From assembly GCA_012519985.1 (NCBI GenBank), contig JAAYPC010000262.1, positions 1 to 64,000 on the forward strand: a stretch of 64,000 bases of DNA. Reading direction: 5' to 3'. Under the pieces are notes generated by a model. The model was not told the DNA's origin. It did not search any database and saw only the letters and a program-made list of their open reading frames with translations. The position numbers and the translations under genes were made by a program. Origin of the DNA: Fibrobacter sp. GTDB lineage: Bacteria; Fibrobacterota; Chitinivibrionia; Chitinivibrionales; Chitinispirillaceae. Every line of letters starts with the position of its first letter. Within the stretch, counting starts at the first letter, position 1. Shown here one piece after another: positions 1 through 64,000 of the stretch.

Positions 1-47
1 ACATCGCGCAGAATCTCATCAGCGTCGAATTGTTCATCGAGTATCAC
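1..47 (-). CDS. 5' end of a minus-strand gene, product unknown (partial)
   Basis: Reading leftward, a strong AAGGAGGT ribosome binding site lies about 9 nt before a GTG codon at 47-45. The frame is open to the window edge and begins (M)ILDEQFDADEIL. Only 15 codons are visible, so no function can be given. An ATG in another frame at 37-35 is also open, but it lies farther from the Shine-Dalgarno sequence. The acidic N-terminus and the ideal spacing make the GTG start more likely. Confidence 0.4.
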   Translation of the reverse strand, partial: MILDEQFDADEILRD

Positions 48-286
48 TGGCTATCACCTCCTTCCGCTCCCAGGGCGGTATGTTACTGTAAATCGCAGAT
101 CAAATAATAATGAATTCTAATAACGATGTCAATATTTTTTTTGTTTTTTTTAAACCTGTGTTATTTTCCGGAGAGTACGGACTTGAAAACGAAATATTGC
201 AGCTTGTTTTTTTGCTCTGCACAATTGCAGTAAATAGCTGATTTAAATAAGATTGAGTGTGTCGGAACTGAAGTAAATCTGTAAAA

Positions 287-547
287 TCAGGGATTACCAT
301 TTTTCCTGATGATATCATCGATTTCCTGTTGAACTTTAGCCTTATAAAGAACTTCTTCCAGGTCATGAGCAATTTTTTTACCCTGCTGCAAAATATCTTC
401 CCTTTTCTCCAAAAGAGCAAGCTCCAGCTCTTTTTTCCGGTTCTCTTCATGGCGGATCTTTAAAAGCAGTACGCTATGCCCCACCGAAATTCCCAGAAGC
501 AGAATAAATACCTGAATTAAATAAAAAAACAGTAAACCCTCAGCCAT
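287..547 (-). CDS. Small single-pass membrane protein with coiled coil
   Basis: This 86-residue protein is not recognised. An N-terminal hydrophobic helix (about residues 3-27, LLFFYLIQVFILLLGISVG) is followed by a charged helix rich in E, K and R that looks like a cytoplasmic or periplasmic coiled coil. The architecture resembles small inner-membrane proteins of the LapA/DivIC type, but no family motif is visible. ATG at 547 is preceded by GAGGT at 9 nt; the track's upstream TTG is also possible. The overlapping 116-residue ORF in another frame is low complexity and was discarded. The role is unknown. Confidence 0.5.
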   Translation of the reverse strand: MAEGLLFFYLIQVFILLLGISVGHSVLLLKIRHEENRKKELELALLEKREDILQQGKKIAHDLEEVLYKAKVQQEIDDIIRKNGNP

Positions 548-670
548 CAAATTTATACCTCAAAAACAGGGTTATTTTCATGCGACAAGTAATATACTCT
601 AAATATATCTCAGGTTGGCTACGAAAGCAATCCAATAAATTAAAGTCTTCTCAGAGTTAAAAAATACGAA

Positions 671-3154
671 TCAACCGAGACGAAATTTATCTGTATTAAA
701 ATTCATTCTGCGTGCGAAATTAACCAGTTTAAGAAACAGATCCCTGGTTTCGCCGTCATCTTTTTTTTGAGCACCAAGCATCATTAATTTATCATACAAC
801 TGCTGTACCTTGGTTTTGAGAACCGGATGAAACATGTCTTCAAGCTTATGCTTGGAAACTGGAATGCTGAACCGGTCTACAAGATTAAGCAAATAACGGA
901 TCCGGTCACATTTTTCAACAGATAAGTTTTCCTGCAGAGCCTCAAGCTCATCCACAAGGATTTTTTCCAACACTTCTGCACCGCTACTGAGATCGATACT
1001 GACCTGAAAACGGTTCATCGTTCTGAACATCTCCAGAAGCTCAGAAAAGAGCTGATCCTCAAACCCAGGTGTAGCCACCTTCTTTATAGTGCTGTCCCAT
1101 TGATCCTGAAACACAAAAGAAAGGGGGGCAGTGCAATAGGACGGAAGAGGCTGATTAAGCCTGGAGAGAATATCCAACTCCCTTAGATGCTTATTTCGCC
1201 AGACACCAAATCTCTGATTGGTGTCTTTGGAGATTCTATGAAGAAAGTGACTGGTTATCTGCTGCTGCGAAGTCTGAAATATATCTGTCAGACTGAAAAC
1301 CTTGGCCCTCTTGTGACCCATCCAGGCTTCAGGCTGCTCTATAAATCCCTGCTCAAACTCATCACCAGGAATTATCCACCCGGTAATATCGGAATTTTTC
1401 CGCAATGCAACCAGAACAGCCCAAGTCCCCTCCTCTCCCGATAACTCATTCTCCAACTGTACCAGATACCCGCTAAATGCAGGAGAGTCGTTCTGAGAGG
1501 TCAGAACCTGCTGAAGTTTAACAGAGTATTCGTAAATATCAAATGAAGACAGTCTCTGTATTCCCAGGGTTTTAAGGATAGATGCAGTAAATGCCAGAAT
1601 CATCTGGTGATCTAAAAATGTCATTATATGCTGTTCGATCAGGGTACGTCCATTAATATTGGGCAGATTGCTTTTGGCACTCTCAAGATCTTTGAGAAAA
1701 TCATCCAAAATCTGGCTGCGCTTTGATTCTGGAGTACCCAATTGTAATGCCCTGCATGCATAAGCCAGATTCTGCACGGTTTCAATCCCACTTATATCTG
1801 AGAAAAACCATCCGCAGGAAGTAAATGAAAAAAGAGAATATTTCTGTGCCTCCAGCAACCGTTTGAAACTCAAAACCATCTGCCGATCAAGCGAACCGAT
1901 ACCGCACTGCTTCTCCAGAAACCATCTGAACTTTTTCCAGGAGCAGTTTTCAAAAGCAATATACCTGTCCCGTACCATCCATGGATCCACATTGAATTTG
2001 GAAAAAGCCAGCTCATATTCGGCATCGATTTTTTTCTGTAATTTTTCCAGAGCACTTCTTAATGGGGCACGCCACATCTGTTTCCAGGAACTATCACCAC
2101 CAGTCTTGCACCCACAATCCCTGGCCCAACGCCCAACCCCATGCGCACAGCTCCAGGCAGTCCCCTCCCCATTTGCATTTTTCAGAATAACTTCATAGCG
2201 TGGAGGATTTTTGGCCAGAAAATAACCAAAATTCACTGGAACGATATCCAGCTCAGGTGCCACATTCTTGAAAAAGTAAGCCAGACACATATCTCCAAAC
2301 GGTTTGTGATGGCCAAACGTTTCTCCATCTGTGGCAATTGTAACCAACTGATCGGTCTGGGAATTTTCTGCAAAACAGGACCTGATCCGATTCCCCAGAA
2401 TGTGAGCATCTGTAAGAAGCTGACCAAAACTTATTTCTCTGGATAACCCATCATCAAAAAAGAATGCATCCAGATAGGCTTTAGGATCTCGTTCCTTTGT
2501 ATAAATCCTGTATGCCATTCTGGTATCTATTATCTGCTGTGCCGTAGAAGTCCATTGGCCGTCGCTACCCATGGCTCTGAAACTCTCAACCTGGCTAGGT
2601 GCAAGTATGACAAACTTAATCTTTTCTTCTATAAGGCACTGAATCGTAACCGCATTTATTGCAGTCTCACCCAGCCAAATCCCTTCAGGATCTCTTCCGA
2701 AACGGTTCCTGAAGAATATTTTAGCCCAGCGGATCTGAGTCAACTGGTCACGCTTAGAAGAAAGCGGCATTATTATATGATTATAAACCTGAGCGATAGC
2801 ATTGCCATGCCCCTCAAGTCTTGCACAACTCTCCTGATCATCCCTGATAATCCGATTGGCGGTTGCCGGGTGATGTTTTTCCAGCCAGGAAAAAAGTGTA
2901 GGGCCAAAATTAAAGCTCATGTTGAGATAATTATTGTAAATATCCACAATCATCCCGTTGCCATCCAAAAGTCTCGAATAGGCGTTGGGTCTGTAGCATT
3001 GATCGTAGATCCGCTCATTCCAGTCATGATGAGGTGCAGCCGAAGGCTGTTTCTCAATGAGATTTATCCAGGGATTTTCACGGGGAGGTTGGTAAAAATG
3101 GCCATGAATCACCACATATTTTTTGCTTTTTCTGGATTGCTTATTGCCAGTCAT
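671..3154 (-). CDS. GH57 family glycoside hydrolase with DUF3536-type C-terminus
   Basis: Predicted alpha-glucan-acting enzyme of glycoside hydrolase family 57, a retaining family that includes amylases and glucanotransferases. The GH57 signature HGHFYQPPRENPW is at residues 17-29. The region expected to hold the nucleophile is GIWLGE (E163), and TDGETFGHH carries the likely acid/base (D276). The long C-terminal half matches the DUF3536-type arrangement. The track ORF starts 50 codons earlier, but ATG at 3154 has GGAAGG 5-6 nt upstream and puts the catalytic motif at the usual N-terminal position. No signal peptide is seen, so a cytoplasmic role in glycogen or maltodextrin metabolism is inferred. 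The start overlaps the 3' end of the upstream small gene, suggesting translational coupling. Confidence 0.85.
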   Translation of the reverse strand: MTGNKQSRKSKKYVVIHGHFYQPPRENPWINLIEKQPSAAPHHDWNERIYDQCYRPNAYSRLLDGNGMIVDIYNNYLNMSFNFGPTLFSWLEKHHPATANRIIRDDQESCARLEGHGNAIAQVYNHIIMPLSSKRDQLTQIRWAKIFFRNRFGRDPEGIWLGETAINAVTIQCLIEEKIKFVILAPSQVESFRAMGSDGQWTSTAQQIIDTRMAYRIYTKERDPKAYLDAFFFDDGLSREISFGQLLTDAHILGNRIRSCFAENSQTDQLVTIATDGETFGHHKPFGDMCLAYFFKNVAPELDIVPVNFGYFLAKNPPRYEVILKNANGEGTAWSCAHGVGRWARDCGCKTGGDSSWKQMWRAPLRSALEKLQKKIDAEYELAFSKFNVDPWMVRDRYIAFENCSWKKFRWFLEKQCGIGSLDRQMVLSFKRLLEAQKYSLFSFTSCGWFFSDISGIETVQNLAYACRALQLGTPESKRSQILDDFLKDLESAKSNLPNINGRTLIEQHIMTFLDHQMILAFTASILKTLGIQRLSSFDIYEYSVKLQQVLTSQNDSPAFSGYLVQLENELSGEEGTWAVLVALRKNSDITGWIIPGDEFEQGFIEQPEAWMGHKRAKVFSLTDIFQTSQQQITSHFLHRISKDTNQRFGVWRNKHLRELDILSRLNQPLPSYCTAPLSFVFQDQWDSTIKKVATPGFEDQLFSELLEMFRTMNRFQVSIDLSSGAEVLEKILVDELEALQENLSVEKCDRIRYLLNLVDRFSIPVSKHKLEDMFHPVLKTKVQQLYDKLMMLGAQKKDDGETRDLFLKLVNFARRMNFNTDKFRLG

Positions 3155-3386
3155 ATAACCTTCCGTCAGGGTAGGTAACTTTTTTTGATTCCAATCTTTT
3201 CTTGAGAATATCCAGACCTTGGGCAATAATATCGTTTCTAGAGTCATAAATATTTTCAAACCAGCACTCAACTTCGTTATTGATTCTGGTATAACATTTA
3301 TCACCTATCTTTTTGTCGCCAATCTGAATTTCGATAGTACTTTTCTCTCCATCGATTATCAAATTTTTGATCCATCGAATGCTCAT
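3141..3386 (-). CDS. Small hypothetical protein coupled to the GH57 gene
   Basis: An 81-residue soluble protein, not recognised. It is rich in charged residues and alternating strands (for example IIDGEKSTIEIQIGDKKIGD), suggesting a small beta-rich domain with a C-terminal helix. ATG at 3386 has AGGAAAGAG upstream. Its stop lies 14 nt inside the GH57 coding region, so the two genes are almost certainly co-translated. This coupling and the good Shine-Dalgarno argue that it is real rather than a shadow. A regulatory or substrate-binding role alongside the GH57 enzyme is possible but unproven. Confidence 0.6.
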   Translation of the reverse strand: MSIRWIKNLIIDGEKSTIEIQIGDKKIGDKCYTRINNEVECWFENIYDSRNDIIAQGLDILKKRLESKKVTYPDGRLYDWQ

Positions 3387-3432
3387 AAATGCTCTTTCCT
3401 GAAAATTTTTATAAGGATTCTCTGTCCCATTA

Positions 3433-5145
3433 TTAATTGCCTAAACCATGTTCATTAATAAAGACCCTTGCTTTATCTGAATACAGATCAGCAGGATATT
3501 CCAGTATTATTCTGTTTAAAACCGATCTGGCACTCACTGCATCTCCACAATAATATAACGCCTCTGCTTTGTAATAAAGAAATTCAGGTGATTCTTCTTT
3601 AAGGGTGTCAGATTCTAAAAGCATTAAAGCCTCTTTATAGTGCCCCCGGTTTATTAAGGCTTTGCCGGTATACAATACCAGCAGGCCCCGTAGTTGATTC
3701 CCAGTACGATTATGGTTAAGTGCTTGAGAAATCTTGTGAAACGATCCACAATACAAATTATATTCGATGCTTGACCAGGCCGCAAGTGCTTCAGAGGAAT
3801 ACCCAAACTGTCCAATCCAGTACTGGTATAAGATCAATTCACCTGCACATTCCCAAAACGGTGCAACCTCCAAAGTATCTAAAAATGCAGTTAAGTCCTC
3901 AAACTTACCACTGAAAAGTAACATTCTGGCCTTCCACAATGAAGCACTTTTTTGATCCTTGTGGATTTTAAGCTCAGGCCTGTTAAAGTATGCAAATGCC
4001 TTCTGAATATCTCCCTGCAGTATAAACTGGCGGATAATAAGCGAATCCCGGGGCACAGACACCGATAGGGAGTCGATCAAAAGGGCAGCATTAGGAAAAT
4101 CTCCACAATTCTGATAAAAAGTGATTGCCTCTATTCTGTTTTTATCCGAGGTCAATTCCATACGCTTCAGCCATCCGGCAGCAGAATCGATCTGACCCAC
4201 TTTCATAAAAGACTGATAGCAAATGGTAGCTGCCGTAGACTGGATAGAAAAACGGTCAGTGCTCCGATAACTCATTCTGGCAGCCTCTATAGCCTCTTTG
4301 TATTTATGAAGCGAATACCTTTTGCGGGCAGTTTCTAAAGCTCGGGCAGCTATCGCTGCACCCGAAGCACTCATAAGATTCAGTACACCCAACTCCTGAC
4401 GGTAAAAACCAAGTTCCGCATAGATATCAGCTAGCCAGGAGTAAATGGAAAGAGTGTCAGAACCAGGGGATTCTGTGCAGCATTTTGAGAACTGCTCCAG
4501 AACTTTTTCCGCTGTACCCGAATCTGAATCCTTAAGTTCCCGTCCCAACTGATGAAATGCAAATACACTGAGCATGGGTTCCTTCTGAATGGCTTTACAA
4601 TAAAGCGTGGCAATTTTGCTATAATCGCCCACAAGGCCCTTTATCTTTGCCCATTTCAACCAGTCCTGCGAATCCAGCTTCCCTTCAGCATCAAAAATCG
4701 AATACAACGTATCGGCACTGGCATGAAGCCCTCTTTTGACCAGGTTGTCAATTTCGCTGTAAAGAGTTTGGTTATCCTTCTCCCAATCCGAAACAATTAA
4801 AGCCCAAACCGGCTTCCTGGAATAAATCAAATCCGAGCGATAACCGAGAAAAAGTAAGCTGGTAACAGTTTTATGCTGCTCGGTCCACTTTTTTACAAAT
4901 AAAGTCACACTGTCCTGGTGGCTTTTTCTGCCTTTTTGCTCTAACAGCGATTGAAGAACCGAATAAAAACAGTTGGAATCGATCTGGTTACAGTTATCAA
5001 GAAGAAACTTTATCCTTGACTGGAAATCCAATCCCTGCCAGGAGGAATCGGTACCGGGACAACCTGAAAAAACCGGTTTTAAACCCAAAAAGAAGAGTAA
5101 AACGATAATAACAAGAAAAGGTTTATGCACCTGATCCACCATCAA
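3433..5145 (-). CDS. Exported TPR-like repeat protein, putative lipoprotein
   Basis: A 570-residue protein with an N-terminal signal sequence (hydrophobic VIIVLLFFLGL, then FSGC, a poor lipobox), so export and perhaps lipidation are likely. The body is a run of helical repeats with TPR-like spacing, such as GHYKEALMLLES and the closing FLYYKAEALYYCGDAVSA segment. Its ATG overlaps the stop of the Omp85 gene (ATGA), so the two are one operon and probably one complex. The pairing recalls BamA-BamD or TamA partner systems, in which a helical-repeat protein works with an Omp85 barrel. Direct orthology to BamD is not claimed; BamD is much shorter. Confidence 0.65.
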   Translation of the reverse strand: MMVDQVHKPFLVIIVLLFFLGLKPVFSGCPGTDSSWQGLDFQSRIKFLLDNCNQIDSNCFYSVLQSLLEQKGRKSHQDSVTLFVKKWTEQHKTVTSLLFLGYRSDLIYSRKPVWALIVSDWEKDNQTLYSEIDNLVKRGLHASADTLYSIFDAEGKLDSQDWLKWAKIKGLVGDYSKIATLYCKAIQKEPMLSVFAFHQLGRELKDSDSGTAEKVLEQFSKCCTESPGSDTLSIYSWLADIYAELGFYRQELGVLNLMSASGAAIAARALETARKRYSLHKYKEAIEAARMSYRSTDRFSIQSTAATICYQSFMKVGQIDSAAGWLKRMELTSDKNRIEAITFYQNCGDFPNAALLIDSLSVSVPRDSLIIRQFILQGDIQKAFAYFNRPELKIHKDQKSASLWKARMLLFSGKFEDLTAFLDTLEVAPFWECAGELILYQYWIGQFGYSSEALAAWSSIEYNLYCGSFHKISQALNHNRTGNQLRGLLVLYTGKALINRGHYKEALMLLESDTLKEESPEFLYYKAEALYYCGDAVSARSVLNRIILEYPADLYSDKARVFINEHGLGN

Positions 5146-6851
5146 AATTTAGATATGATTTTGCCGGAATTTAATGCAAGCTCGTTCTGAAAGCGAATAT
5201 GGATACGTCCCAAACTTTTATGGTCCCTGAAATTTCTGGCCCACTCCATAGTCATAATACCGATTCTGGATGGCAGACGGATTCCTACCCCATAGCCCAG
5301 TATCGAACTATAGTTACCATTTAGCTCGATTTTTTGTTCAAAACCAACTCCGCCATCGCTAAAAATATATACAGCCCCGGTACCGATGAAATACATCAGA
5401 TACTCTAACTGTCCATAGACCAAAGTTCTGAAAGCGAATTCGTTGTCTGAATATCCCCTGACCGAATTATACCCCCCGGTTCTGAATTTCTCCGCAGTAA
5501 TCAGATTCTGCTCCTTTGTTATAAGATGCTTCGAAACCAACCGCAACCGAAGAGCCTGCCAGGAAAACAAGGGCAAATGAGCACCCATAAGGAATTCAAT
5601 ACGGGTACGGGAATAATTTTTGTCTTTCCGTGCAACTCCACTACCGCTTTTAATAACCAATTCTCTGGAAAAAAGCCCCTTGCCTATTTCCTGGGGCAGA
5701 GCTGCCAGAATAAAATCAGCCCCGTAAAAAGTCCCATGCTCACCCAATGAGTCATTTCTGGGAGTGGCCTCTGAAACATTTGCCCCTACCCCTATGCGCC
5801 ACCAGGCTCCGATTTCACTGAAAATGGCCATCTGAGCGGATAAAAAACCGTACTGATCCTTGAGCACTTCCAGTTCCATTGCACCATCAAGGGCTAAAGG
5901 TAAGTTGAACAGCCAGGGTTTGGAAAATTCAATTTTAAGCTGTTGACGGGTTTTATCACCGGCATATTCAAACAAAGCAGTTTCTCCACTATGAAACACA
6001 TTTACCAGAGACAGCATGAGATTTCCGTACAGAGCAGGTTTTGATTCTTGTGAGGCAGTGAATCCGGCAGTCCCCTCCAGTCCCACCCCCGAGTGATCTT
6101 CAATAAACACTGGCACAGTAACCATAAGAGCTTCCCGGTAATCGGAGGAAGAATCTATCTCGGGCGTGTCAAGAGTCACATTTTTGATGTATGGACGTCT
6201 TCTCAACCGTTTTTCAAAATCAATTACCTTCTGCATGTTAAATATCTGATCCTGCTGGGGAGAGAAATCTTTGAGCAGAATTTTCTCTTTGGTTACAAAA
6301 GGCCCATAAAAAAAAGGAGCTGCAAAGTGGCAGGTTTGATCAGTAAAAACGACGTACTCAATGGTTAATGCATTTTGCTCAACATGCTTTTTAAGATTAA
6401 CGGTCACTTTGGCGAAAGGGAAACCATTATTGGCCATCAAACTACTCAACTTATCAGCCCTCTGTCTTATTTTGCCTGCATCATAGGGATAAGGAAATGT
6501 TTCAGTACCAAAAGAGGAGATAATAGAAGAATCAACCCCGGCAAAAGACTCGGAAATGATCTGGCTTCTTTGACCAGGAGTAATCTTTATGGAATCTATG
6601 GAAAGAGTATCCCAGACTGCCTTAAAAAAGCCCAGGGAATCAAGATAATGGGTAATCAGAATCGATTTAGAAGTGGTATTTGAAGATTTTAAGACCGAAC
6701 GTAAAGCTTTGCAATTAAAAGTGGATCTCCTGGCACAACTTCCTACAATCGAGTCATTCAGGAGTAGAAACGAAGCATTGTCTGCATGGGAAAAGAGGGC
6801 AAAAGTTAAAAGCCCCATGATTACAAAACGGTAAATAGATAATCCCTCCAC
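5142..6851 (-). CDS. Omp85/TamA-like outer membrane protein
   Basis: A 569-residue protein predicted to insert or secrete proteins at the outer membrane. The N-terminus has a signal peptide ending near FSHADNA. Residues about 120-260 look like POTRA domains (the NNGFPFAKVTV and RRRPYIKNVTL segments). The C-terminal half is a beta barrel with the Omp85 lid-lock motif VRGY near residue 465 and a FSDGG strand. It is shorter than BamA (about 800 residues) and closer to TamA or small Omp85 proteins. The chosen start is GTG at 6851; ATG at 6818 would give a shorter signal peptide. The downstream gene overlaps by ATGA. Confidence 0.75.
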   Translation of the reverse strand: MEGLSIYRFVIMGLLTFALFSHADNASFLLLNDSIVGSCARRSTFNCKALRSVLKSSNTTSKSILITHYLDSLGFFKAVWDTLSIDSIKITPGQRSQIISESFAGVDSSIISSFGTETFPYPYDAGKIRQRADKLSSLMANNGFPFAKVTVNLKKHVEQNALTIEYVVFTDQTCHFAAPFFYGPFVTKEKILLKDFSPQQDQIFNMQKVIDFEKRLRRRPYIKNVTLDTPEIDSSSDYREALMVTVPVFIEDHSGVGLEGTAGFTASQESKPALYGNLMLSLVNVFHSGETALFEYAGDKTRQQLKIEFSKPWLFNLPLALDGAMELEVLKDQYGFLSAQMAIFSEIGAWWRIGVGANVSEATPRNDSLGEHGTFYGADFILAALPQEIGKGLFSRELVIKSGSGVARKDKNYSRTRIEFLMGAHLPLFSWQALRLRLVSKHLITKEQNLITAEKFRTGGYNSVRGYSDNEFAFRTLVYGQLEYLMYFIGTGAVYIFSDGGVGFEQKIELNGNYSSILGYGVGIRLPSRIGIMTMEWARNFRDHKSLGRIHIRFQNELALNSGKIISKF

Positions 6852-6951
6852 TCTGCCGCATGCTCTGTAAAAAACTTGTGGTTCTCACAAGAGAGAACCA
6901 CAGAGATAAAACCTAATTCGGACGATTTCTTTGATGGAGGAAGCAGGGTTT

Positions 6952-7350
6952 TTAAATTCCCTGTTTTTTTCGCCTCTCAAGAATTTCTTTCCCTTTCACA
7001 GAATATTTGGCCACAGGCACCTCTTCCAAACGCTCTATTGGAATAAGTTCTCCGGTTACCTTGCAGATTCCATAGCTGCCATCATCGATTCTTCGTAAAG
7101 CATCATCGATCTGCTCCAGATATCTCTGCTGCCGTTCAGCGAGCCCCATGGAAAATTCCCGCCCATACGAGAGAGAGGCCACATCACCCAGATGATAACT
7201 GTAACGGGAAATCTCACCTGCAGAATCAGAAATAGACTGCTTTAAGTTACTCTGCTGAAGCTCATCCATTTCTTCAAGCACTTTTTGCTTTTCGGCAAGC
7301 AGTTTTTCCCTGAAGTAATCTAGTTGCTTCTGTGTTAGTTTCTTTTTCAT
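6952..7350 (-). CDS. DksA/TraR family transcription factor, single-cysteine type
   Basis: A 132-residue protein predicted to bind the RNA polymerase secondary channel and modulate stringent-response promoters. A helical coiled-coil N-terminus (KQLDYFREKLLAEKQKVLEE) is followed by the DksA finger region GSYGICKVTGELIPIERL. Classical DksA has four zinc-binding cysteines; only one is present here, as in Bacteroidota-type DksA-like proteins. The start is moved from the track's 7431 to ATG at 7350, which has GGAGGG at ideal distance; the upstream 27 codons do not resemble the family. It stands alone, with no close operon partner. Confidence 0.8.
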   Translation of the reverse strand: MKKKLTQKQLDYFREKLLAEKQKVLEEMDELQQSNLKQSISDSAGEISRYSYHLGDVASLSYGREFSMGLAERQQRYLEQIDDALRRIDDGSYGICKVTGELIPIERLEEVPVAKYSVKGKEILERRKKQGI

Positions 7351-7817
7351 TAGGTCCCTCCATCGGATACTTTCTAAAGTTTTAGAAAATAGATAATGCT
7401 GTTGCGGGATTCTTAAATAAAAGTCTGCCAATATTTTATAGACGATAATAATACCATTTTCCAGCCACTAAAACAAGTCTGCTGAACCAATTATTTTAAC
7501 CTTATTCGTGAATCGCATAGCCCTTTAGGTTATGGGTCCTCCCCTCCGCAGTCCTCCGCTGTAGTCTGCTACGAAATGGTGGACGGAGAACGGGTGTATT
7601 GTGCTGTGCTTCCAAATGCATCAATTCTGCTGATGAAGCTATTCAGATAAATTTCAAAAAGCAGTTTCCATGCCACCTTTTTTTAAACTTAATGACCGTG
7701 AGGATATATTTTCTACCTGTTCCTTCTATATCTCTTTTATTGCTACAGAAGGTGTTCTAAATCATTGAGAAACAGTAAATTTATTATTCACATTCGAATA
7801 CGGAGAGTTTTTTATTC
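7351..7817. other. Intergenic region between dksA-like and thiC
   Basis: No gene was found. The interval holds the divergent promoters and, at about 7511-7590, an interspersed repeat (core AATCGCATAG.CCCTTTAGRTTATGGG) with a relative at 20198-20270. It was inspected for a TPP riboswitch because thiC follows, but the conserved CTGAGA and ACCTGATCTGG-type blocks were not seen. Confidence 0.6.
7511..7590. repeat. Interspersed repeat, copy A
   Basis: The segment beginning AATCGCATAGCCCTTTAGG shares about 27 nt with 20198-20224 in the same orientation. A looser match follows around GTCCTCCG and the GTAGTCTGCTACGAA segment. Both copies sit in intergenic DNA. No open frame or target duplication is evident. 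Confidence 0.5.
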
Positions 7818-9104
7818 ATGACTAGAGTAGAACAGGCCAAATCAGGATTAATTTCAGAGGAGATACAAAAAGCTGCAATCCGGGAAGGTTTATCTCCGGA
7901 AATAGTCAGATCTGCAATGGCCAATGGGACAATGGTTCTGGTAAAAAACAGAAAGCGCCAGATAGAGCCACTGTTATTGGGTTCGCCCTCACGGGTAAAA
8001 ATCAACGCCAATATTGGCACCTCATCAGCTCACGCCGATATTAAAGATGAACTGGAAAAGATGCGGATAGCAGTACACCATGGCGCAGATGCAATCATGG
8101 ACCTCTCAACCTGTGGTGATCTCAAAAAAATCCGTGAGGAATTGCTTAAAGAATGTCCGGTCGCAATCGGCACAGTTCCCCTCTACGAACTGGCTATCCG
8201 TGCCCGTGAACGCGGTATGTCTGTGCTGCAAACTACCGCCGATGACCTCTTTGAGATCATAACCGAACATTGTGAACAGGGTATCGATTTTCTGACCCTG
8301 CATTGCGGAATTAATCTTCAAACGGTCGCCCGCTTTAAAGAAGTCAACCGGCTTGCAGGAGCAACCAGCCGTGGTGGAACCATAATTATGGAATGGATCT
8401 ACCGTAACAATAAAGAAAACCCTCTTTATGAACAGTTCGACCGCCTCCTGGACATTCTTGCCAAAAACGACGTTGCCTTGAGCCTGGGGGATGGATTCAG
8501 ACCCGGAGCATTGCACGATGCCACCGATCGGGTACAGATCGAGGAACTGATAGTACTTGGTGATCTGGTAAAAAGAGCAAAACAAAAAAATGTAGGAGTT
8601 TTCGTTGAAGGTCCCGGGCACGTCCCTCTTCATCAGGTTACAGCCAATATCCAGATTCAAAAAAGCCTCTGTGATAATGCCCCTTTTTATGTACTGGGTC
8701 CCCTGGTAACCGATGTCAGCCCTGGATACGATCACATAAGCGCAGCTATAGGAGGAGCCGTAGCTGCCATGGCCGGAGCCGATTTTCTCTGCTATGTCAC
8801 TCCGGCAGAACATTTGCGTCTACCTTCAATAGAGGATGTCCGGGAAGGAGTGATTGCCTCCAGAATCGCTGCTCATGCTGCAGATATATCCAGGGGGAAC
8901 CCATCAGCGATCGAATGGGATAATGCAATCTCCAAAGCTAAAATCGATCTGGATTGGGAACGAATGCTCTCATTATGTATTGATCCGGAAAAAGCTCGCA
9001 GCTATCGCAAATCACTGCCACCGCAGGATGACTCATCACACTGCTCTATGTGTGGCGAATTCTGCGCAATCCGTCGCTCACGATCGGTTCAACAGGAGAG
9101 TTGA
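7818..9104 (+). CDS. thiC: Phosphomethylpyrimidine synthase ThiC (or the ThiC paralogue BzaF)
   Basis: A 428-residue radical-SAM enzyme that converts aminoimidazole ribotide to HMP phosphate in thiamine synthesis. The C-terminal cluster motif CSMCGEFC (CxxCxxxxC) is the ThiC signature, and the core carries typical segments such as NANIGTSSAH and VEGPGHVPLHQV. The length fits the short form found in many anaerobes. The BzaF paralogue, which makes 5-hydroxybenzimidazole for cobamides, looks very similar and cannot be excluded. No TPP riboswitch was seen upstream. GGAGAG lies about 10 nt before the ATG. prmA follows after 2 nt. Confidence 0.88.
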   Translation: MTRVEQAKSGLISEEIQKAAIREGLSPEIVRSAMANGTMVLVKNRKRQIEPLLLGSPSRVKINANIGTSSAHADIKDELEKMRIAVHHGADAIMDLSTCGDLKKIREELLKECPVAIGTVPLYELAIRARERGMSVLQTTADDLFEIITEHCEQGIDFLTLHCGINLQTVARFKEVNRLAGATSRGGTIIMEWIYRNNKENPLYEQFDRLLDILAKNDVALSLGDGFRPGALHDATDRVQIEELIVLGDLVKRAKQKNVGVFVEGPGHVPLHQVTANIQIQKSLCDNAPFYVLGPLVTDVSPGYDHISAAIGGAVAAMAGADFLCYVTPAEHLRLPSIEDVREGVIASRIAAHAADISRGNPSAIEWDNAISKAKIDLDWERMLSLCIDPEKARSYRKSLPPQDDSSHCSMCGEFCAIRRSRSVQQES

Positions 9105-9106
9105 TT

Positions 9107-9949
9107 ATGTCCAGTTATTGCGTCAGCACAATCCTGTCCCCAGAACAAAAAGAGATCGCCACAGCTATCTGGTACTCCCTGGGAATGCAGGGGTGTGAAG
9201 AGAATTCTGTGAATAACGGCGTCGAAATAAAAGTCTATTTCAAAGATCAAAATAGCGCACAGATCGCCTCTGAGGACCTTAAAAACAGAAACCCCTTTTC
9301 CCCGGTCCAAATAAAACAAGTTGAAAATGAAGACTGGAACAGAAAATGGCGCGAATCCATGCAACCTGCAGAACTGGCTTCCGGTTACTGGGTTTCTCCT
9401 CTCTGGCTGCCTCCTCCAATGAAAGAAAATGATGTCTGGATTAAAATCGAGCCTAAGATGGCATTCGGTACCGGACATCACGAAACCACCCGCCTTGCTG
9501 CCCAGGAAATTTTGAGCAGAAACGAGTGGCTCCCCGGCAAATCGGTACTCGATATCGGCACTGGTTCAGGAATCCTGTGCTTTGTAGCAGATAAATGCAA
9601 AGCTGCACGATGCACAGGGGTGGAAATCGATAAGGATTGCCAGGAAAATCTGGCAGAAAATCACCGGCTCAATCCCCCTGAAGGCAGAATCGATTTCTTC
9701 ATTGGAACACTGTCAGCACTAAAGAACTCAGCAAAATTCGATTTAGTGGTTATGAACATGATCATCAAAGAATCCGAACCTCTTCTTTCCAGTATCAGTC
9801 AGCTACTAAAAAATGAAGGAATTCTAGTGTGGTCTGGAATTTTAAATAATGAAAAAGAGGAAGCCATAACCAGTGCATCTGATTTTAATTTCAAACTTAT
9901 AGAACAGAAAACCGAAAACGAATGGTGGTGTGGAAGCTTCATCCGTTAG
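9107..9949 (+). CDS. prmA: Ribosomal protein L11 methyltransferase PrmA
   Basis: A 280-residue SAM-dependent methyltransferase predicted to trimethylate ribosomal protein L11. The PrmA signature MAFGTGHHETTRLA and the SAM-binding VLDIGTGSGIL are both present, and the NxxF/Y-like segment MNMIIKES replaces the usual catalytic-loop sequence. The start is set at ATG 9107 rather than the track's 9050, because AGGAGAG lies just upstream and the gene then begins 2 nt after thiC. It is co-transcribed with thiC by position; no functional link is known. Confidence 0.85.
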   Translation: MSSYCVSTILSPEQKEIATAIWYSLGMQGCEENSVNNGVEIKVYFKDQNSAQIASEDLKNRNPFSPVQIKQVENEDWNRKWRESMQPAELASGYWVSPLWLPPPMKENDVWIKIEPKMAFGTGHHETTRLAAQEILSRNEWLPGKSVLDIGTGSGILCFVADKCKAARCTGVEIDKDCQENLAENHRLNPPEGRIDFFIGTLSALKNSAKFDLVVMNMIIKESEPLLSSISQLLKNEGILVWSGILNNEKEEAITSASDFNFKLIEQKTENEWWCGSFIR

Positions 9950-9987
9950 GAGGTTAAGAGTTATATCTGAATGTCACTATCCGAACG

Positions 9988-10032
9988 AGCCCTGAAAGGG
10001 CGCACTAGCTTAGCACCGGGCAACGCCCGGTG
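9988..10032. repeat. GC-rich palindromic interspersed repeat, copy 1
   Basis: The 45-nt segment runs from AGCCCTGAAAGGGCGC to CGGGCAACGCCCGGTG. It contains two small hairpins (CCCTGAAAGGG and CACCGGGCAACGCCCGGTG). A second copy lies in inverted orientation at 16202-16246, just outside the 43-bp dyad cassette. The pattern is that of a dispersed non-coding repeat. Confidence 0.6.
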
Positions 10033-10130
10033 TACGCGGAAAATTAGGATTTTCAAAATTTCGTAATTCCGGATATTCGGAATTTTTGGGTTCGGAAACA
10101 AAAAATTGTCGAAACCAGGAGGATACGGTT

Positions 10131-11243
10131 ATGAACAACGATTCAAAAAAAGACCGCTTTTTCACTCCTGAATATTTTGACTCTGTCAAAAAAAAACAGC
10201 TCTCAGGCCCCAATGGCTGGCTTCTTTTTGTAGCCTGCAATTCCGGAATCGACTACGCTCTGGCAGTTAAAAAAGAATACGAAAAACAGCTCCAGACCCA
10301 TGGTAGCTCTCTCAAAGAAATTCCCCTTTTGGGCAGCCACGAAAAACCGGTCACCAGAATCTTTGAAGACACCGAAAGCTGCCCCAGACTCGACCAGCAT
10401 GTTGCAGGCTCCAATGCTTTCGTTTTTCAATGTGTGCACGAGTTTACCACTCCCAACACAGTCAACGAAAATATCCAACAATTGCTGCAGGTTATCAGAA
10501 CCCTTCGGGCACACCGTGCTAAAACCATAACAGCAGTTACCCCATATTGCCCATATTCAAGACAGGATAAACCCAGCTTCCTTAAACGGGAAGCCACCCT
10601 CGCCAGCCTCTTCGCTGATCAGTTAAAAATTGCCGGTGCAGATGCTCATCTAACCTACCACCCACATGCGCTGTCCCTGCATGGATTTTACGAGCCTTAT
10701 ATGATGCTTGTTGCACTAAGCGGCCTTGACCTTTTTATCAAAATCTTCCAGAGCTTTAAGGGGCTTAACGATATAGTTGCGGTTTCCACCGATGCCGGTG
10801 GTGCAAAATTCACCATACACTATTCCGATGCGATGGATATCCCTTATGCCATCGCCAATAAATTTCGACCCGGAAAAGATAAAGCAAACCTTTTGGGTAT
10901 CATCGGAAACATTAAGGACAAAAAAATCGCAATTATTACCGATGATGAAACGGTTACCGGCACCTCAATCTTCAATGCCACTCTCTGGCTTCATGCTCAT
11001 GGAATCCAACAGATCTATATCGCTGTAAGCCATATAAAACTTCACAAGCAGTACATCCCCAGACTCATAAGTCTTCATAGGGAATATGGTCTCAAAGAGT
11101 TGCATACAACCGACTCGATTCCCCAGATCCCCCTTATATCACAACTGGAGTTCGTTAAAATCCATTCATTGGCTTCCAGATTCGCCGCTACCATCAACCG
11201 CCTTCATTATAATCAGTCGGTAAGCGACCTCTTTAAATTCTGA
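10131..11243 (+). CDS. prs: Ribose-phosphate pyrophosphokinase (PRPP synthetase)
   Basis: A 370-residue enzyme of the PRPP synthetase family, making PRPP from ribose-5-phosphate and ATP for nucleotide, NAD and histidine synthesis. The flexible-loop region reads ITAVTPYCPYSRQDKP, the central part STDAGGAKF, and the C-terminus ends with the family's SVSDLF. The PRPP-binding loop is IITDDETVTGTS, less canonical than the usual DDxxDTGGT. It is about 55 residues longer than typical Prs, suggesting a divergent clade. ATG at 10131 has AGGAGG upstream; the track start at 10086 lacks one. PRPP demand fits the nearby nadC. Confidence 0.82.
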   Translation: MNNDSKKDRFFTPEYFDSVKKKQLSGPNGWLLFVACNSGIDYALAVKKEYEKQLQTHGSSLKEIPLLGSHEKPVTRIFEDTESCPRLDQHVAGSNAFVFQCVHEFTTPNTVNENIQQLLQVIRTLRAHRAKTITAVTPYCPYSRQDKPSFLKREATLASLFADQLKIAGADAHLTYHPHALSLHGFYEPYMMLVALSGLDLFIKIFQSFKGLNDIVAVSTDAGGAKFTIHYSDAMDIPYAIANKFRPGKDKANLLGIIGNIKDKKIAIITDDETVTGTSIFNATLWLHAHGIQQIYIAVSHIKLHKQYIPRLISLHREYGLKELHTTDSIPQIPLISQLEFVKIHSLASRFAATINRLHYNQSVSDLFKF

Positions 11244-11371
11244 AATATTGCTCAAATCCTTTCGCAGTGTTATTATTTGGAAAAAGAATCACTACGGAAA
11301 AAGCTTTTCAGAAAGCCCTTTCCAGTCCGAACCCATTTTCGGCAAAATCTTCCAAGGTATAAAAAACCGTA

Positions 11372-13534
11372 ATGGCAAGCAAATTTCGGCTGATATTTCA
11401 ACTGCTTCTGATATCCTGCACAACCGCTGCTGCACAGGGTGTTTTTTTTGAAGCAATCTCCGTTGAAGGTACAGCTAGGGTTCAGCGCGCTAGAAAACAG
11501 CAAATAGAAGCGATCACTGTCGGTACCAGACTATCAGACAACGATTTGGTGGAGACTTCCTTACAATCAAAAATACTGCTCAGATTTGGCGATAATAACC
11601 TGATAATAGTCGCTCCTAACACCAAAGTTCTTTTTAACATCGCTTCCAAAGAGATTGATAAAGGAATAATTACCGATGTCCGTTTAACTCTGTTTGGAGG
11701 GGGAATTTTCACTAAAGCGATTTCCAATTGTCATATCAGTTTTCATTCACCTAATGCGGTTGGTGAAATGGATAGTGGAGCTGTTTCCATGGTAACTGAT
11801 ACCAAAAATGGTGAAACTGGTTTTCAGGTACTTAATGGATTGGTGCAGGTTCGAAACATAGCTCAAAGCAAAAGTATGCCGTTACGATATGGTTTAACCA
11901 CAATGATTCTTCCTAACAGAGAACCTACAGCCCCCCTCTATATTACACACCGTCATGTTGCTGTATTGAAGCACAATTTTGGTGCAGAGTACATAGCTAA
12001 CGAGCTCAACACCTCGGGTATCGAACCTACAGAAGATTATGGATCAGCAAGCAGATTAGGATCATCTTCAAAACTTTCTGCAGCTTTTGCCGACAGCAGT
12101 GATCCCGGGATGCACAAATCAACTTTCAGCCTGAATAAAGTTTATGGTAGTCTCCAGCGAGCTCAGGAATCTTTTCGTTTCTATGAACCAATAACCAGAC
12201 AACAAAATGCAACCTCAAATAAGGGATACCTCAAATTTCACTATTCACTGGGAATCTTTTCCGGGGGAGCAAATAGCGGCTTTGCTCTTATACCATCGAT
12301 TCACCTTCCTTCTCTACATACTGCATTACAGTTTTCATTTAACCAAAACGTTTCCTCCTCAATGAATTCCGGTTTTTCCTCTGCTTCGGGGATTCTGGAT
12401 AAAATCCAGTATTTCCGACTTGGCAACCTTTCGGACTCCACTTTTATTTCCCTGGGCAAAATAGAAGACTATTCTTTAGGATATGGACTGATTGTGGATC
12501 ATTTCAGTAACCAGGATCCAAACAGAATATTCAATTCAGCAGGAATTAACGTGCAGATCCAGAAGGCAGATGTTCTGAATATCAAGGCTTTTCTGGGTAA
12601 CCTGACAAACCCCTTTTATGGCGGTACTTATGTCAGTTACTCACCTGCGGCTCACACTATAGGGGTGGGATATTATTTTGATTTCGACCTCTACAAAGTA
12701 AAATATGATCCGGATGAGTTCCGCTATGAACTAATGGAAACGGTTGATGATTCCATTGCCGATCATCTCAATCCGGCACATTCACACATCTATGAGATCG
12801 ACCTGGCAACCGAAATCTTCTTTGTCAATGATTTAAAAATGAACATATTATTTGAATTTGCCCAGAAAATTCAGGGTGGAAATGATGGTATAGTTGCCCG
12901 CATACCCACCATGCTCTGGGATATCAGACGCATGCAGCTTGGTGCTTCACTGGTTGTAGAAACCAAAAGACTGCTCAGCAGCCACTTTAGTCCCTTCTAT
13001 CTAAGTAATCGCTACAGGGTTAAAAAAGATCAGAGCGGATTCCACAATGATACAGTTTACACCCAGAATAATTATCTATCAAAGAAACGTCAGTCTACCG
13101 GGCTTGCATTTACATTTAAAACGAACCCGGTTAAAGGATTGGATTTAGAGATTTACTACAAGCAGGACTTTCTAAGCAAAAACACATTGGATCTAATCCA
13201 TTCGAATCAGGGCCATGACAGTGCTCTTAATGTTCCCGGTGATTTTACTGTTCTTCTTAATTGCAGAGTAAATGACACCCTGGTACCCTTTATTAAATAT
13301 GGGGAGATCTATTTCCAACAGTATCATGGAAGACTGTTTCCCGCAGATGCCAGCATTTTCCTTTCATGGGGAATGCAATCCGGTATTAATCTTGTCACCC
13401 GTCCCCTGTTTAAAAGGCTGTCCTTTGAAGCAGGCGGCAGATTATTGTATATTGACCGCAACCATGATAATTCGGTGGGAGGCAAGGATCTGATTTTTGA
13501 AATTTTATTAGGAATGCAGTGGGGATTTCTATGA
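11372..13534 (+). CDS. FecR-domain protein with C-terminal outer-membrane beta barrel
   Basis: A 720-residue exported protein. A signal peptide (FQLLLISCTTAAAQG) is followed at about residues 28-160 by a FecR-like domain, visible as VEGTARVQRARKQ, VGTRLSDNDLVETS and the ILLRFGDNNLIIV strand. The remaining 500 residues alternate polar and hydrophobic residues like a large beta barrel and end in WGFL. FecR domains usually sit on anti-sigma membrane proteins, so joining one to a barrel is unusual. The function is unknown; a surface or envelope-sensing protein is plausible. The stop overlaps the nadC start by ATGA, so they share a transcript. Confidence 0.6.
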   Translation: MASKFRLIFQLLLISCTTAAAQGVFFEAISVEGTARVQRARKQQIEAITVGTRLSDNDLVETSLQSKILLRFGDNNLIIVAPNTKVLFNIASKEIDKGIITDVRLTLFGGGIFTKAISNCHISFHSPNAVGEMDSGAVSMVTDTKNGETGFQVLNGLVQVRNIAQSKSMPLRYGLTTMILPNREPTAPLYITHRHVAVLKHNFGAEYIANELNTSGIEPTEDYGSASRLGSSSKLSAAFADSSDPGMHKSTFSLNKVYGSLQRAQESFRFYEPITRQQNATSNKGYLKFHYSLGIFSGGANSGFALIPSIHLPSLHTALQFSFNQNVSSSMNSGFSSASGILDKIQYFRLGNLSDSTFISLGKIEDYSLGYGLIVDHFSNQDPNRIFNSAGINVQIQKADVLNIKAFLGNLTNPFYGGTYVSYSPAAHTIGVGYYFDFDLYKVKYDPDEFRYELMETVDDSIADHLNPAHSHIYEIDLATEIFFVNDLKMNILFEFAQKIQGGNDGIVARIPTMLWDIRRMQLGASLVVETKRLLSSHFSPFYLSNRYRVKKDQSGFHNDTVYTQNNYLSKKRQSTGLAFTFKTNPVKGLDLEIYYKQDFLSKNTLDLIHSNQGHDSALNVPGDFTVLLNCRVNDTLVPFIKYGEIYFQQYHGRLFPADASIFLSWGMQSGINLVTRPLFKRLSFEAGGRLLYIDRNHDNSVGGKDLIFEILLGMQWGFL

Positions 13535-14391
13535 ACACTAATCAACAGAAAGAAACAATCGACCATATTATTGAACAAGCTCTTCTTGAAGATCTTCAAC
13601 AAACCGGTGACATCACCTCTGAGGCCATCTTCTCAGATCAGGACACGGCTCACGCCGTGATTAAAAGTAAATCTTCGGGGATCCTCTCAGGAGCATATCT
13701 GATCAATCCCATTTTCTCCAGAATCAATCGGCAGATCGAAATCGATCTCCTCGCAAAAGATGGTGGTCAATTAAACAAAGGCACCGTTATCTGTACACTC
13801 TCCGGACCAGTAAAAGCGATTCTTGCAGGTGAACGAATTGCCCTTAATTTTCTTCAACGCCTAAGCGGTATCGCCACTTTGACCAATCAATATGTCCAGG
13901 CTATAAAACACACCGGAGCCCGACTTCTGGATACCAGAAAAACCACTCCCAACCTTAGAATTCTGGAAAAAAAAGCGGTTTTACATGGAGGCGGATGTAA
14001 CCATCGGTTCGGACTCTTCGATATGATCCTTATTAAAGACACTCACGTTAAACGAAGTGGTGGTGTAGGTAATGCCCTGGAAAAAGCCCTTTTCTACCGT
14101 GGCAATAACAAAGATCTCAAAATTGAAGTCGAGGTACAGTCGGTTCCGGAGTTCGAAGAAGCCCTTTCATTTTTACCAGACCGGATAATGCTGGATAACA
14201 TGAGTATAGCAGATATGCAGAAATGCGTAAGTCTGATAAAGGAAAGAAATGTTCCGGTGGAAACTGAAGCCAGCGGAAATATCACTCTTGCGACTATCGA
14301 ATCGGTGGCAAAAACCGGAGTGGATTTTATCTCTTCGGGAGCACTTACCCATAGCGCAGCCGCACTCGACATTCATCTGGTGATAGACTGA
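13531..14391 (+). CDS. nadC: Nicotinate-nucleotide diphosphorylase (carboxylating) NadC
   Basis: A 286-residue quinolinate phosphoribosyltransferase of NAD synthesis, using PRPP and quinolinate. Family features seen in order: LLEDLQQTGDITSEAI near the N-terminus, ERIALNFLQRLSGIATLT, LDTRKTTPNLRILEKKAV, the KDTHV segment, the EVEVQS strand and the ETEASGNI region near the C-terminus. ATG at 13531 overlaps the previous stop (ATGA); the track's GTG at 13519 is less likely. coaX follows 20 nt later, forming a cofactor block. Confidence 0.93.
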   Translation: MNTNQQKETIDHIIEQALLEDLQQTGDITSEAIFSDQDTAHAVIKSKSSGILSGAYLINPIFSRINRQIEIDLLAKDGGQLNKGTVICTLSGPVKAILAGERIALNFLQRLSGIATLTNQYVQAIKHTGARLLDTRKTTPNLRILEKKAVLHGGGCNHRFGLFDMILIKDTHVKRSGGVGNALEKALFYRGNNKDLKIEVEVQSVPEFEEALSFLPDRIMLDNMSIADMQKCVSLIKERNVPVETEASGNITLATIESVAKTGVDFISSGALTHSAAALDIHLVID

Positions 14392-14411
14392 AGCCATAGC
14401 ACAATTTCTCA

Positions 14412-15185
14412 ATGGAAAACTCCGTGAATAAAGCCAGAGTATCTATCGATATCGGAAATACCAGAACCCATATCGGAATCATAGATATGGAAGAATTAAA
14501 ATGCCTCAGCCGTGTCGATATCTCCTCAAAAGATCCTCAGGAGCAGATTCTTCAGTGTATAGATAAACTCCACAGGAAAAGCGGCACTCCGGTTGATTCC
14601 ACAGTGGTAATTTCCAGTGTCATCGAATCTTCCATGAAAAAAGCGATGGCTTTATTTGAAAAAGAAAAGAAATCGGCAAAACAGGCCCGCTACACCGACA
14701 AACTTCCCATAAAAATCGATTATAATAATCCGGCTCAGCTTGGCACGGATCGAATCGCAAACGCCTTGTTTGCACATTTCCGGTTCCCTGGAGAAATAGT
14801 AGCGTTGATCAGTGCCGGAACTGCGTTGACTGCAGATCTCTTATGCGAGGGAAAGTTTCTGGGAGGGGCAATCCTTGCCGGACCTGCCATGCAGTTTCAA
14901 ACTCTTCATAAGGGTACCGATGCACTTCCGGAGATAAAAGCCGAGGGCAATTATCGACTGCCTGGCAATTCAACTGAAGAATGTATAAGGGCTGGGGTTT
15001 TATATGGTACAGGTGGTGCCATCAACAGTATCATTCACCGATATGAAAAAATGGTGCCTGGAAACATCAGAGTACTTGCAACCGGAGGAGCATTACCGCT
15101 GATTGCCGATTTTCTGGATTTCCAGTATTCTGCTATTCCTGATATGACGCTGCTAGGTCTCTCTCTATTCGCCGATTTCCTGTGA
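14412..15185 (+). CDS. coaX: Type III pantothenate kinase CoaX
   Basis: A 257-residue kinase that phosphorylates pantothenate in the first step of CoA synthesis. The ASKHA fold is recognisable by VSIDIGNTRTHIG at the N-terminus, LGTDRIANA (the GxDR motif), SAGTALTADL and GGAILAGPAM. In many members the residue before xGTA is aspartate; here it is serine. From memory, Bordetella Baf also has serine there, so activity is not ruled out. It sits directly downstream of nadC. The 3' flank is the repeat-bearing non-coding segment. Confidence 0.88.
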   Translation: MENSVNKARVSIDIGNTRTHIGIIDMEELKCLSRVDISSKDPQEQILQCIDKLHRKSGTPVDSTVVISSVIESSMKKAMALFEKEKKSAKQARYTDKLPIKIDYNNPAQLGTDRIANALFAHFRFPGEIVALISAGTALTADLLCEGKFLGGAILAGPAMQFQTLHKGTDALPEIKAEGNYRLPGNSTEECIRAGVLYGTGGAINSIIHRYEKMVPGNIRVLATGGALPLIADFLDFQYSAIPDMTLLGLSLFADFL

Positions 15186-15313
15186 TAACTGATTGCCGGA
15201 ACCGAAGTTCAGTACTTTCGATAACGGTGCTTTGAACTTGGACAATCGTACTAAACCTGAATTTTTTCCATTGGATGTCATTCCGAATTCCGAAGCATAT
15301 ATGTGAGGAATCT
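15186..15313. other. Non-coding DNA left of the dyad cassette
   Basis: No gene is visible. The last part (about 15278-15313, GTCATTCCGAATTCCGAAG onward) resembles a short dispersed repeat of the TCATTCCGA...GAGGAATCT kind common in environmental genomes. Confidence 0.4.
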
Positions 15314-15392
15314 GGTAAGGCATGCGCCCTTTATTGGTTACAGCTAGCCGTTCAGTCAGTAAGTCAGAATGCGAGCTCTTTTGCCTTCTAAA
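15314..15392. repeat. Left terminal inverted repeat of the cassette
   Basis: It pairs with the reverse complement of 16086-16164. Blocks shared in order are GGTAAGGCATGCGCCCTTTA, GTTACAGCTAGCC, GTCAGAATGCGA and TTGCCTTC, separated by short diverged stretches. Confidence 0.8.
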
Positions 15393-15667
15393 CTAAGGCA
15401 TCACTTTTTTTCTTCGAATACTTTCGATAGCCATAAAAACATCGGAAAGATTCAACCTCAGTCCGTTTTATAACAGAATTGCGATCTACACCCAAAATGT
15501 CTCTTCCTACTTCAGGCATAATGTGTGTCTTGTCTTATATGTGTTTACAGCAGATTAATAGATGAAGTTTTGTATCCCCTTTTTTAGAGTCAGACGAACT
15601 TTTGGAGTTTCGGTTTGGGGGCTGGCATTTACCTGCCTGGAGAGATAGATTTCAACAAAGAAATCGT

Positions 15668-16004
15668 CATAATACTCCTAGCATCGTTGTTAAGCACACA
15701 ATGGACTCACCATTGTGCTCCTAGCAACGTTGCTAGGAATATAATGCTCTCACCGTTGTACTCCTAGCACCTTTGCTAGGAATGCTATGCTCTCACCATT
15801 GCACTCCTAGCACCTTTGCCAGGAATACAATGCTCTCTCCATTGTGCTCCTAGCATCTTTGCTAGGAATACAATGCCCTCTCCATTGTGCTCCTAGCATC
15901 TTTGCTAGGAATACAATGCTCTTTCCATAGTACTCCTAGCACCTTTGCTAGGAGTACTATGCTTTTACCATTGTACGCCCGACACCTTTGCTAGGAGTAC
16001 AATG
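15668..16004. repeat. Tandem array of eight 36-bp dyads, 43-bp period
   Basis: Units start at 15668, 15711, 15754, 15797, 15840, 15883, 15926 and 15969, always 43 bp apart. Each is an inverted repeat with 16-bp arms (consensus CATTGTRCTCCTAGCA, then its complement) around a 4-bp loop, usually CCTT or TCTT, followed by a 7-bp spacer such as CTCTCTC. The first and last units are the most degenerate. Unit 7 is a perfect 16-bp inverted repeat (CATAGTACTCCTAGCA). It is not CRISPR, because there are no unique spacers. Confidence 0.9.
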
Positions 16005-16085
16005 CTCTCTCCATTGCATGTTTCAAACGGTTTTCAGGCATACTATACTCTCATCAAGGCCTGGCAAAGAAAAATGCTTTTATAA

Positions 16086-16164
16086 ATTTGAAGGCAACGG
16101 ACGTTCGCATTCTGACGTCCAACTGTAGGGCTAGCTGTAACTAATAAAGGGCGCATGCCTTACC
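16086..16164. repeat. Right terminal inverted repeat of the cassette
   Basis: Reverse complement of the left arm, ending ...AAAGGGCGCATGCCTTACC. It is inverted relative to 15314-15392, with the best match at the outer edge. Confidence 0.8.
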
Positions 16165-16201
16165 AACCGTCTTTCTAATATCCCACATCTGATATCCGAT
16201 T

Positions 16202-16246
16202 CACAGGGCGTTGCCCTGTGCTGAGCTAGGGCGCCCCTTCAGGGCT
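16202..16246. repeat. GC-rich palindromic interspersed repeat, copy 2 (inverted)
   Basis: CACAGGGCGTTGCCCTGTG followed by CTGAGCTAGGGCGCCCCTTC is the reverse-complement counterpart of 9988-10032, with a few substitutions, several of which keep the small hairpins paired. Confidence 0.6.
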
Positions 16247-16312
16247 GGATGAAGTTGTGACCTTCGATAGTATTCGGGAAGCACTCACTTCGATATTCGT
16301 TATTCGTATTTT

Positions 16313-16942
16313 CTACAAATCATTGGGAGCATTAGATAGATCGTACCATTTGCGGATAACCCAAAGACTCTTGTCTTTTCTGTCTTTCTCCAATAAGAAG
16401 ACCTGTTTTTCGATAGCTATGGTATATTCGACGGTTTGAATTACCGCTCCGGTTGTACTGAGCTGTATCAGCAGCTCGCCTCCAGTGATCATCATTTCGA
16501 TATAGGCCGAATCTCCATAAGAGCGGGTATTGGTCAGTTCCGGTGCATAACGGAATCGAATCTCCTTATTCTTGCCATCATCGCTGGAAAAAAGCTTCCG
16601 GTGACTCTCCACCTCTTCTGCTTTTGTCCAATAGTAGAATCTGGATCCGGTGGTAAAACTTAACATCGTATCTGCACCCTCAAAGTCGTAGTCATACTTT
16701 GCCTGATAGCTGGAAATGAAAGTGGGGGCAACATAAAATTGAAATGAGTCACTTAAAAGCTCTTCATAAAGATCGATCCGTTTCGATTCGTATGCCTCAA
16801 TTAGCTGCTTGAGCACCCCTTCAGGAGTAGAACGAAGACTGAATGTTTTATCGGGTTTGCCGGTTGGAGGTAAAAAAGGATTCTCACAGGAGAGAAACAT
16901 TCCCACCAGAAACAAACTTATGAAACAGAGAAAAAACCTCAT
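16313..16942 (-). CDS. Putative lipoprotein, second of a pair
   Basis: A 209-residue protein with a lipoprotein-type signal (CFISLFLVGMFLSC, cysteine near residue 19). The mature part has an NTF2/SnoaL-like look: a helical start (PEGVLKQLIEAYESKRIDLYEELL), then long strands ending in a W.I..W.D pattern (LWVIRKWYDL). Its ATG overlaps the stop of the preceding lipoprotein gene (TAATG), so the start is placed at 16942 rather than the track's 17011. The function is unknown. It is the last gene of the rsmA-barrel-lipoprotein-lipoprotein series. Confidence 0.65.
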   Translation of the reverse strand: MRFFLCFISLFLVGMFLSCENPFLPPTGKPDKTFSLRSTPEGVLKQLIEAYESKRIDLYEELLSDSFQFYVAPTFISSYQAKYDYDFEGADTMLSFTTGSRFYYWTKAEEVESHRKLFSSDDGKNKEIRFRYAPELTNTRSYGDSAYIEMMITGGELLIQLSTTGAVIQTVEYTIAIEKQVFLLEKDRKDKSLWVIRKWYDLSNAPNDL

Positions 16943-17463
16943 TATTCCGTTCCTATGGGTGCAAAAAAAGAGGGCCTCCCGACTCTGTCCGGTATATCTG
17001 CCCAGAAACATATCTTCCAGGCAGGTTTTCCTTTCAATATAAAATCCGATGAACCATATTCGGTTATAGCACTGTCACTGTTTTTTTGCTTGTAGGTTAT
17101 CTGGTATCTGACTTTGTTGATAAACAGGGAATCACCAACATCCTGGTGATCTGCAGTGGAATCGCTCCAGGTCACCGAAAAGTCATACTTCTGTTCCAGT
17201 AAATTTCGGAAATTGTTGACTAATTGGTTTTTGTTGAATTTCCGTTCCGGCCCTGTATTAAAATCGATATATACCATGCCCATGTCAAAAAGCTCAACCG
17301 GATTGGTGCTTATGAAATGCTCCCCCAGACTGCTTAAGATACCATCGAAATTGTATGGGTCAACAGACTGCCCCTGGGGTTCCTCAAAATCCTCACGAGG
17401 AGAGAATAATCCGCATCCATGAAAAACCACCATGATTAGTAAGATTAAAATCCTTCTCTTCAT
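16942..17463 (-). CDS. Putative lipoprotein, first of a pair
   Basis: A 173-residue protein with a signal sequence (RRILILLIMVVFHGC) and a cysteine suited to lipidation at about residue 17. The mature domain has the same plan as its neighbour (helix, then strands, then a WKICFWADI end), suggesting a duplicated NTF2-like fold. The start at 17463 is only 2 nt beyond the stop of the barrel gene. The track's longer start would add an unlikely basic extension before the signal. It is probably an envelope protein acting with the barrel; the precise job is unknown. Confidence 0.65.
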   Translation of the reverse strand: MKRRILILLIMVVFHGCGLFSPREDFEEPQGQSVDPYNFDGILSSLGEHFISTNPVELFDMGMVYIDFNTGPERKFNKNQLVNNFRNLLEQKYDFSVTWSDSTADHQDVGDSLFINKVRYQITYKQKNSDSAITEYGSSDFILKGKPAWKICFWADIPDRVGRPSFFAPIGTE

Positions 17464-17465
17464 AA

Positions 17466-19403
17466 TTAAAAGGCTGCGTCTAATTTTAAATACAGATCCC
17501 ATTTATTGCCTGCTTGCATCAGGTAATTATTTCTGGAAAATATAATATGTCCGATTTTGCCCTGGATGTTTAAAAAACCCAGCATTATACTGAATTTCAT
17601 ATTCGGTTCTATTGTATATCCTTTTCTATTATCCTTTATGTAAGAGTCGGTTCTGCTGTCATAGTTTTTTTGAATAATATTACGATAAGTAACTCCGGTA
17701 TTGGCTGACCAATTCTCAAAAAGAAATCTGGTGTAGAAAAGGATTGCATAGTCATCGGTTTTGCTGTCAATAGCATAAAAACTATTGAAATCAACCTCAG
17801 TAGAATCAAAATAATCTCTTCCGTACCAGTGCCCCCGATCATTATACTTCTGAATCCATGAAGAGGCAATTTCAACATTTTTATGCATCAGCCAACTGGC
17901 ATTTAAAGTGGAAGAGAGCCTTCGGGAATAAGGTGGCAGATTGGTAGAATACTTGAATTTATAGTCGGTAACTTCTGCATCGATAAAAAACTTTTCGTCA
18001 ATTCTGAAACGATTTCTGAAAAAGGAAACGTTTAAACCGGCCCGGTAGTCATCTACAATTTTACTATGCTGACTGTTTCTTTTTCTGAAATAATAAAGAT
18101 ATGTTTTTGCATACTCTCCGTAGATTTCTGAACTTATTCCGGCAACGCTGTCAATTCTCAGTCCCCAGTGATGTCTTGTCCGGATATAGTCTGTCTCATT
18201 CTCATTGAGACTGTCACTGTATTTTCTTGAGTCCTTGAATGCATGCAGTTCATATTCGACAGCAATATTTTTTGGAAAGTTTATTCTTAACAGGTGATCC
18301 GAAGATGCGAGATCGGACCGATGATCATTATACCCTTTCAGATCATCACTCACTTCGGATTTATCTCTAAAGTAATGATCCTCATAATCCCAGGTAAGCT
18401 CCAGCCCACCCTGATAATCGAAAAAGTAACGGTCAGTGGTTGCCAACTGCATATTAACTGTATGTGAGGATTTTTTGATATCTATAAGATTCTCAGAACT
18501 GGGATATTCGGTTGTGCTTAACCGGTAGCTGTAAAAGGCAGCAGGCACTATTCCCAATCGCCTCTCTTTTGCCTTTAATCCTGCAGCACCCTGAACAGAA
18601 TGGTTTATTCTCCATGGAGTCTCTTCATAAAGGAACTCGATATCCTTTCCATTTAACAGGGTATCCGCCCCGTAAATATAGAGAGAATCACCGGTTTGCA
18701 ACTGATGCTGAAAAAGCAGGTTTCCCATGACCAGCCCTGATCCGGCTCCTTCAATTGTTTTTCCAAAAAGCTGGAGATTAACAAAAAGAGGTAAATTGGC
18801 GATTGGCCGCAAAGTATCTCCAATTTCAGCTCCGCCATACACACCGGCATCTGCATGATAGCTTTTCAATGGCTGGGATGAAAGTCCTCCCGGCAACCGG
18901 TCATTTGAAGCAGCCGTAACTCCAGCTTCGATCTTCACCGGAATCTTTAATGGTTTTACTCTTAAATAGGGACCAGCATTGAGGTTGGAACGCAATATGG
19001 ATCCTTCCAGACGACGCTTATAGCTTATCTTTGGCTCATAGTCAAATCCTAAATCACTGTTTAGAAAAGACAAGTTTCCCCATTCAACACTCCCGGTCAA
19101 GTCGATGTATTGCTGATAGGTATTATCATCATAAAGCAGAAGTGAATGCTCGCATATCTGACGAAGTATTGCATTGTCCCTGCTTTTCAAATAATCCAGA
19201 TGAAAATTGTTGCGAAGCTCTTTGTAATAGGAAAATTCATTGGATAGATTCAGGTAGGAATCATCCGGTTCTGCCTGGGAGCTGTCCGGAGCAATAAACA
19301 TCTCCGGCCATAGATTGCTTTGCGCATAAAGATGCTGCGTGAAGAAAACCAGACAGATTAACTGAAGAATTCTTCTTATCTTAGTTTGAACAAACTCAGC
19401 CAT
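17466..19403 (-). CDS. Outer-membrane beta-barrel protein, function unknown
   Basis: A 645-residue protein with a signal peptide (LQLICLVFFTQHLYAQS). Its body is dominated by alternating aromatic/polar strands with many Y, D, S and R residues, and it ends KLDAAF with a C-terminal phenylalanine as in barrel proteins. No TonB box or plug domain is visible, so it is not obviously a TonB receptor. The ATG at 19403 overlaps the 3' end of rsmA by 28 nt. No later ATG would keep the signal peptide. It is followed 2 nt downstream by the lipoprotein pair. Confidence 0.7.
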   Translation of the reverse strand: MAEFVQTKIRRILQLICLVFFTQHLYAQSNLWPEMFIAPDSSQAEPDDSYLNLSNEFSYYKELRNNFHLDYLKSRDNAILRQICEHSLLLYDDNTYQQYIDLTGSVEWGNLSFLNSDLGFDYEPKISYKRRLEGSILRSNLNAGPYLRVKPLKIPVKIEAGVTAASNDRLPGGLSSQPLKSYHADAGVYGGAEIGDTLRPIANLPLFVNLQLFGKTIEGAGSGLVMGNLLFQHQLQTGDSLYIYGADTLLNGKDIEFLYEETPWRINHSVQGAAGLKAKERRLGIVPAAFYSYRLSTTEYPSSENLIDIKKSSHTVNMQLATTDRYFFDYQGGLELTWDYEDHYFRDKSEVSDDLKGYNDHRSDLASSDHLLRINFPKNIAVEYELHAFKDSRKYSDSLNENETDYIRTRHHWGLRIDSVAGISSEIYGEYAKTYLYYFRKRNSQHSKIVDDYRAGLNVSFFRNRFRIDEKFFIDAEVTDYKFKYSTNLPPYSRRLSSTLNASWLMHKNVEIASSWIQKYNDRGHWYGRDYFDSTEVDFNSFYAIDSKTDDYAILFYTRFLFENWSANTGVTYRNIIQKNYDSRTDSYIKDNRKGYTIEPNMKFSIMLGFLNIQGKIGHIIFSRNNYLMQAGNKWDLYLKLDAAF

Positions 19404-20155
19404 TCGTTTACACCCAGATCTTCTGGTCGGGAAAGAGGGTCAAGACCAAGCTGCATCAGATGATTCCTGATTTTTTCTTTTGTCGCCTGATCATTACCCA
19501 GCACTTTTGATAATTGTTTACGTCTCTGGGAAAAGCCCTTGCTCACAAAGGAGAAAAACGGTTCCCAACAGGATGGCTCAAGTTTTTTGTCAAGCTCCTT
19601 GTCTGTTATTATTTGAAAAACCGATGATTCCACATTGGGTCTGGGAAAAAATGCTCCAGGTGGTACATGAAACAGTATGCGGGGTGTGCCGAAAAAAGAA
19701 CAGAAAATGCTGAGAAAACCATTGGTTTTACTATGCGGTGCAGAAACGATTCTCTCTGCAACCTCTCTTTGAACCATAAAGGTACAGGAAAGAATATTGT
19801 TTCCCAAAAGAAGTGTTTTTTTTATGATCATAGCTCCTATGGAGTATGGAAGATTACCTACCACATGAAGAGGAAAACCTGTGGTGGAAAAATCAAACTC
19901 CAGCACATCTGCATGATGAATGGTGTAGGAGCCTTCCCCCAGTTTTGCCCTTAACTGCTCTATCGCCTCAGAATCGACTTCCACCAGATGAAAATCAGGA
20001 AAGCGTTCTTTCAGGTATATACTTAAAGCCCCTTTTCCAGGACCTATTTCCAGCACATTTTCTTTATCAGTCTTTTCTGGCACCGCTTCGGCAATTCTGC
20101 GCGCAAAAGTTGGAGCTGTCAGAAAATGTTGTCCCAAATGTTTTTTTGGCCTCAT
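19376..20155 (-). CDS. rsmA: 16S rRNA dimethyladenosine transferase RsmA (KsgA)
   Basis: A 259-residue SAM-dependent enzyme that dimethylates two adjacent adenosines near the 3' end of 16S rRNA. The N-terminal KKHLGQHFL motif, the SAM-binding LEIGPGKGAL and the catalytic NLPY motif (VVGNLPYSIGA) are all present, and the length is typical. The C-terminus overlaps the start of the downstream barrel gene. It lies at the head of an envelope-protein operon, an unusual setting that probably reflects transcription rather than function. Confidence 0.95.
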   Translation of the reverse strand: MRPKKHLGQHFLTAPTFARRIAEAVPEKTDKENVLEIGPGKGALSIYLKERFPDFHLVEVDSEAIEQLRAKLGEGSYTIHHADVLEFDFSTTGFPLHVVGNLPYSIGAMIIKKTLLLGNNILSCTFMVQREVAERIVSAPHSKTNGFLSIFCSFFGTPRILFHVPPGAFFPRPNVESSVFQIITDKELDKKLEPSCWEPFFSFVSKGFSQRRKQLSKVLGNDQATKEKIRNHLMQLGLDPLSRPEDLGVNEWLSLFKLR

Positions 20156-20197
20156 AATTCTTATTTCCAGCCTAATTCGAATGATACTTTGGAGATA

Positions 20198-20270
20198 AAT
20201 CGCATAGCACCCTTTAGATTATGGGGTTTGCAGTTTTGTCCTCCGTAACAGACTACTGCGAAGAACCGTC
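20198..20270. repeat. Interspersed repeat, copy B
   Basis: AATCGCATAGCACCCTTTAG, followed by a looser stretch with GTCCTCCG, is the partner of 7511-7590 in the same orientation. It lies in the roughly 300-bp gap between rsmA and the next gene; nothing else is evident in that gap. Confidence 0.45.
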
Positions 20271-20456
20271 TGAGCATATCAACAAGGTGATATTACTAAA
20301 AACCACAAACCTTACAATAAAGGGGGACTAAGTGAATCGCTTCACTATAACCATCCGACTTAGGTTTAAGATAAACATTAAATCTGGCAAAACTCCAGCC
20401 CCCGGTATTAAATTAGTTATAAAAACGACTTATGTATATAATTTTCATTATAGGAG

Positions 20457-20873
20457 ATGACATTGGATCACAAATTTGTCACATTTGCCTTTATTGCCGG
20501 TATAGCCTTTAATGGCTGCCAACAAAAAAAACAGGCCCAAACCCCTCCCCCATCAACAGAAATAAAAGAAGAGATTAAAGTTATCCCTTTTGTACCACCA
20601 GCAGATTCTACCATCACAGCACAACAGATGAAAGCCTGGGCCAACACCAATGAATTTCTCGATTCCCTGACCCAATTGTACTCGGACTCATTTAAGGTCA
20701 GCGATCCAGTCAAAAGAATGCATTATCAGGATAATTTTTCCTCTGCACAAGATAAGATCTGTGTTTTAAACGGACTCTCTGGTGGGTACAAAGAATATAA
20801 ATGGATTCTGAACAATATAGGTAACCCAAAAAACAAAGCGGTTGTGGAAGCTGCTGGGGTGGCAGTCCACTAA
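20457..20873 (+). CDS. Small putative lipoprotein
   Basis: A 138-residue protein, not recognised. A hydrophobic signal (KFVTFAFIAGIAFNGC) ends at a cysteine followed by a proline-rich linker (QTPPPSTE) and a mostly helical domain. The track ATG at 20457 touches the GGAG of the putative Shine-Dalgarno, whereas TTG at 20463 is spaced 7 nt from it, so the true start may be the TTG. It is monocistronic and faces the convergent aldo/keto reductase gene. Confidence 0.55.
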   Translation: MTLDHKFVTFAFIAGIAFNGCQQKKQAQTPPPSTEIKEEIKVIPFVPPADSTITAQQMKAWANTNEFLDSLTQLYSDSFKVSDPVKRMHYQDNFSSAQDKICVLNGLSGGYKEYKWILNNIGNPKNKAVVEAAGVAVH

Positions 20874-20924
20874 AAAATGGATCCTGTGGAGATGGCAGAT
20901 CAGTCGTTATGACTGTCACCAGAG

Positions 20925-21899
20925 TCATGGATACCAGCGGAAAATATTACCCGTGTCAGGTATGCTCTTCATTATCAGATTACTGACTCTGGTCAGTTCA
21001 TCTAAAATTGTACTATCAATTTCACCATGAAGCGATTTTACATTTGACTGTACCTGAGAGCCATTACGGGCACCAACAAGCACAGTTGAAACCCCTTGTC
21101 TGGATAGTACCCAGCGTATGGCCAGTTCAAGAAGAGACCTGCCGGAGTTTTCAGCAATATTTTTAAGATTCTCAACCCCTTCGTATACCAGAGGCCAGAG
21201 TTCCTTATCAAACAAAACGGTATATTTCCGATGATCACCTGCGGCAAACTCTATCTCCTTAGCAAACTTTCCGGTAAGTATTCCCTGAGCTATGGAGCTG
21301 TAAGTTACAATGGAAATCTTTTTTTCAATACAGAAAGGTATGATGTCATATTCGGGCCATCTCCAGAGAAGATTATAGCAGAGCTGATGAGCATCGATTT
21401 GTCCAACACGCAAAAGTGTTTCCATCTGCTCTATTGAAAAGTTACTGACCCCAATACCTTTTATCAGTCCTTTTTCTCTGGCCCTGATCAACCCCTCCAT
21501 CATGCCCTCCAGATCGGCATTTTTTTTAGGCCAGTGGATATAGAACAAATCGATGTAATCGGTCTTGAGCCGTTTAAGTGAGTTTGCTATTGATGCTTCC
21601 ACCTTTTCTCTTTGAGTAAACATCATTTTGGAGGCTATAAAAACCTTCTCCCGAACAGCTTTAAGTGCACGACCTAAAAGCTCTTCAGAATGCCCTTTAC
21701 CGTAAGCCTGAGCAGTATCGAAGTGGGTAATACCTCTGTCATAACTGGCCTTTATGGCATCCAGAGAATCATTTTCGTTCTGTATACCCCAATCACGCCC
21801 CCCAATTGCCCAGCAACCCAATCCCAATACTGAAGACTTTTTGGGCACCGATCCAATCCTGGTGGATTGCAGTTGCTCTTCTGATTCATTTTGCTTCAA
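20925..21899 (-). CDS. Aldo/keto reductase
   Basis: A 324-residue NADPH-dependent oxidoreductase of the aldo/keto reductase superfamily. The TIM-barrel signature is visible: GITHFDTAQAYGKGHSEELLG provides the catalytic Asp and Tyr, IASKMMF the Lys, and LFYIHWP the His. The GVSNF segment and the C-terminal nucleotide-binding part are also present. The substrate cannot be deduced. It has its own upstream region and no operon partner. Confidence 0.88.
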   Translation of the reverse strand: MKQNESEEQLQSTRIGSVPKKSSVLGLGCWAIGGRDWGIQNENDSLDAIKASYDRGITHFDTAQAYGKGHSEELLGRALKAVREKVFIASKMMFTQREKVEASIANSLKRLKTDYIDLFYIHWPKKNADLEGMMEGLIRAREKGLIKGIGVSNFSIEQMETLLRVGQIDAHQLCYNLLWRWPEYDIIPFCIEKKISIVTYSSIAQGILTGKFAKEIEFAAGDHRKYTVLFDKELWPLVYEGVENLKNIAENSGRSLLELAIRWVLSRQGVSTVLVGARNGSQVQSNVKSLHGEIDSTILDELTRVSNLIMKSIPDTGNIFRWYP

Positions 21900-21964
21900 T
21901 TGTAGAACCCCTCTTTTTTAAAAGAATTAGCGGTATATTCGATATTGCTGAATGTGGTGTGCCG

Positions 21965-22954
21965 CTAATTGCCCGAAAGATGAAATGTATACTCAATTGT
22001 GGGTACCTTATCTTTTTTGTTATGTCTGGGGAATTCCCATTGGTTCAAGCTCTGCATTATCAACTGGCTAACCCGCCCTGAAACACCAGATTTAATTCGC
22101 GATTCTGTTACTTTACCATCCACAGAGATTCCAAAAGAAACAGTCAGGCTTTCCGGAATCGAAAAAAGCATTTGAGAATGTAAAATGTCATCTATTATCA
22201 GCGGACCATAATAATGGCTGATCCACTGATGCATTGTTTCCTTATTAAATTCTATTGGGGCAAGATTCTTAAGTTGTGCACAGATCGCATCCCTTGCATA
22301 GGATTGCAGATTATAGCCTGGAGCACAACCGATAGAAATAAGCGCATCTACCAGATCGATCATACCATCCGGGAAAAACTCCTGCAGTTCACCGGTATAA
22401 TTATTAAAGATGCGATCATTGCATATCAGCCCATCAGTACTTTTATCCATTGACCATAATTCATCAGTTTGACTGGCCCCATAGCAGGTATCATCACCAA
22501 CAATAAAGGTCTGGCGGATAATCCTCACATCACAGGCATAACCGCTTTTATCGGATCTTTTCCCATAGGGAATCAGATAGCCATTGCGAGTCAGATATAT
22601 GGAGAGTGTATCTTCAGACGGGAATGTGACAGCCCAGTTAATCACCTGCCATATAATGCCATTATCACGGATTTCCAGATGATCGGACTTTCTGACAGTA
22701 CTGTTTTGGTTTTTAAACTCACTTACCCAGAACCCGGCAACTTCTTTCCTGATACTGTCCTGTTGGGCTTCGCTCATCTGAGCAATTTTCTGTCGGGTAA
22801 CATCGGCATCTGCATTAATAAAGCTGGAAATATTGGCAGGAAGTCCATGACGGCTAAAATGGCTTACCATATAAAAGCCACAGAAAAGAATTGCTAATAA
22901 TACCACACTTCTAATAAGAGATGATCTTGGGGAACTTTTCTTTGAGGTATGCAT
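21965..22954 (-). CDS. Membrane-anchored protein with TonB-like C-terminal domain
   Basis: A 329-residue protein with an N-terminal membrane anchor (SVVLLAILFCGFYMVSHF), a long periplasmic middle and a C-terminus that resembles the TonB/TolA fold (PESLTVSFGISVDGKVTESRI, then LIMQSLNQWEFP). TonB C-termini have this dGkV...sG....A.....W.FP pattern. It lacks a proline-rich spacer and ExbB/ExbD neighbours, so it may be a paralogue with another role. Assignment to the fold is by eye. Confidence 0.5.
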   Translation of the reverse strand: MHTSKKSSPRSSLIRSVVLLAILFCGFYMVSHFSRHGLPANISSFINADADVTRQKIAQMSEAQQDSIRKEVAGFWVSEFKNQNSTVRKSDHLEIRDNGIIWQVINWAVTFPSEDTLSIYLTRNGYLIPYGKRSDKSGYACDVRIIRQTFIVGDDTCYGASQTDELWSMDKSTDGLICNDRIFNNYTGELQEFFPDGMIDLVDALISIGCAPGYNLQSYARDAICAQLKNLAPIEFNKETMHQWISHYYGPLIIDDILHSQMLFSIPESLTVSFGISVDGKVTESRIKSGVSGRVSQLIMQSLNQWEFPRHNKKDKVPTIEYTFHLSGN

Positions 22955-23207
22955 CCTTTGCTCCTGTAACTACCCGGTAGAATTGACCTGGATATTTAAC
23001 GAACTGGGAGAAAAAAACATTACATCAGAACATGAGAAAATTTTTATTAAAAATAGTAATGCCACAATAAAAAAGTAACCATTCTCGTAAGCGCTCTGGC
23101 CACTCAGTTGTGATCAATTGCGAATTTGTTTATTTTAAACACTTCAAAATCATAATGGTTTTGGGTGTAATAGAGTTTGTAGTCTCAAATGGAAGGTGTG
23201 ATTATCA

Positions 23208-23759
23208 ATGGAAGAAGCAGTCCGGCAGATATTGAAATTTATTGGTGAAGATCCACAAAGAGAAGGCTTGCAGGATACTCCAAAAAGAGTCTGCAGTGCT
23301 TTTAAACACCTCATGCAGGGATACACACAAAACCCCGAAGAGATAATAAAAAAAGCCATATTTCATGAGAAATGCAACCACATGATAATAGTGCGGGATA
23401 TTGAAGTTTACAGTATGTGTGAGCATCATATACTGCCTTTTTTTGGCAAATGTCACATAGGATATATAGCTCAGGATCGAATCTACGGAGTAAGCAAACT
23501 TGCACGGCTGGTTGACTGCTTCTCAAGAAGACTTCAGGTCCAGGAACGCCTCACCCAGCAGATAGCAGCTTCAATTATGGCACCAATCGATGCAGAAGGA
23601 GTAGGAGTAGTAATCGAAGCTCAGCATCTTTGCATGATGATGAGAGGAGTATCAAAACAGAACTCAAAGATGATCACTTCGGCTATGTTGGGGAGCTTCA
23701 GAACAGAAAGCGATACACGAAATGAATTTCTCAGATTAATTGGTATGGAGCGTACCTGA
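23208..23759 (+). CDS. folE: GTP cyclohydrolase I FolE
   Basis: A 183-residue enzyme converting GTP to dihydroneopterin triphosphate for folate or queuosine-type pathways. Zinc ligands and catalytic parts are clear: YSMCEHHILPFFGKCHIGY, GVSKLARLVDCFSRRLQVQERLT and the AQHLCMMMRG segment. The length is standard for the bacterial type IA enzyme. It converges on ptsI with only 9 nt between stops. Confidence 0.96.
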   Translation: MEEAVRQILKFIGEDPQREGLQDTPKRVCSAFKHLMQGYTQNPEEIIKKAIFHEKCNHMIIVRDIEVYSMCEHHILPFFGKCHIGYIAQDRIYGVSKLARLVDCFSRRLQVQERLTQQIAASIMAPIDAEGVGVVIEAQHLCMMMRGVSKQNSKMITSAMLGSFRTESDTRNEFLRLIGMERT

Positions 23760-23768
23760 GAAAAAACT

Positions 23769-25520
23769 TCATACATCGACACTTACTGGCAGTTTCTGAA
23801 GTACCTCACCAAGAAGACGTTTATTGAGATTTTTAAGCCAGTGGGACATATCTTCAGTAGACTCTATTGCTTCGATATGAGAGATGCTTTCAGCAGCTTC
23901 TGCAAAACTGATATTGGCAATCAACTCCTTAATCAAAGGAATACTGCGTGGAATCACACTGAATCTGCGCAACCCCAGACCAACAAGCAGCACTGTATGC
24001 AGAGGGTTTCCTGCCATTTCCCCGCAGATAGAGAGAGGCATTCCATTATCATTGGCGCACTTTATGGCATTCTGAATGATTCGCAGGAAAGCGGGTTCAA
24101 TAGGATTGTACAGATAGTTTACCTTTGCATTATTGCGGTCTGCAGCACTGAGATACTGAATGAGATCGTTAGTACCAACCGAAGCGAAATCGATCTCTTT
24201 CATGAATGTTTCCATTTCCATTATGGCCAGTGGAACCTCAAAAAGGACTCCACACTTAGGCATTTTCATACCTAAATTCATGGCTACCTGAGCGATAACT
24301 GCCTTAGCCTCCAACCACTCCTGCAAAGTGGTAACCATAGGCATCATTATAGAATAATCGTGGCCAACACCTGCCTTCATGATTGCAGTTATCTGAGTTT
24401 CAAAGATATCTCTTCTTTCCAGAAATATCCGTATAGCCCTCCAGCCCATAAATGGATTAAACTCCGCAGGCATATCAAAGAATTGAGGTACTTTATCTCC
24501 ACCGATATCCATAAGGCGGATTACACAGTGTTTCTGTTTTGTTTTCTCCAGAATTTTCTTGTAGTATTCAAATTGTGCCTCCTCTGAGGGCATCTCTTTT
24601 CTGTTCGACAGGAGGTACTCGGTGCGGACCAGTCCTATTCCATCAGCGCCGAAATCATTTGCGTCATTCACATCTTCTGGTAAGGAGATGTTTGCCAGAA
24701 CATCGATTTGAACCCCATCGGTGGTATAAACCGGCCTGCGCCACTTGGTTTTCAGCATCTCAAAGGCTTTTTCATCGAATGCCTGTCTTTTGTATCTGCT
24801 TACAACTGCAGAGGCCGGTCGCACATAAACGACTCCTTTTTCTGCATCAACCAGGATGTGGTCTCCAGGTCTGATATTTTCAGCAATGTTTCTGATTCCA
24901 GATACAACCGGAATAGAATAAGAACGGGCAAGGATTGCAGCGTGAGAAGTTTTTCCACCACTGGCAGTAACAACAGCCTGAATTTTGGATTTATCGTAAG
25001 AGAGAATATCTGTGGGTGTAAAAGTTCTAAGCACAACCAGAACAACCGGCTCCATGAAAGTTTTGGTTCTGCCATCATCCTGATAAAGATAGGAGATCAG
25101 TTTTTCGCAGATTTCTACCATATCACTACTTCGTTCTTTAAAGTAGGTAGTGCCGGCAGAATCAAAGCGCTTAATGAAATCATTGGAAACCAAGCGGATA
25201 GAAGACTCCAGATCGTAGAGTTTTGATGAAATGGTCTCTACAACCTGCCCTATAAAGGCAGGATCATCCAGAATATGTTCATAGATATTGAGTATGGAGA
25301 CATCAACGGTGGAAGATCCACCAAGATCAGTAATGTATTGCCGGTAGTCTTTTTTAGCCCGTTCCCTGATCTCGTTAAAACGCATGATCTCATCGCCAAC
25401 ATCCTGCCTTGAGATAGAAACGGTAGAAGTTTGTTGAACCGCTCTTCCTACAAAATAAGCAGACCCCATACCCCAGCCAGATACCACAGGTATGCCAGTT
25501 AATTTCGATTCTTTTTTCAT
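23769..25520 (-). CDS. ptsI: Phosphoenolpyruvate-protein phosphotransferase (PTS enzyme I)
   Basis: A 583-residue enzyme I that takes phosphate from PEP and passes it to HPr. The phospho-histidine motif GGKTSHAAILARS puts the active His at about 193, and the PEP-binding domain shows RLMDIGGDK, GWRAIR, SVGTNDLIQY and CGEMAGNP. It therefore looks catalytically complete. The track start is 32 codons too long: ATG at 25520 overlaps the glgP stop (ATGA) and gives the family N-terminus. No HPr or EII gene is in the window. Coupling to glgP recalls the known HPr-glycogen phosphorylase interaction of E. coli. Confidence 0.9.
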   Translation of the reverse strand: MKKESKLTGIPVVSGWGMGSAYFVGRAVQQTSTVSISRQDVGDEIMRFNEIRERAKKDYRQYITDLGGSSTVDVSILNIYEHILDDPAFIGQVVETISSKLYDLESSIRLVSNDFIKRFDSAGTTYFKERSSDMVEICEKLISYLYQDDGRTKTFMEPVVLVVLRTFTPTDILSYDKSKIQAVVTASGGKTSHAAILARSYSIPVVSGIRNIAENIRPGDHILVDAEKGVVYVRPASAVVSRYKRQAFDEKAFEMLKTKWRRPVYTTDGVQIDVLANISLPEDVNDANDFGADGIGLVRTEYLLSNRKEMPSEEAQFEYYKKILEKTKQKHCVIRLMDIGGDKVPQFFDMPAEFNPFMGWRAIRIFLERRDIFETQITAIMKAGVGHDYSIMMPMVTTLQEWLEAKAVIAQVAMNLGMKMPKCGVLFEVPLAIMEMETFMKEIDFASVGTNDLIQYLSAADRNNAKVNYLYNPIEPAFLRIIQNAIKCANDNGMPLSICGEMAGNPLHTVLLVGLGLRRFSVIPRSIPLIKELIANISFAEAAESISHIEAIESTEDMSHWLKNLNKRLLGEVLQKLPVSVDV

Positions 25521-27925
25521 ATCACTTTCCAGATTTCCCGCGCATATTCCAAAGTGGCTCTGTCCGAGGAGAAATACCCTGAACGTGCAATATTCAGAAG
25601 ACAAGCTTTGGACCACATTTGTTTATCAGCAAACAGTTGATCTATCGATTCCTGTTTCTTCACATAATCATCAAAATCAATCAGTACAAAATACCTGTCA
25701 TTATCACGTAAAGATGAGATCAGTGGATAGATTGTAGAGCCATCTGATAAAGAAGGTAAAAGACTTTCCAACAGTGAAAAAATGCTGGTTAAACGAGAAT
25801 CACTCTGCAGATATTCCTGAGGCCGGTAATCGTCAATATTGTCCAGCTCTTCAGAGCTCTTCCCAAAAAGAGAAATATTGTCCGAGCCAACTTTCTCTGC
25901 CAATTCCAGATTAGACCCACATCTGCTGGCAATTGTATAAGTACCATTAAAAGCAAATTTCATATTGAATGTGCCACCAGCTTCAAATGATGCGGTTGCA
26001 ATCTGCTCTGAAAGATCAGCAGATGGGAGAATTTTTTCAGCCCAGCTCATTCCAAAATTTGGAATAAACACGATCTGCATCTGTTTACTTGCTTCAGGAT
26101 CATTATTAACCAGATTTTTTGTAACATTAATAAGATGAATGACCTGTTTTGCCAGAAAATCGGACGGTGAAGCCTTCCCTGCAAACACATGAAGTCTTCT
26201 GCACTTTAAGGTTACTCCTGATTTAATCTGCAAGTATCTGTGCAGAATGTATAAGACATGCAAAACCTGACGTTTATAGGGATGAATCTTACCACTATGA
26301 ATATCAAACATAACCGAACAATCATCAACATTTGCCAGAGAAGCCTCATTAAGGCAGGAGGCTAAATGCTCTTTAGCCTGAAATTTAATTTTTTGAAGGG
26401 AGAGCTGATACTGCGAATCATCCGCAAATTTCTCCAGTTCCGCCAAAGCCAGAGGTTCTGTGATCCATCTTTGGCCAATAGCAGAGCAGATCAGCTCAGA
26501 TAACCTGGGATTAGCACACATTAACCAGCGACGGTGAGTTATCCCTGCAGTCTTGTTACAGAATTTTTCCGGAAAATGAGTAAAATAAGCCGGGAAAAGT
26601 CTTCGCTTTAAAATCTCAGACTGTTCCCTGGAAACCCCATTTACAGAAAATGAGCCCATTACGGCCAGATTGGCCAGACGAATCCTTTTAACTTCACCTT
26701 CTTCGATAAGAGACAAATCTCTTATTACATCTGCATCACCACTATAATTCTGCCGAATATCTTCCAGGTGTATCTGGTTTATATCAAAAAGTATCTGCAT
26801 GTGCCGAGGCAGGATCTGAGCCACTTTGTAGACTGGCCAGGCTTCAAGGTTTTCTTTATGAACGGCAGTGCTGGTGTAGGCAAAAACATTTTTGGTGATT
26901 TTCCAGGCTTGATCCCAGGAGAGATTTTCTTTGTCTATAAGAATTCTCATCAGCTCCGGAATAGCCAAAGCACAACGGCTCCCGTTTAACTGAATAACCA
27001 CTTTTTTATCCAGTTCGGTAATATCCTTGTTAGATATTTTGTAACGGCGAATTATATCCTGAAGTGCGGCACTGACAAAGAAAAACTGCTGTTTCATCCG
27101 CAGTTCAGTCACCCTGCGTATGTCTTCTTCCGGAAAAAGCACTTTGGTGATACGGCCAAGCTGAGACTTCTCCTCACAAGCCCTGACATAATCCCCGTGG
27201 TTGGCATAATCTGGAAGAAACTCTTCAGAAGCACGTGCGGACCACAATCGCAGAGTATTGACTATATTGTTGCGGTAGCCAGGTATAGGAACATCATAGG
27301 GTATTGCATGAACCTGCTCAGATGCTTTCCACTCATAAGGCCCCAGCGAACAGAGCGGATCTTTGGGGTAACACTCCCCCGCAAAACCTACACTGCAAGA
27401 ATACTCAGGTCTGACAATTTCCCAGGGATGTCCCCTATGCAGCCAATCGTAAGGACGTTCCACCTGAATTCCATTTTTGATGTCCTGCTGAAATTGGGCA
27501 TAATCATAGCGCAATCCATAGGCCATGGCAGGCAATCCCAAAGTAGCCAGAGATTCCAGCGAACAAACTGCCAGACGCCCCTTGCCCGCATACCCCAGCT
27601 CGAAATCATCTTCCTGTGCATAAAGCTCTTCTATAGAATAACCCAAAGAACGAACAGCGGTGGTAAATGGGGACTCAATGCCCAGGTTAACCATATTATG
27701 GCGCAGATTTTTGCCAAAAACGTACTCCATGGACAGGTAGTACACTCTCTTAACATTTTGCTCACGATAATTATTTGTAGTCTTGATCCAACTATCAACC
27801 AATTCACTTCTGACAGCATAAGCCAGAGCCATATATTTGTCATATGAAGTGGCAGAAGTGTCATCTTTGGCTAGAAAATAACGGAGATAACGGTAAAAAG
27901 CATCCTTGAGGTCCTTACTTTCCAT
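25517..27925 (-). CDS. glgP: Divergent glycogen/alpha-glucan phosphorylase homologue
   Basis: An 802-residue full-length member of the GT35 phosphorylase family. The fold is clear from VYYLSMEYVFGKNL near the N-terminus, KGRLAVCSLESLATLGLPA, ITHRRWL, FAGKASPSDF and the PLP-lysine segment GTFNMKF. By hand alignment several active-site stretches differ from classical enzymes: GNGGLGR is GYAGKGR, NDTHPA is NGSRCA, NHTVLPEA is STAVHKEN, and KRIHEYKR is GKIHPYKR. The PLP lysine stays, but catalysis may be altered or lost. ATG at 27925 has GGGAG upstream; the track's GTG start does not. It is coupled to ptsI by ATGA. Confidence 0.85.
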   Translation of the reverse strand: MESKDLKDAFYRYLRYFLAKDDTSATSYDKYMALAYAVRSELVDSWIKTTNNYREQNVKRVYYLSMEYVFGKNLRHNMVNLGIESPFTTAVRSLGYSIEELYAQEDDFELGYAGKGRLAVCSLESLATLGLPAMAYGLRYDYAQFQQDIKNGIQVERPYDWLHRGHPWEIVRPEYSCSVGFAGECYPKDPLCSLGPYEWKASEQVHAIPYDVPIPGYRNNIVNTLRLWSARASEEFLPDYANHGDYVRACEEKSQLGRITKVLFPEEDIRRVTELRMKQQFFFVSAALQDIIRRYKISNKDITELDKKVVIQLNGSRCALAIPELMRILIDKENLSWDQAWKITKNVFAYTSTAVHKENLEAWPVYKVAQILPRHMQILFDINQIHLEDIRQNYSGDADVIRDLSLIEEGEVKRIRLANLAVMGSFSVNGVSREQSEILKRRLFPAYFTHFPEKFCNKTAGITHRRWLMCANPRLSELICSAIGQRWITEPLALAELEKFADDSQYQLSLQKIKFQAKEHLASCLNEASLANVDDCSVMFDIHSGKIHPYKRQVLHVLYILHRYLQIKSGVTLKCRRLHVFAGKASPSDFLAKQVIHLINVTKNLVNNDPEASKQMQIVFIPNFGMSWAEKILPSADLSEQIATASFEAGGTFNMKFAFNGTYTIASRCGSNLELAEKVGSDNISLFGKSSEELDNIDDYRPQEYLQSDSRLTSIFSLLESLLPSLSDGSTIYPLISSLRDNDRYFVLIDFDDYVKKQESIDQLFADKQMWSKACLLNIARSGYFSSDRATLEYAREIWKVI

Positions 27926-28294
27926 ATTTCTCCCGAAATACACTCTGAAGTGTTTCGCACTCCCGGCGAAAAAGCTGAATATTAAATTCGATGTCTTTGT
28001 CTTCCGGAAAATCCTCCGGAATGGAGAGAAAGCATAAGTTTCGACAGTAACTTAAAATAAAAAAATAAAGCCGAAATCACCGTGCTTCGATGTAATTATA
28101 CATTCATATTTAATTACAGTGCACTATAAAATATATTCCCGCTTATAATGAGTTCAAAATAGTAAGCATATAATAATATGACACTTAAGGCTTATTTGCA
28201 GTTCTATTCAAGAACATTGGTCTAAAAAAATAAATCCATAAATAAGCTTGTTTTGTGCAGCTTACCAATTTATTTTAGACATTCAATAAATTCT
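27926..28294. other. Intergenic region between glgP and tRNA-Ser
   Basis: AT-rich DNA with no convincing gene. A dyad TGTAATTA (28091-28098) / TAATTACA (28111-28118) with a 12-bp gap could be an operator or hairpin. A short acidic open tail in another frame overlaps the glgP start but has no credible start codon. Confidence 0.4.
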
Positions 28295-28382
28295 GGAGGG
28301 GTGGCCGAGTCGGCTTAAGGCACAGGTTTGCTAAACCTGCGTAGGGGTAACCCTACCGGAGGTTCGAATCCTCTCCCCTCCG
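28295..28382 (+). tRNA. tRNA-Ser (anticodon GCT)
   Basis: The 88-nt class II tRNA has a 7-bp acceptor stem (GGAGGGG/CCCCTCC) and discriminator G. The D arm is GGCCGAGTCGGC-like, the anticodon stem-loop CAGGTTTGCTAAACCTG reads GCT, the variable arm is long (GTAGGGGTAACCCTAC), and the T arm is GAGGTTCGAATCCTC. CCA is not encoded. It reads AGC/AGU codons. Confidence 0.97.
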
Positions 28383-29321
28383 AATATTCTCTCTGTTCTC
28401 AACAGCCTTCGAAATAAGCTTTTCTACCAGCACTCTGCCATTTTTTCCATTTTCCAGACTGCCAAGAAGCCAGGAGGGTATACGTTTATATCCCCAAAAC
28501 GCCCCAGCAATAGCTCCAGTCATCGCGGCAATTGTATCGGTATCTCCTCCCATGGAAATAGCGAAAGTGAGGGAATCTTCAAATGATGACGGATTTCTAA
28601 GAAAAGAGTAGATTGCAGCAGAAACTGCATCCAGGGCATCAGCGCCATTTCCAACCATCCTCACACTCTCATGGGCAGAAGCCTGATGTTTGAGAGCCCT
28701 GGCAACATCACCCAGCTTGATCTTATAAGCGCTCTCGATCTCTAATTGATAAAAATGAGTAAACCAGTCTTCTGGTGAAACCTCGTTTAAAGCTAACAGC
28801 ACGGCATAGCCCTGCAACACTGCACCCGAAATTCCATAAGGATGAGTATGAGTGAGACTGGAGCAAAGTTTTACCTGTTCTGTAAAATCCTCTATTGATT
28901 TGATGGAGAAGAAAGCGCTTATCGGTGCAACTCTCATAGCTGCGCCATCACCAAAACTGCCCATTCCTCCATACAAACTTCTGGCAGCACTCTCTATGTG
29001 CTCTCCACTTCGCCACCGCTCAATCACCTCCAACATCCCTCCACTGTAATGCCGCCATGGAGAAAACCTCTTGAGAAAACGCTCCTTTAAAGATTCTTGA
29101 ATTATCTCCCCATTTTCGACCATCTCTTCCAAAACCGAAATGGTCATCTGGGTGTCATCAGTATATGTTACTGGAGGATGAGAGATAAAATAGTGAGAAT
29201 CAAGCGAAGGAATCAAATCCGGTCCATAGCCTTCAAAGGATGCTCCCGCAGCATCACCAATCCAGGTTCCATAAAGCAAACCCCGGAGTTTATCTTCAGA
29301 ATAGAGTAAATGTCTTTTCAT
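28353..29321 (-). CDS. ADP-ribosylglycohydrolase family protein
   Basis: A 322-residue hydrolase predicted to remove ADP-ribose from proteins or small molecules. Metal-binding motifs of the DraG/ARH family are present: the YGTWIGDAAG start, YTDDTQMT, and near the C-terminus GGDTDTIAAMTGAIAGA. GGAAAAG precedes the ATG. The last ten codons (RRGEDSNLR-stop) are simply the antisense of the tRNA-Ser gene, so the stop lies inside the tRNA by 30 nt. The natural end may have been replaced by run-in to the tRNA. No DraT-like partner is nearby. Confidence 0.87.
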   Translation of the reverse strand: MKRHLLYSEDKLRGLLYGTWIGDAAGASFEGYGPDLIPSLDSHYFISHPPVTYTDDTQMTISVLEEMVENGEIIQESLKERFLKRFSPWRHYSGGMLEVIERWRSGEHIESAARSLYGGMGSFGDGAAMRVAPISAFFSIKSIEDFTEQVKLCSSLTHTHPYGISGAVLQGYAVLLALNEVSPEDWFTHFYQLEIESAYKIKLGDVARALKHQASAHESVRMVGNGADALDAVSAAIYSFLRNPSSFEDSLTFAISMGGDTDTIAAMTGAIAGAFWGYKRIPSWLLGSLENGKNGRVLVEKLISKAVENRENIRRGEDSNLR

Positions 29322-29356
29322 TCACTTTTCCAAAACAATATTAAATTACCGGATTT

Positions 29357-30541
29357 CTAAATTGCAACTTCATTATGAAAGAAATCTGCTGGATTGATAC
29401 CATAATTGGCAGGATCCAACGAGCAGGATACTTTCCAAAGTTCTCTTTCACTCTCTTCATTTCTGGAAAGATCCCTTATCTGCAGTTTCTCAATTCTCTG
29501 GCCACCTTTGTCAAACAACATTACCAGTTGAGGGGATAAAAGATTATCCCTGTTAACTTTTATAACCAGTCCCATCTCACCGGACTCCAGTTTCACAAAA
29601 CTACCCACCGGATATATACCCATAAGCCTGGTAAAATGCTCCACCAATTCTCTTGGATATTGCTCATCTGCACCCTGAAATATCAATGCCAGGGCCTCCT
29701 GAGGCAGACAACCCCTTCGAGCAGGTCCCGGAGTAGTAAGTCTGTCGTAAACATCCGCTATAGCACAAAGCATAGACATCTGTTGAATCTGATCACCTTT
29801 GAGACAACAAGGGTACCCACCCCCATTTAAGCGTTCATGGTGCTGTACAACAACATGGAAAACCGAAGCCGGTAAATCATCTCTGAATTGCTGCAGCATC
29901 TCCAAGCCGTAAAATGGATGTCTTTTTACGGATTCTAACTCCTGACGAGTATGAAGTCCCTCTCTGCGAATCAGCTCCTCCGGTAATCGGATCATGCCTA
30001 TATCGTGTAGTATTCCCGCTATCCCTGCCTCCAATAAAAGCTCTTCAGAGTATCCTAAGACAGAGGCAAAACCGATCATTAACACAGAGACATTTACTGA
30101 ATGAGCATACAACTGTTCACTATAATTTTTTATCTGAGTAACTCCAATAGTTACATCCGGTTGCTCCAACATCTGGGTTACCAGATCCTGTAACTGGGAA
30201 ATCATTTCCTTAATGGAAAAATATCTGCCCACCTTTGCAGCCAAAGCCATGGAACGAACAGCATCAAGCGTACTCTTACGAACAGCTTCAGCCTTCTTTA
30301 CCTGTTTTTTAAACTCCACATACTTCTCAAAAGAATCTTCTGACTCTTTTTCAGCTCCCTTGCCCTGAAAAATTACAGTAACAGAAGAAACGCCCTGTTT
30401 TCTCAGATATTCAATCTGATGAAATCCGGTAATAAAAGTGTTTGAGGAAAAAAGAAGAACATTCTTATCATTAAAGACATCACAAATGAACATGCCTGGG
30501 CGAAGGTCATTAATAGGAATAGTTCTCTGGTGAGTACTCAT
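29357..30541 (-). CDS. HD-GYP domain cyclic-di-GMP phosphodiesterase
   Basis: A 394-residue protein predicted to hydrolyse c-di-GMP. The N-terminus (NDLRPGMFICDVF onward) resembles the DUF3391 domain common before HD-GYP. The catalytic domain shows GILHDIGMIRLP (HD), HHERLNGGGYP (GYP with its upstream histidines) and AIADVYDRLTT. No signal peptide or receiver domain is present, so it is cytosolic. There is no Shine-Dalgarno. A -35/-10 pair places the likely transcription start on the A of the ATG, implying a leaderless mRNA. Confidence 0.9.
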   Translation of the reverse strand: MSTHQRTIPINDLRPGMFICDVFNDKNVLLFSSNTFITGFHQIEYLRKQGVSSVTVIFQGKGAEKESEDSFEKYVEFKKQVKKAEAVRKSTLDAVRSMALAAKVGRYFSIKEMISQLQDLVTQMLEQPDVTIGVTQIKNYSEQLYAHSVNVSVLMIGFASVLGYSEELLLEAGIAGILHDIGMIRLPEELIRREGLHTRQELESVKRHPFYGLEMLQQFRDDLPASVFHVVVQHHERLNGGGYPCCLKGDQIQQMSMLCAIADVYDRLTTPGPARRGCLPQEALALIFQGADEQYPRELVEHFTRLMGIYPVGSFVKLESGEMGLVIKVNRDNLLSPQLVMLFDKGGQRIEKLQIRDLSRNEESERELWKVSCSLDPANYGINPADFFHNEVAI

Positions 30542-30547
30542 AAGTTC

Positions 30548-30576
30548 ATTATAACAGAATTTTTTTGAACAATCAA
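30548..30576 (-). promoter_or_regulatory. Sigma-70-type promoter of the HD-GYP gene
   Basis: On the minus strand TTGATT is followed by 17 nt and then TATAAT, a near-consensus promoter. Six nt (GAACTT) separate the -10 box from the ATG, so position +1 coincides with the start codon. Confidence 0.65.
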
Positions 30577-30600
30577 CTCAATCTTATGCAAGTACTCATG

Positions 30601-31188
30601 TTACCATTTAGCTGAAATGCAATGATTAATCTTGTCGAAAAGTTGGTTTAAAGCCTGCTGACGTTTTTTACGCTGCTCCTGATTGGCCTCGAAAGCAATG
30701 TAACCCATCAATTCGTCGATAGCTTCCATGGTTCCTAAAAGACTCATACCACCACCATTTTCTATTACCGTAGCATCATGAACAATTTTTCGGGCCTGAG
30801 GCTCAAGAATTTCAATTTCAGAGAGTAACCTGAATTCACTCTCTGTAAGCAACAGTTCGCCAAATTGGGCTCCGTTTGTAAAAGAGGCTCCTCTGGTGTG
30901 AGAGAGATTCCATGGTATACCCTTCCAGTTCCGTATTAGTCCACTGTCAGCACACACCGGACACCACCAACTTAGCTGCGCCGGTTCTTCCTGAAGCTTG
31001 AGCCGGATAAAACCATGACAGGCTTTCCGTTCAGGCCTTCTTCTACATCTGATCATAGTGTTTACCTCCACTCCAGGAGGCGCCAAAGTAGCTGCAGATA
31101 CAATCGAACTAAGGTACTCTGATCTCTCAGATTCACTTGATTTGCTTTTCTTAGATTCCGGTAAAGCCACTTCTCCGGTATCTCTCAT
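30601..31188 (-). CDS. Uncharacterised zinc-ribbon-like protein
   Basis: A 195-residue protein not recognised as a named family. A hydrophilic Ser/Lys-rich N-terminus is followed by a cysteine-containing core (IRCRRRPERKACHGFIRL, then WWCPVCADSGLI), which looks like a four-cysteine metal-binding ribbon. The C-terminal third is helical and basic (QEQRKKRQQALNQLF). GGGAG lies before ATG 31188. It sits just downstream of a Nudix gene and upstream of the HD-GYP gene, with separate spacing. The role is unknown. Confidence 0.55.
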   Translation of the reverse strand: MRDTGEVALPESKKSKSSESERSEYLSSIVSAATLAPPGVEVNTMIRCRRRPERKACHGFIRLKLQEEPAQLSWWCPVCADSGLIRNWKGIPWNLSHTRGASFTNGAQFGELLLTESEFRLLSEIEILEPQARKIVHDATVIENGGGMSLLGTMEAIDELMGYIAFEANQEQRKKRQQALNQLFDKINHCISAKW

Positions 31189-31392
31189 GCATTACTCCCG
31201 TTATTAAAGTCCACCAATAACAGTTTCCCACCCAAAACAAATATTGAAGTGAAATAGCATCTGTATGGATGGTCCTTAAAAGCATCGGATCCGGTTATCA
31301 ATATCTGAGATATGCCGATACTGAATCAGTTTCAATTTTGAAAAAATTAAAAATAATCTGTTGCAGAGATTTTTGGAAGAGTCTGAAAAGCC

Positions 31393-31812
31393 TTAAATCT
31401 GCTTAATCGTTATATAATTCAATTTCTTCAAGGATGCACTAAGCAATTCTCGACTGTTAGCGAAATAAAGCTTTTCTATTGCTTTTTCCACTCCAAACCA
31501 CTTTGGTGATCTGCCCGCTTCACCCTCACCGGACCTTTTCAAATACCTGCATAGATAATAAGCCACTTTGTAAGATTTTTCGTTAAGCATAAATTCCAAA
31601 TCACCTGCCTTTTCCACTATCTCCCCTTCCACCCCAGCTTCCTCTAAAAGCTCACGGACACATGCCTGCTGCTCTGTCTCATTAAGCTCTATGTGACCTT
31701 TAGGAAAAATCCACCTGGAAGGGTTCTTCTTGGAACGTATTAAAAGAATCTTAAGCTCACCCTTGTCCTGACGAAAAGTAATAGCCCCTGCCTGATAAAC
31801 TGTCGTTTTCAT
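31393..31812 (-). CDS. Nudix hydrolase
   Basis: A 139-residue pyrophosphohydrolase. The complete Nudix box (GX5EX7REUXEEXGU) is visible as GHIELNETEQQACVRELLEE followed by AGV. The N-terminal GAITFRQDKGELKILLIRS and WIFPKGH segments resemble diadenosine polyphosphate or other nucleotide pyrophosphatases, but the substrate is not determinable. It is a small stand-alone cytoplasmic enzyme. Confidence 0.88.
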   Translation of the reverse strand: MKTTVYQAGAITFRQDKGELKILLIRSKKNPSRWIFPKGHIELNETEQQACVRELLEEAGVEGEIVEKAGDLEFMLNEKSYKVAYYLCRYLKRSGEGEAGRSPKWFGVEKAIEKLYFANSRELLSASLKKLNYITIKQI

Positions 31813-31953
31813 ATTTCTTAATCAAAAAAAGGTATTTATATTCTGCCTGCTCTCCTTTTTATCGGTTTCCCCCTGTTTACCAGACCAATTATTAAAAGGA
31901 GCAAATAACATACCGCTACAAGCAGAAAAGGTTTCTAGCCTCTCAGAGAGACA

Positions 31954-32406
31954 CTACCATTTAACAGACACCTTTAGCACAATTTTGTGTAAATTTCCAT
32001 TTATTCCTAAAGGCCCATGTGCATCTTCAGGAAAAAAGATGGCACATGAACCCGGTGCTAGTCCAAACCAGGTCTCTGGTACATCAGTGAAAAACATAAC
32101 ATCCCTCTGTGCATCATAATCACCATCTCTGCCCATGCACCTTGAAAGAGGCCGCCAGCCAATATTATCGATCCCGGATACCGCATACTGAATATCGATA
32201 TACTTTCGATGCGCCTCCAACCTCACAGCCGATACCCCCACACCTGCTGTTATGGATGCTATGGCAAACAAGCGATCCCCAATAATCTCTCTTTTTCCAG
32301 AACTGAATGCATCTGCATCAATAGATCGCAAATATTCAAAAGCCGCCAGAAAGCCCGGATGAATTCCAGTGTACCTGTCCATAGCATCTAAAGAGTCAAG
32401 GATCAT
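31954..32406 (-). CDS. YhcH/YjgK/YiaL family protein
   Basis: A 150-residue cupin-fold protein of the YhcH/YiaL (DUF386) family, often found in sialic-acid or beta-galactoside loci and thought to act on sugar anomers or mutarotation. Family hallmarks seen: AHRKYIDIQYAVSG, the DVPETWFGL-like segment and FFPEDAHGP with metal-binding His. It lies 94 nt downstream of the GH20 hexosaminidase on the same strand, so a joint role in amino-sugar use is plausible. Confidence 0.85.
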   Translation of the reverse strand: MILDSLDAMDRYTGIHPGFLAAFEYLRSIDADAFSSGKREIIGDRLFAIASITAGVGVSAVRLEAHRKYIDIQYAVSGIDNIGWRPLSRCMGRDGDYDAQRDVMFFTDVPETWFGLAPGSCAIFFPEDAHGPLGINGNLHKIVLKVSVKW

Positions 32407-32434
32407 GAATTGATATTCTCCTCATAAGATTGAA

Positions 32435-32453
32435 GGCAACCACAAGGGTTGCC
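32435..32453. repeat. Small hairpin between GH20 and YhcH genes
   Basis: GGCAACC-ACAAG-GGTTGCC forms a perfect 7-bp stem. Read on the minus strand it is GGCAACCCTTGTGGTTGCC, a form often dispersed in environmental genomes. It may attenuate transcription between the two genes. Confidence 0.5.
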
Positions 32454-32500
32454 CCCACAAAATAAACAATAGCTGCAACCCACTCAAAGGTTTACCTTCT

Positions 32501-34336
32501 TTATAAACCCTGAACCTTCTCTAATACTTTTCTAAAAACAGCTACCACATTCTGCAACTCCGATTCTTTATTCCTGATACGCCACAAACGTATCAGCTCG
32601 GCTAATACATCATATCCCATTTTTATCAATTCAGCTTTTGCTACAGGTATTTCCAATCTCTGATTATACTCATGTCTCTTCTTAAATAATAATAAAGCCA
32701 AAGTCCACACCGTAGCTTTTGCACCAAAAACCAACTCATCAAACTCCAATCGCTTCTGATTACCAATGGCTCGTAAATTGATAAGCTTACTAAGAACCTC
32801 AACTGCACGGTCATAATTGTTTTGAAGTTCCCCAACTCCAATCTCTTTAACCTTCTGCTCCTTATTCCATAAGCCTTCTGTACCACTCACCCAGGCATAA
32901 ATATTGCCAAAATGGTAAAAACAAAGTCCGCCCAACTCCCTGAGCAACCTATAGAGTGTCTCACTTTTATCCCCCCACTCTAAAACAGATACAGCCCTGT
33001 CAAAATCATCATCAGAATAAGATTCTTTGTTCCAGCAAAGTGCTGCTCCGAAAATCATTCCATGAAACATTCCCGCAAAAAGATTGATATGGCCACAATC
33101 TCCCCAATCTGTGTTTAAAACCCCGACAGCTTTGTACTGAAATCCAAATTGAACCATTTTGCGGATATTATCGCTGGCAGTCCCGATATCGTAAGCAAAG
33201 CGACTCCATCCCTGAGTGCCAGGACAAACGTATTGTCTGACTCCAGTATCTGCAAGAATTCTGATATTCTCATCTGTGATATCGGCTCCATATCCCCAAT
33301 TCAAAAAAACCACATCCCTGGGTACCTGCTTTATAAGCTCCGGATGCTTAAGTATTATGTCACCCCAAAGCATAGGTGTTTTTCCATGACTTCTTACCAG
33401 GTCTATCAATTTGCTCACAAACTCCAGATACAGAGTACCTGTCCCCTCCTTTTGAACTCTCAACAGGTTTTTTCCCTTGCCCAAATCAAACGTTTCATCA
33501 CAACAAATATTAAAGTATTTAGATGAGAAAAGCGGAAGGTACTCTTCAATCATAGATTTTATCAGCTTATAGCTCTCATCGTTTGTGGGATCTATAGTGT
33601 AATGAGCCATTCGATCCCAAAGATTTTGAGGGATTTCTGAAGCCTTGATGTTCAGCTCATTGAGATGTTCAAAACGTTTCAAACGAAGCAATTCGTAAAG
33701 ATGGCCAAAAGAAGCCAACGATGGGATCAGATCAATATGAAAACGCTTGCTGTAGTGATCCAGTTCCAATATTTCTTCCGAAGTAAGCGGATCCCTGCCG
33801 CCCCACAACTCAGGTATATTTCTAAAAGCAAAAGAATGCTCCACATATAACTGAAGCTCATTAATCTTATAATAGGCCAGCTTCTCAATCAGAGACTTCA
33901 GAGTGGAAAGCTTAGGAACCTTTCCCCGGGTAACATCATGATAAAACCCACGATGGCGAAAATCGGGGAAGTCGGTAATCTGTAAACAGGGTATCTCCTG
34001 GCCATTAAGGCTTATGATCTGCAGTAATGTCTGTATTGCCCAAAACAGAGCTGATGCAGATCTGCCTTCAAGGATTATCCTATCCTTTTCTACAAATATC
34101 CTGTATTCCTCGCTATCCTCTTCATCATGCCGAAGAATAATCCCATTTATATTATCACGATCTCCAATTGATAGAGCAATATTAATCCCGGTTAATATTT
34201 TTATCCTCTCTTTAAGAAAACTTGCAGCCCCGAGCAAATCAGTAGAACTATTATTAATGTGAATAGCCTCGGCCTCACATAGAGAAAATTTTTGCCCAGC
34301 CAGTATCAATTGTTTCACCTGTGGAATCAGTCTCAT
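32501..34336 (-). CDS. GH20 beta-N-acetylhexosaminidase-like glycosidase
   Basis: A 611-residue family 20 glycoside hydrolase. An N-terminal GH20b-like domain (to about residue 120) is followed by the catalytic barrel beginning FRHRGFYHDVTRGKVP. The catalytic Asp-Glu pair is in FNICCDETFDLG, and NELQLYVEHSF matches the substrate-site strand. No signal peptide is seen, so it probably acts on imported N-acetylglucosaminides such as chitin fragments or peptidoglycan pieces. The helical C-terminal tail (about 130 residues) is typical of the bacterial subgroup. YhcH follows downstream. Confidence 0.82.
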   Translation of the reverse strand: MRLIPQVKQLILAGQKFSLCEAEAIHINNSSTDLLGAASFLKERIKILTGINIALSIGDRDNINGIILRHDEEDSEEYRIFVEKDRIILEGRSASALFWAIQTLLQIISLNGQEIPCLQITDFPDFRHRGFYHDVTRGKVPKLSTLKSLIEKLAYYKINELQLYVEHSFAFRNIPELWGGRDPLTSEEILELDHYSKRFHIDLIPSLASFGHLYELLRLKRFEHLNELNIKASEIPQNLWDRMAHYTIDPTNDESYKLIKSMIEEYLPLFSSKYFNICCDETFDLGKGKNLLRVQKEGTGTLYLEFVSKLIDLVRSHGKTPMLWGDIILKHPELIKQVPRDVVFLNWGYGADITDENIRILADTGVRQYVCPGTQGWSRFAYDIGTASDNIRKMVQFGFQYKAVGVLNTDWGDCGHINLFAGMFHGMIFGAALCWNKESYSDDDFDRAVSVLEWGDKSETLYRLLRELGGLCFYHFGNIYAWVSGTEGLWNKEQKVKEIGVGELQNNYDRAVEVLSKLINLRAIGNQKRLEFDELVFGAKATVWTLALLLFKKRHEYNQRLEIPVAKAELIKMGYDVLAELIRLWRIRNKESELQNVVAVFRKVLEKVQGL

Positions 34337-34775
34337 TTTAATCCTTCACATCTTATGTTCAGTACATCCGTGCCTTTTGAACTGTTGTTGCCTGTCGCTT
34401 TTCATTCAGACATTCCCAGTATTTATAAAGATAATTATTACACTTTTTTATCCTGATAGGCCATCTATTCTGTATCCAGTTCGAAAACCATTTAATCAGT
34501 AAAAGCCATCTTTGTGTACGAAAAGTAACTTGAAATGGCCGCCTGTTTCGGACAGAAGTGATGTATATCTATTTAAATAATAACGACATTATGTTCCCTG
34601 TTTGATCTTTCTAAACTTGAAAGATAAATATTATCTTCATAGAAAATGACATGCACACCTGAAACAGGCAATACTGAAGTTTTTCTGATTCTGCTGAAGA
34701 GATTAAGTATTCCAGTTTTATTCATATTAATAGTTTAAAACAGAAGTTCATGTTTTTTCCTTTCAGGGTTTACTT
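34337..34775. other. Divergent promoter region, GH20 / TonB2 operon
   Basis: This 439-bp AT-rich gap has no gene. It has two dyads: AAGATAA-ATA-TTATCTT (34621-34637) and a widely spaced pair GCCTGTTTC (34541) / GAAACAGGC (34661). Either could be an operator. No clean -35/-10 pair was identified. Confidence 0.4.
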
Positions 34776-35594
34776 ATGTTTAGATGTAGAAGATATCTGT
34801 TGATTTTGATTTCTGTACACTGCTCTTTACTCGGTACGATAAAAGCTGCGGAGTCTGTTGATCTGGATGAAGAGATCAGGCGGATAAGAAAAGAACTGGC
34901 ATCAGTTTCGTCTCAACGTCAAGCTGTCAAGCAGGAGACAGCAAGTGATTCAAAAGACCAGGCTTCTTATAAGGCAAAGTTTGAAAACCGCTTGAGAACA
35001 GCAACTGCTGAAGCCGATTCAATTTGGGAACTGATCCAACAACACCACCAAAGAAATGATTCTCTCTCTGCCGTAGTTACCAGCCTCCAATCATCACAAA
35101 AGCAATATGATCTGTTGCAGGAAAATTTCCGGTTACGCCTGATAGCAGCTTGTGATCAGATTTCCAGGTTGGCTTCAAATATTCCACCCATGTCCTCAAA
35201 AAGTATATCAAATCCAGCAGCTCTTCTGAAGAGTGAACTTGCTTCCAGAAACATTGACAACGTTGAAGGTTTGCAAAGGCTCATACAGATTTTTAACAGC
35301 CACGAAGAATTGACTGCAAGTATTCAGATTTTCCAGGGTATCTCACCTGTTCCAGAAATACCCGGAACCGTATACCGCTTACGTATAGGATGTCTCTTTG
35401 AAGCAGCAGTCCAGGCAACCGGAAACCGGTACGCACTTTGGAATGGCGTGGACAGTACAGGCAAAGAAATATGGCTTACGCGATCCGATCCTGAGGGTGC
35501 CTCCCAGATTTTGAATGCAATCAATATCCGGGAAGGCAAAGCTCTGCCATCATTTGCCAGAATACCGCAGTTCGGATTTACTGAAGGAGAATAA
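34776..35594 (+). CDS. Exported coiled-coil protein, DUF3450-like, of a TonB2-type operon
   Basis: A 272-residue protein with a signal peptide (LLILISVHCSLLGTIKAAES) and a long N-terminal coiled coil (DEEIRRIRKELASVSSQRQ onward), then a compact C-terminal domain (GTVYRLRIGCLFEAAVQATG). In TonB2/TtpC clusters the first gene commonly encodes such a DUF3450-type periplasmic protein. It heads six same-strand genes with gaps of 1-15 nt, certainly one operon. Confidence 0.7.
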   Translation: MFRCRRYLLILISVHCSLLGTIKAAESVDLDEEIRRIRKELASVSSQRQAVKQETASDSKDQASYKAKFENRLRTATAEADSIWELIQQHHQRNDSLSAVVTSLQSSQKQYDLLQENFRLRLIAACDQISRLASNIPPMSSKSISNPAALLKSELASRNIDNVEGLQRLIQIFNSHEELTASIQIFQGISPVPEIPGTVYRLRIGCLFEAAVQATGNRYALWNGVDSTGKEIWLTRSDPEGASQILNAINIREGKALPSFARIPQFGFTEGE

Positions 35595-35599
35595 TAAAA

Positions 35600-37054
35600 A
35601 TGCATAGATTCATTATCTTCATTCTTGCATTGTTTCTTTCAATAATGGCCGCAACCGATAAGAACCAGAAACTCAAAGAACAGGAACTCAAAATCCTCAG
35701 AGAACAACTGGAATCTGCCAGGGATTCTCTTCAAAACGAGATCGCTGCCAGATGGCGTATCCGTCAAATCAACATTAGCCAGCGTGAAAAAGATAAGGAA
35801 GAACTTGTTCTCCAACACGAAAAAACCGAACGGTTGCGCAACGAGCTGGCACAGATCAAAGAAGAATGTTACTCAAAGCAACGTACTATCGAAACAGAAC
35901 AGAAAAAGTTGTCTGAAAAGAAGGAGTTCTGGAATTACCTGATCTCTTCGATGAACGATGTACTTAAAAGGGAATCTGATCAGATCATGAGTTCTTTTCC
36001 GATAGACATCGAAGAGCGTCGAATGGACTTGGAAGAGCTGCGGCGTAAATTTACAGCCGACAGAAATGCCTCAAACGCTCTGAGCCAATTGACTTCTTAT
36101 TACTCAAAATATCTGGAAAAAGGGAGCAGGTCTTTTATAGACAAAACAACGGTTCTTCCGGAAAACGGTGCTCCGCAGGAGATTACTATTGCCCGTCTCG
36201 GAAATGTGTTGGGTTATGGAATCAACCGGGATTCAGTCATTTTTATTGTTAATCAATCCGGCAACCTGGGATCAGGCCGTTATAACACTCAGCAGTTGGG
36301 GGCATCGGCATTAAAAGAATTCCTCTCTGATGCCTTCCCCAGGTGGATTGAGATGAAAGAGGTTAAAGGTCCGTTGATGCTCGATATCATGCAAAATTCA
36401 CATTCTTCCATATTGATAAAAGGTCAGAAGATAAAAAGGTCTGATCAATTCAAGCAGTTTATAAAAGCAGGTGGTCCGGTAATGTACCCGCTGGGAGCTC
36501 TTGTAATCTGGGCTTTAACACTTATGCTCTGGAAATTGATAATTTTCAGCCGCAAATACACTTCAGAATCCAGAATTTCAAAAAACGTTATGTCCTATCT
36601 TAACAGTAACGATATTGAAAAAGCAAAAAGTTATATCAGCAAACATCACGGCGTTGTCGCCAGAGTGGTTCTTGCCTGCCTTGAGCATTCCAAATGGTCA
36701 AGAGCATCGGCTGAAAAAGCAGTAAAAGAAATACTGATAGAGGAACTCCCTAAACTTAACAGCCACCTTAACACTCTTGCGGTAATTGCAGGAGCCGCGC
36801 CACTTTTAGGGCTATTGGGAACAGTGACCGGTATGATCAAGCTTTTTGAAGTTATCACCAGTTATGGAACCGGCGATCCCAAAATCCTGGCTGCTGGTAT
36901 ATCAGAAGCATTAATCACCACAGAAGTCGGACTTATAATCGCTATCCCTGTAATGATAATCCATAATTTTCTTCGAAACAGAGCAGATGATATCCTGACT
37001 GCAACTGAAAAGCATGCCATGCGTATTCTCAACCGACTATGGCCGGAGGATTGA
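35600..37054 (+). CDS. TtpC-like MotA/TolQ/ExbB proton channel protein with coiled-coil N-terminus
   Basis: A 484-residue protein. A signal peptide and a periplasmic coiled-coil region of about 250 residues precede a C-terminal ExbB/TolQ channel. The channel part shows GAAPLLGLLGTVTGMIKLF and GISEALITTEVGLIIAIP. This fused architecture is that of TtpC, the extra energy-coupling subunit of Vibrio TonB2 systems. It would sit in the inner membrane and help the ExbB/ExbD pair feed proton motive force to TonB. Spacing to the next gene is 6 nt. Confidence 0.85.
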   Translation: MHRFIIFILALFLSIMAATDKNQKLKEQELKILREQLESARDSLQNEIAARWRIRQINISQREKDKEELVLQHEKTERLRNELAQIKEECYSKQRTIETEQKKLSEKKEFWNYLISSMNDVLKRESDQIMSSFPIDIEERRMDLEELRRKFTADRNASNALSQLTSYYSKYLEKGSRSFIDKTTVLPENGAPQEITIARLGNVLGYGINRDSVIFIVNQSGNLGSGRYNTQQLGASALKEFLSDAFPRWIEMKEVKGPLMLDIMQNSHSSILIKGQKIKRSDQFKQFIKAGGPVMYPLGALVIWALTLMLWKLIIFSRKYTSESRISKNVMSYLNSNDIEKAKSYISKHHGVVARVVLACLEHSKWSRASAEKAVKEILIEELPKLNSHLNTLAVIAGAAPLLGLLGTVTGMIKLFEVITSYGTGDPKILAAGISEALITTEVGLIIAIPVMIIHNFLRNRADDILTATEKHAMRILNRLWPED

Positions 37055-37060
37055 TTTTAC

Positions 37061-37699
37061 ATGAATCTTTTTTCCATGTTTCTTGCAGATTTTCAAAAAG
37101 GTGGAATCGTCATGTGGTTTATATTCCTGGCAGCTACAGTTGCCTGGATGATTGGAGTTGAAAAACTGGTTTCACTTATAAACATTTCCTCTTCCAGAAG
37201 AAAATTCCTGCGATTTGCAGATTGCCTGTTTCGAGATAGTAACAGCGCGGTCGGGAAAACCGGGTTTGAAAATTATGATCTTTTACTGGAACAGCTCAGA
37301 AAGAATCTGAAAAGCAATCAATGCGGTTGTAAGGGAGCGCTTCGCGAATTTCTTATCGGCACAGTTCCTCTCCTTAACAAGCATTTTTCTACTATGTCGG
37401 TATGGATATCCATTGCACCACTTCTGGGACTTCTTGGCACAGTCATAGGCATGGTGAAAACATTCAAGGTCATTATGGTCTTTGGAATCGGCAATCCAAG
37501 TCTGACTGCAGAAGGAATCAGTGTGGCACTTCTGACAACCCAGGCAGGATTAATAGCAGCATTTCCTTCAATAATCTTTCATAATTACCTGAGAGGGAAA
37601 AAGAATGACCTGGTTTCAAAGATTCTTAAAGATTGCGAGCAGATAACCAGCAAGACACATTCTTTGCTAACAGGATATTATTCAGAATGTAAGGATTAA
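37061..37699 (+). CDS. exbB: ExbB-like proton channel subunit
   Basis: A 212-residue inner-membrane protein of the MotA/TolQ/ExbB family. An N-terminal membrane helix (GGIVMWFIFLAATVAWMIG) and the paired C-terminal helices WISIAPLLGLLGTVIGMV and GISVALLTTQAGLIAAFP carry the family motifs. It pairs with ExbD one nucleotide downstream. It is the second ExbB-type gene of the operon and the canonical, shorter one. Confidence 0.88.
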   Translation: MNLFSMFLADFQKGGIVMWFIFLAATVAWMIGVEKLVSLINISSSRRKFLRFADCLFRDSNSAVGKTGFENYDLLLEQLRKNLKSNQCGCKGALREFLIGTVPLLNKHFSTMSVWISIAPLLGLLGTVIGMVKTFKVIMVFGIGNPSLTAEGISVALLTTQAGLIAAFPSIIFHNYLRGKKNDLVSKILKDCEQITSKTHSLLTGYYSECKD

Positions 37700-37700
37700 G

Positions 37701-38114
37701 ATGTTTGATGATTTTGGTTTAATAAACAAAAGCAATAATGCATCTGCTGAAATCAACATTGGGCCACTTATCGATCTGGTTTTTATTTTACTTATCTTTT
37801 TTGTAGTTACAACCAATTTTAACCGTCAGACCGGTATCGATGTGTCCAGACCCAAGGCGCAGACTGCTGTCACTCAGGGGCAGAAAACGCTTTTAATCGG
37901 CATAACACGCGAAGGAACGCTTCATGTTTACGGACGTCAGGTAAGTATCGACCGTCTGACTGCTCTGGTAAGTGAAGAGGTCAGCAAGGACCCTTCCCTG
38001 AATGTGGTAATCATCTCCGATCAGCAGGCATCAGTAGGAACCGCTGTGCAGGTTATGGACAAATGTGCCCTTGCCGGAGCTGCAAAAGTATCCATAGCTG
38101 CAGACAAGGAATAA
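37701..38114 (+). CDS. exbD: ExbD-like biopolymer transport protein
   Basis: A 137-residue protein with a short cytoplasmic N-terminus, one membrane helix (GPLIDLVFILLIFFVVTTNF) holding the conserved protonatable Asp, and a periplasmic ExbD/TolR domain (DKCALAGAAKVSIAA at its end). It completes the ExbB-ExbD motor. It begins 1 nt after exbB and is followed by tonB after 3 nt, so translation is coupled. Confidence 0.92.
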   Translation: MFDDFGLINKSNNASAEINIGPLIDLVFILLIFFVVTTNFNRQTGIDVSRPKAQTAVTQGQKTLLIGITREGTLHVYGRQVSIDRLTALVSEEVSKDPSLNVVIISDQQASVGTAVQVMDKCALAGAAKVSIAADKE

Positions 38115-38117
38115 TTC

Positions 38118-38759
38118 ATGTTGAGATTTCTTCTGAAATCCTCTTTTTTTGTTTTAAAGCTGCTTATAGTTATTGCCATCAATTTTGTCCTGTTTCTTAT
38201 GATACCTCTTACTCATAGTCTTTCAAAAAAAATTAAAGATAATGATAACGTTTCTGTAAGAGAACCCAGAATTATCGCCGAATATATAAAGCCTCCTCAA
38301 AAAGATGAAAATAGAGAACACAAACCCAGAATCCGTCAAATCAAAGCATCTGCATCCAATCAATTTTCCCAGAAACCTATAAGTCTCAAATTTGTTCCTG
38401 ATCTGGCAGTGGAACAGGGAAGTACAGATGAGGTAGCAATGTCTTCGGGCGAACTGGAAGCAGTGATTTTTGAAGAAGGTGAAGTTGACCAGGATGCTCA
38501 ACCGGTAAGCAGAACCCAAATTCCATATCCTCAAAGAGCAAGAGAACTGGGCATCGAAGGAGATCTGGTCCTTATTCTCCTGATAGATATTGATGGTAAA
38601 GTAAGCTCGGTTGAAGTAATCAGCTCACCGGATCAAATAATATCTAAAAAAGCAACTGAAATTATACTTTCAAGTTGGAAATTTAAACCAGCCCGTAACC
38701 AGGGGATTCCGGTTAAACAGAGGGTAAAGCAGAAAATCTCTTTCAGATTAAATTCCTGA
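38118..38759 (+). CDS. tonB: TonB family energy transducer
   Basis: A 213-residue protein. An N-terminal anchor (LLIVIAINFVLFLMIPL) is followed by a modest charged/proline linker and a C-terminal TonB domain: YPQRARELGIEGDLVLILLI, DIDGKVSSVEVISS and a SSWKFKPA strand. It couples the ExbB/ExbD motor to outer-membrane receptors. The short linker resembles TonB2 rather than classical TonB. No TonB-dependent receptor gene is adjacent. Confidence 0.9.
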   Translation: MLRFLLKSSFFVLKLLIVIAINFVLFLMIPLTHSLSKKIKDNDNVSVREPRIIAEYIKPPQKDENREHKPRIRQIKASASNQFSQKPISLKFVPDLAVEQGSTDEVAMSSGELEAVIFEEGEVDQDAQPVSRTQIPYPQRARELGIEGDLVLILLIDIDGKVSSVEVISSPDQIISKKATEIILSSWKFKPARNQGIPVKQRVKQKISFRLNS

Positions 38760-38774
38760 TTACCGGATTTCATT

Positions 38775-39713
38775 ATGTACAAATATTCATTCTGGCATTT
38801 CTTTATTTTCTTTCTTACCCTTGAAGCCTCAGCCGGATTAATCGATCAGGCTAATGATTTATATGAAAAAGGGAAACTGCCTGAAGCAATTGCATTGTAT
38901 AAAAAAGCATATTTCTCAGGAGAGAATCCGGCAATCTGCTATTTCAATCTTGGAAATGCCTACTTTCAGCTTGACAGTGTTTCTAAGAGTATAGTTTATT
39001 ACCAGGCAACCGTATCTTCAGCTCCTGATTTTTTCAGAGGTCATCTGAATCTTGCTATCTCCTATTATTCACTCGAAGATTTAGGCAGATGTGTCGCATC
39101 AGTTAAAAGAGCCCTGGAAATTGAACCTGAAAACGAAAAGGCACTTCTTTTACTGGGTACCTGCTATCGCAGACTCAAGGCAAACTCCGAAGCAATTATC
39201 ATTTTCGAACATCTCGTCCGGCTTAATCCGCAAAAGGATGAACCATACATAGCAATAGCAGAGATATATAAGGATTTGCTAGACAACGATGAAGCATTAA
39301 AATGGTTATCAAAGTGCCCGGAATCCGGGAAAAATGAAAACTATGTTAATCTTCTGAAAGCAGAAATTTATGAAGAATCCCAGAACATGGAAAAAGCTCT
39401 TTTCTATTTGACCACTGCATTCAATAAAAACAGAAATGACAAATGGCTGCTTTACCGAATAGTTTCTTTGCACCTTGGTATGGGCAATGATCTTGTAGCT
39501 CTGCAGCAAGCCGCCAGCGGCCTTGAGCAGTTTCCGGATTTTGCAGAACTTGCAGTTCTTGCCGGGGAGATCTGCTTCAAAAAACAGAAATATGAAGAAG
39601 CAAAACGCTTTTTTACTATCGCTAAGCTGAATGGAAGCGCATCAGGAGAAAGGGGACTTCAGAATCTCCGGGAGATTCATTTGAACACTAATGAACATGC
39701 CCTCACCCACTAA
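38775..39713 (+). CDS. Exported TPR protein of the TonB2-type operon
   Basis: A 312-residue protein with a signal peptide (FFIFFLTLEASAG) and about seven tetratricopeptide repeats; EAIALYKKAYFSGENPAICY and the following NLGNAYFQL are clear. TPR genes end many TonB2/TtpC clusters, and in Vibrio a TPR lipoprotein is reported to help TonB2 function. It would be a periplasmic scaffold for this system. The operon ends here, about 170 nt before fliN. Confidence 0.82.
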   Translation: MYKYSFWHFFIFFLTLEASAGLIDQANDLYEKGKLPEAIALYKKAYFSGENPAICYFNLGNAYFQLDSVSKSIVYYQATVSSAPDFFRGHLNLAISYYSLEDLGRCVASVKRALEIEPENEKALLLLGTCYRRLKANSEAIIIFEHLVRLNPQKDEPYIAIAEIYKDLLDNDEALKWLSKCPESGKNENYVNLLKAEIYEESQNMEKALFYLTTAFNKNRNDKWLLYRIVSLHLGMGNDLVALQQAASGLEQFPDFAELAVLAGEICFKKQKYEEAKRFFTIAKLNGSASGERGLQNLREIHLNTNEHALTH

Positions 39714-39828
39714 ATATGTCTCCACATCCCTGTATATTAAACCCAAATTGAACCTCGATATTCCCATTTCCTTCTTCTCTCCATTCCGGATTTGCTTCGT
39801 TGCTGGTCATCAGTATCATCTAATTGTA

Positions 39829-39858
39829 TTGCCATTGAAATCAGAATTATGATATGAT
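39829..39858 (+). promoter_or_regulatory. Probable sigma-70-type promoter of fliN
   Basis: TTGCCA is followed by 18 nt and TATGAT, close to consensus. The ATG lies 24 nt after the -10 box, with AGAGGT as ribosome binding site. Confidence 0.5.
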
Positions 39859-39881
39859 AGTATCAAAGTGAGAGGTAAAAG

Positions 39882-40142
39882 ATGGCAAACAGTATTAATA
39901 TGCTTCTTGATGTTTCAGTTCCCATAGCGGTGCAGCTTGGGCAAACCAGAATGACTATCCGGGAGCTTCTGAGTTTAAAAAAAGGTGGCATTGTGCGACT
40001 CAACCGCATGGCAGGTGAACCGGTCGATGTGTTTCTGAGCAAAAAACTAATCGCCAAGGGTGAAATAACCGTTGTAGATGACAAGCTTTCTGTAAGAATC
40101 GGGCAGCTTTACGGCGCCAAAGAGAAGTTTAAGCACCTCTAA
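39882..40142 (+). CDS. fliN: FliN/SpoA-domain flagellar motor switch protein
   Basis: An 86-residue protein made of one SpoA (FliN C-terminal) domain: LLDVSVPIAVQLGQTRMTIRELL, then the LKKGGIVRLNRMAGEPVDVF core and IGQL near the end. FliN forms the bottom of the flagellar C-ring. No other flagellar structural gene is in the window, so it is isolated. A role in a type III secretion-like C-ring is the alternative. GAGAGGT lies before the ATG. Confidence 0.88.
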   Translation: MANSINMLLDVSVPIAVQLGQTRMTIRELLSLKKGGIVRLNRMAGEPVDVFLSKKLIAKGEITVVDDKLSVRIGQLYGAKEKFKHL

Positions 40143-40156
40143 ATCGACACAAAACT

Positions 40157-41215
40157 CTAAAAAAGTACACCCAAAGTCATACGGAAAAATGAAAAATCAA
40201 TCTTATCGAAACGAAAAGCATAGTCCATATAATACCTTTTATAATGAACTCCAGCTCCCAGTGTAGGAATTTTCCCCGATAATCCAGCCCGAAAAACAGC
40301 AATATTCCAAAATTCTGCTTCCAGTCCAAGACGCAAAGATGTGGTATATTGTTTATCCAATGCCAATGCGAAAGTCCAGTTTCCTCCAAGGTCACCGCTT
40401 TTATCAACGTAGGATATTCCATAATAATGTGAATATCTGATTTTTTCTCTGTATCCCAGAGGAGAATGCACCCAGATGATTTCTGCAGGAAGAAAATCTC
40501 TTACAGCAATTCCCAATACGATATTACGATTTGTTACTTTTTTTGATAAATCATAATCCAGACCTATGCTAGCCATTACTCCGAGATCAGCGTTTACTCC
40601 CACACCCATGTATTTTCTGCCCTCTGGGTTCATGGTCTGCCAGTACCCTTTCAGGCTCAAGCCTGCTGAAATATTCAAGGGACGTGGCAGTCCACTTCCT
40701 GGGGGTGTAGGCATTTTCAAAGAAAGCATTTTTCCCATGGTAAGGATCATCTGATGCTGATTGTTCTGGAAATAACCCTTTGGTACCCCGTCTGATCTGA
40801 GTGAGATATCATTGAGGGATTCCTCATAAGTTGAAGGCAATGAATCAAAAAAAGGTATATTTCCACTTAGAAAAGGGGCATATACAATAGAAGAGGCAAT
40901 CTGCCCCTGCGGCATTCGCAAAGCAAAACATCCCTGTCGTGAGAGGCCATGATAGATATCGGCTATTTCAGCCGATAATTCAACATGTTTGGCAAAAGAA
41001 ACAGATGCCGGATTCCAGATCACTGAAGAAGCTCTTTGAGGCAAAACAACCCCGACATCGCCCATTGCTGCGATTTGGGCCCCGGCTGGCAAATGAGCCA
41101 TATCAGCAGCATAACGAATCTGTAGTTCTTCTGCGAAAGTTTTAAAGATGTAAGGAAACAGAAATAACAGAGCTGGTAAAAAGACAGAGAAGCTTTTATT
41201 ATGGCAGGCAGACAT
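40157..41215 (-). CDS. PorV/UPF0164-like outer-membrane barrel protein
   Basis: A 352-residue protein with a signal peptide and the pattern of PorV/PorQ-type (UPF0164) proteins. An early AGAQIAAMGDVGVVLPQRASS segment with a following WNPAS motif is characteristic, succeeded by barrel strands and a C-terminal LGVLF. Such proteins are outer-membrane barrels, in some phyla linked to type IX secretion, but no other T9SS gene is seen here. Its ATG overlaps the yjbQ-like stop (TAATG). Confidence 0.7.
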   Translation of the reverse strand: MSACHNKSFSVFLPALLFLFPYIFKTFAEELQIRYAADMAHLPAGAQIAAMGDVGVVLPQRASSVIWNPASVSFAKHVELSAEIADIYHGLSRQGCFALRMPQGQIASSIVYAPFLSGNIPFFDSLPSTYEESLNDISLRSDGVPKGYFQNNQHQMILTMGKMLSLKMPTPPGSGLPRPLNISAGLSLKGYWQTMNPEGRKYMGVGVNADLGVMASIGLDYDLSKKVTNRNIVLGIAVRDFLPAEIIWVHSPLGYREKIRYSHYYGISYVDKSGDLGGNWTFALALDKQYTTSLRLGLEAEFWNIAVFRAGLSGKIPTLGAGVHYKRYYMDYAFRFDKIDFSFFRMTLGVLF

Positions 41216-41622
41216 TATTCTCCAATAATACTGACCGAAACGTGCCTGTTTCTGGGACCATCAAATTCGCAAAAATAAATGGATTGCCATGTACCAAGAA
41301 CCAGCGAGCCATTGGTAACCGGAACCAGTGTACTTAAACCAACTAAAGATGCTTTGAGATGGCTGTCAGAATTTCCTTCAGCATGCCTGTAAAATGGTTC
41401 CCGCTGAGGTATCAATTGGGCAAGCTTTTTAAAAAAATCAGTTTCCACATCCGGATCAGCATTTTCGTTTACGGTAATTGCGGCAGTAGTGTGCAAACTT
41501 ATTACCGAACAAATACCATTTTTAATACCGCAATTATCGATAACCTTTTGTACATTCGGGGAAATGTCTATCCATTGGCAGCGATTCTTGGTGGATAGGG
41601 AGATAATTTCCTGCTTCACCAT
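41215..41622 (-). CDS. YjbQ family (UPF0047) protein
   Basis: A 135-residue protein of the YjbQ/UPF0047 family, members of which have weak thiamine-phosphate synthase activity. Conserved motifs: VISLHTTAAITVNENADPDV, HAEGNSDSHLKASLVG and the LGTWQSIYFCEFDGPR segment. The Glu and His residues in these segments form the presumed metal/active site. It overlaps the downstream barrel gene by one nucleotide. A functional link with thiC at 7.8 kb is possible only in the broad sense. Confidence 0.9.
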   Translation of the reverse strand: MVKQEIISLSTKNRCQWIDISPNVQKVIDNCGIKNGICSVISLHTTAAITVNENADPDVETDFFKKLAQLIPQREPFYRHAEGNSDSHLKASLVGLSTLVPVTNGSLVLGTWQSIYFCEFDGPRNRHVSVSIIGE

Positions 41623-41706
41623 ATTTACCCCCCCTTAAAATAAGCAAATTACCGACATTTAACAGGACCTCCCAGCCCCTTTACAGTCATGATATCATAA
41701 TTTGCT

Positions 41707-42639
41707 TTAATCGACAATTACATCTTCAGGAAGAATAAAACTCATGGGATTCATATGACGGCCATTGACTCTGACCTCATAATGCAGATGTGGACCGGTA
41801 CTTCTTCCGGTACTTCCCATAAGGGCAATCACTTCACCTCTTTTTACATGTTGACCGTTTTTTATCAGGATACGGTCCAAATGGGCATAAACGGTTTCCA
41901 TCTCAGCCTGTTCATGGCTGACAATAATCGCTTTTCCGTAAAAATCTCTGTTCCCGGCAAAACGCACCACCCCGTCAGCTGTGGCATGAATAGGAGTCTG
42001 ATGCACATTGGCTATATCCAGCCCCTCATGAAACATGTTTTGCCCCTCTATAGGGTGAAAACGATATCCAAAAGGAGAAGTTATTCTTCCCTTAGTAGGC
42101 CAGATGGATGGGCGCTGATTCCAGTAATTTTGAATACTGGAGACTTTTTTTGACATGTGAGTTAAGGTCGAATCCTGAAGCTGTGCACGCCGCAGAAGCG
42201 ATTCCACATTCTCTTTAACCGATTCTGCATGCACCAATACCGGATCCAGAAGTGTGGCAATTATCATATCCTGACTACTGGGTTTTCCTCCGATACCAGC
42301 CATACGCACATCATTGCTGATTGGTTCCAACCCGTACTGAAGACGTACCCGGTCCTCAAAGTCTACCAGCGATCTAATTCGCTGCTCCTCTTTCAGGATG
42401 AACTTTTTGAGAAACTGTATCTTTAAAAGCAATCCTTCGTTATCACGTCTTGCTTGATAGACTCCGAATTTTGCGATTCCTAAAGAGGTAGTGAACCACA
42501 CCAATCGTCCTAACCCATAAAGACCGGCAACTGAGAAAATTATTACCGAAAAAATGGTAATGGCTGAAACATAAGCTTTTCGAACTTTTGAAAAGGATTT
42601 AGTAGTCAGCAGTACCAGATTCCATTCCGGTTTGCTCAT
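41707..42639 (-). CDS. M23 family metallopeptidase (LytM-like)
   Basis: A 310-residue membrane-anchored peptidoglycan endopeptidase. A single N-terminal helix (VSAITIFSVIIFSVAGLYGLG) and a coiled coil (about residues 60-160) precede the M23 domain. Zinc and catalytic motifs are MFHEGLDIA (HxxxD), the YAHLDRI segment and GPHLHYEVRVNG (HxH). It is likely a cell-wall remodelling or division-associated enzyme. The monocistronic spacing leaves about 140 nt to the next gene. Confidence 0.9.
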   Translation of the reverse strand: MSKPEWNLVLLTTKSFSKVRKAYVSAITIFSVIIFSVAGLYGLGRLVWFTTSLGIAKFGVYQARRDNEGLLLKIQFLKKFILKEEQRIRSLVDFEDRVRLQYGLEPISNDVRMAGIGGKPSSQDMIIATLLDPVLVHAESVKENVESLLRRAQLQDSTLTHMSKKVSSIQNYWNQRPSIWPTKGRITSPFGYRFHPIEGQNMFHEGLDIANVHQTPIHATADGVVRFAGNRDFYGKAIIVSHEQAEMETVYAHLDRILIKNGQHVKRGEVIALMGSTGRSTGPHLHYEVRVNGRHMNPMSFILPEDVIVD

Positions 42640-42780
42640 TATCTTAAGATCTCCTGAAATTTAAAAGGAACTTACAATAAAATTGTAATACCCAGAATTT
42701 ATAATTTCAACATTAATTATACGTTTAAATAGCCAAAAAATATAAATTAATTTAATTTGTGCTCTCTGGGAGTGTTAAGT

Positions 42781-43791
42781 TTAAGTTTTCTTTAATCCTG
42801 GAGTAATATCAGAACTGCTGAAAATCTGCCGATAAAGACTTTTTTTCTGCATAATTCCTACTACAGATCTGTTATCCACTACCAGATAATGATCTGCGTT
42901 ATCAGGTTTAATATCCTGAAAAACCGAAAGCAAAGTTTGGTGGACCTCAATCTCTTTTAGCGGTTTTGTAAATTCAGATAGTTTGCTTTTATGACTTTGT
43001 GCTGCGATATCCAGAACAGAAACGGTTCCAAGAGGCGTAGACCCCTGCTCATCAAAAACCAGAATTTCATCGGAATCGGGAACTTTATTAATAACTGAGC
43101 CAATTGTCTGATTGCACCTGAAGACATCCTTATCCTTTTTATACTCGGAAATACCAATCATCAGGTCCCTGATTGTTTTATCTTTCAGCTTTAAGACGTT
43201 ATTAATGAGAATATCTGCAGACTCTATCAGTGTTCCTCTTTTTGAACCTTCAAGAGCCACTAACACCATCTCCTCTCTTACCTTAGCCTTGAATGATTCT
43301 TCAAAACCCGGCGGCTCTTTTCTAAAAAGAGCCATGGCTTTGGAAAAAAGCCAGGTAAACGGCAGAGTTAAATAATAACAGGCCATTAATAGCGGTATCG
43401 CTTTCAGAGTCAATCTTAAAGAATAGATTCTAAAAAGTGATTTGGGCAGCATTTCCCCGAACAGGACTAAAAATGGGGTGAGAAACCATGACTCAGGAGA
43501 TGGAATCCGTGCAAGATCTAAAAAAACAAACTGGTCGATAATCTCATAAACTATCAAAAATGACAGTGTAGCTCCAATATTGCAGATATTATTGGCAATA
43601 AGTACAGTGGATAGAAGCCGATCTTTATGATTCATTAAATAGAGAGCTCCTTTTGCAAGGAGATCTCCCGATTCTGCTTTGTGTCTGACTTTTATGGGAT
43701 TCAAGGAAACGAAACCAGTTTCAGATCCCGAGAAGAAAAAAGAGCCTGCAAGGCAGATAAGTAAAACCAGAAGAGGTTGTAATTCTATCAT
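42781..43791 (-). CDS. CNNM/DUF21 transmembrane protein with CBS domains
   Basis: A 336-residue integral membrane protein of the CorB/HlyC-CorC type. The CNNM (DUF21) domain begins FFSGSETGFVSLNPIKVRHK and spans about four helices to residue 190. A CBS pair follows (IRDLMIGISE to DHYLVVDNRSVVGI). The C-terminal CorC_HlyC domain found in many relatives is absent, making this the short form. Possible roles are magnesium or other ion transport or sensing. Confidence 0.85.
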   Translation of the reverse strand: MIELQPLLVLLICLAGSFFFSGSETGFVSLNPIKVRHKAESGDLLAKGALYLMNHKDRLLSTVLIANNICNIGATLSFLIVYEIIDQFVFLDLARIPSPESWFLTPFLVLFGEMLPKSLFRIYSLRLTLKAIPLLMACYYLTLPFTWLFSKAMALFRKEPPGFEESFKAKVREEMVLVALEGSKRGTLIESADILINNVLKLKDKTIRDLMIGISEYKKDKDVFRCNQTIGSVINKVPDSDEILVFDEQGSTPLGTVSVLDIAAQSHKSKLSEFTKPLKEIEVHQTLLSVFQDIKPDNADHYLVVDNRSVVGIMQKKSLYRQIFSSSDITPGLKKT

Positions 43792-43859
43792 ATTGGTAAA
43801 ATTTTAATGTGCTTACCAGATTTTATTCTGGCAAAAGCACAGCAGCTTTGTAAGTCTTT

Positions 43860-44078
43860 CTATTCTTCTGTGTTTTTTTGAGTTTCTTCAAATTTTTCTT
43901 TTTCCGGAAGCAGATACCAGGCTGCCAGATAGGTTACAACTCCAGGCCAGATTCCGGTGAGTACCGTAGCAAAGATGAAGATCAGCCTTATCAATGTCAC
44001 ATCCATTTTAAAACTGTCAGCGACCCCTGCACAAATACCAGCAATTTTTTTACCCTTTTCCATTTTGTACAGTTTCAT
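43860..44078 (-). CDS. PspC domain protein
   Basis: A 72-residue protein that is essentially one PspC domain: KIAGICAGVADSFKMDVTLIRL followed by two hydrophobic stretches and the LAAWYLLPE end. PspC proteins are inner-membrane stress-response components. No pspA or other psp gene is nearby. The glutamate-rich tail is short and probably cytosolic. Confidence 0.92.
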   Translation of the reverse strand: MKLYKMEKGKKIAGICAGVADSFKMDVTLIRLIFIFATVLTGIWPGVVTYLAAWYLLPEKEKFEETQKNTEE

Positions 44079-44126
44079 TTCCCCTCCCGATAGTAAGATA
44101 TGGTAGATTCAATCACAGTTTTTTAT

Positions 44127-44948
44127 TCAATTACTGTCATTATCATTATAAAGCGAAATTCTTCTCTGTTCAAGCAGCGGTAAACGCCCTCTTGCTTCCT
44201 TAATCAACTCCTGCCTGCACTCTGCATAGATAATCTGTTCCTTTTGGTCGGCTTCTGACAGAATATCTCCCCAGGGCGAAACCACCATTGAATGGCCGTA
44301 GGCTTTGTACAAAGATTTGCTGTTTTCACCCTGAGAAACTGCGGCCAGAAAGATTTGGTTTTCAATAGCCCTGGCTCTCATCATCACATGCCAATGAGCC
44401 GGCCCGGTAATATTATTAAACACAGCCGGTACCAGCAGAAGATCTATACCCAGAAGGTTTTTCTTACGCAACAGTTCAGGAAAGCGAATATCATAACAGA
44501 TCAGGATTGCGATTCTTCCCAGATCAGTCTGTACAGAGGCAATCTGGTTTCCAGGGGTAAAAACAGATGATTCCTGAATCTGCAACCCTTTAAAATTAAC
44601 ATCGAATAGATGTGTTTTATCATACTTTAGTAATATATCACCCCTGGGGCCCAATAAATAAGAACGGTTAAACACTGTGCCGTTTTCTTTGCATGCCATA
44701 GAACCGGTACATAAATAGATGCCCAGCCTCTCTGCTGTCTGACAAAAAAGTGAAACAGTTCTGCTTTCATCTGCAGCTATCTTACAAAGTCCCTGAATTT
44801 GAAATGGATAATAAAACATCTCTGGCAGGCAAACCAGAGCAGCTCCTCTGGCAGCGGCCTCTTCAATCATGGTAATAGCACGCTCAATGTTAGCTTCTTT
44901 ATCAAAAGTTGGAATAATCTGGCAAAGAGCCACAGTAAAGGTTTTCAT
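44127..44948 (-). CDS. Nitrilase-family carbon-nitrogen hydrolase (omega-amidase/Nit-like)
   Basis: A 273-residue amidase with the Glu-Lys-Cys triad: Glu in CLPEMFYYPF, Lys in KYDKTHLFD, and Cys in ILICYDIRFPELL. The HLFD segment and overall length resemble Nit2/omega-amidase, which acts on alpha-ketoglutaramate or deaminated glutathione. ahcY lies divergently upstream, and omega-amidase acts in methionine salvage in some organisms, so a link is conceivable. Confidence 0.87.
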   Translation of the reverse strand: MKTFTVALCQIIPTFDKEANIERAITMIEEAAARGAALVCLPEMFYYPFQIQGLCKIAADESRTVSLFCQTAERLGIYLCTGSMACKENGTVFNRSYLLGPRGDILLKYDKTHLFDVNFKGLQIQESSVFTPGNQIASVQTDLGRIAILICYDIRFPELLRKKNLLGIDLLLVPAVFNNITGPAHWHVMMRARAIENQIFLAAVSQGENSKSLYKAYGHSMVVSPWGDILSEADQKEQIIYAECRQELIKEARGRLPLLEQRRISLYNDNDSN

Positions 44949-45134
44949 AATATTAAAGTAATATTTGCACCATTTGCATCCAATGCGACTATATGTGGGT
45001 GTCTTTAGTAGATTCTTTTACAGTGATTAAATTTGGGGGTTTTCAGTAGCTCAGACACGGTTGTATTTTTGAAAGATTCAATCTTGCAATAAAAACAGAA
45101 AAATTAATTTCAAAAACTCAAATAAGGAGGGTGC

Positions 45135-46565
45135 ATGGCACCACATGTAGAGATCTGGTCCCAATTGCCACATATAGTTGCGGATATGGGACTTGCAGAC
45201 TGGGGACGCAAAGAAATTGAAATTGCAGAAAAAGAGATGCCTGGGCTTATGGCGGTGAGAGAAAAATATGCTTCCCAAAAGCCTCTCAGTGGTGTACGAA
45301 TAACTGGTTCGCTTCATATGACCATTCAGACTGCAGTTCTTATTGAAACCCTGGTGAAGCTGGGAGCGCAGGTGCGCTGGGCATCCTGCAACATCTTCTC
45401 CACTCAGGATCATGCAGCCGCAGCCGTTGCCAAAGCAGGTGTTCCTGTATTTGCCTGGAAAGGTGAAACTCTTGATGATTACTGGGCATTGACCTTTCAG
45501 GCACTCAATTTTGGAGATGGCAAAGGTCCTCAGTTAATTGTGGATGATGGTGGTGATGCCACTCTACTTATACACAAGGGTTACCAGCTTGAAAATGGCG
45601 ACACCTGGGTAGATTCACCTTCAGAGAGTCAGGATGAAATCTCTCTTAAGAAGGTTCTCAAGGCTGTTTACCAAAAAGATAACCAGTTCTGGCATAAGGT
45701 AGTAAAAGAGTGGAAGGGAGTATCGGAAGAAACCACCACTGGTGTTCATCGGCTTTACCAGATGATGGAAAAGGGTACACTTCTGGTTCCTGCAATAAAT
45801 GTTAACGACTCGGTTACCAAATCAAAATTCGACAATCTCTATGGCTGCAGAGAGTCTCTGGCAGATGGTATCAAACGTGCCACCGATGTGATGATTGCTG
45901 GGAAAGTGGCTGTCGTTTGCGGTTATGGTGATGTAGGAAAAGGATGCGCACAGTCCTTGAGTGGTTTTGGTGCACGAGTAATTGTCACCGAAATCGATCC
46001 TATCTGTGCTCTTCAGGCTGCAATGGCAGGATATGAGGTGACCACGGTTGAAGACACCCTGGGTAGAGCAGACATTTATGTAACTACCACTGGAAATACC
46101 GATATCATTACTGCAGAACACATGGCCAAAATGAAAGATCAGGCTATTGTGTGCAATATCGGCCATTTCGATAATGAAATTCAGGTTTCCGCTCTGGAGA
46201 AAATTCCAGGAATCACCAAAGTTAATATTAAACCACAGGTGGATAAGTACATTTTCTCTGACGGACATGCAATTTTCCTGCTGGCAGAAGGCCGGTTGGT
46301 AAATCTTGGATGTGCAACAGGACACCCCTCTTTTGTAATGTCAAATTCGTTCACCAATCAAACACTGGCCCAGATTGATCTGTGGGAAAATCGTGATAGC
46401 TATAAAGCCGGTGTTTACCGTCTTTCCAAAAAACTTGACGAAGAAGTTGCACGGTTGCATCTGGAGAAAATCGGAGCTAAATTGACTAAGCTGACCCAGA
46501 AGCAGGCCGATTATATTGGTGTTCCTGTTGAGGGCCCCTATAAGCCTGAGCATTACAGGTATTAA
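45135..46565 (+). CDS. ahcY: Adenosylhomocysteinase (S-adenosylhomocysteine hydrolase)
   Basis: A 476-residue NAD-dependent enzyme splitting S-adenosylhomocysteine to adenosine and homocysteine. Signatures: [47 protein letters not shown] (NAD-binding), and the C-terminal KPEHYRY. It is the long form with the insertion typical of many bacteria. AAGGAGG lies upstream. The region upstream was checked for a SAH or SAM riboswitch; none was recognised. Confidence 0.96.
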
Positions 46566-46656
46566 TCCTCCAAGCCGCAGTGGCCGTTTTCCCTTTTGAA
46601 AAATGGCTGCTGTGTACACCTTTTTCTGCTTAAAATCCAAGGAAGGTCTTTGTGCC

Positions 46657-48009
46657 ATGAAAATCCAGGGAATTGCTATCTGCCCCCCGCCCGGAGCAAA
46701 GGATAATCCCGCAGTTACTCCAGAACTTCTGGCCAGTTCTCTTGCCCGTTACTCCCGCTCCAATAAGGGTATCGATTCCATTCTCTCCTCTATCGACTGG
46801 AACGATCCGGACAAATCGGTTGATGCAATTTTCAGATTTGTGGATTATGGCCATGCCTCTATTGCCGGAATGACCGGTGGGATAGCCATAGTTATCGATG
46901 GCTGTTCCATGTTCCTGGCTTACAAACTTTTTGAGCTCTCACAGCTCTGCGATGGTCAGGAATCCAGCACTCGCTATATAAAACTGGATAAATCCAATCT
47001 GCCTTCAGCTTTAGAAACCGGGATACCTTCAGAGCTTTCAGCCCAGTGGCAGGAATTTATGGAGCTTTCCTTTGAAATTTACCATGAAGTCTACCAGAAG
47101 CTTGATCAGATAGCTGAGCAGAATCCTTCGGTTGTAAGGGTACCATCAGGTGCATCTCCCAAAGTAGTGGAGCGACTTAGAAAAAATTATGCCCTTGACC
47201 GCTCCAGATATTTCATTCCATTTGCCACCCGAACCAATGTAGCGCTGGTTATGACAGCACGGGTCTGGAGTGAAACAATCAAACAACTGGACTCAATACC
47301 TCTTCCGGAAGCCAGAGAATGTGCAGAAGGACTTCGAAGGGAGCTTTCCAGGTTCGCTCCCCGACTCAGTCGCCATTGTTATGCGGATGACGCCAGCAGG
47401 TTTCAGACGCAGCAGGTATTTGATTATGCAGTTGGCAAGATCAGGGAACACGGAGTACCTGTTACTTTATTGGCAGATAAAGTATGGGTAGAAGTTGACA
47501 ATCAATTTGCAGATTTCCTGCCGCAGATTCAGAACATAGAGGACTCTTTTCGCGGGAAAGCCAATCGTTACAGTACAACGGGGACATCGGTGAGAAGGGT
47601 TATGGTGAGGGCAGCGTGGAACAACCTGTCTATTGCAGAACTGAGGGATTTGAACCGTCATCGCAGCGGATACCGTTTCAGTCCGCTTACACCTGAAGGT
47701 TTTTATGTACCTGCTGAAGTCAAGCATCCGCGGATGGAAGAGTTAATGAGAAAGAAGTCGGATTTTCTCAGAAGAATAGTTATGACCAAAGACAGTGCTG
47801 CTTATGTATATGGACTTTTACTGGGGACACAGGTACCTTTTGAACATTCGACTCATCTGGACAAATTTATTTATGAAATTGAGCTTCGAACTGGTCTTGG
47901 GGCACATTTCCGTTACGCAGAGCATCTTAGTGCAGCTTCAAGAGAATTGTTAAAAAAGATGCCTCAGCTTAAGGATTACATTGAAATAGGCAGTGCTGAA
48001 CCAGAGTAA
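46657..48009 (+). CDS. Double-domain ThyX-like protein
   Basis: A 450-residue protein with two regions resembling FAD-dependent thymidylate synthase ThyX. The N-terminal half has DYGHASIAGMTGG and CDGQESSTRYIKLD, recalling the HaS and S.ES.RY parts of ThyX. The C-terminal half has LNRHRSGYRFSP, recalling RHRxxS. No single half carries the complete RHRxxSxNExSxR motif, and the length is about twice ThyX. It is therefore a tandem homologue whose thymidylate activity is uncertain. ATG at 46657 follows AAGGAAGG; the track start at 46603 is too early. It follows ahcY by about 90 nt. Confidence 0.7.
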   Translation: MKIQGIAICPPPGAKDNPAVTPELLASSLARYSRSNKGIDSILSSIDWNDPDKSVDAIFRFVDYGHASIAGMTGGIAIVIDGCSMFLAYKLFELSQLCDGQESSTRYIKLDKSNLPSALETGIPSELSAQWQEFMELSFEIYHEVYQKLDQIAEQNPSVVRVPSGASPKVVERLRKNYALDRSRYFIPFATRTNVALVMTARVWSETIKQLDSIPLPEARECAEGLRRELSRFAPRLSRHCYADDASRFQTQQVFDYAVGKIREHGVPVTLLADKVWVEVDNQFADFLPQIQNIEDSFRGKANRYSTTGTSVRRVMVRAAWNNLSIAELRDLNRHRSGYRFSPLTPEGFYVPAEVKHPRMEELMRKKSDFLRRIVMTKDSAAYVYGLLLGTQVPFEHSTHLDKFIYEIELRTGLGAHFRYAEHLSAASRELLKKMPQLKDYIEIGSAEPE

Positions 48010-48140
48010 GATTCTCTTATTACCTGAATTCTCGATTGTTTCTGACTACACTCAATTCAGTTGCCGAAAAAGTTATGGGCCATCGGGCAAGCGGTTTTTT
48101 CCCTGACACTTTCCCCTGATCTCCGGTACTTTTTTTATGC
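48010..48140. other. Spacer between the ThyX-like gene and the 21-bp array
   Basis: No gene is visible. The track ORF beginning at 48061 runs through this spacer into the array and is rejected. Confidence 0.4.
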
Positions 48141-48540
48141 GATGTCATTTTTCTGTTTTCATGATGCCTTTCCTGTTTTCACGATGGCATTTTTCGTTTT
48201 CACGATGGCATTTCCCGTTTTCACGATGGCCTTTCCCGTTTTCAAGATGGCCTTTTCCGTTTTCACGATGGCCTTTTCCGTTTTCACGATGGTCTTTCCC
48301 GTTTTCAAGATGGCCTTTCCCGTTTTCAAGATAGCCTTTCCCGTTTTCAAGATGGCCTTTCCCATTTACACGATGTCTCTTCCCATTTACACGATGTCTC
48401 TTCCCATTTACACGATGTCTCTTCCCATTTACACGATGCCCCTACCCTGTTTACACGATTGCATTTTCCGTTTACGCGATGTCTATTTCCGTTTACACGA
48501 TGTCCCTTCCCATTTACACGACATCCCTTCCCTGTTCACA
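48141..48540. repeat. Tandem array of about nineteen 21-bp units
   Basis: Units begin with GATG. Two subfamilies are seen: GATGGCCTTTCCCGTTTTCAA/C in the first half and GATGTCTCTTCCCATTTACAC in the second. Most are exactly 21 bp, with a few of 20 or 22. The period equals two helical turns and is a multiple of three, so overlapping frames stay open. There are no unique spacers, so it is not CRISPR. It ends about 168 bp before the -24 element of the exopolysaccharide operon promoter. Confidence 0.92.
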
Positions 48541-48706
48541 TGATGGCTTTCGATTTTATGGTAAATTTAGCAGGCTGGCACTATAGCTTAGAGGTTGCCG
48601 TTTGTTACGTATGATTCATCTTGATATTGTTATTCTGAGCTATACATCTGCTATCCTAAGCGCATAACATAAAAGGATCTTCTTTCCCCTCTTTTCTTTT
48701 CCCTTC
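48541..48706. other. Spacer between the 21-bp array and the sigma-54 promoter
   Basis: No gene is visible. If the array is an activator-binding site, this stretch would form the DNA loop. Confidence 0.3.
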
Positions 48707-48722
48707 TGGCATGTCTCTTGCA
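48707..48722 (+). promoter_or_regulatory. Sigma-54 (-24/-12) promoter of the exopolysaccharide operon
   Basis: TGGCATGTCTCTTGCA has GG and GC with exactly 10 nt between them and matches the TGGCACG-N4-TTGCA consensus at all but one of the defined positions. The expected start point is near 48733, leaving a leader of about 98 nt. Confidence 0.8.
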
Positions 48723-48830
48723 CTTTGTTTATCTGAAAGGTGTATGGTCACCTTTTCCAGGGAGATTACTGATGATATTTATACAATTGATCTATAAGAC
48801 TGGCAATCAGCCTGATAGCAGGAGGTGGAA

Positions 48831-49472
48831 ATGAACCTTTACCGGAAAAAAGGGATTGTGTTTGGGATGTTTGTACTGCTGTTAAGGGTTATGGTTTTTT
48901 CTGGTGATGGTGCCCAGTTTTTTAATGCTGGAGATGGCCTTAGAATTACTGTTCCTTTAGACAGCACATCCTTTATAAACGGCATTTATCCCATAGATGG
49001 GGATGGTAACATTTTTTTACCTATAATCGGCCAGTATAATGTGACATCCAAGAGTCCTGAAGAATTTAAAGATTTCCTTAAAAGCACATACGAGCAGTAT
49101 CTTCATTACCCGGAGATTCAGGTTACTCCACTGATAAGAGTGGGTTTACTGGGGGGATTCACCCGTTCGGGGATGTACTATGTAGAGCCTCAGAGTTCCA
49201 TGTGGGATCTTATTTCTCTGGCAGGTGGAACAGTTCATGAGAGGGGGCTTAAAAAGATGACCTGGGAGAGGGACCGCAAGGTGCTCGACAGGAATCTGAT
49301 TCCTTATCTGGAATCCGGAAAATCTCTTCAGGCAATCGGTTTCAAGTCTGGTGATCAGATCTGGACGCCCACTGACAACAGAAGTTTCAGGGAGATTCTG
49401 GTCAGAGATATTCTTCCCATAGCCACCTTCTTTCTCTCTTTCTATGTGGGAATCATGACCATCAGGGATTGA
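48831..49472 (+). CDS. Polysaccharide biosynthesis/export protein (Wza/OtnA-like)
   Basis: A 213-residue protein with a signal peptide (LLLRVMVFSG), a polysaccharide-export domain (GDGLRITVPLD to GQYNVTSKSPEEF) and a SLBB-like domain (VGLLGGFTRSGMYYVEP). It has a C-terminal hydrophobic helix (LPIATFFLSFYVGIM) instead of the longer Wza barrel part. It would form the periplasmic/outer-membrane conduit for exopolysaccharide. AGGAGGTGGAA directly precedes ATG 48831. It is the first gene of the sigma-54 operon. Confidence 0.8.
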   Translation: MNLYRKKGIVFGMFVLLLRVMVFSGDGAQFFNAGDGLRITVPLDSTSFINGIYPIDGDGNIFLPIIGQYNVTSKSPEEFKDFLKSTYEQYLHYPEIQVTPLIRVGLLGGFTRSGMYYVEPQSSMWDLISLAGGTVHERGLKKMTWERDRKVLDRNLIPYLESGKSLQAIGFKSGDQIWTPTDNRSFREILVRDILPIATFFLSFYVGIMTIRD

Positions 49473-49509
49473 TGGTTTGATTATCAAATTTCAACATCCG
49501 AGGTATATT

Positions 49510-51837
49510 GTGAGCTTCAGAACCCAAACCAACAGGACGAATCAACCCGGTATGAAGCGTCAATTGGATCATTATATCCATCTTATTTGGCGTAAACTGT
49601 GGTTTATTCTTCCAACATGTATTGTCGTTATTGCAGCCTGGTTTGTGGCAATAAATAAACTGGGAGTGGCAAAGCCGCAGCTTAGTGCCACAGCCATTCT
49701 GCATTTTGATGATCCTGATGAACTCAGTGCCGTAGATGAAAGGGTCACACTGGGGCCGGAGGCCAAAGCTGTGCTGGTAAAGAGTCGGACATTTCTGGAG
49801 AAAGTGGTTCGAAAGCTGGCCCTGCAGTTAAGTGTTTCCAAATATCCCCGTTCCATGATCTTTGATTCTGTGGCAGTGGAGATTGATGCAGATCCTGGTG
49901 TTTACCAGTTAAAAATAAAAAATCAGAATTTTACACTCTACTTTACAGACAGATCGGGACAGAGAAGAATAGTCCAGAGCGCAGATGTCTCTTCACTCAA
50001 TAAAATATCAATTCATGGCCTTCATCTTCGTTTTTCAAAGGATTTTCTTTCATCTCCTTTCAATGTGAAATTTACGGTAAACAGAGTCAGAGATGCAGTG
50101 GATTACATTGTAGATAACATGGTAACCAGAACCGCTTCCAGAGATGGCATGGTATTGGCTATCAGTATGAATGGAAGAGATTATGAGATGATTACAGCAA
50201 TCGTTAACACCATTGCAGATGATTTCGCCGCTGAAAACACCGCTACAAAACAAAAAAGAATAAGTAGTCTTATTTCTGCATTGGAAAAGCAGTTGGAGAC
50301 TGCCCGCAAAGAGATGCTTCAGGCAGAATATTCGGTTCGTAAATACCGGGAAAGATATCCCACAATAGGCATGGCTGATGCATTCGCACCACCCGTGGCA
50401 CTTATGGATCTAAGAGAGACCGAAGCAGAATTGAAGTCGGCCCTTTTTCAGGCCCAAAGCCTTATTGAGCGGTACTCTTCAGTTTCTGATTCCAACCGTC
50501 TGGCACTTTTAAATGAAATGGTTTCATTTCTGAGCAGATTCCAGACTGCTACCTCAGAAGGGCTTAGTGCAGAGCTGGATAAACTTGAACAGGAAAATCA
50601 GCGCCTGACATTACAGTATGCACCAAATCACATGTTTATCCTCAAAAATAAGGAAAATATCCGGGTATTTGGTCAAGATGTGCAAAATGCACTTAATGGT
50701 CTTCAGAGCGACCTCAATAGAAAAGTAGCTCAGAACAAAAACAGAATAAATAAGCTCAGTTCTGAAATTGCCACTCTTCCGGCAAAAGAGCTTCACCTTT
50801 CAAAACTGCAGAGAAACCACGATGTAGCGGCGCAGATTTTTGCAAGTGTGCTTAGCAGATATAATGAGGCGCAGATTGCTCATGGAGTAGCCGTGGGAGA
50901 TGTCAATGTGGTGGATCATGCAGTGGTTCCAGAGCCAAAAATGGATTTTAAAACACTTCTGGTCATAGTAGGATTGGGACTGTTCCTTGGATTAGCTCTG
51001 GGGATAGGACCGGTTATAGTAATAGATTTTTTTGATTGTACTGCCAGAACCGAAAAGGATCTGCGAAGAATGACCGATCTGGTAGTTCTGGAATCGATTC
51101 CGGTTAAGGGTAGCTGGGCTAAATCAATCAATTTCGGGAAAACAGTAGATGAGAAACTGGTAACTGCGGATTATTCCCATAATTTTGCAGATGAGACGTT
51201 CCGCTCTTTGCGGGCAAAGATTCTTCTGGGTCTCAGCGATACCAAAAAGAAACGGATTCTTATAACCAGTCTGGGAATCGGGGAAGGTAAATCCTTTACC
51301 GCGGCCAATCTGGCAATTACTCTGGCTCAGCAGAAAATCTCCACCCTGCTTATCGATGGAGATCTGCGAAGAGGTATCCAGCATCAGCATTTCGGGCTTC
51401 CCAAAAATCCTGGACTGTCTTCCATTCTTCTAAACAACGTTTCACTCAGTCCGGTTCTTCTGCAGCCAGTATTACAGTCGACCCATATCCAGTATCTTAA
51501 ACTTCTGGGAGCTGGCTCTACCATTGTCAACTCAACCGAGCATCTCAATTCACAAAGGTTCAGAAATCTTATCGATATTCTTTCCAATGAGTTTGAGGTG
51601 ATCATACTTGACACGCCGCCGGTAGCGGTCACTACCGATGCAATCGGTGTTCAGGACATCTTTCCCAGGTATATCTTTGTGGTAAAAGCGATGCACACAG
51701 ATATTGCAGAGCTTAACAGAAAAATCCGGGAGTTTCCGGGTCTGCGCAAACGGATCATGGGGGTAGTGCTAAACGGGGCACCTTATAAGCAAACCGAATA
51801 TAATCAATACACCAGTTACAAATACGAAGTGGACTGA
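49510..51837 (+). CDS. Polysaccharide co-polymerase with tyrosine autokinase domain (Wzc-like)
   Basis: A 775-residue inner-membrane protein controlling chain length and export. The first membrane helix (WFILPTCIVVIAAWFVAI) precedes a periplasmic coiled-coil region and a second helix near residue 490 (TLLVIVGLGLFLGLALGI). The cytoplasmic BY-kinase has Walker A GIGEGKS, Walker A' LLIDGDLRR and Walker B VIILDTPP. The C-terminal tyrosine cluster YKQTEYNQYTSYKY is the expected autophosphorylation tail. GTG at 49510 has GAGG at good spacing; ATG at 49552 and TTG at 49477 are alternatives. asnB starts 3 nt after its stop. Confidence 0.88.
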   Translation: MSFRTQTNRTNQPGMKRQLDHYIHLIWRKLWFILPTCIVVIAAWFVAINKLGVAKPQLSATAILHFDDPDELSAVDERVTLGPEAKAVLVKSRTFLEKVVRKLALQLSVSKYPRSMIFDSVAVEIDADPGVYQLKIKNQNFTLYFTDRSGQRRIVQSADVSSLNKISIHGLHLRFSKDFLSSPFNVKFTVNRVRDAVDYIVDNMVTRTASRDGMVLAISMNGRDYEMITAIVNTIADDFAAENTATKQKRISSLISALEKQLETARKEMLQAEYSVRKYRERYPTIGMADAFAPPVALMDLRETEAELKSALFQAQSLIERYSSVSDSNRLALLNEMVSFLSRFQTATSEGLSAELDKLEQENQRLTLQYAPNHMFILKNKENIRVFGQDVQNALNGLQSDLNRKVAQNKNRINKLSSEIATLPAKELHLSKLQRNHDVAAQIFASVLSRYNEAQIAHGVAVGDVNVVDHAVVPEPKMDFKTLLVIVGLGLFLGLALGIGPVIVIDFFDCTARTEKDLRRMTDLVVLESIPVKGSWAKSINFGKTVDEKLVTADYSHNFADETFRSLRAKILLGLSDTKKKRILITSLGIGEGKSFTAANLAITLAQQKISTLLIDGDLRRGIQHQHFGLPKNPGLSSILLNNVSLSPVLLQPVLQSTHIQYLKLLGAGSTIVNSTEHLNSQRFRNLIDILSNEFEVIILDTPPVAVTTDAIGVQDIFPRYIFVVKAMHTDIAELNRKIREFPGLRKRIMGVVLNGAPYKQTEYNQYTSYKYEVD

Positions 51838-51840
51838 GCT

Positions 51841-53883
51841 ATGTGTGGGATTGCAGGTATTTTTCATCCGGATCCATCCGTTACAGTTGATATTCATCAT
51901 CTGCAGAGTATGACCAGAGCTTTTGACTACCGTGGTCCGGATGATGAAGGATTTTTTGTGGAAAATAACATAGGTCTGGGACAGCGTCGGCTCAGCATTA
52001 TAGACCTTACCGGTGGTAAACAGCCTATGTGTAATGAAGATGGCAGTATATGGGTTGTTTTCAATGGAGAAATATTCAACTATCTTGAACTGATGGATTA
52101 TTTAAAGAGCAAGGGGCACCATTTCAGCTCCAGATCGGATACTGAGGTACTGGTTCACCTTTACGAAGAATACGGTGAGAATTTCGCCACTCATCTCAAT
52201 GGACAATTCGCCATTGCCCTGTGGGATAAGCGAAAACGTACCTTAATATTAGTACGTGACCGGGTTGGAATCTGCCCCTTATATTATACCCGATCCAAGG
52301 ATAGAGTTTTTCTCTTCGGATCCGAGATCAAATCCATTTTCTGCCATCCTGCAGTGCACCCTGAACTTGATTTCACCGGGTTAGAGCAGGTTTTTACTCT
52401 CTGGGTACCAGTTCCTCCCAGAACTGTGTTCAAAGGGATTACCGAGCTTAAGCCCGGTCATCTATTAAAAGTCACTGCAGAAACAGAGCAAATTAGCTGT
52501 TACTGGAAACTGAGTTTTCCCCATAGGGATCAGTACGATCAAAAGCCGCTGGAATATTACAAGAAGCAATTGCAGGAGCTTTTATATGATGCAGTGCGAC
52601 TGCGTTTGCGTTCCGATGTCACAGTAGCTGCGTATCTTAGCGGGGGATTGGATTCTTCTGTTGTCTCTGCTTTGGTCAAAAAGTATCACAACCGGGATCT
52701 TATCACCTTTTCTGTTTCTTTCAATGATTCTGCATTCGATGAGCGAAACTTTCAAAATGCTATGGTGGAATTTCTTAAAACCGACCACCGTAACGTAGAA
52801 GTCAACTATCAGAACATTGGAGAAGAATACTCTGAGGTTATCTGGCATTGCGAAACGCCACTGATCCGCACTGCACCAGCTCCGCTTTTTGCTCTTTCCA
52901 GACTGGTGTATGACAATCATATCAAAGTTGTTCTTACCGGTGAAGGAGCCGATGAATTCTTCGGTGGATACAACATTTTCAAGGAAAACCGTATCCGCAG
53001 GTTCTGGGCAAAATTTCCCTCTTCCAGATTCCGGCCTGCACTTCTCTCTCGTATATACCCTTATATTGGTGTGGATAAGGATAACCGTTTCTGGCAGAAT
53101 TTCTTTAAGAGACAGTTGACCGATACGGCAAATCCATTCTATTCACATTTAATACGCTGGTTCAACACATCCAGAATAAAAAGATTTTTTGCGCAAAAAT
53201 ATCGCAGCGCTTTCAATATGCAGAACATCTATGAGGAACTGGTTGCCTTCGCGGATCCTCAAATTGTCAACTGGGATCCGCTTTGTCAGGCACAATATCT
53301 GGAGATAACACTGTTCATGTCCGGATATCTTCTGTCATCCCAGGGTGATCGTATGATGATGGCACATTCGGTGGAAGGACGCTTTCCTTTTCTTGACCAT
53401 AGAATAATAGAGTTCGCTTCATCGATTCCTCCACAATTTAAGCTCAATTTGCTTAATGAAAAATATTTACTTAAAAAGGCGTTTACGGAGCTGATACCTC
53501 CAGAGGTCTTGAACAGGTCCAAACAACCCTACAGGGCTCCGATTTCTCAGTGTTTCTCTGAGAAAACAAACAATCTCTCCAGTATGGTACTCAGTGATGA
53601 TGCCCTGGAATGCTCCGGGCTTTTCGATATTGATTCTGTGAGGTTACTCAGGCAGAAAGCCAACAGTTCTGCTGCCGGTTTGTCTGAGGTGGATGAAATG
53701 GCGGTGGCAGGTATTGTCTCTACCCAGCTATTGTATCATCATTTTATTGCAGAGCTTGTACCATCACTTGGTTCGGATAAAATCCGGCTCAGTAATGAAA
53801 CTGGTACAGCAAAAGGACCCATTATTAATACTCTGACCAACCGCAGTTTATCGATACCTGTCAAATCTTCAGATCAGGGTTGA
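51841..53883 (+). CDS. asnB: Asparagine synthase (glutamine-hydrolysing) of the exopolysaccharide locus
   Basis: A 680-residue two-domain enzyme. The glutaminase domain starts with the catalytic Cys (MCGIAGIFHP) and has RLSIIDLTGGKQP and VFNGEIFN. The synthase domain has the ATP-binding AAYLSGGLDSSVV and the TGEGADEFFGGY segment. Being third in a Wza-Wzc-AsnB operon, it more likely amidates a sugar or glycan precursor than serves bulk asparagine synthesis. Such AsnB homologues are typical of exosortase-type and capsule loci. The stop codon lies inside a strong hairpin terminator. Confidence 0.9.
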   Translation: MCGIAGIFHPDPSVTVDIHHLQSMTRAFDYRGPDDEGFFVENNIGLGQRRLSIIDLTGGKQPMCNEDGSIWVVFNGEIFNYLELMDYLKSKGHHFSSRSDTEVLVHLYEEYGENFATHLNGQFAIALWDKRKRTLILVRDRVGICPLYYTRSKDRVFLFGSEIKSIFCHPAVHPELDFTGLEQVFTLWVPVPPRTVFKGITELKPGHLLKVTAETEQISCYWKLSFPHRDQYDQKPLEYYKKQLQELLYDAVRLRLRSDVTVAAYLSGGLDSSVVSALVKKYHNRDLITFSVSFNDSAFDERNFQNAMVEFLKTDHRNVEVNYQNIGEEYSEVIWHCETPLIRTAPAPLFALSRLVYDNHIKVVLTGEGADEFFGGYNIFKENRIRRFWAKFPSSRFRPALLSRIYPYIGVDKDNRFWQNFFKRQLTDTANPFYSHLIRWFNTSRIKRFFAQKYRSAFNMQNIYEELVAFADPQIVNWDPLCQAQYLEITLFMSGYLLSSQGDRMMMAHSVEGRFPFLDHRIIEFASSIPPQFKLNLLNEKYLLKKAFTELIPPEVLNRSKQPYRAPISQCFSEKTNNLSSMVLSDDALECSGLFDIDSVRLLRQKANSSAAGLSEVDEMAVAGIVSTQLLYHHFIAELVPSLGSDKIRLSNETGTAKGPIINTLTNRSLSIPVKSSDQG

Positions 53884-53900
53884 TTCTAAAACCCTGATCT
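53871..53900 (+). terminator. Hairpin terminator at the end of asnB
   Basis: AGATCAGGGTT and AACCCTGATCT form a perfect 11-bp stem around an 8-nt loop. The tail CTTCTCCCGTTTCTG is pyrimidine-rich but not a pure U-run. It overlaps the stop codon and precedes the next sigma-54 promoter. Confidence 0.7.
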
Positions 53901-53922
53901 CTTCTCCCGTTTCTGCTTTCTA

Positions 53923-53938
53923 TGGCAGGCTCTTTGCA
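53923..53938 (+). promoter_or_regulatory. Sigma-54 promoter of the deacetylase-like gene
   Basis: TGGCAGGCTCTTTGCA has the 10-nt GG-to-GC spacing and a perfect TTGCA. The predicted start is near 53949, about 50 nt before the ATG. Confidence 0.78.
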
Positions 53939-53999
53939 TATTATAATAGAAGAATACCTGACAAATTTTTACAAGAGAAAGGTAATCTGAGAGCTGGTG

Positions 54000-55160
54000 A
54001 TGTTTCGCTGGATAATAATAGCAGTATCAACCACAGCAGTTTTCCTTTTCCTCTGGCTGCTTCTCAATTCATTACGCAGGTTCAGATGGCTTCTCATTTC
54101 ACGCCGTTTATCCGTTAGAGCCAGCAGGGTTCAAGATGAACCTGTTAATATTTATCTGGCTATCTGCGATCATTATCAACCATTCTGGGGGCAAGTCTCT
54201 CAGGAAATAGCCGAACATAGGGTTGTAACCTGGTGCAGGGAGTATCCACGGGTAGCCCGTGATCACATGGACTTCAGAGGAAGGCATCCTGTACACACAT
54301 TCTTTTATTCTGAGCAGGACTATAACCCTAACCTGCTCGATTCAATTTACAAATTGCACAAAGATGGATTCTGTGATGTTGAATTGTTGCTGGCGCACAG
54401 TAACGATTCTCCTCAGAATTTTAAGCGTAAAATCGAAGAGTTCAGAGATGTCCTCTTTCATCACCATGGACTTCTCAGGAAAGATTCCAGTGGGAACATT
54501 GTCTATGGATTTATTCATGGTTACTGGGCGTTAAACAACTCCCGGCCAGACGGACGGTTCTGTGGAGTAGACCATGAAATACCGATCTTAAAGGAGACAG
54601 GATGTTACGCTGATTTTACCTTCCCTTCGGCACCGGATATTACCCAACCTTTAGTAGTAAACAGTATCTATTTTGCAGCCGATGTACCAGGACAAGCAAA
54701 GGCCCATGAACGCGGGTATGCTGCAAAAAGAAATAACTGGTCCGAAAAAGATCTCTTGTTAATTCAGGGGCCATTGACTTTAAACTGGAAAAACCGCAGG
54801 TATAAGATTTTCCCCACCATTGAACATGGAGGCTTGAGCTATACAGCAAGGTTTCATCCTGACAGAGCCGCCTGTTGGCTGAAAACTGCTGTCTCTATCT
54901 CCGAAATCCCCGGCCATATTTTCATAAAACTTTTCACTCATGGTGCTATCGATCAGACCATCAGGTATCTGTTTAATGAAGATGGCTTTGCTGAGTTGTG
55001 GAGTTTTATGGAAAACAAGTATAATGATGGTAAAAATTACAGACTCTATTATGTATCCGCTTATGAAATGTTCAATATCATTAAAAATTTGTGCCTGAAT
55101 TCCAAGGCAATTTCCACTTACACTGGTTTACCTAAGAAAGATTTGGATCATCTCTTATAG
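54000..55160 (+). CDS. Membrane-anchored polysaccharide deacetylase-like protein
   Basis: A 386-residue protein with an N-terminal helix (IIIAVSTTAVFLFLWLLL) and a large domain resembling the NodB/polysaccharide deacetylase fold: LAICDHYQPFWG (possible metal Asp/His), IHGYWALNNS and GCYADFTFPSAPD, then FIKLFTHGA and a YVSAYEMFNIIKN end as in deacetylases of exosortase-type loci. Canonical metal ligands could not all be assigned. It is transcribed from its own sigma-54 promoter and probably modifies the exopolysaccharide. ATG 54000 follows an in-frame GTG. Confidence 0.6.
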   Translation: MFRWIIIAVSTTAVFLFLWLLLNSLRRFRWLLISRRLSVRASRVQDEPVNIYLAICDHYQPFWGQVSQEIAEHRVVTWCREYPRVARDHMDFRGRHPVHTFFYSEQDYNPNLLDSIYKLHKDGFCDVELLLAHSNDSPQNFKRKIEEFRDVLFHHHGLLRKDSSGNIVYGFIHGYWALNNSRPDGRFCGVDHEIPILKETGCYADFTFPSAPDITQPLVVNSIYFAADVPGQAKAHERGYAAKRNNWSEKDLLLIQGPLTLNWKNRRYKIFPTIEHGGLSYTARFHPDRAACWLKTAVSISEIPGHIFIKLFTHGAIDQTIRYLFNEDGFAELWSFMENKYNDGKNYRLYYVSAYEMFNIIKNLCLNSKAISTYTGLPKKDLDHLL

Positions 55161-55289
55161 TAAAGAATAATATTGAACCTGAATCGTAGGCTTGTTAAAA
55201 GATTAGTGTCCAATTTAGGTTAAACATTCTTTATTTGGAAGAATAGTGATCAAGTAGTATTTTTGGGTATCGTGGAGAATCTTAGTTAA

Positions 55290-56849
55290 ATGCCAGCTCA
55301 AATAAAGACAGAACTCAGTTTTAATGGTTTGACCGCCCTTTATCAGATTGCCCATTTTCTTGCCTCCGGTCAGGATCTTGAAGTGATAATGACCAAAATT
55401 TTAGAGATCCTTGAAAATAATGTAGGGATGAGTAGAGGGATGATTACTATACTTAGCCCTAATAACGAGGAACTTGCTGTTGATGTAGCAAGGGGGATTT
55501 CTGAGAGCGACAAGAAAAAAGGCAAGTATCGTCCTGGAGAAGGGATAACCGGCAAAGTGGTTGCTACCGGAAGACCAATTGCAATTCCGACTCTTAATCA
55601 AGAACCGACATTTCTTGACAGAACCGGAGCGCGCAAAGGGCTTAACCATTCCGATCTTGCTTTTTTGTGTGTTCCAATCAAAACCGGTGACATGGTAATC
55701 GGAGCTTTGTCTGTAGATCGGGTTGCGGTGGAGGATGCAGTTACACTGGAAGGTGAGCTCCGTTTTCTGGAAGCTGTGGCGGATCTAATAGCACAGGTAG
55801 TTCAGGTAAGAAGAAAAAACTATGACCGGATTCATGCTCTTGAAAAAGAAAATCTGGAACTTCGGCGCACACTGGAGGATAAGGGCAAACCAGATCTGAT
55901 GATAGGTAACAGCAGTTCGATGCGTGAAGTATACCGTCAGATCGGGCAGGTTGCCCCTTCATTAACTACGGTTACCATACGTGGTGAAACCGGAACCGGT
56001 AAGGAACTGGTAGCCAGAGCTATTCATCAAAAAAGTCCCTGCAGCAAGGGGCCGTTTGTGGCTGTAAACTGCGCCGCACTTCCTGAATCCTTACTGGAGA
56101 GTGAGCTTTTTGGGCACGAAAAGGGTTCATTTACAGGTGCTACAGCCAGAAGAATCGGTCGTTTTGAAGCGGCTGATAATGGGACTTTGTTTCTGGATGA
56201 GATTGGAGAAATGTCGCTTTCTGCACAGAGTCGTCTTCTTAGAGCAATACAGGAAAAGGAGTTCCAGAGAGTAGGCGGTTCTGAATCGATTCGGGTTAAT
56301 GTAAGACTTATTTGTGCTACAAACCGGGATCTGGAAACTGATGTCAAAGAGAACCGTTTTAGAGAAGATCTTTATTACAGAATCAATGTTTTTAGCATCG
56401 CACTTCCACCGTTGAGGGAGCGGGGTGCTGATGTACTTTTACTGGCTGACTATTTTGTCAAAAAATACTGCCAGCTTCATGACAGAAATATCCAGAGGAT
56501 CTCAACTCCTGCCATCGATATGCTTTCTGCTTATCACTGGCCTGGCAATGTCAGAGAGTTAGAAAATGTGATTGAACGGGCAGTAATCGTTGCCACTGCG
56601 GACGTGATCGAGGGTAAGGATCTACCCCCTACTCTTCAGATGAAGGATGTCGCTTTGCAGGGTAAGCGGAACGATTCATTTGAGAATCTGGTAGCTGCAT
56701 ATGAACGCACCCTGATCTTGGATGCACTCAAAGACACCGGTGGAAATCAGACAGAAGCTGCAAAAGTACTTGGAACCACAAAACGTATCATCCAGTATAA
56801 AATCAACAAATATCAGATTGATTGTTCTCGTTTCCGTCGCAGTGAATAA
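55290..56849 (+). CDS. NifA-like sigma-54-dependent transcriptional activator, copy 1
   Basis: A 519-residue enhancer-binding protein. It has an N-terminal GAF domain (about residues 10-170, with [20 protein letters not shown]) and a short coiled linker. The AAA+ domain shows Walker A GETGTGKE, the sigma-54 contact loop GSFTGA instead of the usual GAFTGA, and [10 protein letters not shown] Fis-type helix-turn-helix closes it ([20 protein letters not shown]). The GAF domain suggests a small-molecule or redox signal. It lies between the exopolysaccharide genes and its own paralogue. No sigma-54 promoter of its own was found. Confidence 0.92.
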
Positions 56850-57276
56850 TCCCGGAAGGCATTCGCAAATTTCCTGTTCTTAAACCCATATTGCCCATTA
56901 GACAGGGACTTAAATTAAGCCCGACCAGGCAAACCTGTTGGTTGCTCCGGTAAGCCCTCAGTGACAGTCAATTCGGTGCGTCCTCGCTCTCCATTACTTT
57001 GACGAGCCCTCGTTATCTGTCACTTCGACGAGCTTGCGAGGAGAAGTCTTTTCAATGGGACAAAAATTATGGGCCCGATCCACTCTGCCAGGTACAAAAC
57101 CGGTTACTGTCTACTGGAAAATTGGGTTAAAAAAGCAACAGTTTTGTTCCTCTTTTTATCATCTTTGCTACAATTTTGTACCCATCAATCATCCTTCATC
57201 TCTTAACATGGATATTGATGCCCTTTTTTTATTCTATTTAGTCTTTTCTACTGAGCTGAAGATTAAATAAAAAATA
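56850..57276. other. Intergenic region upstream of the second NifA-like gene
   Basis: No gene is visible; the 78-residue track ORF here is judged a shadow. The segment 56960-57050 contains a dispersed-repeat-like stretch (TGTCACTTCGACGAGCTTGC). Two dyads, AACA-GTTT-TGTT (57137-57148) and TACAA-TT-TTGTA (57169-57180), lie about 100-140 bp upstream of the -24 box and are candidate activator sites. Confidence 0.4.
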
Positions 57277-57292
57277 TGGCTCAAGCTTTGCA
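57277..57292 (+). promoter_or_regulatory. Sigma-54 promoter of the second NifA-like gene
   Basis: TGGCTCAAGCTTTGCA has the correct 10-nt spacing and a perfect TTTGCA end. The predicted start is near 57303; the ATG is at 57365. Confidence 0.72.
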
Positions 57293-57364
57293 TATATCCC
57301 CGCATGTACCGAACAAAACCGATAGCATTTTTCCGGGCCTGTGATGTAACTGTTAACCATCATT

Positions 57365-58939
57365 ATGACATGTAATCATTTTGAAGATTCCAAAATCAAT
57401 CTGAGTTTTAATGGCTTGATGGTGCTCTATCAGATTGCCAGAATCCTTAACACAGGAGGACCATTAAGCAATTGTATGATGGAAGTCCTTCGGGCATTGC
57501 AGGATCTGGCATCGATGAACCGGGGAATGATATCTCTGCTCAATGCCTCTGGTGATAAATTGACCGTAGATGTAGCATATGGAATACCCGATTATCTGCG
57601 GCAAAAAGGTAAATACCGATTGGGTGAAGGAATTACCGGTCAAGTAGCAAAAACTGGACAAGCAGTAATTATCTCCAGACTTGAAAATGAACCAGCTTTT
57701 CTTGATCGTACCGGAGCGAGAAAGAATTTAAAGCTTTCTGATCTGGCGTTTCTATGTGTACCAATAAAGATTTCTGATAAAGTAATTGGAGTCCTTTCGG
57801 TAGACCGGGTAGTATTGGATCAGGATGTTACTTTAGAGAATGAGTTACATTTTCTGGAGGCAGTATCGAATCTGATATCACAGGTAGTTGAACAGAGGCG
57901 TCGACAGACCGAACAAATATCTGCACTGGAGAATGAGAACAAAGAACTCAGGCAGATACTGGAAAACAGAGGGCGTCCTGACCAGATGATTGGCAACAGC
58001 AATTCCATGCGTGAAGTATATCGTTACATAGCTCAGGTTGCTCCCTCTACTACAACGGTGCTTATCAGAGGAGAAACCGGAACCGGTAAAGAGTTAGTGG
58101 CACGTGCCATACACCAGAAAAGCGCTCTTCGTGAAGGGCCTTTTATCGCAGTAAACTGTGCTGCACTTCCTGAGTCTCTGCTGGAAAGTGAGTTGTTCGG
58201 ACATGAGAAGGGAGCCTTTACAGGAGCACTCAGTACCAGAATTGGCAAATTTGAAGCGGCGCAGAATGGTACGCTCTTTCTGGATGAGATCGGTGAGTTG
58301 AGTCTGAGTGCACAGGGTCGGCTTCTCAGAGCGATTCAGGAGAAGGAGTTTCAAAGAGTAGGCAGTATGGAAAATATCAGGCTCAATGTGCGGCTGATCG
58401 CTGCTACCAATCGCAATCTGGAAAAAGACGTGCAAGAAAAACGGTTCAGAGAGGATCTGTTTTACCGTCTGAACGTGTTTACAATTGTTTTACCTCCTTT
58501 GAGAGAAAGAGGTGCAGATATACTCCTTCTTTCAGATCACTTTGTAAGAAAGTATTCGAAACTTCACATGAAACAGGTGGAAAGGATCTCTACCGGGGCA
58601 ATCGAACTGCTTTCTTCTTACAACTGGCCTGGTAATATAAGAGAGTTGGAGAATGTGATCGAGCGTGCTGTATTAGTTTGTGAAGATAATGTGATAAAGG
58701 GTCACGATCTTCCCAGAATTCTTCCGCAGACAAACAGGATAAAAAGTTCAATCAGGAAATCCGGTACATTTGAAAACCTGGTAGCCTCTTATGAGAAAGA
58801 GCTTATCATAGAAGCTTTGAAAGACTGTAAAGGCAATCAGACAAATGCTGCAAAACTTCTACAGACCACCAAAAGAGTTATTCAGTACAAAATCGACAAA
58901 TATGGGATAGATTACCGCAAATACCGCAAAAGTGCGTGA
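57365..58939 (+). CDS. NifA-like sigma-54-dependent transcriptional activator, copy 2
   Basis: A 524-residue paralogue of the preceding gene with the same GAF-AAA+-Fis layout. The GAF part has [19 protein letters not shown], the AAA+ part GETGTGKE, a canonical GAFTGA loop and LFLDEIGEL, and the HTH is [20 protein letters not shown]. The two copies are strongly similar over their whole length, so the pair arose by tandem duplication. This copy is itself preceded by a sigma-54 promoter, suggesting auto- or cross-activation. It lies upstream of amtB-glnK, a classic target class for NifA/NtrC-type activators. Confidence 0.93.
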
Positions 58940-59385
58940 TCTGAAAAAATCGAATCGCTTTCTGATATTTTGCACATTCCATATTAGTGAAATAACATCC
59001 AATAATTACCTGGAATTGTAACTACTCAGGAATGTGGTGGTAAAAAGGGTAATAATTTCAAATCAGAAAAAAAATAAGAACCAATATCAAAACAATATCT
59101 AATCAGAAGTAATCTGGGAAAAAATATCTAAACGAAGAACGGAATGGAAAAAGCTCCAAATTTTTCCGGGCTTATCTGATTATGTATTGCTTCTGATTCT
59201 TTTGACGATTGTTTCTGATTTCTCACCAGTCTTTTGCTCAATACACTAAACCTAATTCGGATGAGTTTAGATTTTTCTCCAACCCCAATTCTTTAATGAT
59301 ACTTTCTTGTAATACACTTTGGTATTTCGCACAAAATTGTCTCCTGAAAATCTTCACAGTCCCCCAAATTAAAACAAATGATAGT
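58940..59385. other. Intergenic region upstream of amtB
   Basis: About 450 bp of AT-rich DNA without a convincing gene (the 78-residue track ORF is rejected). The dyad ACAA-AA-TTGT at 59331-59340 lies about 50 bp before the -24 box. No TGT-N10-ACA site was found by eye. Confidence 0.4.
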
Positions 59386-59401
59386 TGGTATAATTGTTGC
59401 A
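59386..59401 (+). promoter_or_regulatory. Sigma-54 promoter of amtB-glnK
   Basis: TGGTATAATTGTTGCA keeps the essential GG and GC with 10 nt between them, and TTGCA is perfect. The predicted start is near 59412, 60 nt before the ATG. Confidence 0.75.
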
Positions 59402-59472
59402 TAAAATGGCAAGGCAGAACAAATGACCCGGGATCTTGTTTTTAACAGAATTTTTTTTTAGGGAGGATGTAA

Positions 59473-60888
59473 ATGGTAAAGCTAAGTAAAGGAGCTACCT
59501 TGCTTTTGGTAGCATCTGCGGGTACCATATTAGCTGATGATGGAACCAGCTATAATATGGTAGATACTTTATGGGTATTGATAGCAGCATTTCTGGTGTT
59601 TTTCATGAATGCCGGTTTTGCTTTTGTAGAAAGTGGTTTCTGCCGTGCCAAGAATGTAGTTAATATTCTGGCCAAAAACTTTATAGTCTTTGCAATTGCA
59701 GCTGTAGCCTATTGGGCTATAGGCTACGGATTTATGTTTGGAAATGGAACCATAATTGGAACCGATTCTTTTCTGGTAAATGAGACTGCAAACAGTCCGG
59801 TAAGCAATATACCTCCATTTGTTTTTTTCTTTTTTCAACTTGCATTTGCCGCGGCAGGGTGTTCCATAATTTCAGGAGCAGTAGCAGAGCGGATTAAACT
59901 GATCTCTTTCTTAGTATTTGGGACACTGATGGTGGCATTCATCTATCCATTGACAGGACACTGGATCTGGGGAGGCGGCTGGCTTTCAGGGCTTGGATTT
60001 TATGATTTTGCCGGCTCTACTGCGGTTCATTCGGTTGGAGGCTGGTGTGCACTTACCGGTATTATTCTTCTGGGGCCCCGTATTGGTAAATACCGCAAGG
60101 ATGGCTCGCAGCATGCAATACTGGGCCACTCCATTCCTCTGGCTACGCTGGGTGGTTTTATTCTATGGCTAGGATGGTTTGGATTCAATCCGGGAAGCCA
60201 GCTTGCCATGGATGCTAATGTTCCACGGATTGCCTTAACCACTGCACTGGCATCCTGTACCGGAATTCTGGGAGCAATGATTACATCATGGCTTTCCAGA
60301 GGTAAACCTGATCTTTCCATGATAATAAATGGCTGTCTGGCAGGATTGGTGGCAATAACCGCTCCTTGCGCAGTAGTCACTCCGGTTGGTTCGGTGATTA
60401 TAGGCTTAATTGCCGGAATAATTGTGGTATTCTCAGTATATACCTTTGATAAATTTCAACTTGACGATCCAGTTGGAGCGACATCTGTTCACCTTGTCAA
60501 TGGTATCTGGGGCACATTGGCTGTAGGTCTCTTTGCCTCACCAAAATATTTCGATGGTAAAGCCGGTCTTTTTTACGGAGGTGGAGCTGCACAATTAGGA
60601 ATCCAGTTGTTAGGTGTTCTGTCTGTTGCAGTGGCTATACTGATTGGTTCATTTTTGCTCTGGAGTATCATCAAAGCAGTTTTCGGATTAAGAGTATCAC
60701 GAGAAGAAGAAATTGGTGGACTTGATGTTGGTGAAATGGGGCTGGAAGGATACAGTGGATTCCAGATTTTCACCACCGAAGATATCAGCCCATTAACTAC
60801 AAATGAACCAACTAAGAATGCAACATCATTTAAGGAGGTAAGAAATGAAACTGGTAGTGGCAGTTATTCAGCCAACAAAGCTGCCTGA
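59473..60888 (+). CDS. amtB: Ammonium transporter AmtB
   Basis: A 471-residue Amt/MEP/Rh transporter. After a signal-like first segment ([17 protein letters not shown]), the transporter core begins [20 protein letters not shown]. The family signature is visible as [17 protein letters not shown], with a pore histidine, and the second conserved pore His lies in [18 protein letters not shown] precedes the ATG. The 3' end overlaps glnK by 44 nt. Position downstream of a sigma-54 promoter and NifA-like activators indicates nitrogen-limited expression. Confidence 0.95.
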
Positions 60889-61186
60889 TGTCAAAAGAGC
60901 ACTTTTTGAGGCTGATGTTCGTAAAATGACTGTAACAAATGTTATCGGCTGCGGGCAACAGGGCGGTTATACCGAAAGCTACAGGGGCAGTATAATAGAA
61001 GTCAATTTACTAAAGAAGATAAGAATAGAAATTGCAGTAAACGAGAATTTCGTTAAACCGACTATTGATGCTATTATCAAAGGTGCAAGAACTGGTAACA
61101 TTGGTGATGGCAAAATATTTATTCTGGATCTACCCCAGTGTATCCGTATCCGCACTGGTGAAGAAGGAAATGAAGCAATTGGGTGA
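60845..61186 (+). CDS. glnK: PII nitrogen regulatory protein (GlnK/GlnB type)
   Basis: A 113-residue PII protein that gates AmtB and senses ATP/ADP and 2-oxoglutarate. The T-loop region reads [21 protein letters not shown], and the C-terminal ATP-site segments are [10 protein letters not shown] and [10 protein letters not shown]. By alignment to E. coli GlnB, Tyr46 is kept but position 51, the uridylylation tyrosine, is Ile. Regulation is thus likely by nucleotide binding rather than uridylylation. AAGGAGGT lies inside amtB just before the ATG, making the 44-nt overlap credible. Confidence 0.94.
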
Positions 61187-61489
61187 AATACTACCTCAAG
61201 GAGGAGGACGTTAGTCCTCCGCCCTCTTAAACCACCATACGTACGGTTAGTTATTTGGCTTTTCGTAACAGGTTAATGATCAGATACAATTATGTCATAC
61301 AGTAAACAAGTCCAATTTGGCCGAAATGGTATTCGGGAAGCGCCTTTTATTGAGTCCCTCAATTATCAGTTGCACTGATCGACACTATTCAAACAATTAC
61401 GCTACTAAAAGCTTAAGCAAAATAAAACCAAAGTCGATATTTAATATACGGAAACGAACTGAAAATAGATACAAACCAGGGATGGTAAA
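61187..61489. other. Intergenic region after glnK with hairpin
   Basis: A perfect hairpin GGAGGAC-GTTA-GTCCTCC at 61203-61220 may end the amtB-glnK transcript, although no U-run follows. The next 40 nt (GCCCTCTTAAACCACCATAC) resemble dispersed debris sometimes seen near retroelements; this is from memory only. No gene is present. Confidence 0.4.
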
Positions 61490-61678
61490 ATGAAAGACAC
61501 AGTCCACAATTCAATTAAGAAGGGCCGCTTTCTATGGATGGAAAGCCCGGCTAAAGAGAAATACGTTGCATCGTTGAAGAAAAAAGTTGAAAGCGGCTAT
61601 TATTTTTCAGAATTAATTTTGACCAAAATCGTTGATGAGCTGGCACCGATCATCTCAGAGATAGTCCCAAATGAATGA
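61490..61678 (+). CDS. Small FlgM-like protein
   Basis: A 62-residue protein. The segment KEKYVASLKKKVESGYYFSEL with a following helix (ILTKIVDELAPII) resembles the sigma-28-binding C-terminus of anti-sigma factor FlgM, where a LK..I..G.Y..d...iA....l pattern is usual. AGGGATGGT precedes the ATG. There are no flagellar neighbours except the isolated fliN 21 kb away. Alternatively it is an unrelated small helical protein. Assignment is by pattern only. Confidence 0.5.
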   Translation: MKDTVHNSIKKGRFLWMESPAKEKYVASLKKKVESGYYFSELILTKIVDELAPIISEIVPNE

Positions 61679-61807
61679 GATTAAAAACGGAGTGGCATTT
61701 TTAAGGGCTAACGGTATCTATGATCGATCCTGCAAAAATATCAAAGGTCCCTGACAATCAGATAGAGACCTTCAGATATTTTTAAGGGAGAGGAGTAAGC
61801 GCCTCTC

Positions 61808-63688
61808 CTAATTGCTTTTACAACATCTGAATCCAGTTTGAGGTTTAGCTCCCCCACCCACCCCAGGTGATACTGTCTGACATTTGGAATAAGGCCCCCC
61901 CATAAGCATTGGATCATTATTTGTTCCGGTCACCCATTCGAAAATATTGCCTACCATGTCATATCCGCCATACTTACTTACGCAGTTATGCCTGCTTCCG
62001 GACCGTTCTACTACAACAGCACCCTCTGTGTTGCATTTATTGTCATCCCGATTCCATCCATAGGGGTATGTGTATCCTTCCAGGCCACTGCAGGCCCATT
62101 GCCACTCATCCTGAGTGCACAGGCGTTTGCCTTTCTTTTTGCATAACTCCTGCGCTTCCTGATAAGAAACATTTCCCTGAGGAATAACATCTCTCTGGTT
62201 AGGATATTCAAAACGATCAACACAGACCTTAAAAAATGGTCTGCCCTGTTTGCCAGGAGGAATATCTACCAGAAACATGTCATCGGGACAGAATAACGGT
62301 TTTGCGTATCTTTGAATGGTTTCCTCATAATTGCTGGTAGAATGCTTGATAATACGGGTCACCTGAGTACGTGAGATCTCTTTAGTGGCTCCATTGGATA
62401 ATTTCATTATGACCGACTGATTATTAATATTACTGATTTCCCCTGCAAAAATGAGATCATCTTTGGCTTTACCCTCTTCATCAGTTTCAGAGTTTTTTAC
62501 AAAGATTGTATCAGTTGGTTGAGACTGAATTTTTTTGGTAGTTTCCTTTTCTGCTGCCTTTTTCTCTGGTGGCAACAAGCTGATCTGGGCGACAACTGCT
62601 TTGGCGATAGGAATCTGGGATCCTTCAATATCAATGGTCAGCATAGATTCATCAACAGAAACAACTTTTCCCTTAAATATGGACCCATTTGAGATCCGAA
62701 CCTCGGTGATCCCTTTATATCCGCCTTCACTCTTTAATTCATCGTAGGATACTACCCTGACCTCGGAAGCAGCAGAACTTATTTGAGAGGATTTCTGAGT
62801 TTTTTGGGGAGGAGGAGGAGGAGTCAGAAGCTCGTAACTTTTAAGCAGATGATGCCCGAAAGCATAAGGTTTACCTTCGGTTGTTTCCAGAATCAGTGAC
62901 GTATCATCTTTTGCTTCTACAATACCGATAAGCTCATCTCCGGTAGTCAGACTCATACGGTATTTACCCTTCAGTTTAATTTCGCTAAATGCCTGTCCGC
63001 CAGAAAGAGCAGGTCCGCTTATAACCGGTTTTACTGAAGCTGCTGCAGAGAGTTGTGCACTCCCGCTCTCATCCCACCATTTTTTCCAGGCGGATAAATC
63101 GTTGCCAAAATTCATAGCAGTTATTCTCTCCAGAGCGCAACTTCCAATATTTAAAGAGAGGATTACAATTATATTTACCCTTCCCCGTTTTCCTGCAGAT
63201 TTATCCAGGTACTCGACTTCTGAAGAGCTCTGGATATGGTGTTCGCACAAAGACATAGAGTTATAATCCAGGAATGGAGAAGCAAGCAGAAATTTATTTC
63301 TTTCGCTGGTGACATATGTCTGTACCCAGTCTTCAAACGTTCCTTCTCCGGCATATCGGGCGTTCTTAATGATGCTCACGTGAACAGCCTTAGGAAAGAC
63401 CTCCAATAGTACTGGTACGGCTCCAATTGCTGAGGGGCCCATATTTGCCAGAGATGCAGCAGACCTTAAGCTTTTAAAGGCAATCTCCTTTTCCACTTGT
63501 GGTGCGATATCCTGCTGGGTTTTGGAAAAATAGGCATAAGCTTCGGTTGAATAATAAACAGATGGACCAGCCTTAATATCTCCGGTGAGAATTGCGAGTT
63601 TATCCTGTGCAGATAAGATCTGAAAAAACAGCCCGATACAAATCAATATCTTGAATGGATTTTTAGCTGATGAAAACGAATTCGACAT
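61808..63688 (-). CDS. Exported multidomain protein with C-terminal SUMF1/FGE-like domain
   Basis: A 626-residue protein. A signal peptide (ILICIGLFFQILSAQDK) leads into an alpha-helical N-terminal part with HEAT-like character. Two or three small beta domains follow (KYRMSLTTGDELIGIVEAK and ISNGSIFKGKVVSVDE look like related repeats), separated by a proline stretch (PPPPPQKT). The last 150 residues form a formylglycine-generating-enzyme-like fold: KGKRLCTQDEWQWACSG, GGYDMVGNIFEWVTG, ending GFRCC. The RGGSW core is replaced by MGGPYSKC, so enzymatic FGE activity is unlikely. It is probably an envelope protein of unknown role. Confidence 0.72.
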   Translation of the reverse strand: MSNSFSSAKNPFKILICIGLFFQILSAQDKLAILTGDIKAGPSVYYSTEAYAYFSKTQQDIAPQVEKEIAFKSLRSAASLANMGPSAIGAVPVLLEVFPKAVHVSIIKNARYAGEGTFEDWVQTYVTSERNKFLLASPFLDYNSMSLCEHHIQSSSEVEYLDKSAGKRGRVNIIVILSLNIGSCALERITAMNFGNDLSAWKKWWDESGSAQLSAAASVKPVISGPALSGGQAFSEIKLKGKYRMSLTTGDELIGIVEAKDDTSLILETTEGKPYAFGHHLLKSYELLTPPPPPQKTQKSSQISSAASEVRVVSYDELKSEGGYKGITEVRISNGSIFKGKVVSVDESMLTIDIEGSQIPIAKAVVAQISLLPPEKKAAEKETTKKIQSQPTDTIFVKNSETDEEGKAKDDLIFAGEISNINNQSVIMKLSNGATKEISRTQVTRIIKHSTSNYEETIQRYAKPLFCPDDMFLVDIPPGKQGRPFFKVCVDRFEYPNQRDVIPQGNVSYQEAQELCKKKGKRLCTQDEWQWACSGLEGYTYPYGWNRDDNKCNTEGAVVVERSGSRHNCVSKYGGYDMVGNIFEWVTGTNNDPMLMGGPYSKCQTVSPGVGGGAKPQTGFRCCKSN

Positions 63689-63980
63689 ATTCCTCCCTGC
63701 TCACAAATACAATTTAACTCCACTATCCCTTTATTTTTAATCTGTATTGTATGGCGGTCAGTAGAGATCTGGTTGGAGATTTTAATCCATACTTTAAAAT
63801 ACCTTATGACCAACAAAATTAAAAAGGCATTAGCCGCAATAAAACAGTTTAGGTTAACGAATTTTTTATAGAGGAACTATATAAAGTTCCTTTGAAAAAA
63901 GACCGAAAGTTATAATAAAGAATGATTAGAGAGTAGTTTAAATACTATTAAATTTATGAAGATCCTGCATAGGGGGCAAC
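63689..63980. other. Intergenic region near the right window edge
   Basis: AT-rich divergent promoter region with no gene seen. No confident promoter motif was located. Confidence 0.3.
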
Positions 63981-64000
63981 TATGATGCACCAGAGAGTGG
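63981..64000 (+). CDS. 5' end of a plus-strand gene (partial)
   Basis: AGGGGGCAACT precedes two consecutive ATG codons (MMHQRV...), giving a good ribosome binding site and an open frame to the window edge. Six codons are too few for identification. Confidence 0.4.

Follow-up and report, generated by a model that had tools for sequence, protein, structure and literature searches.

A glycogen phosphorylase homologue whose gene overlaps ptsI in the 64,000-nucleotide stretch analysed here (the window; its genome is denoted G000) belongs to a clade of paralogues in which the loss of phosphorolytic catalysis is well supported, as judged from the sequences. On balance, we lean slightly towards the explanation that a duplicated phosphorylase lost phosphorolysis in the ancestor of an order of Fibrobacterota and has been maintained in a non-catalytic role, as a partner or regulator of PTS Enzyme I (EI). 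The two genes and their overlap are located as follows:
25517..27925, minus strand: pseudo-glycogen phosphorylase (GT35 paralogue), 802 aa; open reading frame with ATG at 27925 and stop at 25519-25517
23769..25520, minus strand: ptsI, PTS Enzyme I, 583 aa, with the motifs GGKTSHAAI, CGEM, GTNDL and GGDK intact
25517..25520, minus strand: ATGA overlap of the phosphorylase stop and the ptsI start, read from the sequence

The preliminary description of this DNA had proposed a full-length glycogen phosphorylase homologue with a retained fold, and profile and structure comparisons agree on this point. The 802-aa protein matched both PF00343 (812.6 bits, cut-off 27) and TIGR02093 (880.4 bits, cut-off 553) over the full length, and an AlphaFold2 model, generated from an input that included 29 orthologues, reached a pLDDT of 85.4 and a pTM of 0.87. 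Foldseek returned a TM score of 0.93 to rabbit GPb as well as to E. coli GlgP, with approximately 42% identity to the mammalian enzyme (rabbit GPb) in the structural match. The profile matches and the predicted fold place the protein in the GT35/PF00343 phosphorylase fold family. The low-confidence stretches of the model include residues 110-113, within the altered GYAG motif, and 265-271, in the 280s-loop region; a model of a member of family f7, built from five sequences only, gave a pLDDT of 44. A Shine-Dalgarno-like GGGAG is located immediately 5' of the ATG at 27925, and a promoter scan gave a result no better than that for shuffled sequences. A tRNA-Ser(gct) (window 28294-28383, plus strand) lies divergently just 5' of the gene.

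Alignment with rabbit muscle GPb and 59 canonical phosphorylases unambiguously recovered the four changed motifs and the retained PLP lysine that had been described before, at the following positions (all by alignment):
27575..27595, minus strand: residues 111-117, GYAGKGR replacing GNGGLGR (rabbit 132-138)
26969..26986, minus strand: residues 314-319, NGSRCA replacing NDTHP(A/S) (rabbit 338-343)
26849..26872, minus strand: residues 352-359, STAVHKEN replacing NHT(V/L)xPEA (rabbit 376-383)
26270..26293, minus strand: residues 545-552, GKIHPYKR replacing KRIHEYKR (rabbit 568-575)
25958..25960, minus strand: PLP lysine K656 (rabbit K680), present

The reported losses of the phosphate-binding Lys-Arg and of the HTVLPE histidine likewise held. 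Of the features of EC 2.4.1.1, the PLP Schiff-base lysine is present in the window protein; in the phosphate-binding set Lys568-Arg569 plus Lys574, G and K occupy 568/569 and K574 is kept, and the glucose/acceptor-site residues His377, Asn484, Asp339 and His341 are replaced by T, A, G and R, respectively. Further losses that had escaped the preliminary description are N484A, E572P, Y280F, T378A, S674G, G677F and Y613D (rabbit numbers), and K574, H571, Y573, E672 and T676, equally unmentioned there, are still present. Since the PLP lysine, K574, E672 and T676 remain, the window copy may conceivably have residual activity. The altered motifs are not attributable to chance, because 38 orthologues show the same changes again.

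These orthologues are confined to one order. In a set of 61 genomes, nearly all members of the same order encoded two full-length phosphorylases, one canonical (approximately 1080-1140 bits) and one divergent (mostly 750-850 bits, and 390-575 in f7). Extending the search to 168 Fibrobacterota genomes, the divergent type was found in 39 of the 40 genomes of the order and in 0 of the 128 others; the sole order genome without it, G013, is 82% complete. From named records and taxonomy, the order comprises Chitinispirillales/Chitinispirillaceae and neighbours, a group from which Chitinispirillum alkaliphilum is a described isolate (PMC4814513). The divergent sequences were monophyletic with a support of 100/100 and separate from the canonical sequences included in the tree, the dividing branch amounting to 1.04 changes per column. 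Long internal branches were observed within the divergent clade, above all in f7. The tree has no fixed root, and the duplication may or may not predate the order.

The losses in the clade are concentrated at the catalytic site. The 59 canonical phosphorylases share 184 invariant positions, of which the divergent clade has lost 45; these comprise 24 of the 46 listed catalytic-site positions as compared to 21 of 138 elsewhere (p 1.9e-6; the 46-position list derives from established knowledge of rabbit GPb, not from coordinates). Several positions drift, including K568 (R/G/K/T/Q/M), R569 (K/R/P/T/S/N) and H377 (H/S/N/Y/T/F) as well as Y573, N484 and S674. Other replacements are fixed, namely L136K (K in 29/32 sequences outside f7), D339G (34/34 outside f7), P342C (32/34 outside f7), T378A (32/34), N376S, Y613D and E273G. 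The PLP lysine was found in all 32 non-f7 orthologues with sequence at that site, and it is retained, along with K574, E672 and T676, in most clade members; in three f7 members (L063, L064 and L065) it is replaced by Arg, and K574 is gone from 5/5 f7 sequences. Conversely, the AMP-site/dimer residues D42, W67, R193, Y196, D306, R309 and R310 (which are part of the dimer interface as well as of the AMP site, and were picked after inspection) persist in 97-100% of clade members, those of f7 included, as against a catalytic-site retention of 20% in f7. The glycogen-storage core N407, S429, E433 and K437 is also largely kept. For the pairs with unsaturated, computable dS, dN/dS was 0.04-0.15, indicating strong purifying selection.

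A canonical GlgP coexists with the divergent copy in nearly all genomes of the clade. The 24 canonical proteins checked in the same genomes, those from f7 included, appear catalytically intact from their motif strings, with 20/24 exact in all six and 4/24 variant in one or more. Thus, the earlier suggestion of a pseudoenzyme is well supported by the clade-wide relaxation of the catalytic site, the loss of the PLP lysine in three members and the coexisting canonical enzyme in most relatives. The search for a second, canonical glgP that had been called for gave a divided answer, since one is present in most relatives and none was found in the 97% complete assembly of G000, where glycogen synthase GlgA is present alongside the missing GlgP. 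In G004, G005, G007, G008 and G010, ParB is encoded at a distance of 6-17 kb from canonical glgP; it was not found in G000 or G017. Because ParB is missing too, an unassembled segment is likelier than a true loss of glgP; the absence from G000 probably reflects an assembly gap near parAB, and true loss was not accepted.

The coupling to ptsI, which was not part of the preliminary description, is invariant. In 34/34 loci with downstream sequence, ptsI is the next gene on the same strand directly 3' of the divergent phosphorylase; four further loci end at a contig edge. The spacing is mostly -4 bp (ATGA), with a few gaps of up to ~145 bp, mainly in genus g10, and the ATGA overlap suggests probable translational coupling. 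No EI adjoined canonical GlgP at any of the canonical loci examined. The window EI carries the catalytic His and Cys motifs and the PEP-binding domain of a PTS Enzyme I. Among the paired EIs inspected, the phospho-His motif TSHAAI (TSHAVI in one) is kept, as are the CGE/DM cysteine, GTNDL, GGDK and NPFMGWR in all that reach that far. In genus g10, G029, G034 and G038, no EI other than the paired one was found, and the paired EI must therefore serve the general PTS there. HPr was detected in 39/41 genomes searched and EIIA in all; G006 gave nine HPr-family matches as compared to one to four in other genomes. In other Fibrobacterota, ptsI resides within mlaD-ptsH-ptsI or ptsH-ptsI clusters. G000 has a cluster of raiA-like, mlaD-like, ptsH and hom genes without ptsI (L124, contig C322), and in this genome ptsI has apparently moved away from its customary position next to mlaD-ptsH.

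The proposed explanation would operate as follows. Pseudo-phosphorylase and EI would be made together from one translationally coupled operon, with the phosphorylase dimer, the allosteric pocket (AMP/phosphate type) and some of the glycogen-storage site kept as sensory features. By binding EI or, in the manner of canonical E. coli GlgP, HPr, the pseudo-phosphorylase would tie PTS phosphoryl flow to the state of glycogen or of cellular energy. A physical contact with EI or HPr, the ligands and the direction of regulation are all inferred, and the operon linkage may reflect co-regulation only. The stricter version, that EI has in the pseudo-phosphorylase an obligate partner, structural or allosteric, through which glycogen or adenylate state gates the whole phosphorelay in Chitinispirillia-type Fibrobacterota, is put forward tentatively, as a possibility that we hold to be less probable than its opposite.

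It is unlikely, in our estimate, that the protein is instead a regulatory subunit of canonical GlgP, in a heterodimer or tetramer or as a glycogen tether, with the ptsI operon reflecting co-expression only. Such a role would agree with the retained dimer/AMP-site residues and storage core and with the canonical GlgP coexisting in most genomes. However, linkage to ptsI was seen at every locus with sequence and linkage to glgP never, and co-divergence with EI far exceeds that with canonical GlgP (partial correlations of 0.97 and 0.43, respectively). Mirror-tree distances of pseudo-phosphorylase and paired EI correlated with r 0.976, and with 0.966 as a partial correlation controlling for canonical GlgP; the co-divergence with EI was 0.79 without f7 (partial Mantel p 0.0002), and 0.60 over 12 loci with folE as additional control. 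Co-divergence of adjacent genes is partly shared history, and with regard to an EI partnership these values are suggestive.

Somewhat less probable still is a phosphorylase that remains active on a changed substrate or acceptor, an option also raised in the preliminary description. The fixed replacements L136K, D339G, P342C, Y613D, N376S and T378A are as expected of a rebuilt site, and most members keep the PLP lysine, K574, E672 and T676, but the K568/R569 pair, H377, Y573 and N484 vary freely and the three orthologues lacking the PLP lysine still have the ptsI operon. A different acceptor is specifically disfavoured because the phosphate-binding pair is conserved in no form in the clade. A degenerating pseudogene or assembly artefact, to which the long internal branches, particularly in f7, might point, is hardly credible given open frames of ~800 aa in all complete copies, occurrence in 39 genomes, sustained purifying selection and a confidently predicted fold.

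The favoured role as a partner or regulator of EI has a counterpart in E. coli, where the binding of HPr determines both the oligomeric state and the activity of GlgP (PMC11046441) and for which a 2026 structure shows the two proteins in a tetrameric GlgP-HPr complex (PDB 9s8k; see also 9s8b). Hence, a physical link between a phosphorylase-fold protein and a general PTS protein is established elsewhere. In E. coli, however, an active GlgP is under HPr control, whereas in Fibrobacterota an apparently non-catalytic paralogue is genetically tied to EI. The clade resembles canonical GlgP (GT35, PF00343, TIGR02093) in its full-length fold, the PLP lysine in most members and the allosteric/dimer and storage-site residues; unlike canonical GlgP, its glucose-, phosphate- and acceptor-site residues are lost or drifting, and its members coexist with a canonical copy and share an operon with ptsI. 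Likewise, as in the mlaD-ptsH-ptsI operons of other Fibrobacterota, ptsI is coupled to a 5' partner gene, but here the partner is the pseudo-phosphorylase and ptsH lies elsewhere (mlaD-ptsH-hom in G000). In the literature searched, we found no GT35 phosphorylase described as catalytically dead, and nothing relevant on an EI partner of this kind. Obligate pairing with EI, if true, would mean that an E. coli-type PTS-glycogen link can harden into a dedicated regulator, that EI has a type of partner absent from that literature, and that many 'glycogen phosphorylase' annotations in Fibrobacterota are wrong. The canonical copies in the same genomes are natural controls, and the pseudo-phosphorylase reading is therefore directly testable.

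Elsewhere in the window, an 877-aa GH57/DUF3536 protein (671-3304, minus strand) is another possible alpha-glucan enzyme, and an Rfam Acido-Lenti-1 RNA was matched at 16202-16246 (plus strand) with 39.4 bits against a gathering score of 37.
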